Translations under genes and position numbers: made by a program | Part shown: positions 1 to 42,073 of the stretch, in pieces | Position numbering within the stretch: position 1 is the stretch's first letter | How the letters are laid out: the number at the start of each line of letters is the position of its first letter | From: Deltaproteobacteria bacterium | GTDB taxonomy: Bacteria; Desulfobacterota; WTBG01; CAIYCZ01; CAIRTM01 | Assembly (NCBI GenBank): GCA_016875025.1 | Contig: VGSH01000014.1 | Coordinates: forward strand, 1 to 42,073 | Direction: 5' to 3' | DNA: 42,073 bases | The notes under the pieces: model-generated | What the model saw: the letters and a program-made list of their open reading frames with translations, nothing else | Database searches by the model: none | What the model was told of the DNA's origin: nothing

Positions 1-241
1 TGCCGTTCACCTCGCTGTTGATCACGACCGGCTGGGCCGACTTGAGACGGCCGTAGGCGCTGATCTCGGCCGCGACCCGCCCCGGCGCAACCGTTTCGGC
101 AGCCACCACGACCTGGCGCTGCTCGGGCTCTTTTTTGGGCGGCTCTTCCCGCAAAGACGACAGCAGGCTCATGAGTGCAAACCCGGCCGCCAGAATACCC
201 AGGCCCGCAAGCCCGACAATCAGTTTGTTTTTTTTCGGCAT
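1..241 (-). CDS. RND/ABC efflux periplasmic adaptor (HlyD/MFP family), N-terminal part only
   Basis: Partial gene read leftward off the window edge; about 80 residues are visible. A basic N-terminus (MPKKNK) is followed by one hydrophobic segment (about residues 7-27), then a charged Pro/Glu/Lys linker and a start of the first beta strands with a motif ending INSEVNG, which resembles the lipoyl/barrel-sandwich entry of membrane fusion proteins. Such adaptors link an inner-membrane pump to an outer-membrane channel. The ATG at 241 has a CGGAAAG ribosome site 8 nt upstream and lies inside the last codons of the TetR gene (22-nt overlap), so the two are co-transcribed. The TetR-adaptor order recalls E. 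coli cecR-ybhG. The family call is fairly safe; the pump type cannot be seen. Confidence 0.72.
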   Translation of the reverse strand, partial: MPKKNKLIVGLAGLGILAAGFALMSLLSSLREEPPKKEPEQRQVVVAAETVAPGRVAAEISAYGRLKSAQPVVINSEVNG

Positions 242-885
242 GGATTGGCTTTCCGCGCAATGCCCCGCAGGGCCTGCAGCGTAAAAAGAGTTATATGATC
301 CGCGATCGCGTCCACCGCTTTTTCATCAAACACCAGCCCCGGCTGCAGCTCCTGGGCCACGACCCGCGCGGAGCGGTAATACAGGCACTGACCGACAATG
401 CTGAAACAGCAGCGCCGGATGAGGGTCTCGTCGGCTGCCTTTTGCAACAGAGCACGGATAATGGCCGAGAGCTGCTCCTGGCGCGGACGGATTATTTCCT
501 TGACGATGATCTGAAGTGCGGAGGTGGGTTCCATCATTTCGCGCGCCATGATCTTGCCCTGCAGCGACGAGCTGCCGCGCAGCAGGATGGTGCGCATGAA
601 CTGCCGGATAAAGTCGGCAAGCTGCTCGGCCGGGGCGGCCGCGGTGTCGATCGGCAGCACGGCCGGTGCTTCGCCGGCTGCGCCGCAGGAATAGCGGCAC
701 ACCTCTTCGTAGAGGCCCTGCTTGCTGCCAAAGTAATAATTGACCGCGGCCACATTGACAGCGGCATGGCGGCAGATGTCGCGCACGGTCGTGTTTTTAA
801 AGCCCTGCTCGGCAAACACCTCAAAGGCGGCCTGCAGCAGCCGTTCGCGCACATTGCCGCCATCGTCGGGTTGCTCGCACTGCAT
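220..885 (-). CDS. TetR/AcrR family repressor, CecR-like (DUF1956 C-terminal domain)
   Basis: 221-residue repressor. Residues 12-60 form the TetR helix-turn-helix (VFAEQGFKNTTVRDIC, then VAAVNYYFGSKQGLYEEV). The C-terminal part, with PTSALQIIVKEIIRP and a long helical tail, matches the DUF1956/CecR type ligand domain rather than TetR or QacR. It probably represses its own promoter and the adaptor gene that overlaps its 3' end. Two tandem 12-bp dyads and a TTGACA -35 box lie just upstream. CecR of E. coli controls an ABC drug exporter through ybhG, so a drug- or stress-responsive exporter operon is a reasonable inference. The ligand is unknown. Confidence 0.85.
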   Translation of the reverse strand: MQCEQPDDGGNVRERLLQAAFEVFAEQGFKNTTVRDICRHAAVNVAAVNYYFGSKQGLYEEVCRYSCGAAGEAPAVLPIDTAAAPAEQLADFIRQFMRTILLRGSSSLQGKIMAREMMEPTSALQIIVKEIIRPRQEQLSAIIRALLQKAADETLIRRCCFSIVGQCLYYRSARVVAQELQPGLVFDEKAVDAIADHITLFTLQALRGIARKANPCRKKTN

Positions 886-922
886 GGTTCGTCAACTCAC
901 TTGCGACTGTAGAATAAATGCC

Positions 923-960
923 TTAAACATATGTTTAAAACATTTGTTTAAACTTGTCAA
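923..960 (-). promoter_or_regulatory. Autoregulated TetR promoter with tandem operators
   Basis: A perfect 16-bp palindrome (TTAAACATATGTTTAA, 923-938) is followed by a near-identical imperfect dyad (AAACATTTGTTT, 938-949). The two centres are 13 bp apart. On the minus strand a consensus -35 TTGACA (960-955) sits 17 bp from a weak -10 TAAACA (937-932), so both dyads fall across the -35/-10 spacer. This is the usual geometry of a TetR-family operator and points to autorepression. Confidence 0.7.
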
Positions 961-1063
961 GGCGCCACGTCTCCGGCCGCCACATCTCAGCCCTCGCGCA
1001 GGCGCGTCCATGATATGGCGGGCGCTATTTTGCCGTGTCGCGCGCCGGCTGAACGGGAATATC

Positions 1064-1092
1064 TGGACAAAGAACAGCGTCTACAGTATGGT
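1064..1092 (+). promoter_or_regulatory. Probable sigma70-type promoter of the MORN-repeat gene
   Basis: TGGACA (1064-1069), 17-bp spacer, TATGGT (1087-1092). Transcription would start about 40 nt before the ATG at 1140. Called from hexamer match and spacing only. Confidence 0.45.
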
Positions 1093-1139
1093 ATGGATCA
1101 TTGGCTGATGATATACAGTTTTTTTCTTGGAACCCTTCT

Positions 1140-1901
1140 ATGTTTGTACGATGCATCCCCGTTGTGTGCGCAGCCCTGCTACTGCTTGCGACTGCGCCTG
1201 CCCGGGCCGAAGTCAAAACGGAATACTACGGCAGCGGGGTGCCCAAAGTCGAAAAAACCCTTAAAAACGGCCAGCAGCACGGACCGACCCGCTGGTATTT
1301 CAAAAGCGGCACCCTGCAGCTTGAAGAGAACTACCTTGATGGCGTCCAGCAGGGCCCCTCGCGTGTCTATTACGAAAGCGGCAGGCTGAAAGCCGAACTC
1401 ACGTATAAAAACGGACTGCTGGATGGAGAGGGAAAAACCTGGCACGAAAACGGCCAGCTGATGGAATCCGTGCAGTACGTCGCCGGCCGCCAGCACGGTG
1501 AGAGCAAAGCCTGGGATGAAAAGGGCACCCTGCGCATTCATGCCAAGCTGGAAAACGACCGACTCCACGGGCTGTCGCAAGAATACAGCGAAACGGGAGC
1601 GCTGCTGGTGAAGCGCACATTCCGAGCGGGACTGGTAGACGGCCCGGTTACAGAATATTACGACAGCGGCAAACTCAAGTACGAACTTGTTTTTAAAAAC
1701 GGGATTCTTGACGGCCCCTGCCGCGAATATTATGAAGACGGAAAGCTGAAAGCGGAGCGCACCTACAAAAACGACCTGCTCGAAGGCCCGGCACGCGTAT
1801 ATTATCCCGACGGCTCCGTACAGTGGGAATTTCAGTATGCACAGGGTTCGCTGAAGAGCGAAAAGTATTTCAACGAGCAGGGCAAGCCGGTTATAAAGTA
1901 A
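1140..1901 (+). CDS. Secreted MORN-repeat (YwqK-family) protein
   Basis: 253 residues. The start at 1140 is chosen because it gives a clean Sec signal peptide (MFVRCIPVVCAALLLLA, cleavage after APARA, about residue 23); an upstream in-frame ATG at 1101 would spoil it. The mature part is almost entirely about nine repeats of 22-23 residues with the pattern YYxSGxLKxE...YKNGxxxGP, which is the MORN_2/YwqK repeat. MORN arrays form elongated beta sheets; some bacterial relatives are called YwqK antitoxins, others are surface or periplasmic scaffolds. No enzyme motif is visible. It is probably periplasmic, with unknown function. It is followed by an inverted GGAGTTCGGAG repeat that begins at the stop codon. 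Confidence 0.8.
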   Translation: MFVRCIPVVCAALLLLATAPARAEVKTEYYGSGVPKVEKTLKNGQQHGPTRWYFKSGTLQLEENYLDGVQQGPSRVYYESGRLKAELTYKNGLLDGEGKTWHENGQLMESVQYVAGRQHGESKAWDEKGTLRIHAKLENDRLHGLSQEYSETGALLVKRTFRAGLVDGPVTEYYDSGKLKYELVFKNGILDGPCREYYEDGKLKAERTYKNDLLEGPARVYYPDGSVQWEFQYAQGSLKSEKYFNEQGKPVIK

Positions 1902-1903
1902 GG

Positions 1904-2005
1904 AGTTCGGAGTTGGGAGTTCGGAGGTCGGAGGTCGGAGCATAAGCGGTTGGATTCATCAGCTTTGAAGGTTTTCTCCAAAATCCCAACCCCCAGCTCC
2001 GAACT
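1904..2005. repeat. Inverted GGAGTTCGGAG-type intergenic repeat
   Basis: Left arm 1904-1921 (AGTTCGGAGTTGGGAGTT) and right arm 1988-2005 pair at 16 of 18 positions. The loop holds further GGTCGGAG iterations. Related single copies occur at 19403-19437 and 37049-37080, also next to gene ends. This looks like a lineage-specific dispersed intergenic repeat. Confidence 0.6.
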
Positions 2006-2014
2006 TTTAACCCC

Positions 2015-2043
2015 TTGACTTTGCAGGCTCACAATAGTACAAC
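2015..2043 (+). promoter_or_regulatory. Probable promoter of ssb
   Basis: TTGACT (2015-2020), 17-bp spacer, TACAAC (2038-2043). This gives a leader of about 30 nt and a strong GGAGGG ribosome site before the ssb ATG. Confidence 0.5.
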
Positions 2044-2079
2044 CAGACATCTGTATCAACGCAACCACGGAGGGTATCC

Positions 2080-2529
2080 ATGTCAGTCAATAAAGTAATC
2101 CTGATCGGCAATCTCGGCAGAGACCCGGAGGTGCGCTACGCCGGCAGCGGCACTGCCGTATGCAACTTCAGTCTTGCCACGACACGGCAGTGGAAGGACA
2201 AGAATGGCGAACAGCAGAAGGAAACCGAATGGCATAAGGTCAGCGCGTTTGGTCGAACAGCTGAAGTCTGCGGAGAATATCTGAAAAAGGGCAGCCAGGT
2301 ATACATCGAAGGGCGGCTGCAGACCCGCAAGTGGCAGGACAAGGAAACCGGTGCAGACAAGTACAGTACCGAGATTGTCTGCGAGACCATGAAAATGCTC
2401 GGCAGCCGCGCCAGTGCAGAAGGCGGCTACGGGGCTCAGCGCGGTTCATCACAACAGTCATCACTTGACAGCGAAGGCCCGTACCAGCCCCTGCCCGGCG
2501 ACATTCCCGACAGCGATGTGCCGTTTTAA
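2080..2529 (+). CDS. ssb: Single-stranded DNA-binding protein
   Basis: 149 residues, close to the usual bacterial length. The N-terminal OB fold (about 1-105) opens with [20 protein letters not shown] and carries the conserved [22 protein letters not shown] and [11 protein letters not shown] segments. A flexible Gly/Ser/Gln linker leads to the acidic tip DSDVPF, the docking peptide for RecQ, PriA, exonuclease I and other partners. It coats single-stranded DNA during replication and repair. It has its own promoter and is followed by an intrinsic terminator, so it is probably monocistronic. Confidence 0.97.
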
Positions 2530-2560
2530 GGCAGCAGCAGAACACAAAATGCGCATTTTT

Positions 2561-2595
2561 AAAAAGTGCCCCGCAATCCGCGGGGCATTTTTTTT
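2561..2595 (+). terminator. Rho-independent terminator of ssb
   Basis: An 8-bp GC-rich stem (TGCCCCGC / GCGGGGCA, 2567-2587, loop AATCC) is followed by eight T residues (2588-2595). It is preceded by an A run. Confidence 0.92.
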
Positions 2596-2599
2596 GGGG

Positions 2600-2637
2600 T
2601 GGACGAAGTGGACAATGTGGACACGATGGACGATGAA
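2600..2637. repeat. Nonamer tandem repeat GTGGACNNN
   Basis: About four units of GTGGAC plus three variable bases (last unit begins ATGGAC) sit directly after the ssb terminator. The sequence is not in an evident gene. Similar TGGAC-rich tracts are known in some PVC genomes, by recollection only. Confidence 0.5.
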
Positions 2638-2681
2638 CGCGCGGTCTGCAACAGGGCCCTGCCTGCTTCCCAATAAAATAC

Positions 2682-2710
2682 TTGCACACCCGCTGTTTCA
2701 ATCGTATACT
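2682..2710 (+). promoter_or_regulatory. Promoter of the uvrA-murJ operon
   Basis: TTGCAC (2682-2687), 17-bp spacer, TATACT (2705-2710). The predicted start near 2717 leaves a leader of about 140 nt before uvrA, in which no clear structure was recognised. Confidence 0.6.
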
Positions 2711-2859
2711 TTTCCGATTATCTCAACGCCTGTTTTCGCCCTGTAGCCTGGTTCCTGTTCCCGAGACTGTTCAAACGCACATCTGGCGACGGCTGCGCAC
2801 ACAATCAGCGGTTAACCATAGAATTTTTTGACAGGCTGCCGGGCGCAGCCGCGGATCAT

Positions 2860-5800
2860 ATGAGCGCATCGATACATATCAGGGGAGCCTGCCAGAACAA
2901 CCTCAAAAACCTCAATATCGATATTGCGCTCAATACAATTACGGTCATAACCGGCCTGAGCGGATCGGGCAAATCAAGCCTGGCCTTCGACACGCTCTAC
3001 GCCGAAGGCCAGCGCCGCTATATCGAAAGCTTTTCGACCTATGCCCGGCAGTTCATGGACCGGATGGACAAACCGGCCGTCGATGGCATCGACGGCATTC
3101 TGCCGGCAATTGCCGTTACGCAAAGCAACCCCATCAAGACGTCGCGCTCAACGCTCGGCACGCTCACCGAAATCAACGACTACCTGAAACTGCTGTTCCC
3201 CCGCATGGCTGTGCTGCACTGCGAGACCTGCGGCCGCGCGGTTGAACAGGATTCGGCCGCCTCCATTGCCGAACGGCTGCTGCGCGATTACCCGGACCAG
3301 CGCTGCATCGTGACCTTCCCATTCGCGGTTACCCCGGAGGCCCCGATAAGCCCCGAGGAAATCGAACGCGGGCTTAAGGGCCAGGCGTTCTACCGGGTCC
3401 TGCACGACAATGCAACCATCGAGCTGTCAGCAGACTTCATCGCCCGTCACGTTGCGTTCGATCTGGTTGCCGATCGCCTGAGCATCTGCCGGGAGCAGCG
3501 CTCGCGCCTGATTGACTCGCTTGAGTCGGCTCTGAAGTTCGGCAAGGGCCTGTGCAGCGTTTACGTGCCCGATACCGGCGCCGAAACGCTCAAATTCTCG
3601 ATCGCCCGGCACTGCCCGCATTGCGACACGCACTACCGCCCGGCGACAGCCGCGCTTTTTTCATTCAACAATCCGCTGGGCGCATGCCCTCAGTGCAACG
3701 GTTTCGGCAGGACGATCATCCTTGATGTCGACGCGGCCATACCCGATCAGGGGCGCTCGCTGCAGCATGACGCCATCAAACCCTGGTCGACGCCGGCCTA
3801 CCGCGAGGCCTACGCCGACCTGATGGCCTACTGCCGCAAAAAGAATATCCCGGCCACCGTACCGTTCCGCGAGCTGAGCAGCCGCCACAAGCGCGCCATC
3901 ATCGACGGCAACGGAGATTTTTACGGAGTGCGGGGCTTTTTCACGTGGCTTGAGACCAAAAGCTATAAAATGCATATCCGCGTCATGCTTTCCAAATACC
4001 GCGCCTATGCCCCCTGCCCTGCCTGCGGCGGAACGCGCTTCACGCCCGAAACCCTGCTGTACCGCCTGGCCGGCCGCACGATTGCCGACATTCATCGCAT
4101 GAGCATCGCTGAGGCCGCCGGCTTCTTCGCCGCCTGCGCGGACGCGGGCCCGGACGGCGATGAAACCGCAGCCCTGCTGCTCAGGGAGATACGGGGGCGA
4201 CTGGGCTATCTCAACAAGGTGGGCCTTGGATACCTGAGCCTTGACCGCCAGTCGCGCACGCTCTCCGGCGGGGAGGTCGCGCGCGCGAGCCTGACCTGCG
4301 CGCTGGGCTCATCGCTGGTCAATACGCTGTATGTGCTGGATGAGCCCAGCATCGGCCTGCATCCGCGCGACACGCACCTGCTGCTCGACGTGCTGCAGGC
4401 CCTGCGCGATCTGGGCAACACCGTCGTAATCGTGGAACATGACCCCGACATCATTGCCCGCGCCGACCGGGTGATCGACCTGGGCCCGCGCTCCGGTGAA
4501 AACGGCGGCCGCCTCCTGTACGCGGGCCCGCCCGAAGGCATTGTACACGCACCCGCATCCCTGACCGGCGACTATGCCGCCGGCCGGCGCGCCATTGCGC
4601 TGCCCGGGCGCCGCCGCAGCCCCGACAGCAGCACACGCCTGCGCATCCGGGGAGCCCGCTGCAACAACCTGCAGAACCTGAACCTTGACATTCCGCTGGG
4701 ACTGTTCGTCTGCATTACCGGCGTTTCCGGCTCAGGCAAATCAACCCTGCTCGAAGATGTCATTCATCAGGACCTGAGCGCGCCGGGTGAGCGGGTGCGC
4801 TGCTGCCGCCTTGAGGGCAGCGCCCCGCGCGGAGTGATATGCATGGATCAGGCCCCGATCGGCAGAACCCCGCGCTCCAACCCAGCGACCTACATCAAAA
4901 TATTCGACTCGATCCGCGCGCTGTTCGCGGCCGCGCCCCTGGCGGTCGAGCGCGGCTACACGGCTTCGACATTCTCGTTCAACGCCCGGGGGGGCCGCTG
5001 TGAAACCTGCCAGGGCGAGGGGTTTGAAAAAATCGAAATGCAGTTTCTGGCCGACACCTATGTCACGTGTTCGGCCTGCGGCGGCACCCGCTACGCGCCG
5101 CATGTGCTCGATGTCGCCTGTCAGGGCCGCAACATACACGAAGTCCTGCAGCTGACCGTCGCGCAGGCCCGCGCGTTTTTCGCGGGCACCCCGAAGATTG
5201 AATATCCGCTGCGCCTGCTGGACATGGTCGGCCTGGGCTATCTGCGGCTCGGGCAGCCGGCCACCACCCTGTCCGGCGGCGAGTCCCAGCGCCTGAAGCT
5301 GGCCGCGTTCATCCGGCAGGGTTCTGCCGAAAAAACCCTGTTTCTGTTCGACGAGCCCACCACCGGGCTGCACACCGAGGATATCTCCAATCTGCTCACA
5401 ACCTTTGACTATCTGATCAGCCAGGGCCATTCCATCATCGTGGTCGAGCATAACCCCGACCTGATTCAGCGCGCCGATTATATTATCGATCTCGGGCCCG
5501 AAGGCGGCTGCGACGGCGGCCGCATCATCGTTGCGGGCACCCCGGAGGAAGTCATGGCCTGCGCGGCCTCGCATACCGGCCGGTATCTTATAAAGGCCCG
5601 TGAGCGCCGGGTTCCGCACGCACAGTCACCGTCCGTGCCCGTACCGGCCCCGCCGGTAAATGCCATCGTCGTTGAAGGCGCGCGCGAGCACAACCTGCGC
5701 AACGTTTCGCTTGCGATACCGCGCGACCGCCTTGTCGTCATCAGCGGCCTGAGCGGGTCGGGCAAATCAACCCTGGCCTTCGACATCCTGTTTGCCGAGG

Positions 5801-8430
5801 GCCAGCGCCGCTTTCTGGAAACGCTCTCGCCGTATGCGCGCCAGTATGTGACCCAGCTCAAGCGGCCCGATGTCGATTCCGTGCGCGGCCTGCCGCCTGC
5901 GGTCGCCATCGATCAGCTGCTCTCACGCGGCGGCCGCAAATCAACGGTTGCGACCGCGACGGAAATCTATCACTATCTCCGGCTGCTGTTCGCCCGGCTG
6001 GGTGAGCTGCACTGCCCGGGTTGCGGACGGGGGCTTTCGTCCAGCTCCGCGCAGGACATTGCCGGCTGCCTCGAGCGCGATTATGCCACCATCCCTGTTA
6101 AGCTGCTCGCTCCTGTGGTGCGCGGCCGAAAGGGCCTTCATCACGATATCATCCAGAAGGCCCGCCAGGAAGGATTCGATGAAATCCGCATTGACGGTCA
6201 GATGGTGCTGCTGCGGAATATTTTCGCCGTCAAGCGCTATCACGAACATAAAATCGAGCTGGTAACCTGCGCCCTGACTCCTGCGACAACCGCAGCGCAG
6301 CGCCTGCTCATCGAGGTTGAACGCACCCTGGCCATCGGCCGCGGTGAAATGCTCATTGTCACGGCCGACCTGCAGGAGCACTTTTTCAGCACCCGCGCGT
6401 TCTGCCCCGCGTGCCGCCTGAGCGTTGCGCAGCCTGATCCGCGCCTGTTTTCATTTAACAGCCGCTCCGGGGCCTGTCCGGAATGCGACGGGTACGGATC
6501 CACCGGCAGCCTTGACCCCGGGTCAATGATCGCCGACCGCAGCCGCAGCATTGCCGCCGGCGCGCTGGCACCGCTTGAATCGGCCCTGCTGGGCCCTGCA
6601 GTGCGCGCCCGGCTGCTGCAGCGCATCGAGCAGGCCGGCATATGCGTTGATACGGCCTTTAACCAATTGAGCGCATCCGCGCAAAGGGCGCTGCTGCAGG
6701 GCGGCAAAAAATTCGCCGGACTTGCAGCCCTGCTCAGTGCGCCCGCGCTGCTGAAAAAAGCGGGCTGGCAGGAATACCTTGAACAGTTCCACGTTGAAAC
6801 CGCCTGCAGCTCCTGCAACGGCGCGCGCATCAATGCCCAGGCCCGCTCCGTGCGCATCAATGGAAAATCAATTCACGAGCTGACCGCCATGACAGCCCCG
6901 CAGCTCCTGGACTTCCTCACGGGCCTGGCATACACCGGCCGCAGCCTGCAGATCGCAAGGCCGATCATGCAGGAGCTGCTGCCCAAGCTCGAGCTCCTGC
7001 ACAAGGCCGGTCTCTCCTACCTGAGGCTTGACCGCGGGGCTGACACGCTCTCGGGCGGCGAGGCCCAGCGCATGCGCCTGAGCGCCCAGGTCGCCTCAAA
7101 TCTGCGCGGCGCGCTGTACGTGCTGGATGAACCGACCATCGGCCTGCACCCGCATGACACCCGGCGCATGCTGGCGATCATCCGCGAGCTGCAGGCGCGC
7201 GGCAACAGCGTCATCGTGGTCGAGCACGATGAAGACACCATCCGGGCGGCCGACCACATCATCGACCTGGGACCGGGCGGCGGACGCAGCGGCGGCACGG
7301 TTATCGCATGCGGAACCCTGCAGGAGATAATGGCCGATGTTGCTTCGCTGACCGGCGCGCACCTTGCCGGACGCATGCCCCCCGCTCATCAAACCGGAGC
7401 GCGCCCCCTGGCCGGATGCGAACGGCTGCAGGTGCGCGGCGCCCGGGCGCACAATCTCAAAAAAATCACCGTCGGCTTTCCGCTGGGGCGCTTGAGCGTC
7501 GTGACCGGCGTTTCCGGTTCGGGCAAAACCACCCTTGTGCGCGAGACCCTGTACAAGGCTCTGCAAAAGCATTTCGGCCGCTATCACGGGCCGGCAGGTT
7601 CGCATGCCGGCCTGCGTGTTCCCGCGAGCCTTAAAAAGGCGGTTGAGATCGACCAGAGTCCCATCGGCAAAACCCCGCGCTCGATTCCGGCAACCTACAT
7701 GGGCATCTACGACGCCGTGCGCGCCCTGTTCGCAAAACTGCCCGATGCGCGCGTGCGCGGCTATTCGCCGGGCCGCTTTTCCTTCAATCTCAACGGAGGG
7801 CGCTGCGAAGCCTGCGCCGGACAGGGCGAAATAAAAATCGCCATGAGCTTCATGCCCGACATGTACGTGGAATGCGACCGCTGTCGCGGCCGGAGGTTCA
7901 ATGAGGAGACCTGCCAGATATGCTACCGGGATAAAAACATCGCGCAGGTGCTCGGCATGACCATTGATGAAGCCCGTGTTTTTTTCAGCGACGTGCCGGC
8001 GATCGCACAACCCCTCGAGTTTCTGTGCGACATGGGACTGGGCTATCTCGGCCTGGGCCAGCCCAGCCCCACGCTTTCCGGCGGCGAAGCCCAGCGCATA
8101 AAAATTGCCGCCGCTCTCAGCAAACCGACGCAGGGAAAAACCCTGTATGTGCTCGATGAGCCCACCACCGGCCTGCACCCGGCCGATGTTATCAAGCTGA
8201 TGCGTCTTATTCAGCGCCTGGTCGATCTGGGCAACACGGTCATTATTATCGAACATAATCTTGAGGTTATGCGGCAGTCGGACTATATTATTGATCTGGG
8301 ATCCGGCGGCGGCGATGCAGGCGGCCGGGTGGTCGCCTGCGGATCACCGGAGAAAATCGCAGCAGCTGATCCCGGACAATCATGCACCGCTGTCTGCCTC
8401 AGGGAATATATCCTGCGGCACAGCAACTGA
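2860..8430 (+). CDS. uvrA: Double-length excinuclease ABC subunit UvrA
   Basis: 1856 residues, about twice the usual 940: two complete UvrA units in one chain. UvrA is the damage-sensing ATPase of nucleotide excision repair and loads UvrB. Four ATP sites are visible: Walker A at about 32 (GLSGSGKSS), 621 (GVSGSGKST), 963 (GLSGSGKST) and 1550 (GVSGSGKTT), with signature LSGGE at about 468, 804, 1397 and 1739. Each half has the paired CxxC zinc modules, for example CPHC...CPQC and CETC...CSAC in half one, CPAC...CPEC and CEAC...CDRC in half two. The first signature reads LSGGEVAR, lacking the usual Gln of GGEAQR; the other three keep Q. Head-to-tail fused UvrA is known in Chlamydiae and other PVC bacteria. 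It is followed by murJ 18 nt later. Confidence 0.96.
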   Translation: MSASIHIRGACQNNLKNLNIDIALNTITVITGLSGSGKSSLAFDTLYAEGQRRYIESFSTYARQFMDRMDKPAVDGIDGILPAIAVTQSNPIKTSRSTLGTLTEINDYLKLLFPRMAVLHCETCGRAVEQDSAASIAERLLRDYPDQRCIVTFPFAVTPEAPISPEEIERGLKGQAFYRVLHDNATIELSADFIARHVAFDLVADRLSICREQRSRLIDSLESALKFGKGLCSVYVPDTGAETLKFSIARHCPHCDTHYRPATAALFSFNNPLGACPQCNGFGRTIILDVDAAIPDQGRSLQHDAIKPWSTPAYREAYADLMAYCRKKNIPATVPFRELSSRHKRAIIDGNGDFYGVRGFFTWLETKSYKMHIRVMLSKYRAYAPCPACGGTRFTPETLLYRLAGRTIADIHRMSIAEAAGFFAACADAGPDGDETAALLLREIRGRLGYLNKVGLGYLSLDRQSRTLSGGEVARASLTCALGSSLVNTLYVLDEPSIGLHPRDTHLLLDVLQALRDLGNTVVIVEHDPDIIARADRVIDLGPRSGENGGRLLYAGPPEGIVHAPASLTGDYAAGRRAIALPGRRRSPDSSTRLRIRGARCNNLQNLNLDIPLGLFVCITGVSGSGKSTLLEDVIHQDLSAPGERVRCCRLEGSAPRGVICMDQAPIGRTPRSNPATYIKIFDSIRALFAAAPLAVERGYTASTFSFNARGGRCETCQGEGFEKIEMQFLADTYVTCSACGGTRYAPHVLDVACQGRNIHEVLQLTVAQARAFFAGTPKIEYPLRLLDMVGLGYLRLGQPATTLSGGESQRLKLAAFIRQGSAEKTLFLFDEPTTGLHTEDISNLLTTFDYLISQGHSIIVVEHNPDLIQRADYIIDLGPEGGCDGGRIIVAGTPEEVMACAASHTGRYLIKARERRVPHAQSPSVPVPAPPVNAIVVEGAREHNLRNVSLAIPRDRLVVISGLSGSGKSTLAFDILFAEGQRRFLETLSPYARQYVTQLKRPDVDSVRGLPPAVAIDQLLSRGGRKSTVATATEIYHYLRLLFARLGELHCPGCGRGLSSSSAQDIAGCLERDYATIPVKLLAPVVRGRKGLHHDIIQKARQEGFDEIRIDGQMVLLRNIFAVKRYHEHKIELVTCALTPATTAAQRLLIEVERTLAIGRGEMLIVTADLQEHFFSTRAFCPACRLSVAQPDPRLFSFNSRSGACPECDGYGSTGSLDPGSMIADRSRSIAAGALAPLESALLGPAVRARLLQRIEQAGICVDTAFNQLSASAQRALLQGGKKFAGLAALLSAPALLKKAGWQEYLEQFHVETACSSCNGARINAQARSVRINGKSIHELTAMTAPQLLDFLTGLAYTGRSLQIARPIMQELLPKLELLHKAGLSYLRLDRGADTLSGGEAQRMRLSAQVASNLRGALYVLDEPTIGLHPHDTRRMLAIIRELQARGNSVIVVEHDEDTIRAADHIIDLGPGGGRSGGTVIACGTLQEIMADVASLTGAHLAGRMPPAHQTGARPLAGCERLQVRGARAHNLKKITVGFPLGRLSVVTGVSGSGKTTLVRETLYKALQKHFGRYHGPAGSHAGLRVPASLKKAVEIDQSPIGKTPRSIPATYMGIYDAVRALFAKLPDARVRGYSPGRFSFNLNGGRCEACAGQGEIKIAMSFMPDMYVECDRCRGRRFNEETCQICYRDKNIAQVLGMTIDEARVFFSDVPAIAQPLEFLCDMGLGYLGLGQPSPTLSGGEAQRIKIAAALSKPTQGKTLYVLDEPTTGLHPADVIKLMRLIQRLVDLGNTVIIIEHNLEVMRQSDYIIDLGSGGGDAGGRVVACGSPEKIAAADPGQSCTAVCLREYILRHSN

Positions 8431-8448
8431 CCACACAATCATTGTGCA

Positions 8449-10050
8449 ATGACACGCATGACAAAGAACTCACAGCAGACCGGCTCAATCGCGCGCTCGG
8501 CAGGCATCGTCGGCATTGCCGTCATGGCAAGCCGCCTTCTGGGCCTGGTGCGCGAGCAGGTCTTCGCGGGCCTGTTCGGCGCCGGTGCAGCCTACGACGC
8601 CTTTGTCGTTGCCTACCGCATCCCCAACCTGCTGCGCGACCTGTTTGCCGAAGGAGCGCTGAGCGCTGCTTTCGTAACGGTATTCACCGATTTCAAGACC
8701 CGCCTGGGCCGCGATCTCACCTGGCGTCTGGCGCGCAATGTCATTACCACGCTCATACTGATTGTCGGCGCGATCTGTTTGGCCGGCATGCTGTGCTCGC
8801 GCGACATCGTCATGCTGCTGACCGCCGAGGGCTATCACCACATCCCCGGCCAGCTCGATCTCACGACCCTGATGACCGTCATCATGTTCCCGTTCCTGCT
8901 GCTGGTGGCCCTGTCGGCCGTTTCCATGGGCATGCTCAACACTATGGGCAAATTCTTTGTTCCGTCCATGGCATCCTGCTTTTTTAATCTCGGTTCGATT
9001 GTCGCCGGTGTGACCCTGACCCTGTCGGCGCCGTATTTCGGATACCAGCCAATCGTGGGCATGGCCTGGGGCGTTGTCATCGGCGGCATCCTGCAGGTGG
9101 CCGTCCAGATTCCCAGCCTGCGCCGCGAAGGGTTCCGCTACCGGCCGCTGCTTGATTTTGCCGATCCCGGGCTGCGGCGCATCCTGCTGCTGATGCTGCC
9201 GGCCGTCATCGGATTCGCAGCCCCGCAGATCAACAATTTTATCAATACCTGGTTCGCCTCGGGGTGCGAAACCGGCAGCCTTTCATGGCTGCAGTACGCC
9301 TACCGGGTGCTGTGGTTTCCCATCGGCCTGGTGGGCAGCTCGCTGGCAATCGCGGCCATGCCCGTCATGTCGCGCCATGCGTCAACTGGCGACCGCGACG
9401 CCCTGCGGCAGGCCTATACCTCGGCAACCGTCATGTCGTTTCTGCTCTCGATTCCGGCCATGTTCGGGCTCCTCTTTCTGGCGCAGCCGATTATCCGGGT
9501 CCTGTTCGAGCGCGGCGAGTTCGGTGCGCTCGACACTGAAAAAACAGCCCTGGCCCTTTCCCTCTACGCCCTGAGCCTGTTTGCGTTTGCAGCCCTGAAA
9601 ATTGCCATACCTATTTTTTATGCACTCAACAAAACGCGCTTTCCCGTAATCGGAGCCTTTTTGACCGTGGCCCTGAACCTGCTGATCATTTTTACAACCA
9701 TCGACCGGCTGCAGTACAGCGCCATCGCGCTGTCGTTTGCGCTGTTCACGACATTCAACTTCCTGTTTCTGGCCGTAATCCTGCATCGCTGTCTGCAGGG
9801 CTTTCCGGTTAACTACATGCTGATCTGCGTGCTGAAAATTGTGCCCGTGTCGATCGTCACGGGAGCCCTTGCCTGGTGGCTGAACAAAAGCCTGCTTGCG
9901 CTGCTGGCGGGCATTCCTCTTGCCGCCGTGTGGTCCCTGTTTGCGGCGATTCTATGCAGTGCGATCTTTTACGCGGCGTGCATCAGTGCAGTCCGTATCC
10001 CCGAAGCCGATGACATCCGGAAAAGAATTATCGAGCGGCTCAGGCGCTGA
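8449..10050 (+). CDS. murJ: Lipid II flippase MurJ (MviN)
   Basis: 533 residues, very hydrophobic, about 14 predicted membrane helices. The N-terminus carries the family signature ASRLLGLVREQVFAGLFG followed by AYDAFVVAYRIPNLLRDLFAEGALSAAF split over two helices. MurJ flips lipid II, the peptidoglycan precursor, across the inner membrane. The gene begins 18 nt after uvrA with no terminator between, so it probably shares the uvrA transcript. An in-frame ATG nine bases on (8458) is an equally possible start. It converges with the AEC permease gene. Confidence 0.95.
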   Translation: MTRMTKNSQQTGSIARSAGIVGIAVMASRLLGLVREQVFAGLFGAGAAYDAFVVAYRIPNLLRDLFAEGALSAAFVTVFTDFKTRLGRDLTWRLARNVITTLILIVGAICLAGMLCSRDIVMLLTAEGYHHIPGQLDLTTLMTVIMFPFLLLVALSAVSMGMLNTMGKFFVPSMASCFFNLGSIVAGVTLTLSAPYFGYQPIVGMAWGVVIGGILQVAVQIPSLRREGFRYRPLLDFADPGLRRILLLMLPAVIGFAAPQINNFINTWFASGCETGSLSWLQYAYRVLWFPIGLVGSSLAIAAMPVMSRHASTGDRDALRQAYTSATVMSFLLSIPAMFGLLFLAQPIIRVLFERGEFGALDTEKTALALSLYALSLFAFAALKIAIPIFYALNKTRFPVIGAFLTVALNLLIIFTTIDRLQYSAIALSFALFTTFNFLFLAVILHRCLQGFPVNYMLICVLKIVPVSIVTGALAWWLNKSLLALLAGIPLAAVWSLFAAILCSAIFYAACISAVRIPEADDIRKRIIERLRR

Positions 10051-10106
10051 GGGGTCGGCAGCGGCGATTTTTCCTCGCTCCGCGCTCCGGGCGGCCTCAT
10101 GCCCGG

Positions 10107-11048
10107 TCAAGCGGGAATCAGCCAGAACAGCAGCGGCACCACACATACCAGGCACACGACGGTATTGACGACAAACAGAGCGGAGGCCAGGCGCTCATCC
10201 AGATCGAAAAGCACCGCAGTGATGACCGAATAAATTGCCGTGCTCATGCAGGCCTGGATGAAGATGACCGACTGCATGACCGGATCAAGCCCGCTCAAGC
10301 GCAAAGCGGCCCAGGCAATGGCCGGCACAATGATAAACTTGATCAGCCCGAGGCAGGCATGCGCCCTGCCGGCCCGGCGAATATCGGCGCCGCGGAATGT
10401 TACCCCGAGGGTAAAGTAGTACAGACCGATGGAAACGAACATCAGCGGCGCAAGCGGCAGGGCAAGCTCGGGACGCGGAATCTGAAGCGCACTCAGCAAT
10501 AAGCCCGCGAACAGCGCTGCCAGCGGCAGGTTCTGGGGCGCAAGCACAAGATCGCGCCAGCGTCTGAGGCCTGCATCACCGCGATTGCAGGCAAGGCGGG
10601 CAGCCGGAAAAATAAAGCCCAACACATAGGGCATGAAATACAGCACCAGAAAAATCGCGTACCCGAGTCCGGTCTCACCCAGCAGCATAAAACACAGAAA
10701 GCCTCCCAGGGTAAAACCGTGATTTGAAAGCGTGCTGCTGATCAGAAACGTCTGCCGGGCGCGCCCGCGCAGGCCTGTCAGGGGCGCCAGCAGCAGCCCG
10801 CAGCCGAGACACAGGAGCGAAAGAGCCAGCCCTGCGCACGGCAAAACCAGAAGCCGCGCCTGAACCGTAAGATCCCAGACGCACCACAGAACAATCAGCG
10901 GTTCAAGCCCGACAAGATTAATGCGCACACATGTGCGGGTTGTCTTCAAGGGGTCGCTGAACCGGCCGCGCAGCAGCAACCCGGCGGCGAATGGCCCGAT
11001 CACGCCCAGTTGAATCAGCAAAAAAAGAACCAGCGGAGGAGCATTCAT
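10107..11048 (-). CDS. AEC-family (auxin efflux carrier-like) permease
   Basis: 313 residues with about ten hydrophobic helices. The order of helices and the central segment STLSNHGFTLGGFLCFMLLG resemble the SNxGFxG motif of AEC transporters, which move organic acids such as malonate or malate, or amino-acid-like anions. The gene is 38 nt downstream of a LysR regulator on the same strand, so the two probably form an operon and the regulator may sense the transported substrate. No good ribosome site is seen before the ATG at 11048. The substrate is unknown. Confidence 0.8.
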   Translation of the reverse strand: MNAPPLVLFLLIQLGVIGPFAAGLLLRGRFSDPLKTTRTCVRINLVGLEPLIVLWCVWDLTVQARLLVLPCAGLALSLLCLGCGLLLAPLTGLRGRARQTFLISSTLSNHGFTLGGFLCFMLLGETGLGYAIFLVLYFMPYVLGFIFPAARLACNRGDAGLRRWRDLVLAPQNLPLAALFAGLLLSALQIPRPELALPLAPLMFVSIGLYYFTLGVTFRGADIRRAGRAHACLGLIKFIIVPAIAWAALRLSGLDPVMQSVIFIQACMSTAIYSVITAVLFDLDERLASALFVVNTVVCLVCVVPLLFWLIPA

Positions 11049-11086
11049 GGCATGCGCAAAAAAAATGCAGTGTAGAGCGTATCTGT

Positions 11087-11980
11087 TCAGCGCTGTTTCA
11101 GCAGGAACTGGTAGAACTCCCTGACAACCGGCGGCAGCGTACGTTTTTTATGCCGGGCGATATAAAAACTGCGCCTGATCTGCAAACCCTGTACGGGCAG
11201 AGTCATGATCAGCTTCATGCCGATCTCATCGGCTACCGAGCGTGCTGAGACGAAAGAAATTCCCAGTCCCGCCTTAACCGCCTGTTTGATGGCTGAGTTG
11301 CTGCCGAGCTCGGCAATGATGCTCAGCCGGGATGGCTGCAAACCGGCCTTACTCAGCGCCTGCTCAACCATCAGACGCGTACCCGAGCCGCTCTCGCGCA
11401 TAACGAACGGCACCGTCAGCAGCTCGGAAACTTCAACGTCCCGACGTCCGGCCCACGGGTGCACTGGTGCTATGATCAGGCACAGTTCATCATCAATGAA
11501 ACGCGTGCACTGCAGCTGATCATGCGCAATTCGTGCACCGATCACGCCGAAATCAATTTCATAATTCACGATTTTTTCAACAATACCGCCGGTATCGCCA
11601 AGATGCACCGTGACCGCAATTTCGGGATACATGGCTTTAAAACGACCCAGAATCCCGGGCAGCACGTATTCGCCGGGTATATTGCTGGCCCCGGCCACGA
11701 TCGTGCCCGACTTTGTGCCCTTTAAAAAAGCTACCGCACACTCGGCGTCATCAGCCATGCGCAGCAGGCGCAGCGCATACGTATGCAGAATGCGCCCGGC
11801 GCGCGTCGGCCGCACTTCTTTGCCGAGGCGATCAAACAGCGGAACGCCAAGATAGCGCTCAAGAAAATTTACATGCTGGCTGACCGTCGGCTGCGTCAAA
11901 AACAATCTGCGGGCCGCCTTTGAAAAACTTTTCAGCTCAACTATTTTAATGAATATATTCAAACGGTGCAGATCAAGCAT
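11087..11980 (-). CDS. LysR-family transcriptional regulator (CysL / selenium-metabolism-associated type)
   Basis: 297 residues. The start at 11980 gives the standard opening MLDLHRLNIFIKIVELKSFS and keeps the winged helix-turn-helix (SKAARRLFLTQPTVSQHV, residues about 18-35). The effector domain has VAGASNIPGEYVLPGILG and GDTGGIVEKIVNYEIDFGVIG, closest in memory to regulators annotated as selenium-metabolism-associated and to CysL. No selenium gene is present in the window, so that label is only a family name here. It is followed by an AEC permease, its probable target and operon partner. The promoter TTGATT-N17-TAGCAT lies upstream. Confidence 0.88.
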   Translation of the reverse strand: MLDLHRLNIFIKIVELKSFSKAARRLFLTQPTVSQHVNFLERYLGVPLFDRLGKEVRPTRAGRILHTYALRLLRMADDAECAVAFLKGTKSGTIVAGASNIPGEYVLPGILGRFKAMYPEIAVTVHLGDTGGIVEKIVNYEIDFGVIGARIAHDQLQCTRFIDDELCLIIAPVHPWAGRRDVEVSELLTVPFVMRESGSGTRLMVEQALSKAGLQPSRLSIIAELGSNSAIKQAVKAGLGISFVSARSVADEIGMKLIMTLPVQGLQIRRSFYIARHKKRTLPPVVREFYQFLLKQR

Positions 11981-12020
11981 ATTGATAATTCCAATATAAG
12001 TAATAAAAAAACACACTATG

Positions 12021-12049
12021 ATGCTATCCGTATGAACAGAATAAATCAA
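12021..12049 (-). promoter_or_regulatory. Probable promoter of the LysR-permease operon
   Basis: Minus strand: TTGATT (12049-12044), 17-bp spacer, TAGCAT (12026-12021). The start of transcription would be near 12014, about 34 nt before the ATG. The spacer to ruvC also contains an ATAAA-CA-TTTAT dyad at 12125-12136 of unknown role. Confidence 0.45.
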
Positions 12050-12201
12050 TAAAAAAAGCCCGCCCTGCACACCGTTTTAAAAAACTGAAACAGCCGGAAC
12101 ATGCGCACATATATCATAAACATCATAAACATTTATCATTTTAAAAACCCGGGCGCTGTGATACGATGTTGAATAATGAACCAGACGCGGCGGAGCGCAC
12201 C

Positions 12202-12702
12202 GTGAGCACACACACCTATCGCGGCCTCGGGATCGATCCCGGCCTTGCCGCCACAGGCTTTGCCGTTATCGGCTGCCTGAAGCGCGGAGGCGATCTGTGC
12301 GACTGGGGCGCAATCACAACACGGGCCGGCAGTGCTTCGCACATGCGACTGCAGGAAATCTACAGTGCCGTGCGCGGCCTGATTGATCAGTGGCGGCCCG
12401 ATGTTATTGCTGTTGAGGATGTCTATGTGCTCGACAGGTATCCTCGCGCGGCAATACAGCTCGGTGAAGTCAAAGGGGTCATCGCACTTGCGGCCGCTGA
12501 AGCACATCTTGAATTCATGCAGGTGAAACCGGCTGAAATCAAACGCGCACTTACCGGCAACGGCCAGGCGCCCAAGCAGCAGGTACACGCAGCAGTACAG
12601 CGAACTCTGGGCCTTACGCACCGCATCACCCCCGACCACGCCTCGGATGCGGCCGCAATCGCCCTGATGGCTCTTTCACGAACCGGACACTACACCTGGT
12701 GA
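12202..12702 (+). CDS. ruvC: Holliday junction endonuclease RuvC
   Basis: 166 residues from the GTG at 12202, chosen because GGAG lies 6 nt upstream; an in-frame ATG at 12166 would add 12 residues but has no ribosome site. RuvC resolves Holliday junctions. The RNase H-like fold is clear: GIDPG near the N-terminus supplies the first catalytic Asp, VEDVYV the catalytic Glu, and DHASDA near the end the last two Asp residues. It is the first gene of a ruvC-ruvA-ruvB cluster; ruvA begins 7 nt after its stop. Confidence 0.95.
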   Translation: MSTHTYRGLGIDPGLAATGFAVIGCLKRGGDLCDWGAITTRAGSASHMRLQEIYSAVRGLIDQWRPDVIAVEDVYVLDRYPRAAIQLGEVKGVIALAAAEAHLEFMQVKPAEIKRALTGNGQAPKQQVHAAVQRTLGLTHRITPDHASDAAAIALMALSRTGHYTW

Positions 12703-12709
12703 GACGCCC

Positions 12710-13339
12710 ATGATCCGTTATCTGTGCGGTACCGTCATCAAGGCCGAAGAAAATAAAATCGTTGTGCTGACCGGCGGGGTCGGCTATGAAGTGCTGCTGC
12801 CGGAAATCGTCCGCCAGGCGCTCATGCAGACTGACTGCCTGAACAAGCCGGTCGAGCTGTTTATTTCATACCACCAGACCGTACAGCAGCCTAAACCGGT
12901 GCTGATCGGTTTTTCGACCGAGCTTGAACTTGAGTTTTTTGAGGCCCTGATCAAGGTCAAGGACATCGGGCCGACCATGGCCTGCCGGGCGCTGACCCTG
13001 CCGATCCCGCTGATCGCGCGGGCCATCGAAGACCGCGACGCGGGCAGTATCCAGCAGCTCAAGGGAATCGGCAAGCGCAAGGCCGACATGATCATCTCCG
13101 AGCTGCAGGGCCGGCTCGGCAAATTCGCCCTGATGCGCAGTGACGACATGCCGCCGCCTGCGCCCGCCTCCGGCGACCTTGTCAAGCAGGTAACCGAGGT
13201 GCTCGTGCGCCAGCTCGGCCATCAGCGCACAGAGGCCCAGAAAATGGTACAGGAAGCCCTTGAGCGGCGCCCGGAGGCGGCATCGCCGGAAGAGCTGTTC
13301 GAAGAAGTCTACCGAGGGACCAGACCGCATGCCCATTGA
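12710..13339 (+). CDS. ruvA: Holliday junction branch-migration protein RuvA
   Basis: 209 residues. It opens [19 protein letters not shown], the OB-fold start of RuvA. Two helix-hairpin-helix motifs follow ([16 protein letters not shown] and [19 protein letters not shown]), then a linker and a small C-terminal domain that contacts RuvB. The RuvA tetramer binds the four-way junction and places RuvB rings on opposite arms. It overlaps the ruvB start by 11 nt, indicating translational coupling. Confidence 0.96.
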
Positions 13340-14384
13340 ACGCAACCGCCCGACGATCACCGCAGACGAATGCGCGGCTGCGCCTGATGAAGCGCACAGC
13401 AGCGCGCTTGATCTGCGCCCGAAAAACTTCACGGAGTACATCGGTCAGCGACAGGTCGTCGAAACCCTTGAAATCGCGGTAACCGCGGCGCGCCAGCGCG
13501 AAGACGTGCTCGACCATGTGCTGCTCTACGGCCCGCCCGGTCTGGGCAAGACTACCCTTGCGCATATCATTTCCAACGAGCTCGGCGTTCCGCTGGTGCA
13601 CACCTCGGGCCCGGCGCTTGAAAAAGGAGGCGACCTGATCAGCATTCTCACCCATCTCAAGCGCGGTGACGTGCTGTTTATCGACGAAATCCACCGCCTG
13701 CCCAAGATCGTGGAGGAATTTCTCTACTCCGCCATGGAGGATTTTGCTGTCGATATTATTTTCGACAAGGGCATGAACGCCCGCAGCTACCGCGCAAAAC
13801 TCGAACAGTTCACGCTCGTGGGCGCGACCACCCGGCCCGGACTGCTTTCAGCGCCCTTGCGCGACCGGTTCGGGCTGCAGCGCTCGCTTGATTTTTATAC
13901 CGAGCAGGATATCGAGCGGGTTATCGTGCGCTCAGCCGGCCTCATGGAAGTAACCATCAACCTGGCGGCGGCCGCGGAAATAGCGCGCCGCTCCCGCGGC
14001 ACGCCCCGCATCGCCAATCAGCTTCTGCGCCGCGTGCGGGACTTCGCCCAGGTGCGCTCCGACGGCAGCATTACCGCCCCGCTCAGCTGCGACGCGCTGG
14101 CGCTTGAAGGCATTGATGCACTGGGCCTGACACCGCTTGATGTACGATTTCTGGACGTCATTATCGAATTCTACAAGGGCGGTCCGGTCGGGCTCGAAGC
14201 CATCGCGGCAACCATGCAGGAAGAGCCCGACACGCTGATCGACATGGTTGAACCGTTCCTGCTCAAGGCCGGTCTGCTGCTGCGCACATCATCAGGCCGC
14301 AAGGCCACCGAGCAGGCCTGCAGGCACCTGGGCAAGCGTTATTTCAAGCCGCAATCGCACCAGATGGACATGAAAATGGAATAG
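13329..14384 (+). CDS. ruvB: Holliday junction ATP-dependent helicase RuvB
   Basis: 351 residues from ATG 13329, which gives the usual short N-terminal tail before [14 protein letters not shown]. The AAA+ core has Walker [10 protein letters not shown] (68-76), Walker B with DEIHRL, and the conserved [18 protein letters not shown] segment holding the sensor residues. The C-terminal winged helix binds DNA. RuvB hexamers drive branch migration with RuvA. It is the last gene of the ruvCAB cluster, with 40 nt to the next gene on the same strand. Confidence 0.97.
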
Positions 14385-14424
14385 CACCTGACGCACCGTC
14401 ACACCTGCACAGGAATCATAAAGC

Positions 14425-15543
14425 GTGATTGCAGCAGAGCGCCCCACAATTCTGGTCATCGATGATGACCACATGCTGCTTAAAATGATCAGTCGCATTC
14501 TCGAACAAGCCGGCTTTTCCGTTACAACAGCCGACAACGGGGAGGAAGGACTGCAGAAGGCGGCCGACAACCCGCCCGACCTCATTATTCTGGATTTCAT
14601 GCTGCCGCACATGAACGGCCTTGAAGTCTGCCGCCGGCTCAAAGGCAGCCCCGACACCGGCCTGATACCGGTCATCATGCTCACCTCCGATGACTTCATC
14701 GACACGAAAGTCGCCGGCTTTGAGCTCGGTGTGCATGACTATATCACCAAGCCTTTCAACGCGCAGGAATTCGTCGCGCGCGTCAAAGGCCATGTTGATG
14801 CCTCACTTTCCCTGCAGCGGCACGGAGAACAGGAAAAACTCAAAGCCCTTGAAACCATGCTTGATCAGGTTGCCCATGCGCTGCGCAACCCGCTGGTGGC
14901 CATCGGCGGCTTTGCCCGCCGCATCCATGACCGTCTCAGCGATGAGGATCAGCTCAGCACCTATGCCAGCAATATTTATCAGGAAGTCCAGCGCCTCGAA
15001 CGGACACTGGAACAGATCGTTGAACTCAAGAGCATCATACTCGGCTCAATCGTATCATTTGACCCGGTCATCTTCATTGCCGGCGTGCTGGAAACATTCA
15101 CCGGAGCCCTCACGAGCGCACACATCCGTCTTGAAACCCGCCTGCAGCCGGAGCGCACCAGTATCAGGGCTGATAAAAAAAACCTGGGGCTGGCCCTGGG
15201 CAATATCATTACCAACGCGATTGAATCCATGGAGGCAAAGGGCGGCACGCTGACCGTCACGTTTGAGCAGGATGCCCGTCAGTGCATGATCGTGGTTGAG
15301 GACACCGGGCGCGGTATCCGGCACAGTGAAATCGACCTTGTATTCCGCCCGTTTTACACATCGAAAACATCAGGCTCAGGTATGGGTCTGTACGCGGTAC
15401 AGCATATTGTTCAGATGCACAATGGAACGGTCAGCATAACCAGCACCCCGGGCAGGGGCACCCGGGTTGAGATAACCCTGTCCAATGACTGCCGCGCACG
15501 CAATGCACACACGCCCGCCCCTTCACAACCGCCTCGCAGCTGA
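14425..15543 (+). CDS. Receiver-histidine kinase signalling protein
   Basis: 372 residues, GTG start at 14425 with AGGA 10 nt upstream. Residues 7-125 are a CheY-like receiver: acidic pocket D13/D14, phospho-acceptor D57 (IILDFMLP), T87 and K109. Residues about 145-360 are a HisKA-type kinase: H box with H151 (VAHALRNPL), N box [12 protein letters not shown]1 DTGRGI and G2 SGMGLY. There is no membrane segment or sensor domain, so it is cytoplasmic and presumably driven by phosphorylation of its receiver or by a partner kinase. Its cognate response regulator is not in the window. Its 3' end overlaps the next gene by 59 nt. Confidence 0.9.
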
Positions 15544-17596
15544 GCCATCTCCCTACCTGGCCCAGCACGCCCGCAACCCTGTTGCCTGGCAGCCCTGGTG
15601 CGCTGAGGCTTTTGAAATCGCGCACCGCTGCGACGTGCCCGTGTTTCTTTCAATCGGCTACTCGACCTGCCACTGGTGCCATGTCATGGCGCACGAATCC
15701 TTCGAGGACGAACGGATCGCAAACCTGCTCAACGAACACTTTGTCTGCATCAAGGTCGACCGTGAAGAGCGGCCCGACATCGACGCCGTGTACATGCGCT
15801 TCTGCCAGGCCCTGACCGGCTCAGGCGGCTGGCCCCTGACCATTATCATGACGCCTGACAAGGAGCCGTTTTTCGCAGCCACCTACCTGCCGCCGCGCTC
15901 GCGCGGCGGCAGAACCGGCATGCTCGAGCTTATTCCCCGTATTACCGATGCCTGGCGCACCCGGCGCAGTGCTGTCATCAGCAGCGCCCGCGATATCATG
16001 ACAGAAATCCGCCTGCACTGCACTCCCGCACCGGAAGAACCGCAAGCCGATCCGCCCGCACAGGCCTTCCTCGAACTGCGAGCCTCCTTTGATACGACAA
16101 ACGGAGGCTTCGGCCATGCGCCCAAATTTCCAACCCCGCACACGCTCCTGTTTCTGCTGCGCTTCTGGAAGCGCACCGGCGATCATGCGGCGCTTGACAT
16201 GGCAACATCCACGCTGCGGGCCATGCGGCGCGGCGGCATCTATGATCACGTCGGATTCGGCTTCCACCGCTACTCGACCGACCCGTTCTGGTTTCTGCCG
16301 CACTTTGAAAAAATGCTCTATGACCAGGCCCTGCTGCTGTGGGCATACACCGAAGCTTTTCAAGCCACCGGCGCGGAAGAATTCGCCGCGACCGCCCGGG
16401 AAATCGCCGACTTTGTGCTTCGCGACCTGCGCTCCTGTGAAGGCGGCTTTTACTGCGCGCTTGACGCTGACGACGAAGGCGGCGAAGGCGCCTACTATCA
16501 GTGGACACACGCTGAGCTGGAGGTGCTGCTTGATCCGGCTGAACTGCGCATGGCCGAAGAGTTCTGCAGTGCGACAGAGGAGGGCAATGCCCGCGACGAG
16601 GCCACCGGCCGTACGACCGGCGCCAATATCATGCATCTCAGCGGCAGCCTTGCAGTTTATGCACAGCACAGCGGACTCAGCGTGCAGGAAGCGGCCCGGC
16701 GATTTGAAAGCCTGAGATACAAACTTTTTGAGGCGCGCCTGCAGCGCACCCCGCCGGCGCGCGACGACAAGATCCTGACCGACTGGAATGCGCTTATGTT
16801 CGGGGCTCTTGCGCTGGCGGGCAGAACACTTGGCGACGAAGGCTTTATAACCGAGGCTCAACGCACTGCGGACTTTATCGTAAGCATCCTGTACCGTCCC
16901 GGATGCGGCCTGCTGCACAGCTATTGCGGCGGCACAAGCGGGGTTACCGCCCACAGTGATGATTACAGCTTTATGATCTGGGGCCTTATGGAGCTATATC
17001 AGGCAGTTTTTGATGAACGCTACCTTCTCACGGCCATCGCTTTGCAGGATGAGTTCTGCGCCCATTATACAGATGAGCACTCAGGCGCGTTTTTCACGAC
17101 GCATGCGGACTCGAGAGACCTGCCGATCCGACCCCTTGAAATCCACGACGGCGCGATCCCCTCCGGCAATTCCATGGCAATGCTGAACCTGCTGCGCATG
17201 TCAGCGGTGACCGGCAGGCAGGACTATGCAGATCGCGCCCGGCGCATCTGCCGGGCCTTCAGCCGTCGTCTGAGCCATATGCCCGGAGCCTGCTGCATGC
17301 TCATGTGCGCGCTTGAATATGAGGCGGGGCCGCGCACCGTAATCACAATTGCGGGCAACCCAGAGACGCCCGACACACAGGAACTGCTGCGCTGTATCAA
17401 CAGCCTGTATCTGCCGGACGTCTGCGTGCTGCTCCACGCACATGACGGCCGCAGTGACGCTCTAGCCGCCATCATGCCGGGAGCAGAGCTGAAACGCCCG
17501 GTCAGCGGCAAAGCGGCCGCCTACGTGTGCAGGAACGCCGCCTGCTGTGCCCCTGTCTGTGATGCAAAGGATTTGCAACGGATCCTGATATCCTGA
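15485..17596 (+). CDS. YyaL/SPATA20-like thioredoxin-domain protein (DUF255)
   Basis: 703 residues, the usual length of this family. It opens with [19 protein letters not shown] and has a thioredoxin-like site CHWC (C62/C65) in [17 protein letters not shown]. The rest is an (alpha/alpha)6 barrel like cellobiose/N-acylglucosamine 2-epimerases, with conserved [16 protein letters not shown]-like and DWNALM segments. The biochemical role of the family is not established. The start overlaps the kinase gene by 59 nt; a second ATG at 15503 would shorten the overlap, and neither has an evident ribosome site. Confidence 0.92.
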
Positions 17597-17611
17597 ACGC
17601 AGGCGCTGCAC

Positions 17612-18004
17612 TTACTTCTCTGCAATTGCATCCATGACATACAGCTTCAACTTCTCGACCATGTCCTGTGTCAGATACGGAGCAAGCTCCGAATCCTGAA
17701 TCTCATAGGACACGAATATCAGCTTGCCGCTGTCGTCCTTGGTTGAGAGATAATCACGCAACAGATCAATTGACATGCGTTCATAGAGCGCCGGTTCGAA
17801 CCGCCCCGCATCCAGCAGGCTTTTCATCTTGGCGATCACGGCCGTAATTTTTTTCAATGACAGCGCATCATCGCGCGGTTGAGCGTTTTCTGCCGGCTCG
17901 TGCCGAAGATGCGTGTCCGCTCTGCTCTCCGGAGCCGGCAAACCGCAGTACATGCACAGCAGCGATCCCTCGGGAATAGGATGATTGCAATGTGGGCACT
18001 GCAT
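17612..18004 (-). CDS. Small zinc-ribbon protein
   Basis: 130 residues. The N-terminus is a two-knuckle zinc ribbon (CPHCNHPIPEGSLLCMYCG). A polar linker of about 30 residues follows, then a helical domain of about 80 residues ending SELAPYLTQDMVEKL. The helical part is not recognised. An AAGGAA ribosome site lies 8 nt upstream of the ATG. It converges with the YyaL-like gene, 15 nt apart. It could be an adaptor or regulator; no catalytic motif is visible. Confidence 0.7.
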   Translation of the reverse strand: MQCPHCNHPIPEGSLLCMYCGLPAPESRADTHLRHEPAENAQPRDDALSLKKITAVIAKMKSLLDAGRFEPALYERMSIDLLRDYLSTKDDSGKLIFVSYEIQDSELAPYLTQDMVEKLKLYVMDAIAEK

Positions 18005-18396
18005 ATACTGATTTCCTTCTCATAAAACGTTACACGTGACCGAAGCGGCTGTCTGCGCACCGGCACTGCCTCAGGGGCAACGGGATCATATCCGGAACCA
18101 TCAGCCATGCCATGTCCCTGCCCTCAAAATACACATCGTTGCTGTTGGCGTTTTTCATAAGTAAAAAATTATGGTAGCGCTTCAAAAAAAGCCGGTCAAA
18201 CGGCATCCACGCTCCGGTTGCGCGCCTGCAATGCCTTCGGGGCAGCAGCCATAAAAAAATGACGTCATTTGTGTTAAAAATCTTGTATTCATGACAAAAA
18301 AAAACTACAGTTACTTATTTTTAAAACGATACGGGAGGGATATACTCACCCGTGTTTATTGCGGTAAACATTTATTCTTAAGGGAGACCCCGGTCA
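18005..18396. promoter_or_regulatory. Divergent control region with a 14-bp palindrome
   Basis: 392 bp between the zinc-ribbon gene and the SphA-like gene. It contains a perfect palindrome AAATGACGTCATTT (18257-18270), an A/T-rich stretch, and a -10-like TATACT (18341-18346) with only a weak -35 match, about 50 nt before the ATG at 18397. The palindrome is a candidate operator. No gene is evident in the stretch. Confidence 0.4.
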
Positions 18397-19359
18397 ATGA
18401 TGCTCAAAAAAACATGCCTGACTCTGGCGGCAACCGTCCTGTGCCTGCTGAATGTTTCCGCTGTTCGCGCCTATGATCTGCCCAATGTAAACCTGGGCTT
18501 CACCAGCTACTATGATGCCATACCCCCCAACGGTCCGGGGTTCTATTTTACCCAGTACCTGCACTATATCGAAGGCAGGAAATTCAACAACAATAACGGA
18601 GGTCGGCTGCTGCCCCGCAGCGCCGGGGAAGAACTGAGCGGCTTTGTCGCGATGACACAGTTTATTTACACCTCACCCCATAAGCCGTTTTTCAACGCGA
18701 TGCCCGGCATCGATCTGGCCCTGCCGGTTGTGTTTACCGACCTGAGCTACAGCCAGAACGGCCCGTTCCCCGAGAACAACAGCGACGGCATCGGCGATCT
18801 GCTGGTAGGTCCGTTCCTGCAGTGGGATCCGGTCATGAAAAAGGACGGCAGCCCGCTGATGTGCCACCGGGTCGAGTTTCAGCTCCTGTTTCCCACGGGC
18901 AGGTACAGCAGCAACCGGGAGATCAACCCGGGCAGCAACTTTTTCTCCTTTAACCCCTACTGGTCTTCAACCTGGTGGATTACGCCGCGCTGGACCACCT
19001 CGCTGCGTCTGCACTACCTGTGGAACGCCAAAAACCACGACCCGAACAGGTCGTTCGGCGATGTGGGCCACACGCAGGCAGGCCAGGCCTATCACTTCAA
19101 CTACACCATGGCATACTCCGTCATACCCAAAATACTGCATCTGGGCATCAACGGCTACTTTTTGAAGCAGTTTACCGATACCGAGGTCAGCGGCCGGGAT
19201 GTGAGCGGAAGGCGCGAACAGGTATTTGCCATCGGGCCCGGAGGCCTCTGGAGCATAACACCCAAGCTGCACATGTTCTTCAATCTATACGTAGAAAGCC
19301 ATGTGCGCAACCGGCCCGAAGGTTTCCGCAGCACGATTCGGTTTGTGTATAAGATATAG
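18397..19359 (+). CDS. SphA-like outer-membrane beta-barrel protein (phenol_MetA_deg family)
   Basis: 320 residues. A signal peptide (MMLKKTCLTLAATVLCLL, cleavage after VRA, about residue 25) precedes alternating aromatic/polar strands typical of an outer-membrane barrel. Segments such as LPVVFTDLS, DGIGDLLVGPFLQW, VEFQLLFPTGRY and FNPYWSSTWW fit the phenol_MetA_deg/SphA family of putative channel proteins. The substrate is unknown; relatives lie next to hydrocarbon or alcohol degradation genes, but no such genes are here. AGGGAG 10 nt before the ATG supports the start. The gene has its own 5' region with a palindrome. Confidence 0.82.
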   Translation: MMLKKTCLTLAATVLCLLNVSAVRAYDLPNVNLGFTSYYDAIPPNGPGFYFTQYLHYIEGRKFNNNNGGRLLPRSAGEELSGFVAMTQFIYTSPHKPFFNAMPGIDLALPVVFTDLSYSQNGPFPENNSDGIGDLLVGPFLQWDPVMKKDGSPLMCHRVEFQLLFPTGRYSSNREINPGSNFFSFNPYWSSTWWITPRWTTSLRLHYLWNAKNHDPNRSFGDVGHTQAGQAYHFNYTMAYSVIPKILHLGINGYFLKQFTDTEVSGRDVSGRREQVFAIGPGGLWSITPKLHMFFNLYVESHVRNRPEGFRSTIRFVYKI

Positions 19360-19365
19360 CGGTTC

Positions 19366-19399
19366 AAAAAAATCAGGGGCAGGCCCTTTGGCCTGTCCC
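19366..19399 (-). terminator. Terminator for the trpB2/PNPOx-like operon
   Basis: Stem GGGGCAGGCC / GGCCTGTCCC (19376-19399, one G-U pair, loop CTTT). The A run at 19366-19372 becomes a U tract on the minus strand. It lies about 36 nt past the stop of the minus-strand gene. Confidence 0.7.
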
Positions 19400-19402
19400 G
19401 GT

Positions 19403-19437
19403 TCTCCAATCTCCGAACTCACGACTCCGCACTTTTA
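19403..19437. repeat. Dispersed GGAGTTCGGAG-type repeat, single copy
   Basis: Minus strand reads GTGCGGAGTCGTGAGTTCGG and continues GAGATTGGAG, the same vocabulary as the repeats at 1904-2005 and 37049-37080. It again starts at a stop codon. Confidence 0.5.
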
Positions 19438-19983
19438 CTTTTCTTTCCAGATCACATTGCGCATCCCCTGCCGGTAGCACAAACGCCTGATTTTACAGGG
19501 CTCGATCGTGATTACGTTAAAATTGTAGGATGCAGCCGCGTCACCCAGTCCCTGTTCTTCGAGCTGTTTCATGTAGCGCGAATACTGCCGGATCTGTTTG
19601 AAGCGCTCAAGGTCGGTATTCTTCTTAAAAAATGTGGCCCGGCCCCACACCTGCATGCCTGAGGCCCCGAAAAAATCCGTTGCCGGGTCATAGGGGTCGG
19701 CAATGCTGTAGGACACCAGCTCGTTTTCCTTCAGATTGGCGATCTTGCCCCCGCCCTCTGAAAAAACATGCACGATCAGGCCGTTGTTGAAATACTCGAG
19801 CGGTGTGCAGCGCGGCTCATTATGTTTGCAGGTTGCAAGATGCAGCACATTATGGCTGTTCAAATACGCAACCGCCATAGCGATGAATTCGTCCTCAGTC
19901 ATGGACGCCTTCATGGTCAGGCCCGCCAGCGCGAACGCGGCCAGTTCCTTTTCATTCGGCCGCGGTACGATCACTTTTCCCAT
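19435..19983 (-). CDS. Pyridoxamine 5'-phosphate oxidase-like flavin-binding protein
   Basis: 182 residues. After a helical N-terminal extension of about 40 residues comes a split-barrel fold: YLNSHNVLHLATCKHNEPRCTPLEYFNNGL, then FSEGGGKIANLKENELVSYSI and GMQVWGRATFF, typical of PNPOx-like/HugZ-like FMN proteins. Many relatives bind FMN, F420 or heme, and the substrate cannot be inferred. It is 46 nt downstream of trpB2 on the same strand and ends in a shared terminator, so the two are probably one operon, although a metabolic link is not obvious. Confidence 0.82.
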   Translation of the reverse strand: MGKVIVPRPNEKELAAFALAGLTMKASMTEDEFIAMAVAYLNSHNVLHLATCKHNEPRCTPLEYFNNGLIVHVFSEGGGKIANLKENELVSYSIADPYDPATDFFGASGMQVWGRATFFKKNTDLERFKQIRQYSRYMKQLEEQGLGDAAASYNFNVITIEPCKIRRLCYRQGMRNVIWKEK

Positions 19984-20029
19984 GCTGCACGCTCCTTTGC
20001 ATGCATACAGGCCGCTGGGCTGCCCCGGC

Positions 20030-21406
20030 TTAGCGGCCGGCCTGTTTCGGTTTCGGATAATTGCTGATCGGCTGCAAAGAGGCCTGCAAATCCTCCTCGG
20101 GCAGCACGTAGTCGCTCAACTCGCCGGCCATATATTTCTCATAGCCAGCCAGATCAAGCAGCCCATGGCCGCTGTAGCTGAAGATAATGACTTTCTCGCG
20201 CTGCTCCTCGCGGGCCTTGATGGCCTCCTGAATGACGGCGGCGATGGCATGGCTGGTTTCGGGCGCGCAGACCGGCCCTTCGGTGTTGGCCCACAGCATG
20301 GCCGCCTCGTAGCATTCCATCTGCCTGAGAGCGCGCGGATTAAAAAGACCCTGCTGCACCGCCTGGCTCACCATGGGCGCCATGCCGTGGTAGCGCAGAC
20401 CGCCGGCATGAATGGGGCGGGGAATAAATCCATGGCCCAGCGTGTACATGGGAATCAGCGGAGTCTGGCCGGCAACATCGCCGTAGTCATAGGCAAAGGG
20501 GCCCCGGGTGATCGTGGGGCAGGCTTCCGGTTCAACCGGAATGATGTCGATATTTGCGCCGTGAATCTTATCAAGGGTAAAGGGGAACGCAAGGCCGGCA
20601 AAATTGCTGCCCCCTCCCGCGCACCCTATCACGACATCAGGCAGTTTCTCGCCCGCAAGCTTCAGCTGCTTTTTGGCCTCAAGGCCGATCACGGTCTGAT
20701 GCAGCATCACGTGGTTGAGCACGCTGCCCAGCGAATAGCGCGTTTTACCGCTTGTATCCGAAACAGCCGCCTCAATGGCCTCGCCGATGGCGATACCCAG
20801 ACTTCCGGGCGTATTGGGATCCTGCGCGAGAAACCTGCGGCCCACCTCAGTGTCCATGCTGGGGCTTGCCACGCATTTACCGCCCCACAGCTGCATCATC
20901 ACCTTGCGGAAGGGCTTCTGGTCGAAACTGATGCGCACCATGAAAACCTTGCAATTCAGCCCGATCAGTTTGCAGGCGAACGACAGGGCCGCGCCCCACT
21001 GCCCGGCCCCGGTTTCGGTCACGATATTCTCAATGCCGAACTGCTTGTTGTACCAGGCCTGCGCCACGGCTGAATTGGGCTTGTGGCTGCCGGCCGGGCT
21101 GACGCTCTCGTCCTTGTAGTAAATACGCGCCGGGGTCTTGAGGTGCTGCTCCAGAAACACCGCGCGGCGCAGGGGAGTCGGCCGCCAGCGCGAAATAATA
21201 TCAAGGATCGGCTCCGGGATATCGATCCAGGGGTCCGGGCACATTTCCTGCTCGATCAGGTTCATGGGAAATATCCTGGCCAGGGCCTCCGGGCCTATCG
21301 GGTTGCCGTTGGCGTCAACCGGCGGCTGCATGGAAAGCTCAGAACCCAGGTTATACCACTGGCGGGGCATTTCAGAAGCCGGCAGATTAATGGTAATACT
21401 CTTCAT
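20030..21406 (-). CDS. trpB: Tryptophan synthase beta chain, TrpB2 type
   Basis: 458 residues, longer than classic TrpB (about 400) and matching the TrpB2 subgroup (opening [15 protein letters not shown]). TrpB joins indole and serine to form tryptophan using PLP. The PLP lysine is K109 in [17 protein letters not shown] (about 133-138) and the phosphate-binding GGGSN (264-268) are intact. TrpB2 does not need TrpA and often sits away from the trp operon, possibly for indole salvage. No other trp genes are nearby, which fits. The next gene on the same strand is PNPOx-like. Confidence 0.93.
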
Positions 21407-21581
21407 GCAAAGGTCTCCTTTTCAATGACAGTTTCACGCACCCGGGAACAGCCGCCTGTGCAGTAAGGCCCCCGGGACGCAGGCACCAATATGTTTGACA
21501 AAAAAAATTCCAGCAATTATATGATTAATGCCGTTAATACGCAACCTATTGTTGAACACTGGCTTCGGAAAGACTCCTGAC

Positions 21582-22157
21582 ATGACTGCGCCACTCTACG
21601 CCGTTGCATTTACTGAAAACCACCTCGCATGCCTGCAGCGCTGGCTTGCCGACCCGGATGTACACCGCAACCTCTACGCGCTCTACCGGCCCATGAGCAT
21701 TGACGAGCTCACGCGATGGCATGAGCGCGAGCAGAAAACTGATGCGCGCATGTTCTTTTACAGGACAGCCCCCGAGGGGTGCGCTGACACGGCTGTGGGT
21801 CTGGGCCTTGTGCACTACATTCACCCCCAACACGGCTGCGGCGAGCTTTCCATCATCGTGAACCCGGCCAGCTCAGGCAAAGGATTTGGACGGCGCATTA
21901 TGGCCCACCTGATGGAGTGCGCGTTTCGCGAACACGGCCTGCATAAAATATTTTTCCACTGCGCGGGCCCCAATACCCGCATGATCGAGATTGCCAGAAG
22001 GGCGGGCTTTGTACAGGAAGGCGTTTACCGCGAGGAGATTCACCTTGACGAAAAATGGTACAACACCTACCGCTTCGGCATGCTGAAAAGCGAGTACGAA
22101 GCGTTTCTGACAAAAAATCCGGCTCGCCACGATATATCGCAGTCGCAGCCTGCATGA
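21582..22157 (+). CDS. GNAT-family N-acetyltransferase
   Basis: 191 residues from ATG 21582, chosen because CGGAAAG lies 8 nt upstream; the in-frame ATG at 21528 has no ribosome site. The acetyl-CoA loop is seen in SIIVNPASSGKGFGRRIM (R/Q-x-x-G-x-G type) and the later NTRMIEIARRAGFVQEGVYREE block matches the RimJ/RimL-like subgroup, which acetylates N-terminal amines or small molecules. The real substrate is unknown. It is followed 30 nt on by two glycosyltransferase genes and may be co-transcribed with them. Confidence 0.85.
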   Translation: MTAPLYAVAFTENHLACLQRWLADPDVHRNLYALYRPMSIDELTRWHEREQKTDARMFFYRTAPEGCADTAVGLGLVHYIHPQHGCGELSIIVNPASSGKGFGRRIMAHLMECAFREHGLHKIFFHCAGPNTRMIEIARRAGFVQEGVYREEIHLDEKWYNTYRFGMLKSEYEAFLTKNPARHDISQSQPA

Positions 22158-22187
22158 AGTCCCTCTACTCCGGATAGAACGTTACGC

Positions 22188-23156
22188 ATGACACAATCCC
22201 CCTCCCTTCTCTCCCCTGCACGACGTGCCCGCATAGACCTTGCGCACCGGTGCCTGGCGGGCTGGTATCGCTGCGTAGTTACAAAACGCATTCTTGCCAC
22301 GCAGCCGGTCATCTGCGACCGGGACTGCCCATATGAGATCCACACGCTGACCTTCGATCAGGACCTGCCTGCAACCCTGTGGTCGCTCAAAACCTGGTAC
22401 CACTTCAGCGGCACCCGCCCGGCCCTTGTCATCTACGCAGGCGGACCGCTCAGCGCGAAGTCAGAGGCGATTCTGTCTGCACACTTCCCAACCTGCAGGA
22501 TCATACGGCGAAAAATATTTAATCAAAAAATGCAAGTTTTTTTAAATAATTACAAGACAAGCTTAAGGCATAGCATTACACCTTCATTCTACTGTGCGCT
22601 CAAACTGTTCGGGCCGATGTGCTTCGCACAGACAGACTCGATCCTGTATGTTGATTCCGACGTGCTGTTTTTTCGAAAACCCGTTGAACTGCTCAAACAC
22701 CTCGAACGCCAATCCGCCTGTTTCAACAGTGATTACCAGAACGCCTATGCCCATCCGGCAGCGCTGCTGAACAGCCTGCTTCCGTTCAGGCTTGAACATG
22801 GCGTCAACGCAGGTCTTTTTCATATTTCAAAAAAAGATCTGGACGGCGGCCGTGACCTGGCGGAGCACTATTTCACAACCGTGCCGGAGATAGACCATCA
22901 CAGCTGGACAATCAACCGCCATGAGCAGACCCTGAACGCGCTGCTGCTGTCCAGGGCAAACGCGAAACGCTTGAGCGCCGATTACCAGATAGCGCAAACA
23001 CCGGTCACGGACACAACCGTAAGCCATCACTTTGTCAATGACGGCTCGCGGCCCGCGTTTTACCGGGTCGGCATGCGCCGGCTCGTGTCAAGCGGCTTTC
23101 TCACAGCAACCGCGCCCGATGCCATGCAGAGACAAGCCCTTGGGGTAAAAGCATGA
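22188..23156 (+). CDS. Glycosyltransferase-like protein (nucleotide-diphospho-sugar transferase fold)
   Basis: 322 residues, no signal peptide or membrane segment. It has a GT-A style metal site D156-S-D158 in YVDSDVLFF, preceded by a strand and helix (FGPMCFAQTDSILYV), and a later ISKKDLDGGRDLAEHY segment. The substrate is unknown. It overlaps the next gene by 4 nt (ATGA), so the two are coupled. A stretch around 22505-22575 is much richer in A/T than its surroundings, in keeping with recent acquisition or weak selection. It could build a cell-surface glycan. Confidence 0.7.
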   Translation: MTQSPSLLSPARRARIDLAHRCLAGWYRCVVTKRILATQPVICDRDCPYEIHTLTFDQDLPATLWSLKTWYHFSGTRPALVIYAGGPLSAKSEAILSAHFPTCRIIRRKIFNQKMQVFLNNYKTSLRHSITPSFYCALKLFGPMCFAQTDSILYVDSDVLFFRKPVELLKHLERQSACFNSDYQNAYAHPAALLNSLLPFRLEHGVNAGLFHISKKDLDGGRDLAEHYFTTVPEIDHHSWTINRHEQTLNALLLSRANAKRLSADYQIAQTPVTDTTVSHHFVNDGSRPAFYRVGMRRLVSSGFLTATAPDAMQRQALGVKA

Positions 23157-23854
23157 AGCTGTTCTCGATCTGCACAGCTCCGGCCGCTGTCCTGAAGGAC
23201 GAATGGTTTTTAAAAACCCTGCGGGACGACTGGGAACTGCACATTGTCGATCTCGACGACGTGCCGCAGGGCAACGGCGATTACCTGTCGCGGGAGTGGT
23301 ATTACTGTATCAGAAAAAAATTCGACATCCTGCTCGACGCGATTGCGGCCAACCCGGACGGAATCATCATCTGGGCCGATATCGACATCCAGTTTTTCAG
23401 GCCCTGCGCGGGCATTATCAGACGCTGCCTGCAGGACAGGGACATCGTGTTCCAGAGGTGGAACAGATCCGGCAGCGAGATCAATTCCGGCTTCATGGCG
23501 ATCCGCTGCAATGACAGGTCGCGCGCCTTCTTCAAGGCCGTTTCGGCAACCGACTTCAGCCGCCGGGCGTTCGCCGACCAGGACGCGATCAACGACCTGC
23601 TCAAGGCGGGTTCCCCGCCGATACGCTGGGGCGTGTTCCCGCGCACCTTCTACCATGTCTATCTGGGGCCGGCACCGGGAAGAATCGCTCTGCACCACGG
23701 CTGCGGCGCGCCTCCGCCCGGCATACGCGATGGCCGCTTCATCTCCTCGATCGAACACAAGATCGATCAGATGATCATGATCCGGCACCAGGCGCAAACC
23801 CCGTGGTGGCGCCATCTGCTGCGACGTCTCAGGCGCACCCTGCTTTGCCCGTAG
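23153..23854 (+). CDS. Nucleotide-diphospho-sugar transferase domain protein (DUF271/PF03407-like)
   Basis: 233 residues. A short GT-A fold with metal-binding D76-I-D78 in IIIWADIDIQFF, then RWNRSGSEINSGFMAIRCND and FADQDAINDLL, all typical of PF03407-like putative glycosyltransferases. No membrane segment; the C-terminus is basic (RRLRRTL). It starts inside the last codon of the preceding glycosyltransferase gene, so both act together, probably on one saccharide. A four-copy 14-bp repeat starts at its stop codon. Confidence 0.75.
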   Translation: MKLFSICTAPAAVLKDEWFLKTLRDDWELHIVDLDDVPQGNGDYLSREWYYCIRKKFDILLDAIAANPDGIIIWADIDIQFFRPCAGIIRRCLQDRDIVFQRWNRSGSEINSGFMAIRCNDRSRAFFKAVSATDFSRRAFADQDAINDLLKAGSPPIRWGVFPRTFYHVYLGPAPGRIALHHGCGAPPPGIRDGRFISSIEHKIDQMIMIRHQAQTPWWRHLLRRLRRTLLCP

Positions 23855-23909
23855 CGCTTTTTCCGTTGCGCTTTTTCCGTTGCGCTTTTTCCGTTGCGCT
23901 TTTTCCGTT
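23854..23909. repeat. Perfect tandem repeat, 4 x 14 bp
   Basis: The unit GCGCTTTTTCCGTT is repeated four times without change, starting at the last base of the glycosyltransferase stop codon. It is a T-rich slippage-prone tract. Confidence 0.95.
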
Positions 23910-24184
23910 TGCCCCTTGCAGCAAATTAGGATAGCATTACCCGCACATACTCAGAAATTCAGACATAACCGCAGCGGGGCTGATAAACATGCAGTTCACC
24001 ATCAGGATCGACAGTATATCGCGGATCCTGACTTCAGGTACTGCGTTCTTGTGCGCAAAGGAGAACTCAAACCACACACCACGATCGTTTGCGCAATCGC
24101 AGTACCAGGTAGCGATTTGAGCCGCCGGACCAGGACGGAGGCTCAAAAACGGGAACCATAATAACCACAGAAAAGGAGGAAGCC
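23910..24184 (+). other. Leader region of aqpZ, no convincing gene
   Basis: Short open frames here have no ribosome site or recognisable product. A perfect 8-bp stem TTTGAGCC / GGCTCAAA (24116-24123 and 24140-24147) lies 38 nt before the aqpZ start, and AAAAGGAGG just before the ATG is a strong ribosome site. The stem has no T run on the plus strand and could be a leader structure. Confidence 0.35.
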
Positions 24185-24877
24185 ATGAAAAAGTTGGGAG
24201 CGGAATTCTTCGGAACTTTCTGGTTGGTCCTTGGCGGATGCGGAAGCGCCGTTATAGCCGCCGCGTTTCCCGATGTCGGCATAGGCCTGCTCGGCGTATC
24301 GCTGGCATTCGGCCTTACCGTACTCACGATGGCCTTCGCGGTCGGGCACATATCCGGCTGCCACCTTAACCCGGCAGTATCGCTGGGCCTGTGGGCCGGC
24401 GGGCGTTTCCCGGCAAAAGACCTGCTGCCCTACATCATCGCCCAGGTTCTGGGCGGCATCGCGGCCGGTGCTGTCCTGTATCTCATTGCAACCGGCAAGG
24501 CTGGCTTTGAAGTGTCCGCAGGCTTTGCGTCAAACGGCTACGGCGCACACTCACCGGGCGGCTACAGCCTCACGGCCGCCCTGGTAACGGAAGTGGTCAT
24601 GACCATGATGTTTCTTCTGGTGATCATGGGCGCAACCGACAAGCGCGCGCCGCAGGGGTTCGCACCGATCGCGATCGGCCTGTGCCTGACCCTTATCCAC
24701 CTGATCAGCATTCCGGTTACGAACACTTCGGTGAATCCCGCACGCAGCACAGGCGTTGCCGTATTCGTCGGCGGCTGGGCGGTTGCACAGCTTTGGCTTT
24801 TCTGGATAGCCCCGATCATCGGCGGCATACTGGGCGCCTTGATCTATCGCATCATCGGCGGCAAAGAAAAAAGCTAA
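24185..24877 (+). CDS. aqpZ: Aquaporin Z
   Basis: 230 residues, six membrane helices. The two NPA motifs are intact (N62 in [12 protein letters not shown]184 in [11 protein letters not shown]). The selectivity-filter positions look water-specific: F42, H172 and R187, with the bulky His typical of AqpZ rather than glycerol channels. It forms tetramers in the inner membrane and lets water pass under osmotic change. The gene stands alone; a 13-bp hairpin follows it at 24929-24960. Confidence 0.95.
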
Positions 24878-24928
24878 AAAAAATCCAGAAGCGCCATGCT
24901 GACTTTCGAATAGGAAAAACCGGCGCCC

Positions 24929-24960
24929 CGGTGACGGTGCTTTAAATAGCGCCGCCACCG
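24929..24960. terminator. Hairpin after aqpZ
   Basis: Arms 24929-24941 (CGGTGACGGTGCT) and 24948-24960 pair over 13 positions with one mismatch and one wobble, loop TTAAAT. A T run is lacking, so it may be an RNA-stabilising stem rather than an intrinsic terminator. Confidence 0.45.
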
Positions 24961-25456
24961 GTTTCCATACAACAACTACAGGCTGAAGAAACCGGCGGTG
25001 TCAGGTCTACACCCTTGACAAGACCGGACAGCGAATGATTTCAACGGGCAGCTGCGTTCTGTAAACACAAAGGATCTTCCGGGTTTGTTGTATCGAAAAA
25101 AGACTCCTCTGCCTTTTAACAGGTACAGTTCAGAGACTGCTGCGCGAAGTTGCCGTATTGCCGCGTACAGGGTAGTTGTTTTCAAACCCCCTTTGGCAAA
25201 GTCTCTTCAGACATTTTAATGGGTACATACAAGATACAGCTGCAACAATTTTGCTTTTAAGTTGAGATCGCCGCGCGGAGTTTATCCTGAGCTATGCCGA
25301 AGGGATCGCGATGACAGTCTCGAATGTGTCATTGCGAGGAGAGAAGCGACGAAGCAATCTCGTGTTACATTAGTTTCGTGAAATTGACCGGTTATGGCTT
25401 TCCATAAACAGGGGACAGTATTTTAATGTACAATGAAGGGCTGAGCCCGGAGCGCG
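24961..25456. other. Gene-poor interval with dispersed-repeat sequences
   Basis: About 500 bp with no supportable gene. Two short related strings, CTTTTAACAGGTACA and ATTTTAATGGGTACA, lie about 100 bp apart. The right half holds the GTCATTGCGAGGAG-type repeat described separately. A -10-like TACAAT at 25429-25434 could serve the gene at 25457, but no good -35 is seen. Confidence 0.4.
25285..25361. repeat. GTCATTGCGAGGAG...GAAGCAATCTC dispersed repeat with companion motif
   Basis: 25328-25361 reads GTCATTGCGAGGAGAGAAG, then CGACGAAGCAATCTC, with ATTGC/GCAAT ends that can pair. This string is a widespread intergenic repeat in many phyla. Just before it, TCCTGAGCTATGCCGAAGGG (25285-25304) is a degenerate form of another common repeat (CCTGAGCnnnnCGAAGGG). 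Confidence 0.65.
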
Positions 25457-25963
25457 ATGAAACCAAAAAAAATAATCGTCAATGATCTCATGCAGCAGGG
25501 CTATGGTTATTATCTGAGCGAACCTGCCGGAGAAAACTTTCACGCCGGATTCTCTCCCGAGCTGACACCGCAGCAGCTGCTTGCGCTGGGTGTATTCGGG
25601 GGCAGATACATGACCGACTGCCGGGATGAGTTCCCGGAAGACTGGTTTACCCATGCAAAGCTCTGCCATGAGTTTCACGATCCCGTGCTGAATTACTTCA
25701 AAGTCAACGCCTCACAGCCCCTGTCGCTATGGCGGGAAAAAGGCTGGATATACCCTGACGATCCACGGGGCTGGTTCCAGTGGTACTGCCGCTACTACAT
25801 GGGCCGGCGCTGCCCGGATGACGAGCGCCAGATCAAGCGCTGGAAAGCCATGACGCGGCATATCGCTCAGGTCAAAAAGCACTGCGCGCCGGGAGATGAG
25901 CTCTGCCGTGCGCGTCAGCGGCAGGCACTGCTGAACTGGGCATACGACAGCAGATGCATGTAA
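25457..25963 (+). CDS. Conserved hypothetical protein, no recognised domain name
   Basis: 168 residues, cytoplasmic, rich in Trp, Tyr and Arg. It has the look of a conserved small family: LTPQQLLALGVFGGRYMTDC, FPEDWF, WREKGWIYPDDPRGWFQWYCRYYMGRR, and a C-terminal RQALLNWAYDSR. I recall similar uncharacterised proteins in bacteria and fungi but cannot name a function. Several invariant-looking aromatic and Arg residues suggest nucleic-acid or small-ligand binding; this is inference. Its 3' end overlaps the convergent DUF3795 gene by 49 nt. Confidence 0.75.
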   Translation: MKPKKIIVNDLMQQGYGYYLSEPAGENFHAGFSPELTPQQLLALGVFGGRYMTDCRDEFPEDWFTHAKLCHEFHDPVLNYFKVNASQPLSLWREKGWIYPDDPRGWFQWYCRYYMGRRCPDDERQIKRWKAMTRHIAQVKKHCAPGDELCRARQRQALLNWAYDSRCM

Positions 25964-26430
25964 GAGAAAAAGTGACCGGATTTATTTTTTGCGCGCCATG
26001 CCGGCCGAATTTGAGATTTTAAACGTTTCGCGCGACGTACACTGAATACACAGGGGCACTTTCCAGCCCGGATTGATTCAAGATTCTTTTTAGCTTCCAG
26101 CTCATCCATGGGCCCCATTTCAAGAACCTCAGACAAAAAAGTAAGTCCATTGTGCAGTGTGTCGCAGATATACTGATCGCATTCGGCACAGTTGGACAGA
26201 CCTTTCTCCAGGCAGCATTTCCGTATGCCGCACATCCCGCAGTCATCAAGATGCTGCCCGGAATTCAGACAGCCGTCACAGGAGATGCCTGCCGGATCGA
26301 CTTCAACGTCAAGCTGTCGCCCCCAGAGATCGGCAGTCTTCCTGCGCAGTTCATTATCATCGTTCTGCTGTGCAATATAGGCCTCACACGCAGCGCAGTC
26401 CAGCCCGCAGCAGGCAATCATCCTTTCCAT
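25915..26430 (-). CDS. DUF3795 cysteine-rich protein
   Basis: 171 residues with many Cys pairs: CCGLDCAACEAYIA at the N-terminus, then SCDGCLNSGQHLDDCGMCGIRKCC and NCAECDQYICDTL, the pattern of DUF3795 proteins, which probably bind zinc or an iron-sulfur cluster. Function is unknown. Family members usually end soon after the EAKKNLESIRAG helix. Here about 45 further residues of low-complexity, basic character run into the convergent gene at 25457-25963, so the tail may come from loss of the original stop. Confidence 0.78.
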   Translation of the reverse strand: MERMIACCGLDCAACEAYIAQQNDDNELRRKTADLWGRQLDVEVDPAGISCDGCLNSGQHLDDCGMCGIRKCCLEKGLSNCAECDQYICDTLHNGLTFLSEVLEMGPMDELEAKKNLESIRAGKCPCVFSVRRAKRLKSQIRPAWRAKNKSGHFFSYMHLLSYAQFSSACR

Positions 26431-26975
26431 AGCTCATATCTCCTGTCAGTGGTGTCCAAAATAATTCAAACAGCCCTGCCGCCCGGGGCGCTGCCCTTCA
26501 TACGGCAGTTTTTGCACTGCCGATGCAACGGCACAGCCTGTAAACATTCAGCAATTGCAAGGCCCGCACGCACTGCTGTATGCCACAGTCGCTCAGCGTG
26601 CCTGGCCCGGTTAAGATATTCCAATACACGGGCCGAACATGCAATGAGGCCCACTTTGCCGTATGAGGTGCAGCGCCCCGGCCGGCAGGGCTTTCCGCTC
26701 AGCTTCATAAATATATATTGGACAGATCTGATCTACTGTAAACAATTCATCTCAGCACCTCGGAATGTATATACCATGCAAAAATAGTGTTGTGAACCCG
26801 CAACGATCCGTCCGAATCATCCCTCGACGTACGCTCGCTAAACCAGCACGAAATTACTTCTTGCACAATAAAATTAATCTCTAGTATTGTACTGGAACGC
26901 TCGCAGACACCATACCCGCCCGCCACAATCAGGGGCTGAAACACTTGACTGAGCAGTCATACAGAGAGGAACGCC
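26431..26975. other. Gene-poor interval; one doubtful small open frame
   Basis: The only open frame of note is 26466-26708 on the minus strand (80 residues, Cys-rich, with CKNCRMKGSAPGG near the end). It vaguely recalls small C-x2-C proteins such as YgbA but has no ribosome site, and I do not call it a gene. The right end carries the TM2 gene promoter. Confidence 0.3.
26861..26890 (+). promoter_or_regulatory. Probable promoter of the TM2 gene
   Basis: TTGCAC (26861-26866), 18-bp A/T-rich spacer, TATTGT (26885-26890), about 85 nt before the ATG. GAGAGGA provides the ribosome site. Confidence 0.45.
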
Positions 26976-27374
26976 ATGGCTACTTCAAACGACACGCACC
27001 TCAAATCAATCGGTTACATCCTGTGGATATTCGGATTTACGGGATCGCACCGTTTCTACTACGGAAAACCCGTTACCGGGACCATCTGGTTTTTTACGCT
27101 GGGGCTGCTGCTGATCGGATGGATCATCGACCTGTTTCTCATTCCCTCCATGGACCGGGAAGCCGACCGCAGATACCAAAGCGGTCATATCGACTACACG
27201 CTAGCGTGGGTATTGCTCACATTTCTGGGATTGTTCGGCATACACCGCTTTTACATGGGCAAATGGGTGACGGGGATACTCTACCTGCTGACCGGCGGCC
27301 TTTTCGGCCTTGGCTATTTGTATGACCTGTGGACCCTGAATGATCAGATTGCGATGATCAACACCCGGGCATAA
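26976..27374 (+). CDS. TM2-domain membrane protein
   Basis: 132 residues with two TM2 units. Each has a short loop with an aromatic GxHRFYxGK motif between hydrophobic helices: FTGSHRFYYGKPVTG with IGWIIDLFLIP, and FGIHRFYMGKWVTG with FGLGYLYDLWTL. TM2 proteins are small inner-membrane proteins of unknown function. A polar N-terminus of 10 residues points to the cytoplasm. Genes on both sides are not clearly linked. Confidence 0.88.
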   Translation: MATSNDTHLKSIGYILWIFGFTGSHRFYYGKPVTGTIWFFTLGLLLIGWIIDLFLIPSMDREADRRYQSGHIDYTLAWVLLTFLGLFGIHRFYMGKWVTGILYLLTGGLFGLGYLYDLWTLNDQIAMINTRA

Positions 27375-27478
27375 TGGCCGGACGCGCTGCAATGCGGATG
27401 CTGAAACAAAACAATGTATGCCGCATGCATGTGCGGAATGAGACACATTTTTAACAATCCGGTTGAAAGGGAAAAAAG

Positions 27479-28921
27479 ATGAAGCGTGCCCTTGTCATAG
27501 GTCTGACAATTACCCTGCTTGCCGCAGGCTGCGGCAGGCAAGAGAAGCCTGCTCCCCCGCGCATGATACCCTCATGCGTGCTGACGGGCTCATGGTACGA
27601 AATCGGCCGGCAGACGGCCTACTATTTTCCGGGTTCGATTCTCAGTGGCGCGCTGATCTTCAGGCTGTTCCTGAAGGTCGGCGCAAAGGAAGCGCAAGCC
27701 TACTACGCCCAGATCGAGCCCTGGGTTCAGGAAGACATCCGGGAACAGTTGCGTGGCATGGCCGACGGACTTGAGCAATACTGGCATGTGCCAAAGGGCC
27801 TTGCCCGTGACCTTGTGCTGATATGGAACCTGGGCATCGAGATCAATGCCCGGGACAAAAACAGCGCGGCAGGCTGCACCGCCTTTGCCTTCCATTCTAC
27901 ATCGGGCACATACCTTGCGCACAACACCGACAACCGGCCCGGCACCGGCGGCATGGGCTCGGCTTTCTATTACCGGCCCGACAACGGCGACCGCAATTTC
28001 CTGTCATTCTTCGCGCCCGGCTTCGCGGGCGTGGGCATCGGCATGAACGACAGCGGCCTTGCCATAACGTATAATGTCGGCCGTCCGAACAAGGACGCTG
28101 CCACCGGACTGCCCGGTATCTTCATGGCCCGGCAGATCATGGCGAAATGCGCGACGCTTGGCGAATCGCTCTCCATGTTTAAAGAGCACCTTGACAAAGG
28201 CGGGCGCTATGGCCACGGAGGACTGAATTTTCTGCTCGTTGATTTCAAGGATTCATCGATGGCGCGGGTACAGCTGTGCTCGGGGGATATCAGGATAACC
28301 CGCGGCAGCGAAATCAAGCCGGGTGTCATGTTCGAAGGCTGTTCCAACCATTTCGACGACGATTTTGCACCTCTCTCAGAAACCCAGATGGCGGACCCGC
28401 TCAACATTTCCTCACGGCAGCGCATGCACAGGCTGCTTGAGCTTGCGCAATCGCTTGAAACATACGACCTGCAGACCTGCTGGAATATCCTGACCGACAG
28501 TGAAGACGGCCTGCCGTCAAACACGACCATATGCCGCCGGTGTGATTTCAGCGAAACAACCATGACGAACATTTTCACAGCGGACACAGCCTTCTACAGC
28601 CTGGGGCTTCCCTGCGAATACCTCGCGCACTACGGAGCGCCGCTGCAGATGCCGGTCAATGTGCCGCGCATCTCAATCAGCGGCTGCATAAAAGCCCGGG
28701 GCACGGAGCTGGCCCGCGCCCGTGTTGTCGCCCAGGGCATCACGGACACCACCATCCGGACCGAAACCCTCAGCGCTCCAGACGGCACATACACCCTCTA
28801 CAACCTGCCGGACGGAGTCTACCGCATAACTGTGAAAAAATTTTTTCATACAGGGGAATCAGCTTATATAACCTGCGCCAGCACGGAACCGCAGAAACTC
28901 GATTTCGACCTGTTGCTGTAA
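27479..28921 (+). CDS. Lipoprotein with C45-type Ntn-hydrolase domain and C-terminal beta-sandwich
   Basis: 480 residues. A lipoprotein signal (LTITLLAAGC, lipidated Cys 18) is followed by a domain resembling acyl-CoA:6-aminopenicillanate acyltransferase / peptidase C45 enzymes. The predicted nucleophile is C133 in SAAGCTAFAFHSTSGT, with LAHNTDNRPG after it; in this family the Cys normally becomes N-terminal by self-cleavage. Residues about 400-480 form a carboxypeptidase-regulatory/CnaB-like sandwich (ARVVAQGITDT, APDGTYTLYNLPDGVYRITV). It probably hydrolyses an amide in the periplasm or on the surface; the substrate is unknown. GAAAGGG precedes the ATG. Confidence 0.78.
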   Translation: MKRALVIGLTITLLAAGCGRQEKPAPPRMIPSCVLTGSWYEIGRQTAYYFPGSILSGALIFRLFLKVGAKEAQAYYAQIEPWVQEDIREQLRGMADGLEQYWHVPKGLARDLVLIWNLGIEINARDKNSAAGCTAFAFHSTSGTYLAHNTDNRPGTGGMGSAFYYRPDNGDRNFLSFFAPGFAGVGIGMNDSGLAITYNVGRPNKDAATGLPGIFMARQIMAKCATLGESLSMFKEHLDKGGRYGHGGLNFLLVDFKDSSMARVQLCSGDIRITRGSEIKPGVMFEGCSNHFDDDFAPLSETQMADPLNISSRQRMHRLLELAQSLETYDLQTCWNILTDSEDGLPSNTTICRRCDFSETTMTNIFTADTAFYSLGLPCEYLAHYGAPLQMPVNVPRISISGCIKARGTELARARVVAQGITDTTIRTETLSAPDGTYTLYNLPDGVYRITVKKFFHTGESAYITCASTEPQKLDFDLLL

Positions 28922-29091
28922 AACAGGCCTGCAGGCCCCCTGCGCAAACCGCTTCGTCCGGGTATAGTCAGACCGATTGAAAGCTACAACTGATAGACCG
29001 GATCGGCAATGCCTGGCGTGAGAATAGCGCCTGAAACCCAGGCTGCACAGGAAGCGCTGCAGATGGCGGCTCCCTGAGCATGTCCGGAAGC

Positions 29092-29211
29092 CTATTTTTT
29101 TTTCGATTCGTCTCTGGTGCCGGTCCGCTGCCTGCTTGCCCACACAAGATATGCGAAGCATACAACTGCCAAGCCCATGAGACAATAAGCTATAAGATCC
29201 TGCAGGTTCAT
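29092..29211 (-). CDS. 39-residue single-span membrane microprotein
   Basis: A tiny gene with a good AGGAG ribosome site 6 nt before the ATG at 29211. The product has a short amphipathic start (MNLQDLIAYC), one membrane segment (LMGLAVVCFAYLVWA) and a basic, charged tail ending DESKKK. The size and layout recall small membrane proteins attached to transporters or oxidoreductases, such as the FeoB-associated or OadG-like types, but no match is claimed. It lies about 60 nt downstream of the anchored protein gene at 29272-29751 on the same strand and is probably co-transcribed with it. Confidence 0.6.
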   Translation of the reverse strand: MNLQDLIAYCLMGLAVVCFAYLVWASRQRTGTRDESKKK

Positions 29212-29271
29212 AAAGAGCTCCTTTATTGCACACGCCCGAACTGCACAGATAAGGCTGCATGGTGCCGGTGT

Positions 29272-29751
29272 CTAATTCATGGTTGCTGCGCCGGTTGCAG
29301 ACGGCTGGCCATGCACAATGCCTTGCCATTTCTGCAGCGCGTCACGGGCCTCGGCTGCCATTGACCCGGCCAGCTTCTTATCGTCGAAACTGAACACGGC
29401 CTTCTGCGGGGCGCCTGCAGCATCGTTCCAGCTCAGAGCGAGCAGGAACTCCGCCTCGCCCTGCCTGGTCAGGCTGATATCGGTTATGCCGCAGCGGGCG
29501 ATGCGTCCAATCTCCGCGCCGATGACACCCTTGCACACCACGAAGTCTTTATCAGTAACGCCGCAGGACACAATCGCGACCGGCTCCTTCTGAGCGGAAA
29601 AACCCCGGACGTATCGGCCCAGACGGAAACGCTCCGTCAGTTCCGGCTCAGCGGACTGATCCGATGCCGCTGCAGGGGCACTGCTCTTACGAGTAAAAAA
29701 GAAGACAAATCCGATTGCCGCAAAAAATAAAATCGCTGCCAGGTATCCCAT
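29272..29751 (-). CDS. Membrane-anchored hypothetical protein
   Basis: 159 residues. One N-terminal membrane helix (MGYLAAILFFAAIGFVFFF), then an Ala/Ser linker and a soluble domain of about 110 residues with alternating beta strands (EPVAIVSCGVTDKDFVVCKGVIGAEI, AEFLLALSWNDAAGAP, KAVFSFDDKKLAGSM), possibly PH-like. Function unknown. GGGAG lies about 7 nt before the ATG. The gene is immediately downstream of the three-copy hairpin/terminator array, so transcription into it must pass those terminators. The 39-residue microprotein follows it. Confidence 0.65.
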   Translation of the reverse strand: MGYLAAILFFAAIGFVFFFTRKSSAPAAASDQSAEPELTERFRLGRYVRGFSAQKEPVAIVSCGVTDKDFVVCKGVIGAEIGRIARCGITDISLTRQGEAEFLLALSWNDAAGAPQKAVFSFDDKKLAGSMAAEARDALQKWQGIVHGQPSATGAATMN

Positions 29752-29784
29752 CTCATGCTCCCTTCATATACGATGCATTAACAT

Positions 29785-29875
29785 AAAAAAAACCGCCACC
29801 TGCCTGATCGGCAGATAGCGGCCCGACTATCCAGTTCCTTCGGGGATTACTACTGCAAACTCCCCGAACCCTTAT
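29785..29875 (-). ncRNA. Putative structured small RNA or attenuator, unit 3
   Basis: Hairpin 1 at 29839-29868 (loop longer by three bases) and terminator hairpin 2 at 29793-29821 with U run 29792-29785. A stem base change again gives a U-G pair only in the minus-strand RNA. Its U run ends about 33 nt before the ATG of the gene at 29272-29751, so this unit could act as an attenuator of that gene. The 5' end is approximate. Confidence 0.5.
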
Positions 29876-29934
29876 CCATTATTCACATATCTGTACTGCG
29901 CTTTTAAAACCTGTCCGCCAGCAACTCTCCGCAT

Positions 29935-30020
29935 AAAAAAACCGCTACCTGCCTGATCGGCAGATAGCGGCCCGACTATCCAGATCCTCCGGGGATTACT
30001 GCAAACTCCCCGAACCCGTA
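29935..30020 (-). ncRNA. Putative structured small RNA, unit 2
   Basis: Hairpin 1 at 29988-30014 and terminator hairpin 2 at 29942-29970 with U run 29941-29935. One stem base differs from the other copies, turning a U-A pair into U-G in the minus-strand RNA; plus-strand RNA would have a C-A mismatch. A possible own promoter (CGGACA-N16-TACAGA on the minus strand) lies in the repeated upstream segment. The 5' end shown is approximate. Confidence 0.5.
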
Positions 30021-30080
30021 CCCGTTATTCAAATATCTGTACTGCGCTTTTAAAACCTGTCCGTCAGCAACTCTCCGCAT

Positions 30081-30183
30081 AAAAAAACCGCTACCTGCCT
30101 GATCGGCAGATAGCGGCCCGACTATCCAGTTCCTTCGGGGATTACTGCAAACTCCCCGAACCCGTGTTCCTGTTTAATTTTTC
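30081..30183 (-). ncRNA. Putative structured small RNA, unit 1 (promoter-proximal)
   Basis: About 103 nt from the predicted start near 30183 to the U tract (30087-30081). Hairpin 1 at 30134-30160 has a perfect 8-bp stem and an 11-nt loop. Hairpin 2 at 30088-30116 is CCGCTATCTGCC/GGCAGGTAGCGG with one U-G pair, followed by seven U. An alternative pairing is possible between CCCGA of hairpin 1 and TCGGG just before hairpin 2, which could act as a switch. No Rfam family is recognised. Confidence 0.6.
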
Positions 30184-30189
30184 TTTATA

Positions 30190-30218
30190 AATGTACACCC
30201 ATACAGCGTACTTGTCAA
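30190..30218 (-). promoter_or_regulatory. Promoter of the tandem hairpin array
   Basis: Minus strand: consensus TTGACA (30218-30213), 17-bp spacer, TACATT (30195-30190). The predicted start is near 30183, about 430 nt upstream of the first downstream ATG. Confidence 0.62.
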
Positions 30219-30330
30219 CCCCTCAAAGACAAAACGTATCCGGCACCTGAACGCCGCCGTCTCGGCTGCGCATCGTCCCGCCTGCGGCCCCATCACTGCT
30301 CCCGCCTTCGAAATCCAGACTCCGGGCTCA

Positions 30331-31554
30331 TCAGGCCAGCGCGTCGCTGATGCGCTCCATGGCCTGCTCGACGTTGTCGCGCGAGTTGAACGCGCTGATG
30401 CGGATATAGCCCTGGCCGCAGCGCCCGAAACCGGCTCCGGGCGTGCACACAACTCCGGCCTTATCAAGCAGCATATCGAAAAACGCCCAGGAGTCCTGCC
30501 TGGTGTTGATCCAGATATAGGGCGAATTATCGCCTCCCGTGCAGGCAAAGCCAAGATTGCACATCTTTTCGCGGATGATGCGTGCGTTTTCAAGGTAGCC
30601 GTCCACAAGACCGTCAACCTGCGCCTGGCCTTGCGGAGAATAGACAGCCGCGGCTGCGCGCTGCACAGGATAGGACACTCCGTTGAACTTGGTGCTCTGG
30701 CGGCGCAGCCACAGGGGATGCAGCATCTGCGCGGCGCCGCCGGGGGTAAATGCGCGGCAGTTTCTGGGCACAACCGTGAACGCGCAGCGCGCACCGGTAA
30801 AGCCGGCGGTCTTGGAAAAACTCCTGAACTCAACGGCCACCTCGCGTGCGCCCTCAATTTCGTAAATGCTGTGCGGAATGGCAGGATCGCGGATAAAGCG
30901 CTCGTAGGCCGCGTCAAACAGCAGCAGGGCCCTGTGCTCGTGCGCCCAGGCAACCCAAGCAGCCAGCTGCTCGCGGGTTGCGGTCGCACCCGTGGGGTTG
31001 TTGGGAAAGCACAGGTACACCAGATCAACCGGTTCACACGGCAGGTCGGGCACAAATCCGTTCTGCTCGGTTGACTCAAGATAGCACAAACCTGAATAGC
31101 GGTCGTTTTCATTGACGCCGGTACGGCCGGCCATGACATTGGTGTCCACATATACCGGGTAGACCGGATCGGGAACAGCAATAGCGGCATCAAGCGCAAA
31201 CAGCTCCTGAATGTTGCCGGTATCGCACTTGGATCCGTCTGAAACGAAGATTTCATCAGCGGCAATGTCAACCCCGCGGCTTTGGAAATCACCCGCGGCG
31301 ATCTTCTCGCGCAGAAAATCATAGCCCTGCTCAGGGCCATAACCGCGAAATGTCGCATCACGGGCCATTTCATCAACCGCGCCGTGAAAGGCCTGTATAC
31401 AGGCATCGGGCAGGGCGCGCGTCACGTCCCCGATGCCGAGCCGGATGATGCTTTTGTGCGGATGTGCCTTTGTGAAGTCGGCCACGCGGCGGGCGATATC
31501 TGAAAACAGATAGGATGCCTTCAATTTAGTATAATTGGTGTTAATGGTAATCAT
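30331..31554 (-). CDS. dapL: LL-diaminopimelate aminotransferase
   Basis: 407 residues, matching DapL (about 410). DapL makes LL-diaminopimelate directly from tetrahydrodipicolinate for lysine and peptidoglycan. ATG 31554 gives the family opening [20 protein letters not shown]; an AGGAG lies 11 nt upstream. The fold-type I PLP features are present: [24 protein letters not shown], and PLP lysine K248 in [14 protein letters not shown]. DapL is known in Chlamydiae, other PVC bacteria, cyanobacteria, plants and Desulfobacterota. It is divergent from the radical SAM gene, with a dyad TTTACC-N4-GGTAAA between them. Confidence 0.95.
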
Positions 31555-31602
31555 CTGTTGTGCTGCTCCTTTCAGGTCTGTATACTGCGATAAGCCATAT
31601 AT

Positions 31603-31618
31603 TTTACCGGTTGGTAAA
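31603..31618. promoter_or_regulatory. Candidate operator between dapL and the radical SAM gene
   Basis: Perfect inverted repeat TTTACC-GGTT-GGTAAA in the 114-bp divergent space. A third half-site-like GGTAG/CTACC lies next to it. The binding protein is unknown. Confidence 0.4.
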
Positions 31619-31668
31619 GCTACCAAAAAAATGCTATGAAGGCAAAAAAAAATATAGCAGGAGCCGCC

Positions 31669-32595
31669 ATGAAGTACGTTTTCGGCCCGGTTCATTCACG
31701 GCGCCTGGGCCTCTCACTGGGCATTGACCCGGTTCAGGACAAAACCTGCACGCTTGACTGCGTGTACTGCCAGCTGGGCGCAACCGCCGTGAAAACGCTG
31801 AAGCGCCGCGTGTACGCCCCGGCTGACGCCGTTGTGGACGAGGTGCGGCAGGTTATCGCCACCGGACAGCCGCTTGACTATAGTACATTTTCCGGAACCG
31901 GCGAGCCCACGCTGAACGTTGAGCTCGGGCGCATGATTACCGGAATCAAGGCCATGACAGACATACCCGTGGCTGTTATTACCAACAGCACGCTGCTGCA
32001 TCTGGATGAGGTGCGCTCCGATCTCATGCAGGCTGATCTGGTCATACCGTCGGTCAACGCGGTCAGTGCACAGGTGTTTGCGCGCCTGAGCCGTCCGCTG
32101 CCCGGCCTTGATCTGCCAAAAATGCTCGGCGGCATTGAAACATTCAGCCGCGTCTACAGGGGCAGGCTCTGGATCGAGGTGATGCTGGTGCGGGGAATCA
32201 ATGACGGCCCCGACGAATTGCAGGAGCTGGCGCGCTTTCTTGACCGGCTTGCGTGCGAAAAAATCCAGATCAACACGGTTACGCGCCCGCCAGCTGAAAG
32301 CGACTGCACGGCAGTAAACGACCAGACCCTTGAGCATGCCCGGAAGATGTTCGGCCTGCGCGCGGAAATCATCGGATCGTTCTCAAATAGAACAGCGGCA
32401 CTGCCCGGCAGCGATCCCTGCGAACGCATCCTTGCGCTTGTGCGCTCGCATCCCTGCACGCTGGAGCAGATCTGTGACGCATGCGGTCTTAAACGCGAAG
32501 AGGCTGAAGCCGCGCTGCAGGAGCTGCGCCGCCGCCGGTCAATCGAACAGGCCGAACACGGGGCACAAATTTTTTACCGTGCTTCAGGAAGATAG
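31669..32595 (+). CDS. Radical SAM protein with C-terminal winged helix
   Basis: 308 residues from ATG 31669, supported by AGGAG 7 nt upstream; an ATG at 31636 is less likely. The cluster motif is C27-x3-C31-x2-C34 (CTLDCVYC), preceded by [20 protein letters not shown], which is the opening of the MoaA/wyosine-synthase-like radical SAM subgroup. [10 protein letters not shown] is the conserved GGE-like motif. A winged-helix-like domain occupies about residues 245-305 ([20 protein letters not shown]). The substrate is unknown; tRNA or peptide modification has been suggested for relatives. Its 3' end overlaps the convergent NlpD-like gene by 22 nt. Confidence 0.85.
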
Positions 32596-33368
32596 AACAG
32601 CGGATTGCGCGCCTGCCGGTCGCGACGCACCTGGAAATGCAGGAAGCATTTGTCAGGCGGGCCGCTCACAAGGCGTCCCAGCACCTGCGACTGTTTGACC
32701 TGCTGATCGCGGCCGACCGAGTTCTCCCCCAGATTGGCATACACCGTCACAAAACTCTGGTCATGCTGCACAATGACCGTGCTGCCGTAGCCGTCGAGCA
32801 GGGATGAAAAAATGACCTTGCCGCCGCGCGAGGCCTTCACCTCGGCACCGGGCGTACCTTTGATATCGATACCGTCATGTTTGAGACCGCCGTGGATACC
32901 GAAGCGCTTGGTGACCGGGCCGATCAGGGGCCAGATAAACATGCCGACATTTTTTTCAATGACCGGTGCGATCGGCTCCGGCGCGGAAGGTACAGGGACC
33001 TGCCCGACAGGTCCTGCGGCAGGCGGACCTCCCGGCTGCGCGGCAGCGCCGGTTGTCGCCGGAACGTTCCGGACGCTCGGCGCGCCGGGAATAAACAGGC
33101 GGTCGCCGACCCTGATCTGGGAATGATCGGTAATATTGTTCAGCTCGGCAACGTCCTGCATGCTGACCTGATATGTTTTGCAGATACGCCACAGAGTCTG
33201 GCCTTTTTCTACCGTGTGGTACACCCCCTGAGCTTTGGAGGAACTTTCCGGCAGAACCGTGCCGCGGTGGCAGGCCGCGCACAGCAGCAGACCGGCCAGC
33301 AGGATCAATACTCCGGGGCGCATGCGCTCAGGCAGGAACCGGTAAAAACGTGGGGTCATGTTGGACAT
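32574..33368 (-). CDS. NlpD-like lipoprotein: LysM plus degenerate LytM (M23) domain
   Basis: 264 residues. A lipoprotein signal ends LLLCAAC (lipidated C33). A LysM domain (about 50-94, YHTVEKGQTLWRICKTY...IRVGDRLFIPG) binds peptidoglycan; a Pro/Ala-rich linker leads to a LytM domain (about 145-255). H164 and D168 (HDGID) are kept, but the other two zinc/catalytic histidines are lost: YANL replaces YxHL and FLHF replaces HLHF. It is therefore probably an amidase activator like NlpD or EnvC rather than an endopeptidase. It follows surE on the same strand, as in the surE-nlpD order of proteobacteria. Confidence 0.86.
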   Translation of the reverse strand: MSNMTPRFYRFLPERMRPGVLILLAGLLLCAACHRGTVLPESSSKAQGVYHTVEKGQTLWRICKTYQVSMQDVAELNNITDHSQIRVGDRLFIPGAPSVRNVPATTGAAAQPGGPPAAGPVGQVPVPSAPEPIAPVIEKNVGMFIWPLIGPVTKRFGIHGGLKHDGIDIKGTPGAEVKASRGGKVIFSSLLDGYGSTVIVQHDQSFVTVYANLGENSVGRDQQVKQSQVLGRLVSGPPDKCFLHFQVRRDRQARNPLFYLPEAR

Positions 33369-33472
33369 AGTTCCTCAGGACGCGCCTTGACATTAACCTA
33401 ATGCATTACTTTAACTTAAGCAAATTAAAGATTTAAAAACGGATAGTTACATAAAATATATAAACATTTTTT

Positions 33473-34231
33473 TTAGCCCTGCTTAAACCCGTCGACACTG
33501 AGATTGCGCACAAATCCCATGGACCCGTCATCGGTCAAATCCGTGCTGATCGGCGTAATCGAAATCAATCCGCACCGCACGGCATTGGCGTCCGAGCCAT
33601 CGATATCTTCAAACGAAACCCCCTTGCCGCCGAGCCAGTAATACGTCTGCTCGCGCGGGCAGGTTGTCGCGGTTACGGTTTTTTCATATTGGCTGCGGCC
33701 CTGCCGTGTTATGACGTAATCGAATACATCCGCCCCTTTGGTATCGGGCACATTCACATTCAGAAACACATACGTCGGCAGGCCTGCGTCAAGCACGCTG
33801 CGGGCAAGCGCTGCGGCAAACCGGGCCGCGGGCATGAAGTGACAATCCTGCTTGGTGGCAAGCGATACCGCTATTGCCGGTATACCCAGAATGGCGGCTT
33901 CGAACGCCGCGGCCGCTGTACCGGAATAGGAGATGTCATCGCCCATGTTGGCACCCTGATTGATACCGCTTATCACCAGATCCGGCCGCACGGGGAGCAC
34001 GCCGTTCACCGCCAGGTTGACGCAGTCCGAAGGCGTGCCGTTGACTTTGTAGCGGCGCTCGGCCACCAGGGTCACCTTGAGCGGCCGCTGCAGCGTGATG
34101 GCACGGCCCATGGCGCTCTGGCCCTGATCAGGAGCAACGGTCCAGACCGTTGCCATGGGAGCCAGCGCCTCTTCAAGGCACCGCAGGCCTTCCGAATCAT
34201 AGCCGTCGTCATTTGAAAGCAGTATATGCAT
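33473..34231 (-). CDS. surE: 5'/3'-nucleotidase SurE
   Basis: 252 residues from ATG 34231, chosen for the family opening MHILLSNDDGYDSEGL and an AGGAG 8 nt upstream. SurE is a metal-dependent survival phosphatase acting on nucleoside monophosphates. Metal ligands D8, D9, S39 and N91 (ISGINQGANMG) are present, and GDDISYSGTAAAAFEA is the conserved loop. A TTGACA-N16-TATAAT promoter lies upstream. The NlpD-like gene begins 104 nt downstream. Confidence 0.95.
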   Translation of the reverse strand: MHILLSNDDGYDSEGLRCLEEALAPMATVWTVAPDQGQSAMGRAITLQRPLKVTLVAERRYKVNGTPSDCVNLAVNGVLPVRPDLVISGINQGANMGDDISYSGTAAAAFEAAILGIPAIAVSLATKQDCHFMPAARFAAALARSVLDAGLPTYVFLNVNVPDTKGADVFDYVITRQGRSQYEKTVTATTCPREQTYYWLGGKGVSFEDIDGSDANAVRCGLISITPISTDLTDDGSMGFVRNLSVDGFKQG

Positions 34232-34253
34232 GCGCCGGTCTCCTGTGTGCCGC

Positions 34254-34298
34254 ATCACCGTTGAGTGGTGATTATAAAGAAGCCCCCCCGCATGTCAA
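34254..34298 (-). promoter_or_regulatory. Consensus promoter of surE with dyad at the start site
   Basis: Minus strand: TTGACA (34298-34293), 16-bp spacer, TATAAT (34276-34271), both perfect. A 6-bp inverted repeat ATCACC-N7-GGTGAT (34254-34272) covers the predicted start and could be a repressor site. Confidence 0.72.
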
Positions 34299-34390
34299 TC
34301 AAAACATATCATCAGCAGTGTCCGGAATAATGTAAACATGCCCTGCCGTCCGGCTGTTATGCGCTTTGCCTCTGCACAGCGCGTATGTAT

Positions 34391-34465
34391 AAATCGCTAT
34401 CGGTATCGCAATCTCAATCGAGTGTTCCAGAAAAGCCGATCCCGATAACGATAGCGATACCGACT
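34391..34465. repeat. GATNNC hexamer tract forming an inverted repeat
   Basis: Hexamers of the type GCTATC-GGTATC-GCAATC (left) and GATCCC-GATAAC-GATAGC-GATACC (right) face each other. TCGGTATCGC and GCGATACCGA form a perfect 10-bp pair. The tract lies just before the promoter of the gene at 34552. A similar hexamer tract is at 38677-38702. Confidence 0.7.
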
Positions 34466-34471
34466 TTTGCA

Positions 34472-34500
34472 TTGACATAGGCTGTGCCTGATACTATACT
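34472..34500 (+). promoter_or_regulatory. Near-consensus promoter of the gene at 34552
   Basis: TTGACA (34472-34477), 17-bp spacer, TATACT (34495-34500). The start would be near 34507, giving a 45-nt leader with an AGGAG ribosome site. Confidence 0.78.
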
Positions 34501-34551
34501 TGCGTGTAGTAATGACCGAAATGATCCATACATGCACGCACAGGAGCCACT

Positions 34552-35442
34552 ATGAAAAAAATCCTTAAAATCTTCAGCGCGCTGATCGCCCTGCTCGTCA
34601 TCGTCATCGTCATTTTCGTGGCGACTTACAAACCCAGACAATACACGGACTACACTATGTACAGCGAACTTTTCAACTGGACGGCCGCGCAGTACGAACA
34701 GCTGCTGCAGCCGCGCGCCATTAACGAATTCTTCACTGATTTCGCCCAGCCGCTGGGCTTTCCCTTCAGCAAACTCTTCGGGGGCACAGATCTCGGCGTG
34801 CAGCTGAAATCATATGAGAACACGCAACTCGCGGCCGCAACGGTCAGCCTGTTTGAAGTTCCGCCGGGCTCGGGCTATCACAACACAGTCACCCTGAACC
34901 TGCTGCCGCGCAGCGGCGTGCGCGCGCCGGTCATGCACGTAGACTTCCTGAAGCCATCGGCGGGCGTTCCCGGCATGTTCATCCTGGATTTCTTCAACGT
35001 TGACAAAGACGCGATCTCTTACGAGGAATTCTTCGGCGAAGACATTGCAGTGATCAGGGAGGCCATGGCAAAGGTTGCGCAGTACCAGCGCACCGAGGAA
35101 CAGGGCCGGGGTAAAATTTCGCGCTACCTCGACCCCTTCAAAAGCCCCTACCGCCTCGAGCTGAACGAGCCGGCAGCCGACGATGAGGCCGCCCGGCAGG
35201 CCTACTACGCTGCCGCCCTCGACGCTGTCAAGATGGTGCTGCCTGTTTACCTGAAGCGCATCAGCCAGCTGCCTCTCGATGAGGGCTTTGCCAAAGCCCA
35301 TGAAGAAGCCACGCACCATCTGGTCAGGGAGCTGCACGAAAAGGACTTCGCGGTCAAGATGGGCCGCAATATCTTTAAAGATAATTTCTACACCTACTGG
35401 CAGGACGGCTTCTGGCACGTCGATATCGATTTCGCCAAATAA
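34552..35442 (+). CDS. Membrane-anchored protein of unknown function (faint bilin-reductase-like layout)
   Basis: 296 residues. One N-terminal membrane helix (ILKIFSALIALLVIVIVIF) suggests a periplasmic domain of about 265 residues, unless it is an uncleaved signal. No family is firmly recognised. The order VMHVDF ... GMFILDFFNVD ... DPFKSPYRLEL, then a helical DAVKMVLPVYLKR and a final KMGRNIFKDNFYTYW, resembles the layout of ferredoxin-dependent bilin reductases (cDL...iiDLsPv...FSPY). This is a visual impression only. The gene stands alone, with a near-consensus promoter and a strong terminator, so it is a real and probably well-expressed gene. Confidence 0.72.
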   Translation: MKKILKIFSALIALLVIVIVIFVATYKPRQYTDYTMYSELFNWTAAQYEQLLQPRAINEFFTDFAQPLGFPFSKLFGGTDLGVQLKSYENTQLAAATVSLFEVPPGSGYHNTVTLNLLPRSGVRAPVMHVDFLKPSAGVPGMFILDFFNVDKDAISYEEFFGEDIAVIREAMAKVAQYQRTEEQGRGKISRYLDPFKSPYRLELNEPAADDEAARQAYYAAALDAVKMVLPVYLKRISQLPLDEGFAKAHEEATHHLVRELHEKDFAVKMGRNIFKDNFYTYWQDGFWHVDIDFAK

Positions 35443-35464
35443 GCCAGCCACACCGGCACACTTC

Positions 35465-35501
35465 AGCCCCCGGCCCGCACGCGCGCGCCGGGGGCTTTTT
35501 T
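35465..35501 (+). terminator. Rho-independent terminator
   Basis: Perfect 10-bp stem AGCCCCCGGC / GCCGGGGGCT (35465-35474 and 35487-35496), followed by a T run. It ends the gene at 34552-35442. Confidence 0.93.
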
Positions 35502-35536
35502 ATACATCCCCGCAGATTCACAGAGGCAGGCCGTTA

Positions 35537-35825
35537 GCGCCCCCGCGAGGGCGCGACTGCAACCGATGACGATCTCACAGCCGCAGACCGTGTTTCAATC
35601 CACGCGCCCCCGCGAGGGCGCGACAGAAAAGTGGTACATTATGACAAAACAGGCCTTGTTTCAATCCACGCGCCCCCGCGAGGGCGCGACAACCACAATA
35701 CAGGAGTAAAAGGCTATGACAATAGTTTCAATCCACGCGCCCCCGCGAGGGCGCGACCCGTAAGGTAATGGCCTATTTCGGGCGCAAAGGCGGTTTCAAT
35801 CCACGCGCCCCCGCGAGGGCGCGAC
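35537..35825 (-). CRISPR. Type I-C CRISPR array, four full repeats and one degenerate repeat
   Basis: Four identical 33-bp repeats at 35592-35624, 35658-35690, 35725-35757 and 35793-35825, starting GTTTCAATCCACGCG and ending GAGGGCGCGAC on the plus strand. The left-most copy keeps only the last 21 bases (35537-35557). Spacers are 33-35 nt (35558-35591, 35625-35657, 35691-35724, 35758-35792). An internal CGCGCCC/GGGCGCG stem is present. The repeat matches the I-C type, whose crRNA strand ends ATTGAAAC, so transcription runs leftward from a leader at 35826-36008. The broken far-end repeat and the cas2 relic on the other side agree with this orientation. Confidence 0.97.
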
Positions 35826-36008
35826 TGTTACTGCTTAACCGCTTGAAATTAAATTCTTTCTTTCGTCGTTTTTGCGAACCGTTGATTTATTTTTTTTAAA
35901 ATTGCCTATCATGCTTGCGTGAAAAAAATAATCTCAGCTTTTTCAAACACATACCTTGTCCGCGAACCTACCAGTAAATTTATGTAAGCATCCGGTTCGC
36001 GGAAGCCT
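35826..36008 (-). promoter_or_regulatory. CRISPR leader region
   Basis: A/T-rich stretch between the cas2 relic and the first repeat. It contains a perfect 10-bp inverted repeat TCCGCGAACC / GGTTCGCGGA (35959-35968 and 35994-36003), and a third GCGAACC at 35874-35880. Leaders carry the array promoter and the integration signals. Confidence 0.6.
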
Positions 36009-36270
36009 TCAGACAATTAAAGGGCCTTCCTGATCAATGCCCTGCTTTGCTCCCACATGCTCAACCCGTCGTTTCCAGTTCAGGCCTAAATAATAAAACC
36101 GCAGGCTATCCTTCTTTGGGTCGATAATATCAATCAAGCGCTGTTTAAGCACAGCCCACTGCGCCGAATCTACAATGCACTCAAACACCGAAAACTGAAC
36201 CCGCTGACCGTAGTTTTTACAGGTTTGAAACCACTGAAACTTTTCGACCCTGAACGTTCATTGTAGCCAT
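36009..36270 (-). pseudogene. cas2: Broken cas2 (type I-C)
   Basis: From 36257 to 36009 the minus strand encodes 82 residues matching the body of I-C Cas2: NYGQRVQFSVFEC, DIIDPKKDSLRFYYLG, NWKRRVEHVGAK and the C-terminal DQEGPLIV. The usual first ~20 residues (with the LVTYDV strand and its catalytic Asp) are absent. A ribosome site (AGGAGG) and ATG at 36270 remain, but that frame stops after 17 codons, and the Cas2 frame has a TGA at 36260-36258. A small deletion plus frameshift explains this. Cas2 works with Cas1 in spacer capture; with it gone, the array is not expected to grow. No other cas gene is in the window. Confidence 0.88.
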
Positions 36271-36331
36271 GTCGCCCCTCCTGATTGTTTTTGTTTTATT
36301 GTACCCCGCCCGCGTCTGCCAGGGCCGTTTG

Positions 36332-36673
36332 TTAAATTTCATCATCTAATATAGCGCCGCCGACGGTATCGAGCAGCACGCTGTGACATTCAACGTCGAA
36401 CCATTCATTAAACATTTTTCTGGTCAGTTTCCGGGGCCACAACGATTCGTCGATGTACCATGCTTCCAGTTCATTTTCAAAAAGCATTTTAAAATTGCGC
36501 GACAGCCATTTCTGGAGGTTTTCTGCATCTCTATCCCTGATCAGATAGACGGTATTTTCTTTGTTAGCGCTTGCTGGCGTTATGCCGGGATCATCATTAT
36601 ACGGGTCGGAATCGTTTATCCAGCGCACCATCGGTTCTTTGTATTTCAGTATGACTGCGGCCCGGTTAACCAT
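36332..36673 (-). CDS. Conserved hypothetical protein
   Basis: 113 residues from ATG 36673 (AAAGG 8 nt upstream). Soluble, acidic, aromatic-rich: MVNRAAVILKYKEPMVRWIN, DPYNDDPGIT, NTVYLIRDRDAENLQKWL, NELEAWYIDESLWP and FDVECHSVLLDT. I recall similar uncharacterised proteins in many proteobacteria. Function is unknown. It is just upstream of the decayed cas2 on the same strand, but there is no reason to link it to CRISPR activity; it may simply border the deletion that removed the cas operon. Confidence 0.72.
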   Translation of the reverse strand: MVNRAAVILKYKEPMVRWINDSDPYNDDPGITPASANKENTVYLIRDRDAENLQKWLSRNFKMLFENELEAWYIDESLWPRKLTRKMFNEWFDVECHSVLLDTVGGAILDDEI

Positions 36674-36966
36674 ATGCAATGCCTTTATTTTGAGTACTCA
36701 AGAAAGGTTTAATCGTTCGCGGCATTTTTATTTCGCCCCCTGCCCGTGTGCGCCTGAATCGTCACCTGTATGCGCATCAAAAAACGCAGCCCCGATGCGG
36801 CGATATTTTGTTTGGTTGCAAACGATTCTATATACATTCAAAGCCTTGTGCAAACGAAAAAAAGGCGCTGAGTTCGGAGCAAGGCCGGGGCTCATCACGA
36901 GCGGCATGACAAGGCTTGCGGACGCGCGGAAGCACGGCCATCCAGAACGGCGCTGAAAGCGCCTCC

Positions 36967-37001
36967 GGATTTCTCAGTCGCTCACGCTTCTTCGAAATGA
37001 C
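36967..37001. repeat. GTCATTTCGAAGnAGCG...GAGAAATC dispersed repeat
   Basis: Minus strand reads GTCATTTCGAAGAAGCGTGA and continues GCGACTGAGAAATCC. This is a common intergenic repeat string, a cousin of the copy at 25328-25361. Confidence 0.6.
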
Positions 37002-37048
37002 CGGTTTGAGGCTTTTGACTTTCAAACCCATCGGAGCGCAGCCTTGTC

Positions 37049-37080
37049 AGTTCGGAGTGTGGAATTCGCAGTTCGGAGGA
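37049..37080. repeat. Dispersed GGAGTTCGGAG-type repeat, third site
   Basis: AGTTCGGAGTGTGGAATTCG followed by CAGTTCGGAGGAA, similar to 1904-2005 and 19403-19437. Confidence 0.5.
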
Positions 37081-37192
37081 ATACATGCGGCATGAGAACA
37101 CAGAATACACGTTAAAGCCACCCTTCTGACCCCGCTACCCTGCCTTGAAAAACCGCTATATCTGCCTGAGAATATGGTATATACTAATAACC

Positions 37193-37390
37193 ATGGCAAA
37201 GAAATCACTGCGTGAAACCAACCCCTATCTGAAGAGCCCCGGCAACCTGCAGGTCGGCCTGAAGCGGTGCATCATGTCATCCTCTGCGGTTGAAGGAATC
37301 CATATCATCCCGGACGCAATCAAACCGGCAGCACCACGCAAACGCAGACCTACCGCTCATTGTGCAGCGACCGTAAAACGACAGCGCTGA
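37193..37390 (+). CDS. Fic antitoxin (class I, VbhA-like small protein)
   Basis: 65 residues from ATG 37193, opening MAKKSLRETNPYLKSPG. S30-S31-A32-V33-E34-G35 fits the Fic inhibitory motif [S/T]xxxE[G/N], whose Glu blocks the ATP site of a partner Fic protein. The C-terminus is basic. Such genes normally sit just upstream of fic on the same strand; here the gene faces fic and overlaps its 3' end by 41 nt. A TATACT box 7 nt before the ATG and no ribosome site suggest a leaderless mRNA. Confidence 0.75.
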   Translation: MAKKSLRETNPYLKSPGNLQVGLKRCIMSSSAVEGIHIIPDAIKPAAPRKRRPTAHCAATVKRQR

Positions 37391-37997
37391 AGACCTGCCG
37401 CATCGGCTCATAATTTCTGTCCAGACCGGCACGAACAGCCGCAAAATAGTCTTCGCGCCGCGCCCCCTTAATGCCGCTGAAATCCAGCAAGGGCAGCCCT
37501 GCCTGAAGCGCCATACAGGCGGCAAGCAGACGGGCAAGCCTTCCATTTCCCTCCCTGAACGGATGTATCAGCAAAAGTTCCGTGTGGACGACAGCAAGTG
37601 CTTCAATCACGCAAGCCCTGTCATCGAACACGCACGGAGTGAAGCGCTGCAGGATATGCTTTTCAAAATCGGCTATAAGACCCGGGATAAACGCCAGAGA
37701 TGCGAAAGAAAAACCTGCCTTTGCGAGATGTACCTGCCTGTAGCAGCCGGCCCAGGCGTACAGTGCCCCGAGCCACTCCCGGTGCATTGCGCAGATATCC
37801 TCAGCCGTAAAAACATGCTTACGGGTATAGCGATCAATCATAACCTCGGCAGTCCGCAGAAGTTCACAGGTCTCGATGCGCTCAATTTCCCGTTTGCTGG
37901 TAATAGCCTGCAAATTTTTTAGCACCCGGCCGCGCGATCCGGGTTGGAATTGAGCCTCAATTAAATCCGTGGTCTCGTATCTGCCGCTTTTCTTCAT
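37350..37997 (-). CDS. Fic-family AMP-transferase toxin
   Basis: 215 residues. The Fic motif is intact at 145-157: HPFREGNGRLARL, with catalytic His145 and the Asn/Arg loop for ATP. A flap region (about 80-100, YAWAGCYRQVHLAKAGFSF) and the N-terminal QFQPGSRGRVLKNL segment are as in stand-alone class I Fic proteins. Fic enzymes usually move AMP onto target proteins, often topoisomerases in toxin-antitoxin pairs. The probable antitoxin is the convergent gene at 37193-37390. The N-terminus lacks its own inhibitory motif, consistent with control in trans. Confidence 0.92.
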   Translation of the reverse strand: MKKSGRYETTDLIEAQFQPGSRGRVLKNLQAITSKREIERIETCELLRTAEVMIDRYTRKHVFTAEDICAMHREWLGALYAWAGCYRQVHLAKAGFSFASLAFIPGLIADFEKHILQRFTPCVFDDRACVIEALAVVHTELLLIHPFREGNGRLARLLAACMALQAGLPLLDFSGIKGARREDYFAAVRAGLDRNYEPMRQVFSAVVLRSLHNER

Positions 37998-38094
37998 GAA
38001 CGCATTCTCTGTCGATATATGGATGGCGTAACCAATAGGGTTGTTGTTTATGATCCTTCTGCCCTAACCCGGCCCTGAGCAACTGTTCCGGCTC

Positions 38095-38586
38095 TCATTC
38101 CCTGCGGGATGCGCCCAATTCCCGGTCGCGCTCCTCGAGGCGAACAGCGCGACGATCCTGCGACTGGCGATGGCGCCTGATTTCCTCTTCGGTTTCAACG
38201 ATCAGCTGAGGGATCTCCGTGGGGCGGCCTGAGGAATCCAGGGCCACGAACGTCAGATACGCCGATGCGGTATGGAGGATCTCTCCACTCAAAAGATTTT
38301 CCGACTCGACACGCACGCCGATTTCCATTGATGTACGGCCGGTCATATTCACGCAGGCCTTGAAGGTCAGCAGGTTGCCGATGAACACCGGATGGTGGAA
38401 GATGATGCGGTCGATGGACGCCGTCACCGCATTGGAGCGGCTGTGGCGAAAGGCTACAACACCAGCTGTTTCATCGATGTACTTCATAATGACGCCGCCG
38501 TGCACATTGCCTGCCGGATTGGCATCCTGCGGCACCATCAAAATCGAACTGGTCACCGTGCTTTCGCACGCCCGTTTTGCATTCAT
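38095..38586 (-). CDS. Hotdog-fold acyl-CoA thioesterase (YciA/BACH type)
   Basis: 163 residues from ATG 38586, which has AGGAGG 7 nt upstream. The core MVPQDANPAGNVHGGVIMKYIDETAGVVAFRHSRSNAVTASID is the hotdog helix with the conserved N-x-x-G-x-x-x-G-G and Asp of acyl-CoA thioesterases; FHHPVFIGNLLTFKACVNMTGRTSMEIGVRVESE follows. It hydrolyses acyl-CoA esters in the cytoplasm; chain length is unknown. A charged tail of about 30 residues (EEEIRRHRQSQDRRAVRLEE) looks helical. It stands alone. Confidence 0.92.
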   Translation of the reverse strand: MNAKRACESTVTSSILMVPQDANPAGNVHGGVIMKYIDETAGVVAFRHSRSNAVTASIDRIIFHHPVFIGNLLTFKACVNMTGRTSMEIGVRVESENLLSGEILHTASAYLTFVALDSSGRPTEIPQLIVETEEEIRRHRQSQDRRAVRLEERDRELGASRRE

Positions 38587-38774
38587 AGCCATGCCTCCTG
38601 ATTGGTACCGTGCGACCGCGCCCGTCAATATTTGTCACGCTTGATTGTCGATGTCTTCCGCCGCATAGTACACCCGGCATCCGCATCCGCATCCGCATCC
38701 GCAAAGACGACCATAGTCCGCTTGCGCCCGCAAGTCAAGACCCTCGCGCCTGCCGCCTGCAAACAGCATTTATA
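38587..38774. other. Intergenic DNA upstream of the thioesterase gene
   Basis: Apart from the hexamer tract at 38677-38702 nothing is recognised. A small frame here has no gene-like features. Confidence 0.3.
38677..38702. repeat. GCATCC hexamer tandem repeat (x4)
   Basis: Four perfect GCATCC units plus GC; on the minus strand these read GATGCG, matching the GATNNS hexamer class at 34391-34465. It lies in the upstream DNA of the thioesterase gene. Confidence 0.9.
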
Positions 38775-38803
38775 TTGACACGCGCACCTGTGCGACCTAT
38801 ACT
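38775..38803 (+). promoter_or_regulatory. Near-consensus promoter upstream of the DUF502 gene
   Basis: TTGACA (38775-38780), 17-bp spacer, TATACT (38798-38803). The start would be near 38810, 250 nt before the next ATG. Confidence 0.78.
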
Positions 38804-38809
38804 TTCGGC

Positions 38810-39027
38810 GTGCGCGAATCATTTCCGCAGGCAGCGTACCAGAACCCGCGCCATCAAGGCTGTTAAGTGATTGTACCCTCTGTCAAACCGGGCTTTCCTG
38901 ACCCATGCAGAGCTTGCGCAAGCCCACACCCAGGCTTCCCATGAGAGTGCAGCATCCGTCTGCTGAACGGCATGCCGACAGCAGGATCAATGGCTATGAA
39001 GCAGAAATTAGAATTTTCTGACTTTTT
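38810..39027 (+). ncRNA. Putative small RNA or structured leader
   Basis: About 218 nt between a near-consensus promoter and a weak terminator-like stem CAGAAA/TTTCTG (39002-39020) followed by five T (39023-39027). Inside are a perfect GCTTGCGCAAGC palindrome (38912-38923) and a CTGCTG/CAGCAG stem near 38960-38983. No open frame with a ribosome site was seen. It may be a free RNA or the 5' leader of the DUF502 gene. It does not match 6S, SRP, tmRNA or RNase P RNA by eye. Confidence 0.4.
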
Positions 39028-39060
39028 ACGACTCCATCAAACATTGAAAGGTCGACATAC

Positions 39061-39666
39061 ATGAAACATATCTACCGGCATCTGCAATCATACATCTTCA
39101 AGGGTCTGCTTGCCCTGATCCCGATCGCCCTGGCCGTTTTCACCGTCAATATCCTCTATGTCTTTATCGACAAACAGATCATGGAGCTTGTCGACACCTA
39201 CACGGGAATCCATATTCCCGGGCTGGGGCTGCTTATTTTTATCGTGCTTTTGTACGCTACGGGCGTCATCGCGAGCAACGTTGCCGGCAGGCGTCTGTTC
39301 AGCCTGCTCGATGCGGTGACCGGCCGTATCCCGCTCATCAACACGGTCTGGCAGGTCGGCAAACAGCTCGCCGGCACCTTGTCGCTTCCTGAAAAAAATA
39401 TCTTTAAAAAACCGGTGCTCATCGAATATTTCAAGCCGGGCACCTGGGTTATCGGCTTTGTAACCGGTGAAATACTCGACAGCAGAACCGGGAAAAAACT
39501 GCTCAAAATCTTTATCCCGACCGTGCCGAATCCCACGTCGGGCTTTCTGGTCATCGTCGGGGAGGAACTGGTGCAAGAAACCTCCTGGTCGGTTGAGGAA
39601 GCCATAAAGATGGTTATTTCCCTGGGCATCATAGGCCCGGAATCAATTAAAGCGCCCTCGGCGTAA
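39061..39666 (+). CDS. DUF502 membrane protein
   Basis: 201 residues. Two membrane helices (about 13-35, GLLALIPIALAVFTVNILYVF, and 55-75, LGLLIFIVLLYATGVIASN), then a soluble part with GRIPLINTVWQVGKQL, FKKPVLIEYFKPGTWVIGFVTG and VPNPTSGFLVIVGEE, all hallmark DUF502 segments. Family members are inner-membrane proteins of unknown function in many Gram-negative bacteria and in plant chloroplasts (COV family). It is 69 nt upstream of the penicillin-binding protein gene and may be co-transcribed with it. Confidence 0.93.
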   Translation: MKHIYRHLQSYIFKGLLALIPIALAVFTVNILYVFIDKQIMELVDTYTGIHIPGLGLLIFIVLLYATGVIASNVAGRRLFSLLDAVTGRIPLINTVWQVGKQLAGTLSLPEKNIFKKPVLIEYFKPGTWVIGFVTGEILDSRTGKKLLKIFIPTVPNPTSGFLVIVGEELVQETSWSVEEAIKMVISLGIIGPESIKAPSA

Positions 39667-39735
39667 CGCTGCACGCATGCCGTTCGGGGTGCAAACGCAG
39701 CATCGCCTGATGGAGTGCGCCATGGATGAACCCGC

Positions 39736-42073
39736 ATGAAAAGAAAACCCCGCACCCGACCGCGCCGCCGCAGGCCCTCAATCGGCAGGCGCCTGTTTAT
39801 CTTTGCGGTAAAGCTCGCCGTGTATGCATGCCTGCTTGGCGCGGGGGTGCTGACGATCTACACCCTGTATGTGTCCGAGCAGGTTCAGGAGCGCTTTGCG
39901 GGCAGGCGCTGGAGCATCCCCTCGCGCGTGTATTCTGACACGACCCTGCTCTATCCGGGCAGGCCCGCCACTGCCGCCCTGCTGGAAAGCACGCTCAAAA
40001 ACCTCAGCTACCGCCCCGTGCAGCGCATGCCGGATGCACCCGGTGAATACCGCGTGCGCGGCTCTTCAATCGAGATCAGCCTGCGAGAGCTTACCGTTCC
40101 CGGCCGCCAGCGCCCGGCATTTCCCGTGCGCATACAGCTCGCCGGCGGACAGATTGAATCCATCCGCGACTGCCTGAATGAAGAGCCCCTGCACACGCTT
40201 GAGCTTGAACCCGAAGAAGTGATGCTGTTTTTCGGGCCGCTCCGCGAGCAGCGCGAACTGATCGCCCTCGGCAGCATGCCGCCGCACCTTCTCCATGCCG
40301 TACTTGCGGCCGAGGACCGGCGCTTCTATGAACATGCCGGCATCGACCCGGTGGGTATCCTGCGGGCCGCGCTCATCAATCTGCGCCACGGCGGCGTGCG
40401 CGCCGGCGGATCGACCATAACGCAGCAGCTGGCAAAATGCTATTTTCTGACACCGGAGCGCTCGTTTCTGCGCAAGTTCAAGGAGCTCTGCATCGCGCTG
40501 AGCATGGAGCTGCGCTACAGCAAGGATGAAATCCTTGAAATTTACCTCAATGAAATCTACCTCGGACAGAAGGGCTCGGTGTCGATCAGCGGCATAGCCG
40601 AAGCGTCAAAATTCTATTTCGGCAAACGCGCCGAAGACCTCTCCGTTGCTGAAGCGGCAACCATTGCCGGGCTTATCCGCGCGCCCAACCGGTATTCACC
40701 CTACGCGGACGCAGAGCGAAGCCGCGAGCGGCGCAACGCGGTGATTGCCGCCATGCAGGAAAACGGCTGGCTCTCTGCTGACGATGGGCGCGCAGCCGGC
40801 GAAGCGCCGATCGAGACCGCCGGGTATACAGCGCGGCCCCGCATCGCCGCCTACTTCATGGACTATGTCGCCCGGCAGCTGCATGAGCTCTATTCCGCTG
40901 ATGATCTTGCGAACCTGGGCCTTTCGATCCATACCACGATTGATGCGCAGGTGCAGCGCTCAGCCGAGCAGGCCCTTGAGCGCGGATTGAAAAGACTTGA
41001 AGCGCGTTTCCCACAGTTTAAAAGCCCGGACCCCGACAAAAAGCTGCAGGGAGCTATCGTGGTCATGCAGCCGCGCACCGGCGCTATTCTCGCCATGGTC
41101 GGCGGCCGCGATTACGGCGAAAGCCAGTTCAACCGCATCACCCAGGCCCGCCGCCAGCCCGGCAGCGCTTTCAAGCCGATCGTCTACCTGAGCGCCCTTG
41201 ACCGCCTGACCCCCGCGACCATGCTCTCAAATGAGCCGGTCACCTACAACCTGCACGGCCGGCTGTGGTCGCCGAAAAACTATGATGACAAAGCCCCGCC
41301 ACAGCTGCTGCTGCGCGACGCGCTGGCCCTGTCGGTCAACCGTGCGGCTGTCGCTGCCGCCATGCAGACCGGGCTGGAACGCATCATTGCCTGCGCACGC
41401 TCGCTCGGTATCACCTCAAAGCTTGAGCCCTATCCATCCATGGCACTGGGTTCATTTGAAATAATCCCGCTCGAGCTTGCCCGGGCCTACTGCTGTTTTG
41501 CTGCCGACGGGATGCTGCCCTACCCGCGCGCCCTCAGTCTGGTCACCGATGAACAGGGGCGCATCCTTGAGCAGCGCCACATGGAGATCAAACGGGCTAT
41601 CACGCCCGCGAAAGCTTTTCTGATCAGCTCGCTGCTGCAAAGCGTCGTGAGCGACGGCACCGCGCGCGGACTTCGCGCAATGGGCGTTACGTTTCCATCA
41701 GCCGGCAAAACCGGAACCACCGATGACAATCGCGATGCCTGGTATGTCGGCTACACTCCCGATATCGTCGCGCTTGTGTGGGTCGGCTTTGATGACGGAC
41801 GCAATGTACGCTCGACCGGCTCAGGAGCTGCGCTGCCGATCTGGGCGGAGCTGATGCTGGCGATCCCGCAGCATATTTCCGGGACCTGGCTGGCACAGCC
41901 TCCGGGCATCATCCGCTTTACAATCTGCAGGCGCTCCGGCATGCCGGCCGATTCCGGCGCATGTTCCGAGACACGCGTTGAGTACTTTCTGACCGAGAAC
42001 GTGCCCGACCAAACCTGCACGATGTGCCGCAGCACCGGAGCCGGCAACCGTATACAGAACTTCATGAAAGGAA
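39736..42073 (+). CDS. Class A penicillin-binding protein, PBP1b type (3' end outside window)
   Basis: 779 residues visible, still open at the window edge. A very basic cytoplasmic tail (KRKPRTRPRRRRPSIGRR) and one membrane helix (about 20-45) precede a UB2H-like domain. The GT51 glycosyltransferase has catalytic E193 in EDRRFYEHAGID and GGSTITQQLAK. The transpeptidase has S477-x-x-K480 (PGSAFKPI), S533-V-N535 and K658-T-G-T. It polymerises lipid II and crosslinks the strands. The C-terminus contains CRRSGMPADSGAC and TCTMC, Cys-rich as in some PBP1b relatives. The start at 39736 gives the basic tail; the ribosome site is weak (GGA). Confidence 0.95.
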   Translation, partial: MKRKPRTRPRRRRPSIGRRLFIFAVKLAVYACLLGAGVLTIYTLYVSEQVQERFAGRRWSIPSRVYSDTTLLYPGRPATAALLESTLKNLSYRPVQRMPDAPGEYRVRGSSIEISLRELTVPGRQRPAFPVRIQLAGGQIESIRDCLNEEPLHTLELEPEEVMLFFGPLREQRELIALGSMPPHLLHAVLAAEDRRFYEHAGIDPVGILRAALINLRHGGVRAGGSTITQQLAKCYFLTPERSFLRKFKELCIALSMELRYSKDEILEIYLNEIYLGQKGSVSISGIAEASKFYFGKRAEDLSVAEAATIAGLIRAPNRYSPYADAERSRERRNAVIAAMQENGWLSADDGRAAGEAPIETAGYTARPRIAAYFMDYVARQLHELYSADDLANLGLSIHTTIDAQVQRSAEQALERGLKRLEARFPQFKSPDPDKKLQGAIVVMQPRTGAILAMVGGRDYGESQFNRITQARRQPGSAFKPIVYLSALDRLTPATMLSNEPVTYNLHGRLWSPKNYDDKAPPQLLLRDALALSVNRAAVAAAMQTGLERIIACARSLGITSKLEPYPSMALGSFEIIPLELARAYCCFAADGMLPYPRALSLVTDEQGRILEQRHMEIKRAITPAKAFLISSLLQSVVSDGTARGLRAMGVTFPSAGKTGTTDDNRDAWYVGYTPDIVALVWVGFDDGRNVRSTGSGAALPIWAELMLAIPQHISGTWLAQPPGIIRFTICRRSGMPADSGACSETRVEYFLTENVPDQTCTMCRSTGAGNRIQNFMKG

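Follow-up and report, generated by a model that had tools for sequence, protein, structure and literature searches.

What do three structured repeats, placed in series between a promoter-like site and a small operon, contribute to the control of that operon? The question is raised by a 42,073-nt stretch of a deltaproteobacterial genome (contig VGSH01000014.1, hereafter the window), in which the minus strand of positions 29782-30218 carries three direct repeats starting at 29786, 29935 and 30081 (spacing 149 and 146). A first-pass annotation had described them as an unknown structured RNA and proposed, among other roles, a tandem attenuator or riboswitch for the downstream genes. Our analysis indicates that the array very probably consists of three nhaA-I-class alkali-metal riboswitches in series, which would switch on transcription of the presumed minus-strand operon at 29751-29092.

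Layout and family identity of the array

The three copies are 146–149 nt long and share 95–98% identity over 66 nt; for two of them, 95% identity extends across the full 146-nt unit (Table 1). In agreement with the first-pass annotation, every unit contains an 8-bp hairpin, a linker, a G+C-rich 12-bp stem (15 bp with G-U pairs) and a U run, and a sigma-70-like promoter site lies directly upstream of the array. A TTGAC site also adjoins the first aptamer on its upstream side in relatives of the same genus and the same family. Folding z-scores of the units range from -4.1 to -5.4 in comparison to shuffled sequences, and three of the five terminator-like sites found in 1.6 kb (1.7 expected from shuffles) are array units.

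The RNA is not an unknown one. All three copies score above the gathering cut-off of 37 bits for the curated Rfam covariance model RF03057 (nhaA-I), with matches on the minus strand only, and they display the hallmarks of this motif, namely the P1 and P2 helices with a CGGGCC loop in P2. RF03057 corresponds to the published Li+-I/Na+-II riboswitch (PMC9646797). Other Rfam families reached chance-level scores only, and Na+-I (DUF1646 motif) gave no Rfam match up to E = 10.

Table 1. Features of the riboswitch array and its presumed target operon (window positions).
Feature	Position	Strand	Basis and remarks
Sigma-70-like promoter site, TTGACA-N17-TACATT	30190..30218	-	Sequence match, directly upstream of array
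nhaA-I aptamer, first transcribed unit	30108..30163	-	Rfam RF03057, 42.5 bits
Intrinsic terminator, first transcribed unit	30081..30119	-	Folding, terminator scan; overlaps aptamer P2
Linker within duplicated 146-nt unit	30018..30080	-	Repeat comparison
nhaA-I aptamer, second transcribed unit	29962..30017	-	Rfam RF03057, 44.1 bits; P2 arms 29975-29981 and 29962-29968
Intrinsic terminator, second unit	29935..29973	-	Folding, terminator scan; 5' arm 29959-29973 includes P2 3' arm
Linker	29872..29934	-	Repeat comparison
nhaA-I aptamer, last transcribed unit	29813..29871	-	Rfam RF03057, 41.1 bits
Intrinsic terminator, last unit	29786..29824	-	Folding, terminator scan
159-aa protein, N-terminal hydrophobic anchor and predicted PH-like domain; presumed riboswitch target	29272..29751	-	ORF, structure prediction
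39-aa membrane microprotein, second gene of presumed operon	29092..29211	-	ORF

Tandem duplication of units with 95% identity would also be expected of a mobile or terminator-only repeat without any sensing function. However, the 3.25-Mb genome holds no nhaA-I copies beyond the triplet, and the aptamer core is invariant across many phyla, which leaves this reading scarcely credible.

Two further genes in the window deserve mention. On the plus strand, positions 2860-8430 encode a protein of 1856 aa in which two complete UvrA-like halves are joined in a single frame. In the convergent neighbour of the operon (27479-28921, plus strand), an acyl-CoA:6-APA acyltransferase-like (AAT) domain is followed at the C terminus by a carboxypeptidase-regulatory-like domain.

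Predicted competition between helix P2 and the terminator

In the Rfam alignment, helix P2, which was missing from the structure first proposed, is formed by GGAUAGU and GCUAUCU flanking the CGGGCC loop. Its 3' arm sits within the 5' arm of the terminator (see the middle unit in Table 1). Helix and terminator are therefore mutually exclusive, and ligand binding should block termination. Consistently, an RNA ending before the 3' arm of the terminator is predicted to form P1 and P2 in all three units, and for the complete RNA the terminator fold is predicted to be 12–16 kcal/mol better than a fold with P2 enforced, although these energies ignore ligand and kinetics. An intrinsic terminator used as expression platform, as an alternative to aptamer pairing, is a feature of Na+-II elements that the units share. 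Moreover, the leader holds multiple complete aptamers of the same class with an expression platform each, as is characteristic of tandem riboswitches of the pseudo-cooperative type.

Each unit would accordingly comprise a complete aptamer with its own intrinsic terminator, arranged serially before the operon. Without ligand, the terminator hairpin would capture the 3' arm of P2 and RNA polymerase would stop at each of the three sites; with ligand, P1 and P2 would be stabilised, the terminator blocked and read-through permitted. The ON direction of the switch is suggested by published relatives. If the three switches act independently, their read-through probabilities should multiply, and the array could combine a very low leak with a steep, digital-like response.

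The pairing was further assessed in relatives, which were gathered by profile searches and by a pattern scan of named genomes, some of whose listed matches arise by chance. In 63 aptamers of relatives, 94.4% of the cells in P1 and P2 are paired, with changes on both sides at 12 of the 14 pairs; none of 500 shuffles reached this level of pairing, and sliding the register lowered it to 37–55%. Among 134 distinct elements, a few of which are chance matches, 119 form six or seven of the seven P2 pairs and 111 form at least seven of the nine terminator-arm pairs. Both pairings beat 2000 shuffles, a comparison that leaves sequence relatedness in. Within the array itself, two base changes between copies had been taken as evidence of selection on the RNA structure. 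Both indeed turn U-A into U-G in the minus-strand RNA, but on its own a pair of wobble changes provides little evidence of selection. A switch between CCCGA of the first hairpin and a downstream UCGGG, also suggested earlier, is not borne out by the family: only 30 of the 134 relatives have a CCCG followed by A or G ahead of P2 that could form this pairing, and it is the alternative between P2 and the terminator that is conserved instead.

Strong terminators are expected to yield short RNAs, and the array could be viewed as three small trans-acting RNAs of about 90–130 nt, whose terminators simply end them and exert no control on the downstream gene. However, sequence and pairing fit a cis-acting riboswitch family, P2 and terminator are both conserved on the same strand, and the arrays stay linked to one gene in three genomes. 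Small RNAs, as also considered in the first-pass annotation, may arise as by-products of termination, but they are superfluous to the explanation, and a trans-acting function appears very improbable. Its proposal of a structured minus-strand attenuator or riboswitch for the genes behind the array, in turn, gains support from RF03057, covariation and synteny. Taken together, both the assignment of the triplet to tandem nhaA-I-class riboswitches with terminators and its mechanism are well supported.

The presumed target operon and the likely natural ligand

Pfam and NCBIfam searches gave no match for either the 159-aa protein or the microprotein. A profile of the 159-aa protein found matches in three of 147 related genomes, namely its own, a genus mate (68–70% identity) and one family member (34% identity), and in all three the gene lies directly behind an nhaA-I tandem array. 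Its predicted fold (mean pLDDT 72, with good scores from about residue 41 to 143) comprises seven strands and a C-terminal helix and matches PH/PTB-fold structures in structure comparison. For the microprotein, a counterpart with 50% identity over 38 aa occupies the same position in the same-genus relative, and in the family member the homologue of the 159-aa protein is followed by an MscS-type channel gene. Control by the array would connect this uncharacterised membrane protein of PH fold, together with the microprotein, to ion stress. The target is not a transporter, and this counts against the explanation preferred here.

Hints on the ligand come from the genes behind other members of the family. 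Among 77 downstream proteins, Pfam identified CitMHS/NhaD-like carriers (11), trehalose-synthase-type glycosyltransferases (8), MscS channels (5), CPA exchangers (4), Na/Ca exchangers (3), NhaA (2) and DUF1646 (1); single downstream proteins of terminator-type relatives include NhaD, NhaB and NhaA. A terminator-type element ahead of an NhaB antiporter gene (L165 1501-3056) is a new case, since nhaA-I RNAs were stated in 2022 never to be associated with nhaB (PMC9646797). In the genome of the window, a profile search found no NhaA. The salt and osmotic character of the downstream genes favours Na+, and we consider Na+ as a salt-stress signal the likelier natural ligand, with Li+ as the alternative.

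The same triplet could instead respond to Li+ as a Li+-I riboswitch proper, with an operon protecting against Li+ toxicity. The majority of validated nhaA-I RNAs prefer Li+, and most carry U where the published Na+-II element has C at position 54 (PMC9646797). In all three copies the presumed specificity nucleotide (G-U-CGGGCC) is likewise U, the Li+-like state, this site being the likely equivalent of position 54 in the D. propionicus element. At the same presumed site, U is present in 116 and C in 18 of the 134 elements, which include a few chance matches, and U- and C-type elements displayed no visible separation by downstream gene among the relatives compared. However, terminator-type relatives, also those of the U type, lie in front of genes for NhaB, NhaD, mechanosensitive channels and trehalose synthases. 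Furthermore, the terminator-bearing relative from D. propionicus proved Na+-selective and ligand-activated in vitro, and with the C54U mutation it responded to Li+, Na+ and NH4+ (PMC9646797). We therefore regard Li+ as an unlikely natural ligand.

Distribution and comparison with known systems

Matches to nhaA-I were found in 39 of 395 genomes sampled from the phylum. Among 194 genomes from the class of a Desulfobacterales genome and 93 from its family, only three had hits. Terminator-bearing nhaA-I RNAs were reported in 2022 only from Deltaproteobacteria (PMC9646797). Among the named records listed here, Rfam-confirmed terminator-type elements occur in Omnitrophota, Elusimicrobia, Margulisiibacteriota, Nitrospirae, Methylomirabilota, Spirochaetaceae, Actinomycetota and Syntrophaceae, and are thus far wider spread, ahead of a clear set of salt and osmotic genes. 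It is conceivable, as a tentative extension, that U-site terminator-type nhaA-I elements form a widespread Na+-stress regulon over many phyla (Omnitrophota, Elusimicrobia, Thermodesulfobacteriota and others) and that the PH-like protein and the microprotein constitute a membrane system for salt or osmotic stress that has not been described before, controlled here by a three-stage digital sodium switch. One 1.4-Mb genome (G678, locus L151) holds seven nhaA-I elements, a possible genome-wide ion regulon.

Copies at most about 300 bp apart are present in at least 12 genomes, comprising the present triplet and 11 doublets. Since the genus mate and the family member carry doublets before the same target gene, the third copy of the triplet probably arose by recent duplication. 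In a Desulfobacterales genome (L062), an intact doublet is followed by a degenerate third copy (reverse complement, about 4470-4560), which carries a ACCGGGCUG loop, and then by nhaD, an arrangement resembling the published nhaD triplet. A further doublet (L173, about 4020-4260, genome G111) mixes platforms: copy 1 bears a terminator, and in copy 2 AGGAG and ATG follow directly after P2, which suggests translational control.

With the nhaA-I/Li+-I riboswitches (RF03057; PMC9646797) the present copies have the aptamer sequence and the P1/P2 structure in common; for most Li+-I members, action at the ribosome-binding site is assumed, whereas each copy here has an intrinsic terminator. Na+-II elements are rare nhaA-I variants that carry an intrinsic terminator and were reported ahead of genes of unknown function. 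They resemble the array in their P2-overlapping terminator platform, Thermodesulfobacteriota host and uncharacterised target gene, but have C at the specificity nucleotide as opposed to U at the presumed site here, where three copies stand in tandem (PMC9646797). Published nhaA-I tandem arrays comprise six doublets and one triplet (PMC9481103), the latter located before nhaD (PMC9646797). This kind of array has been reported once already, and what is new is the target gene and the wider taxonomic range of terminator-type elements. As the second described triplet of the alkali-metal riboswitch class, the array offers a test system for digital control by stacked riboswitches. The published triplet likewise has a terminator after each aptamer, with NhaD as target in contrast to the PH-like anchored protein and microprotein described in this study. 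The triple-tandem c-di-GMP riboswitch (PMC4759541) also has three complete riboswitches arranged within a single 5' UTR, with an unrelated aptamer and ligand.
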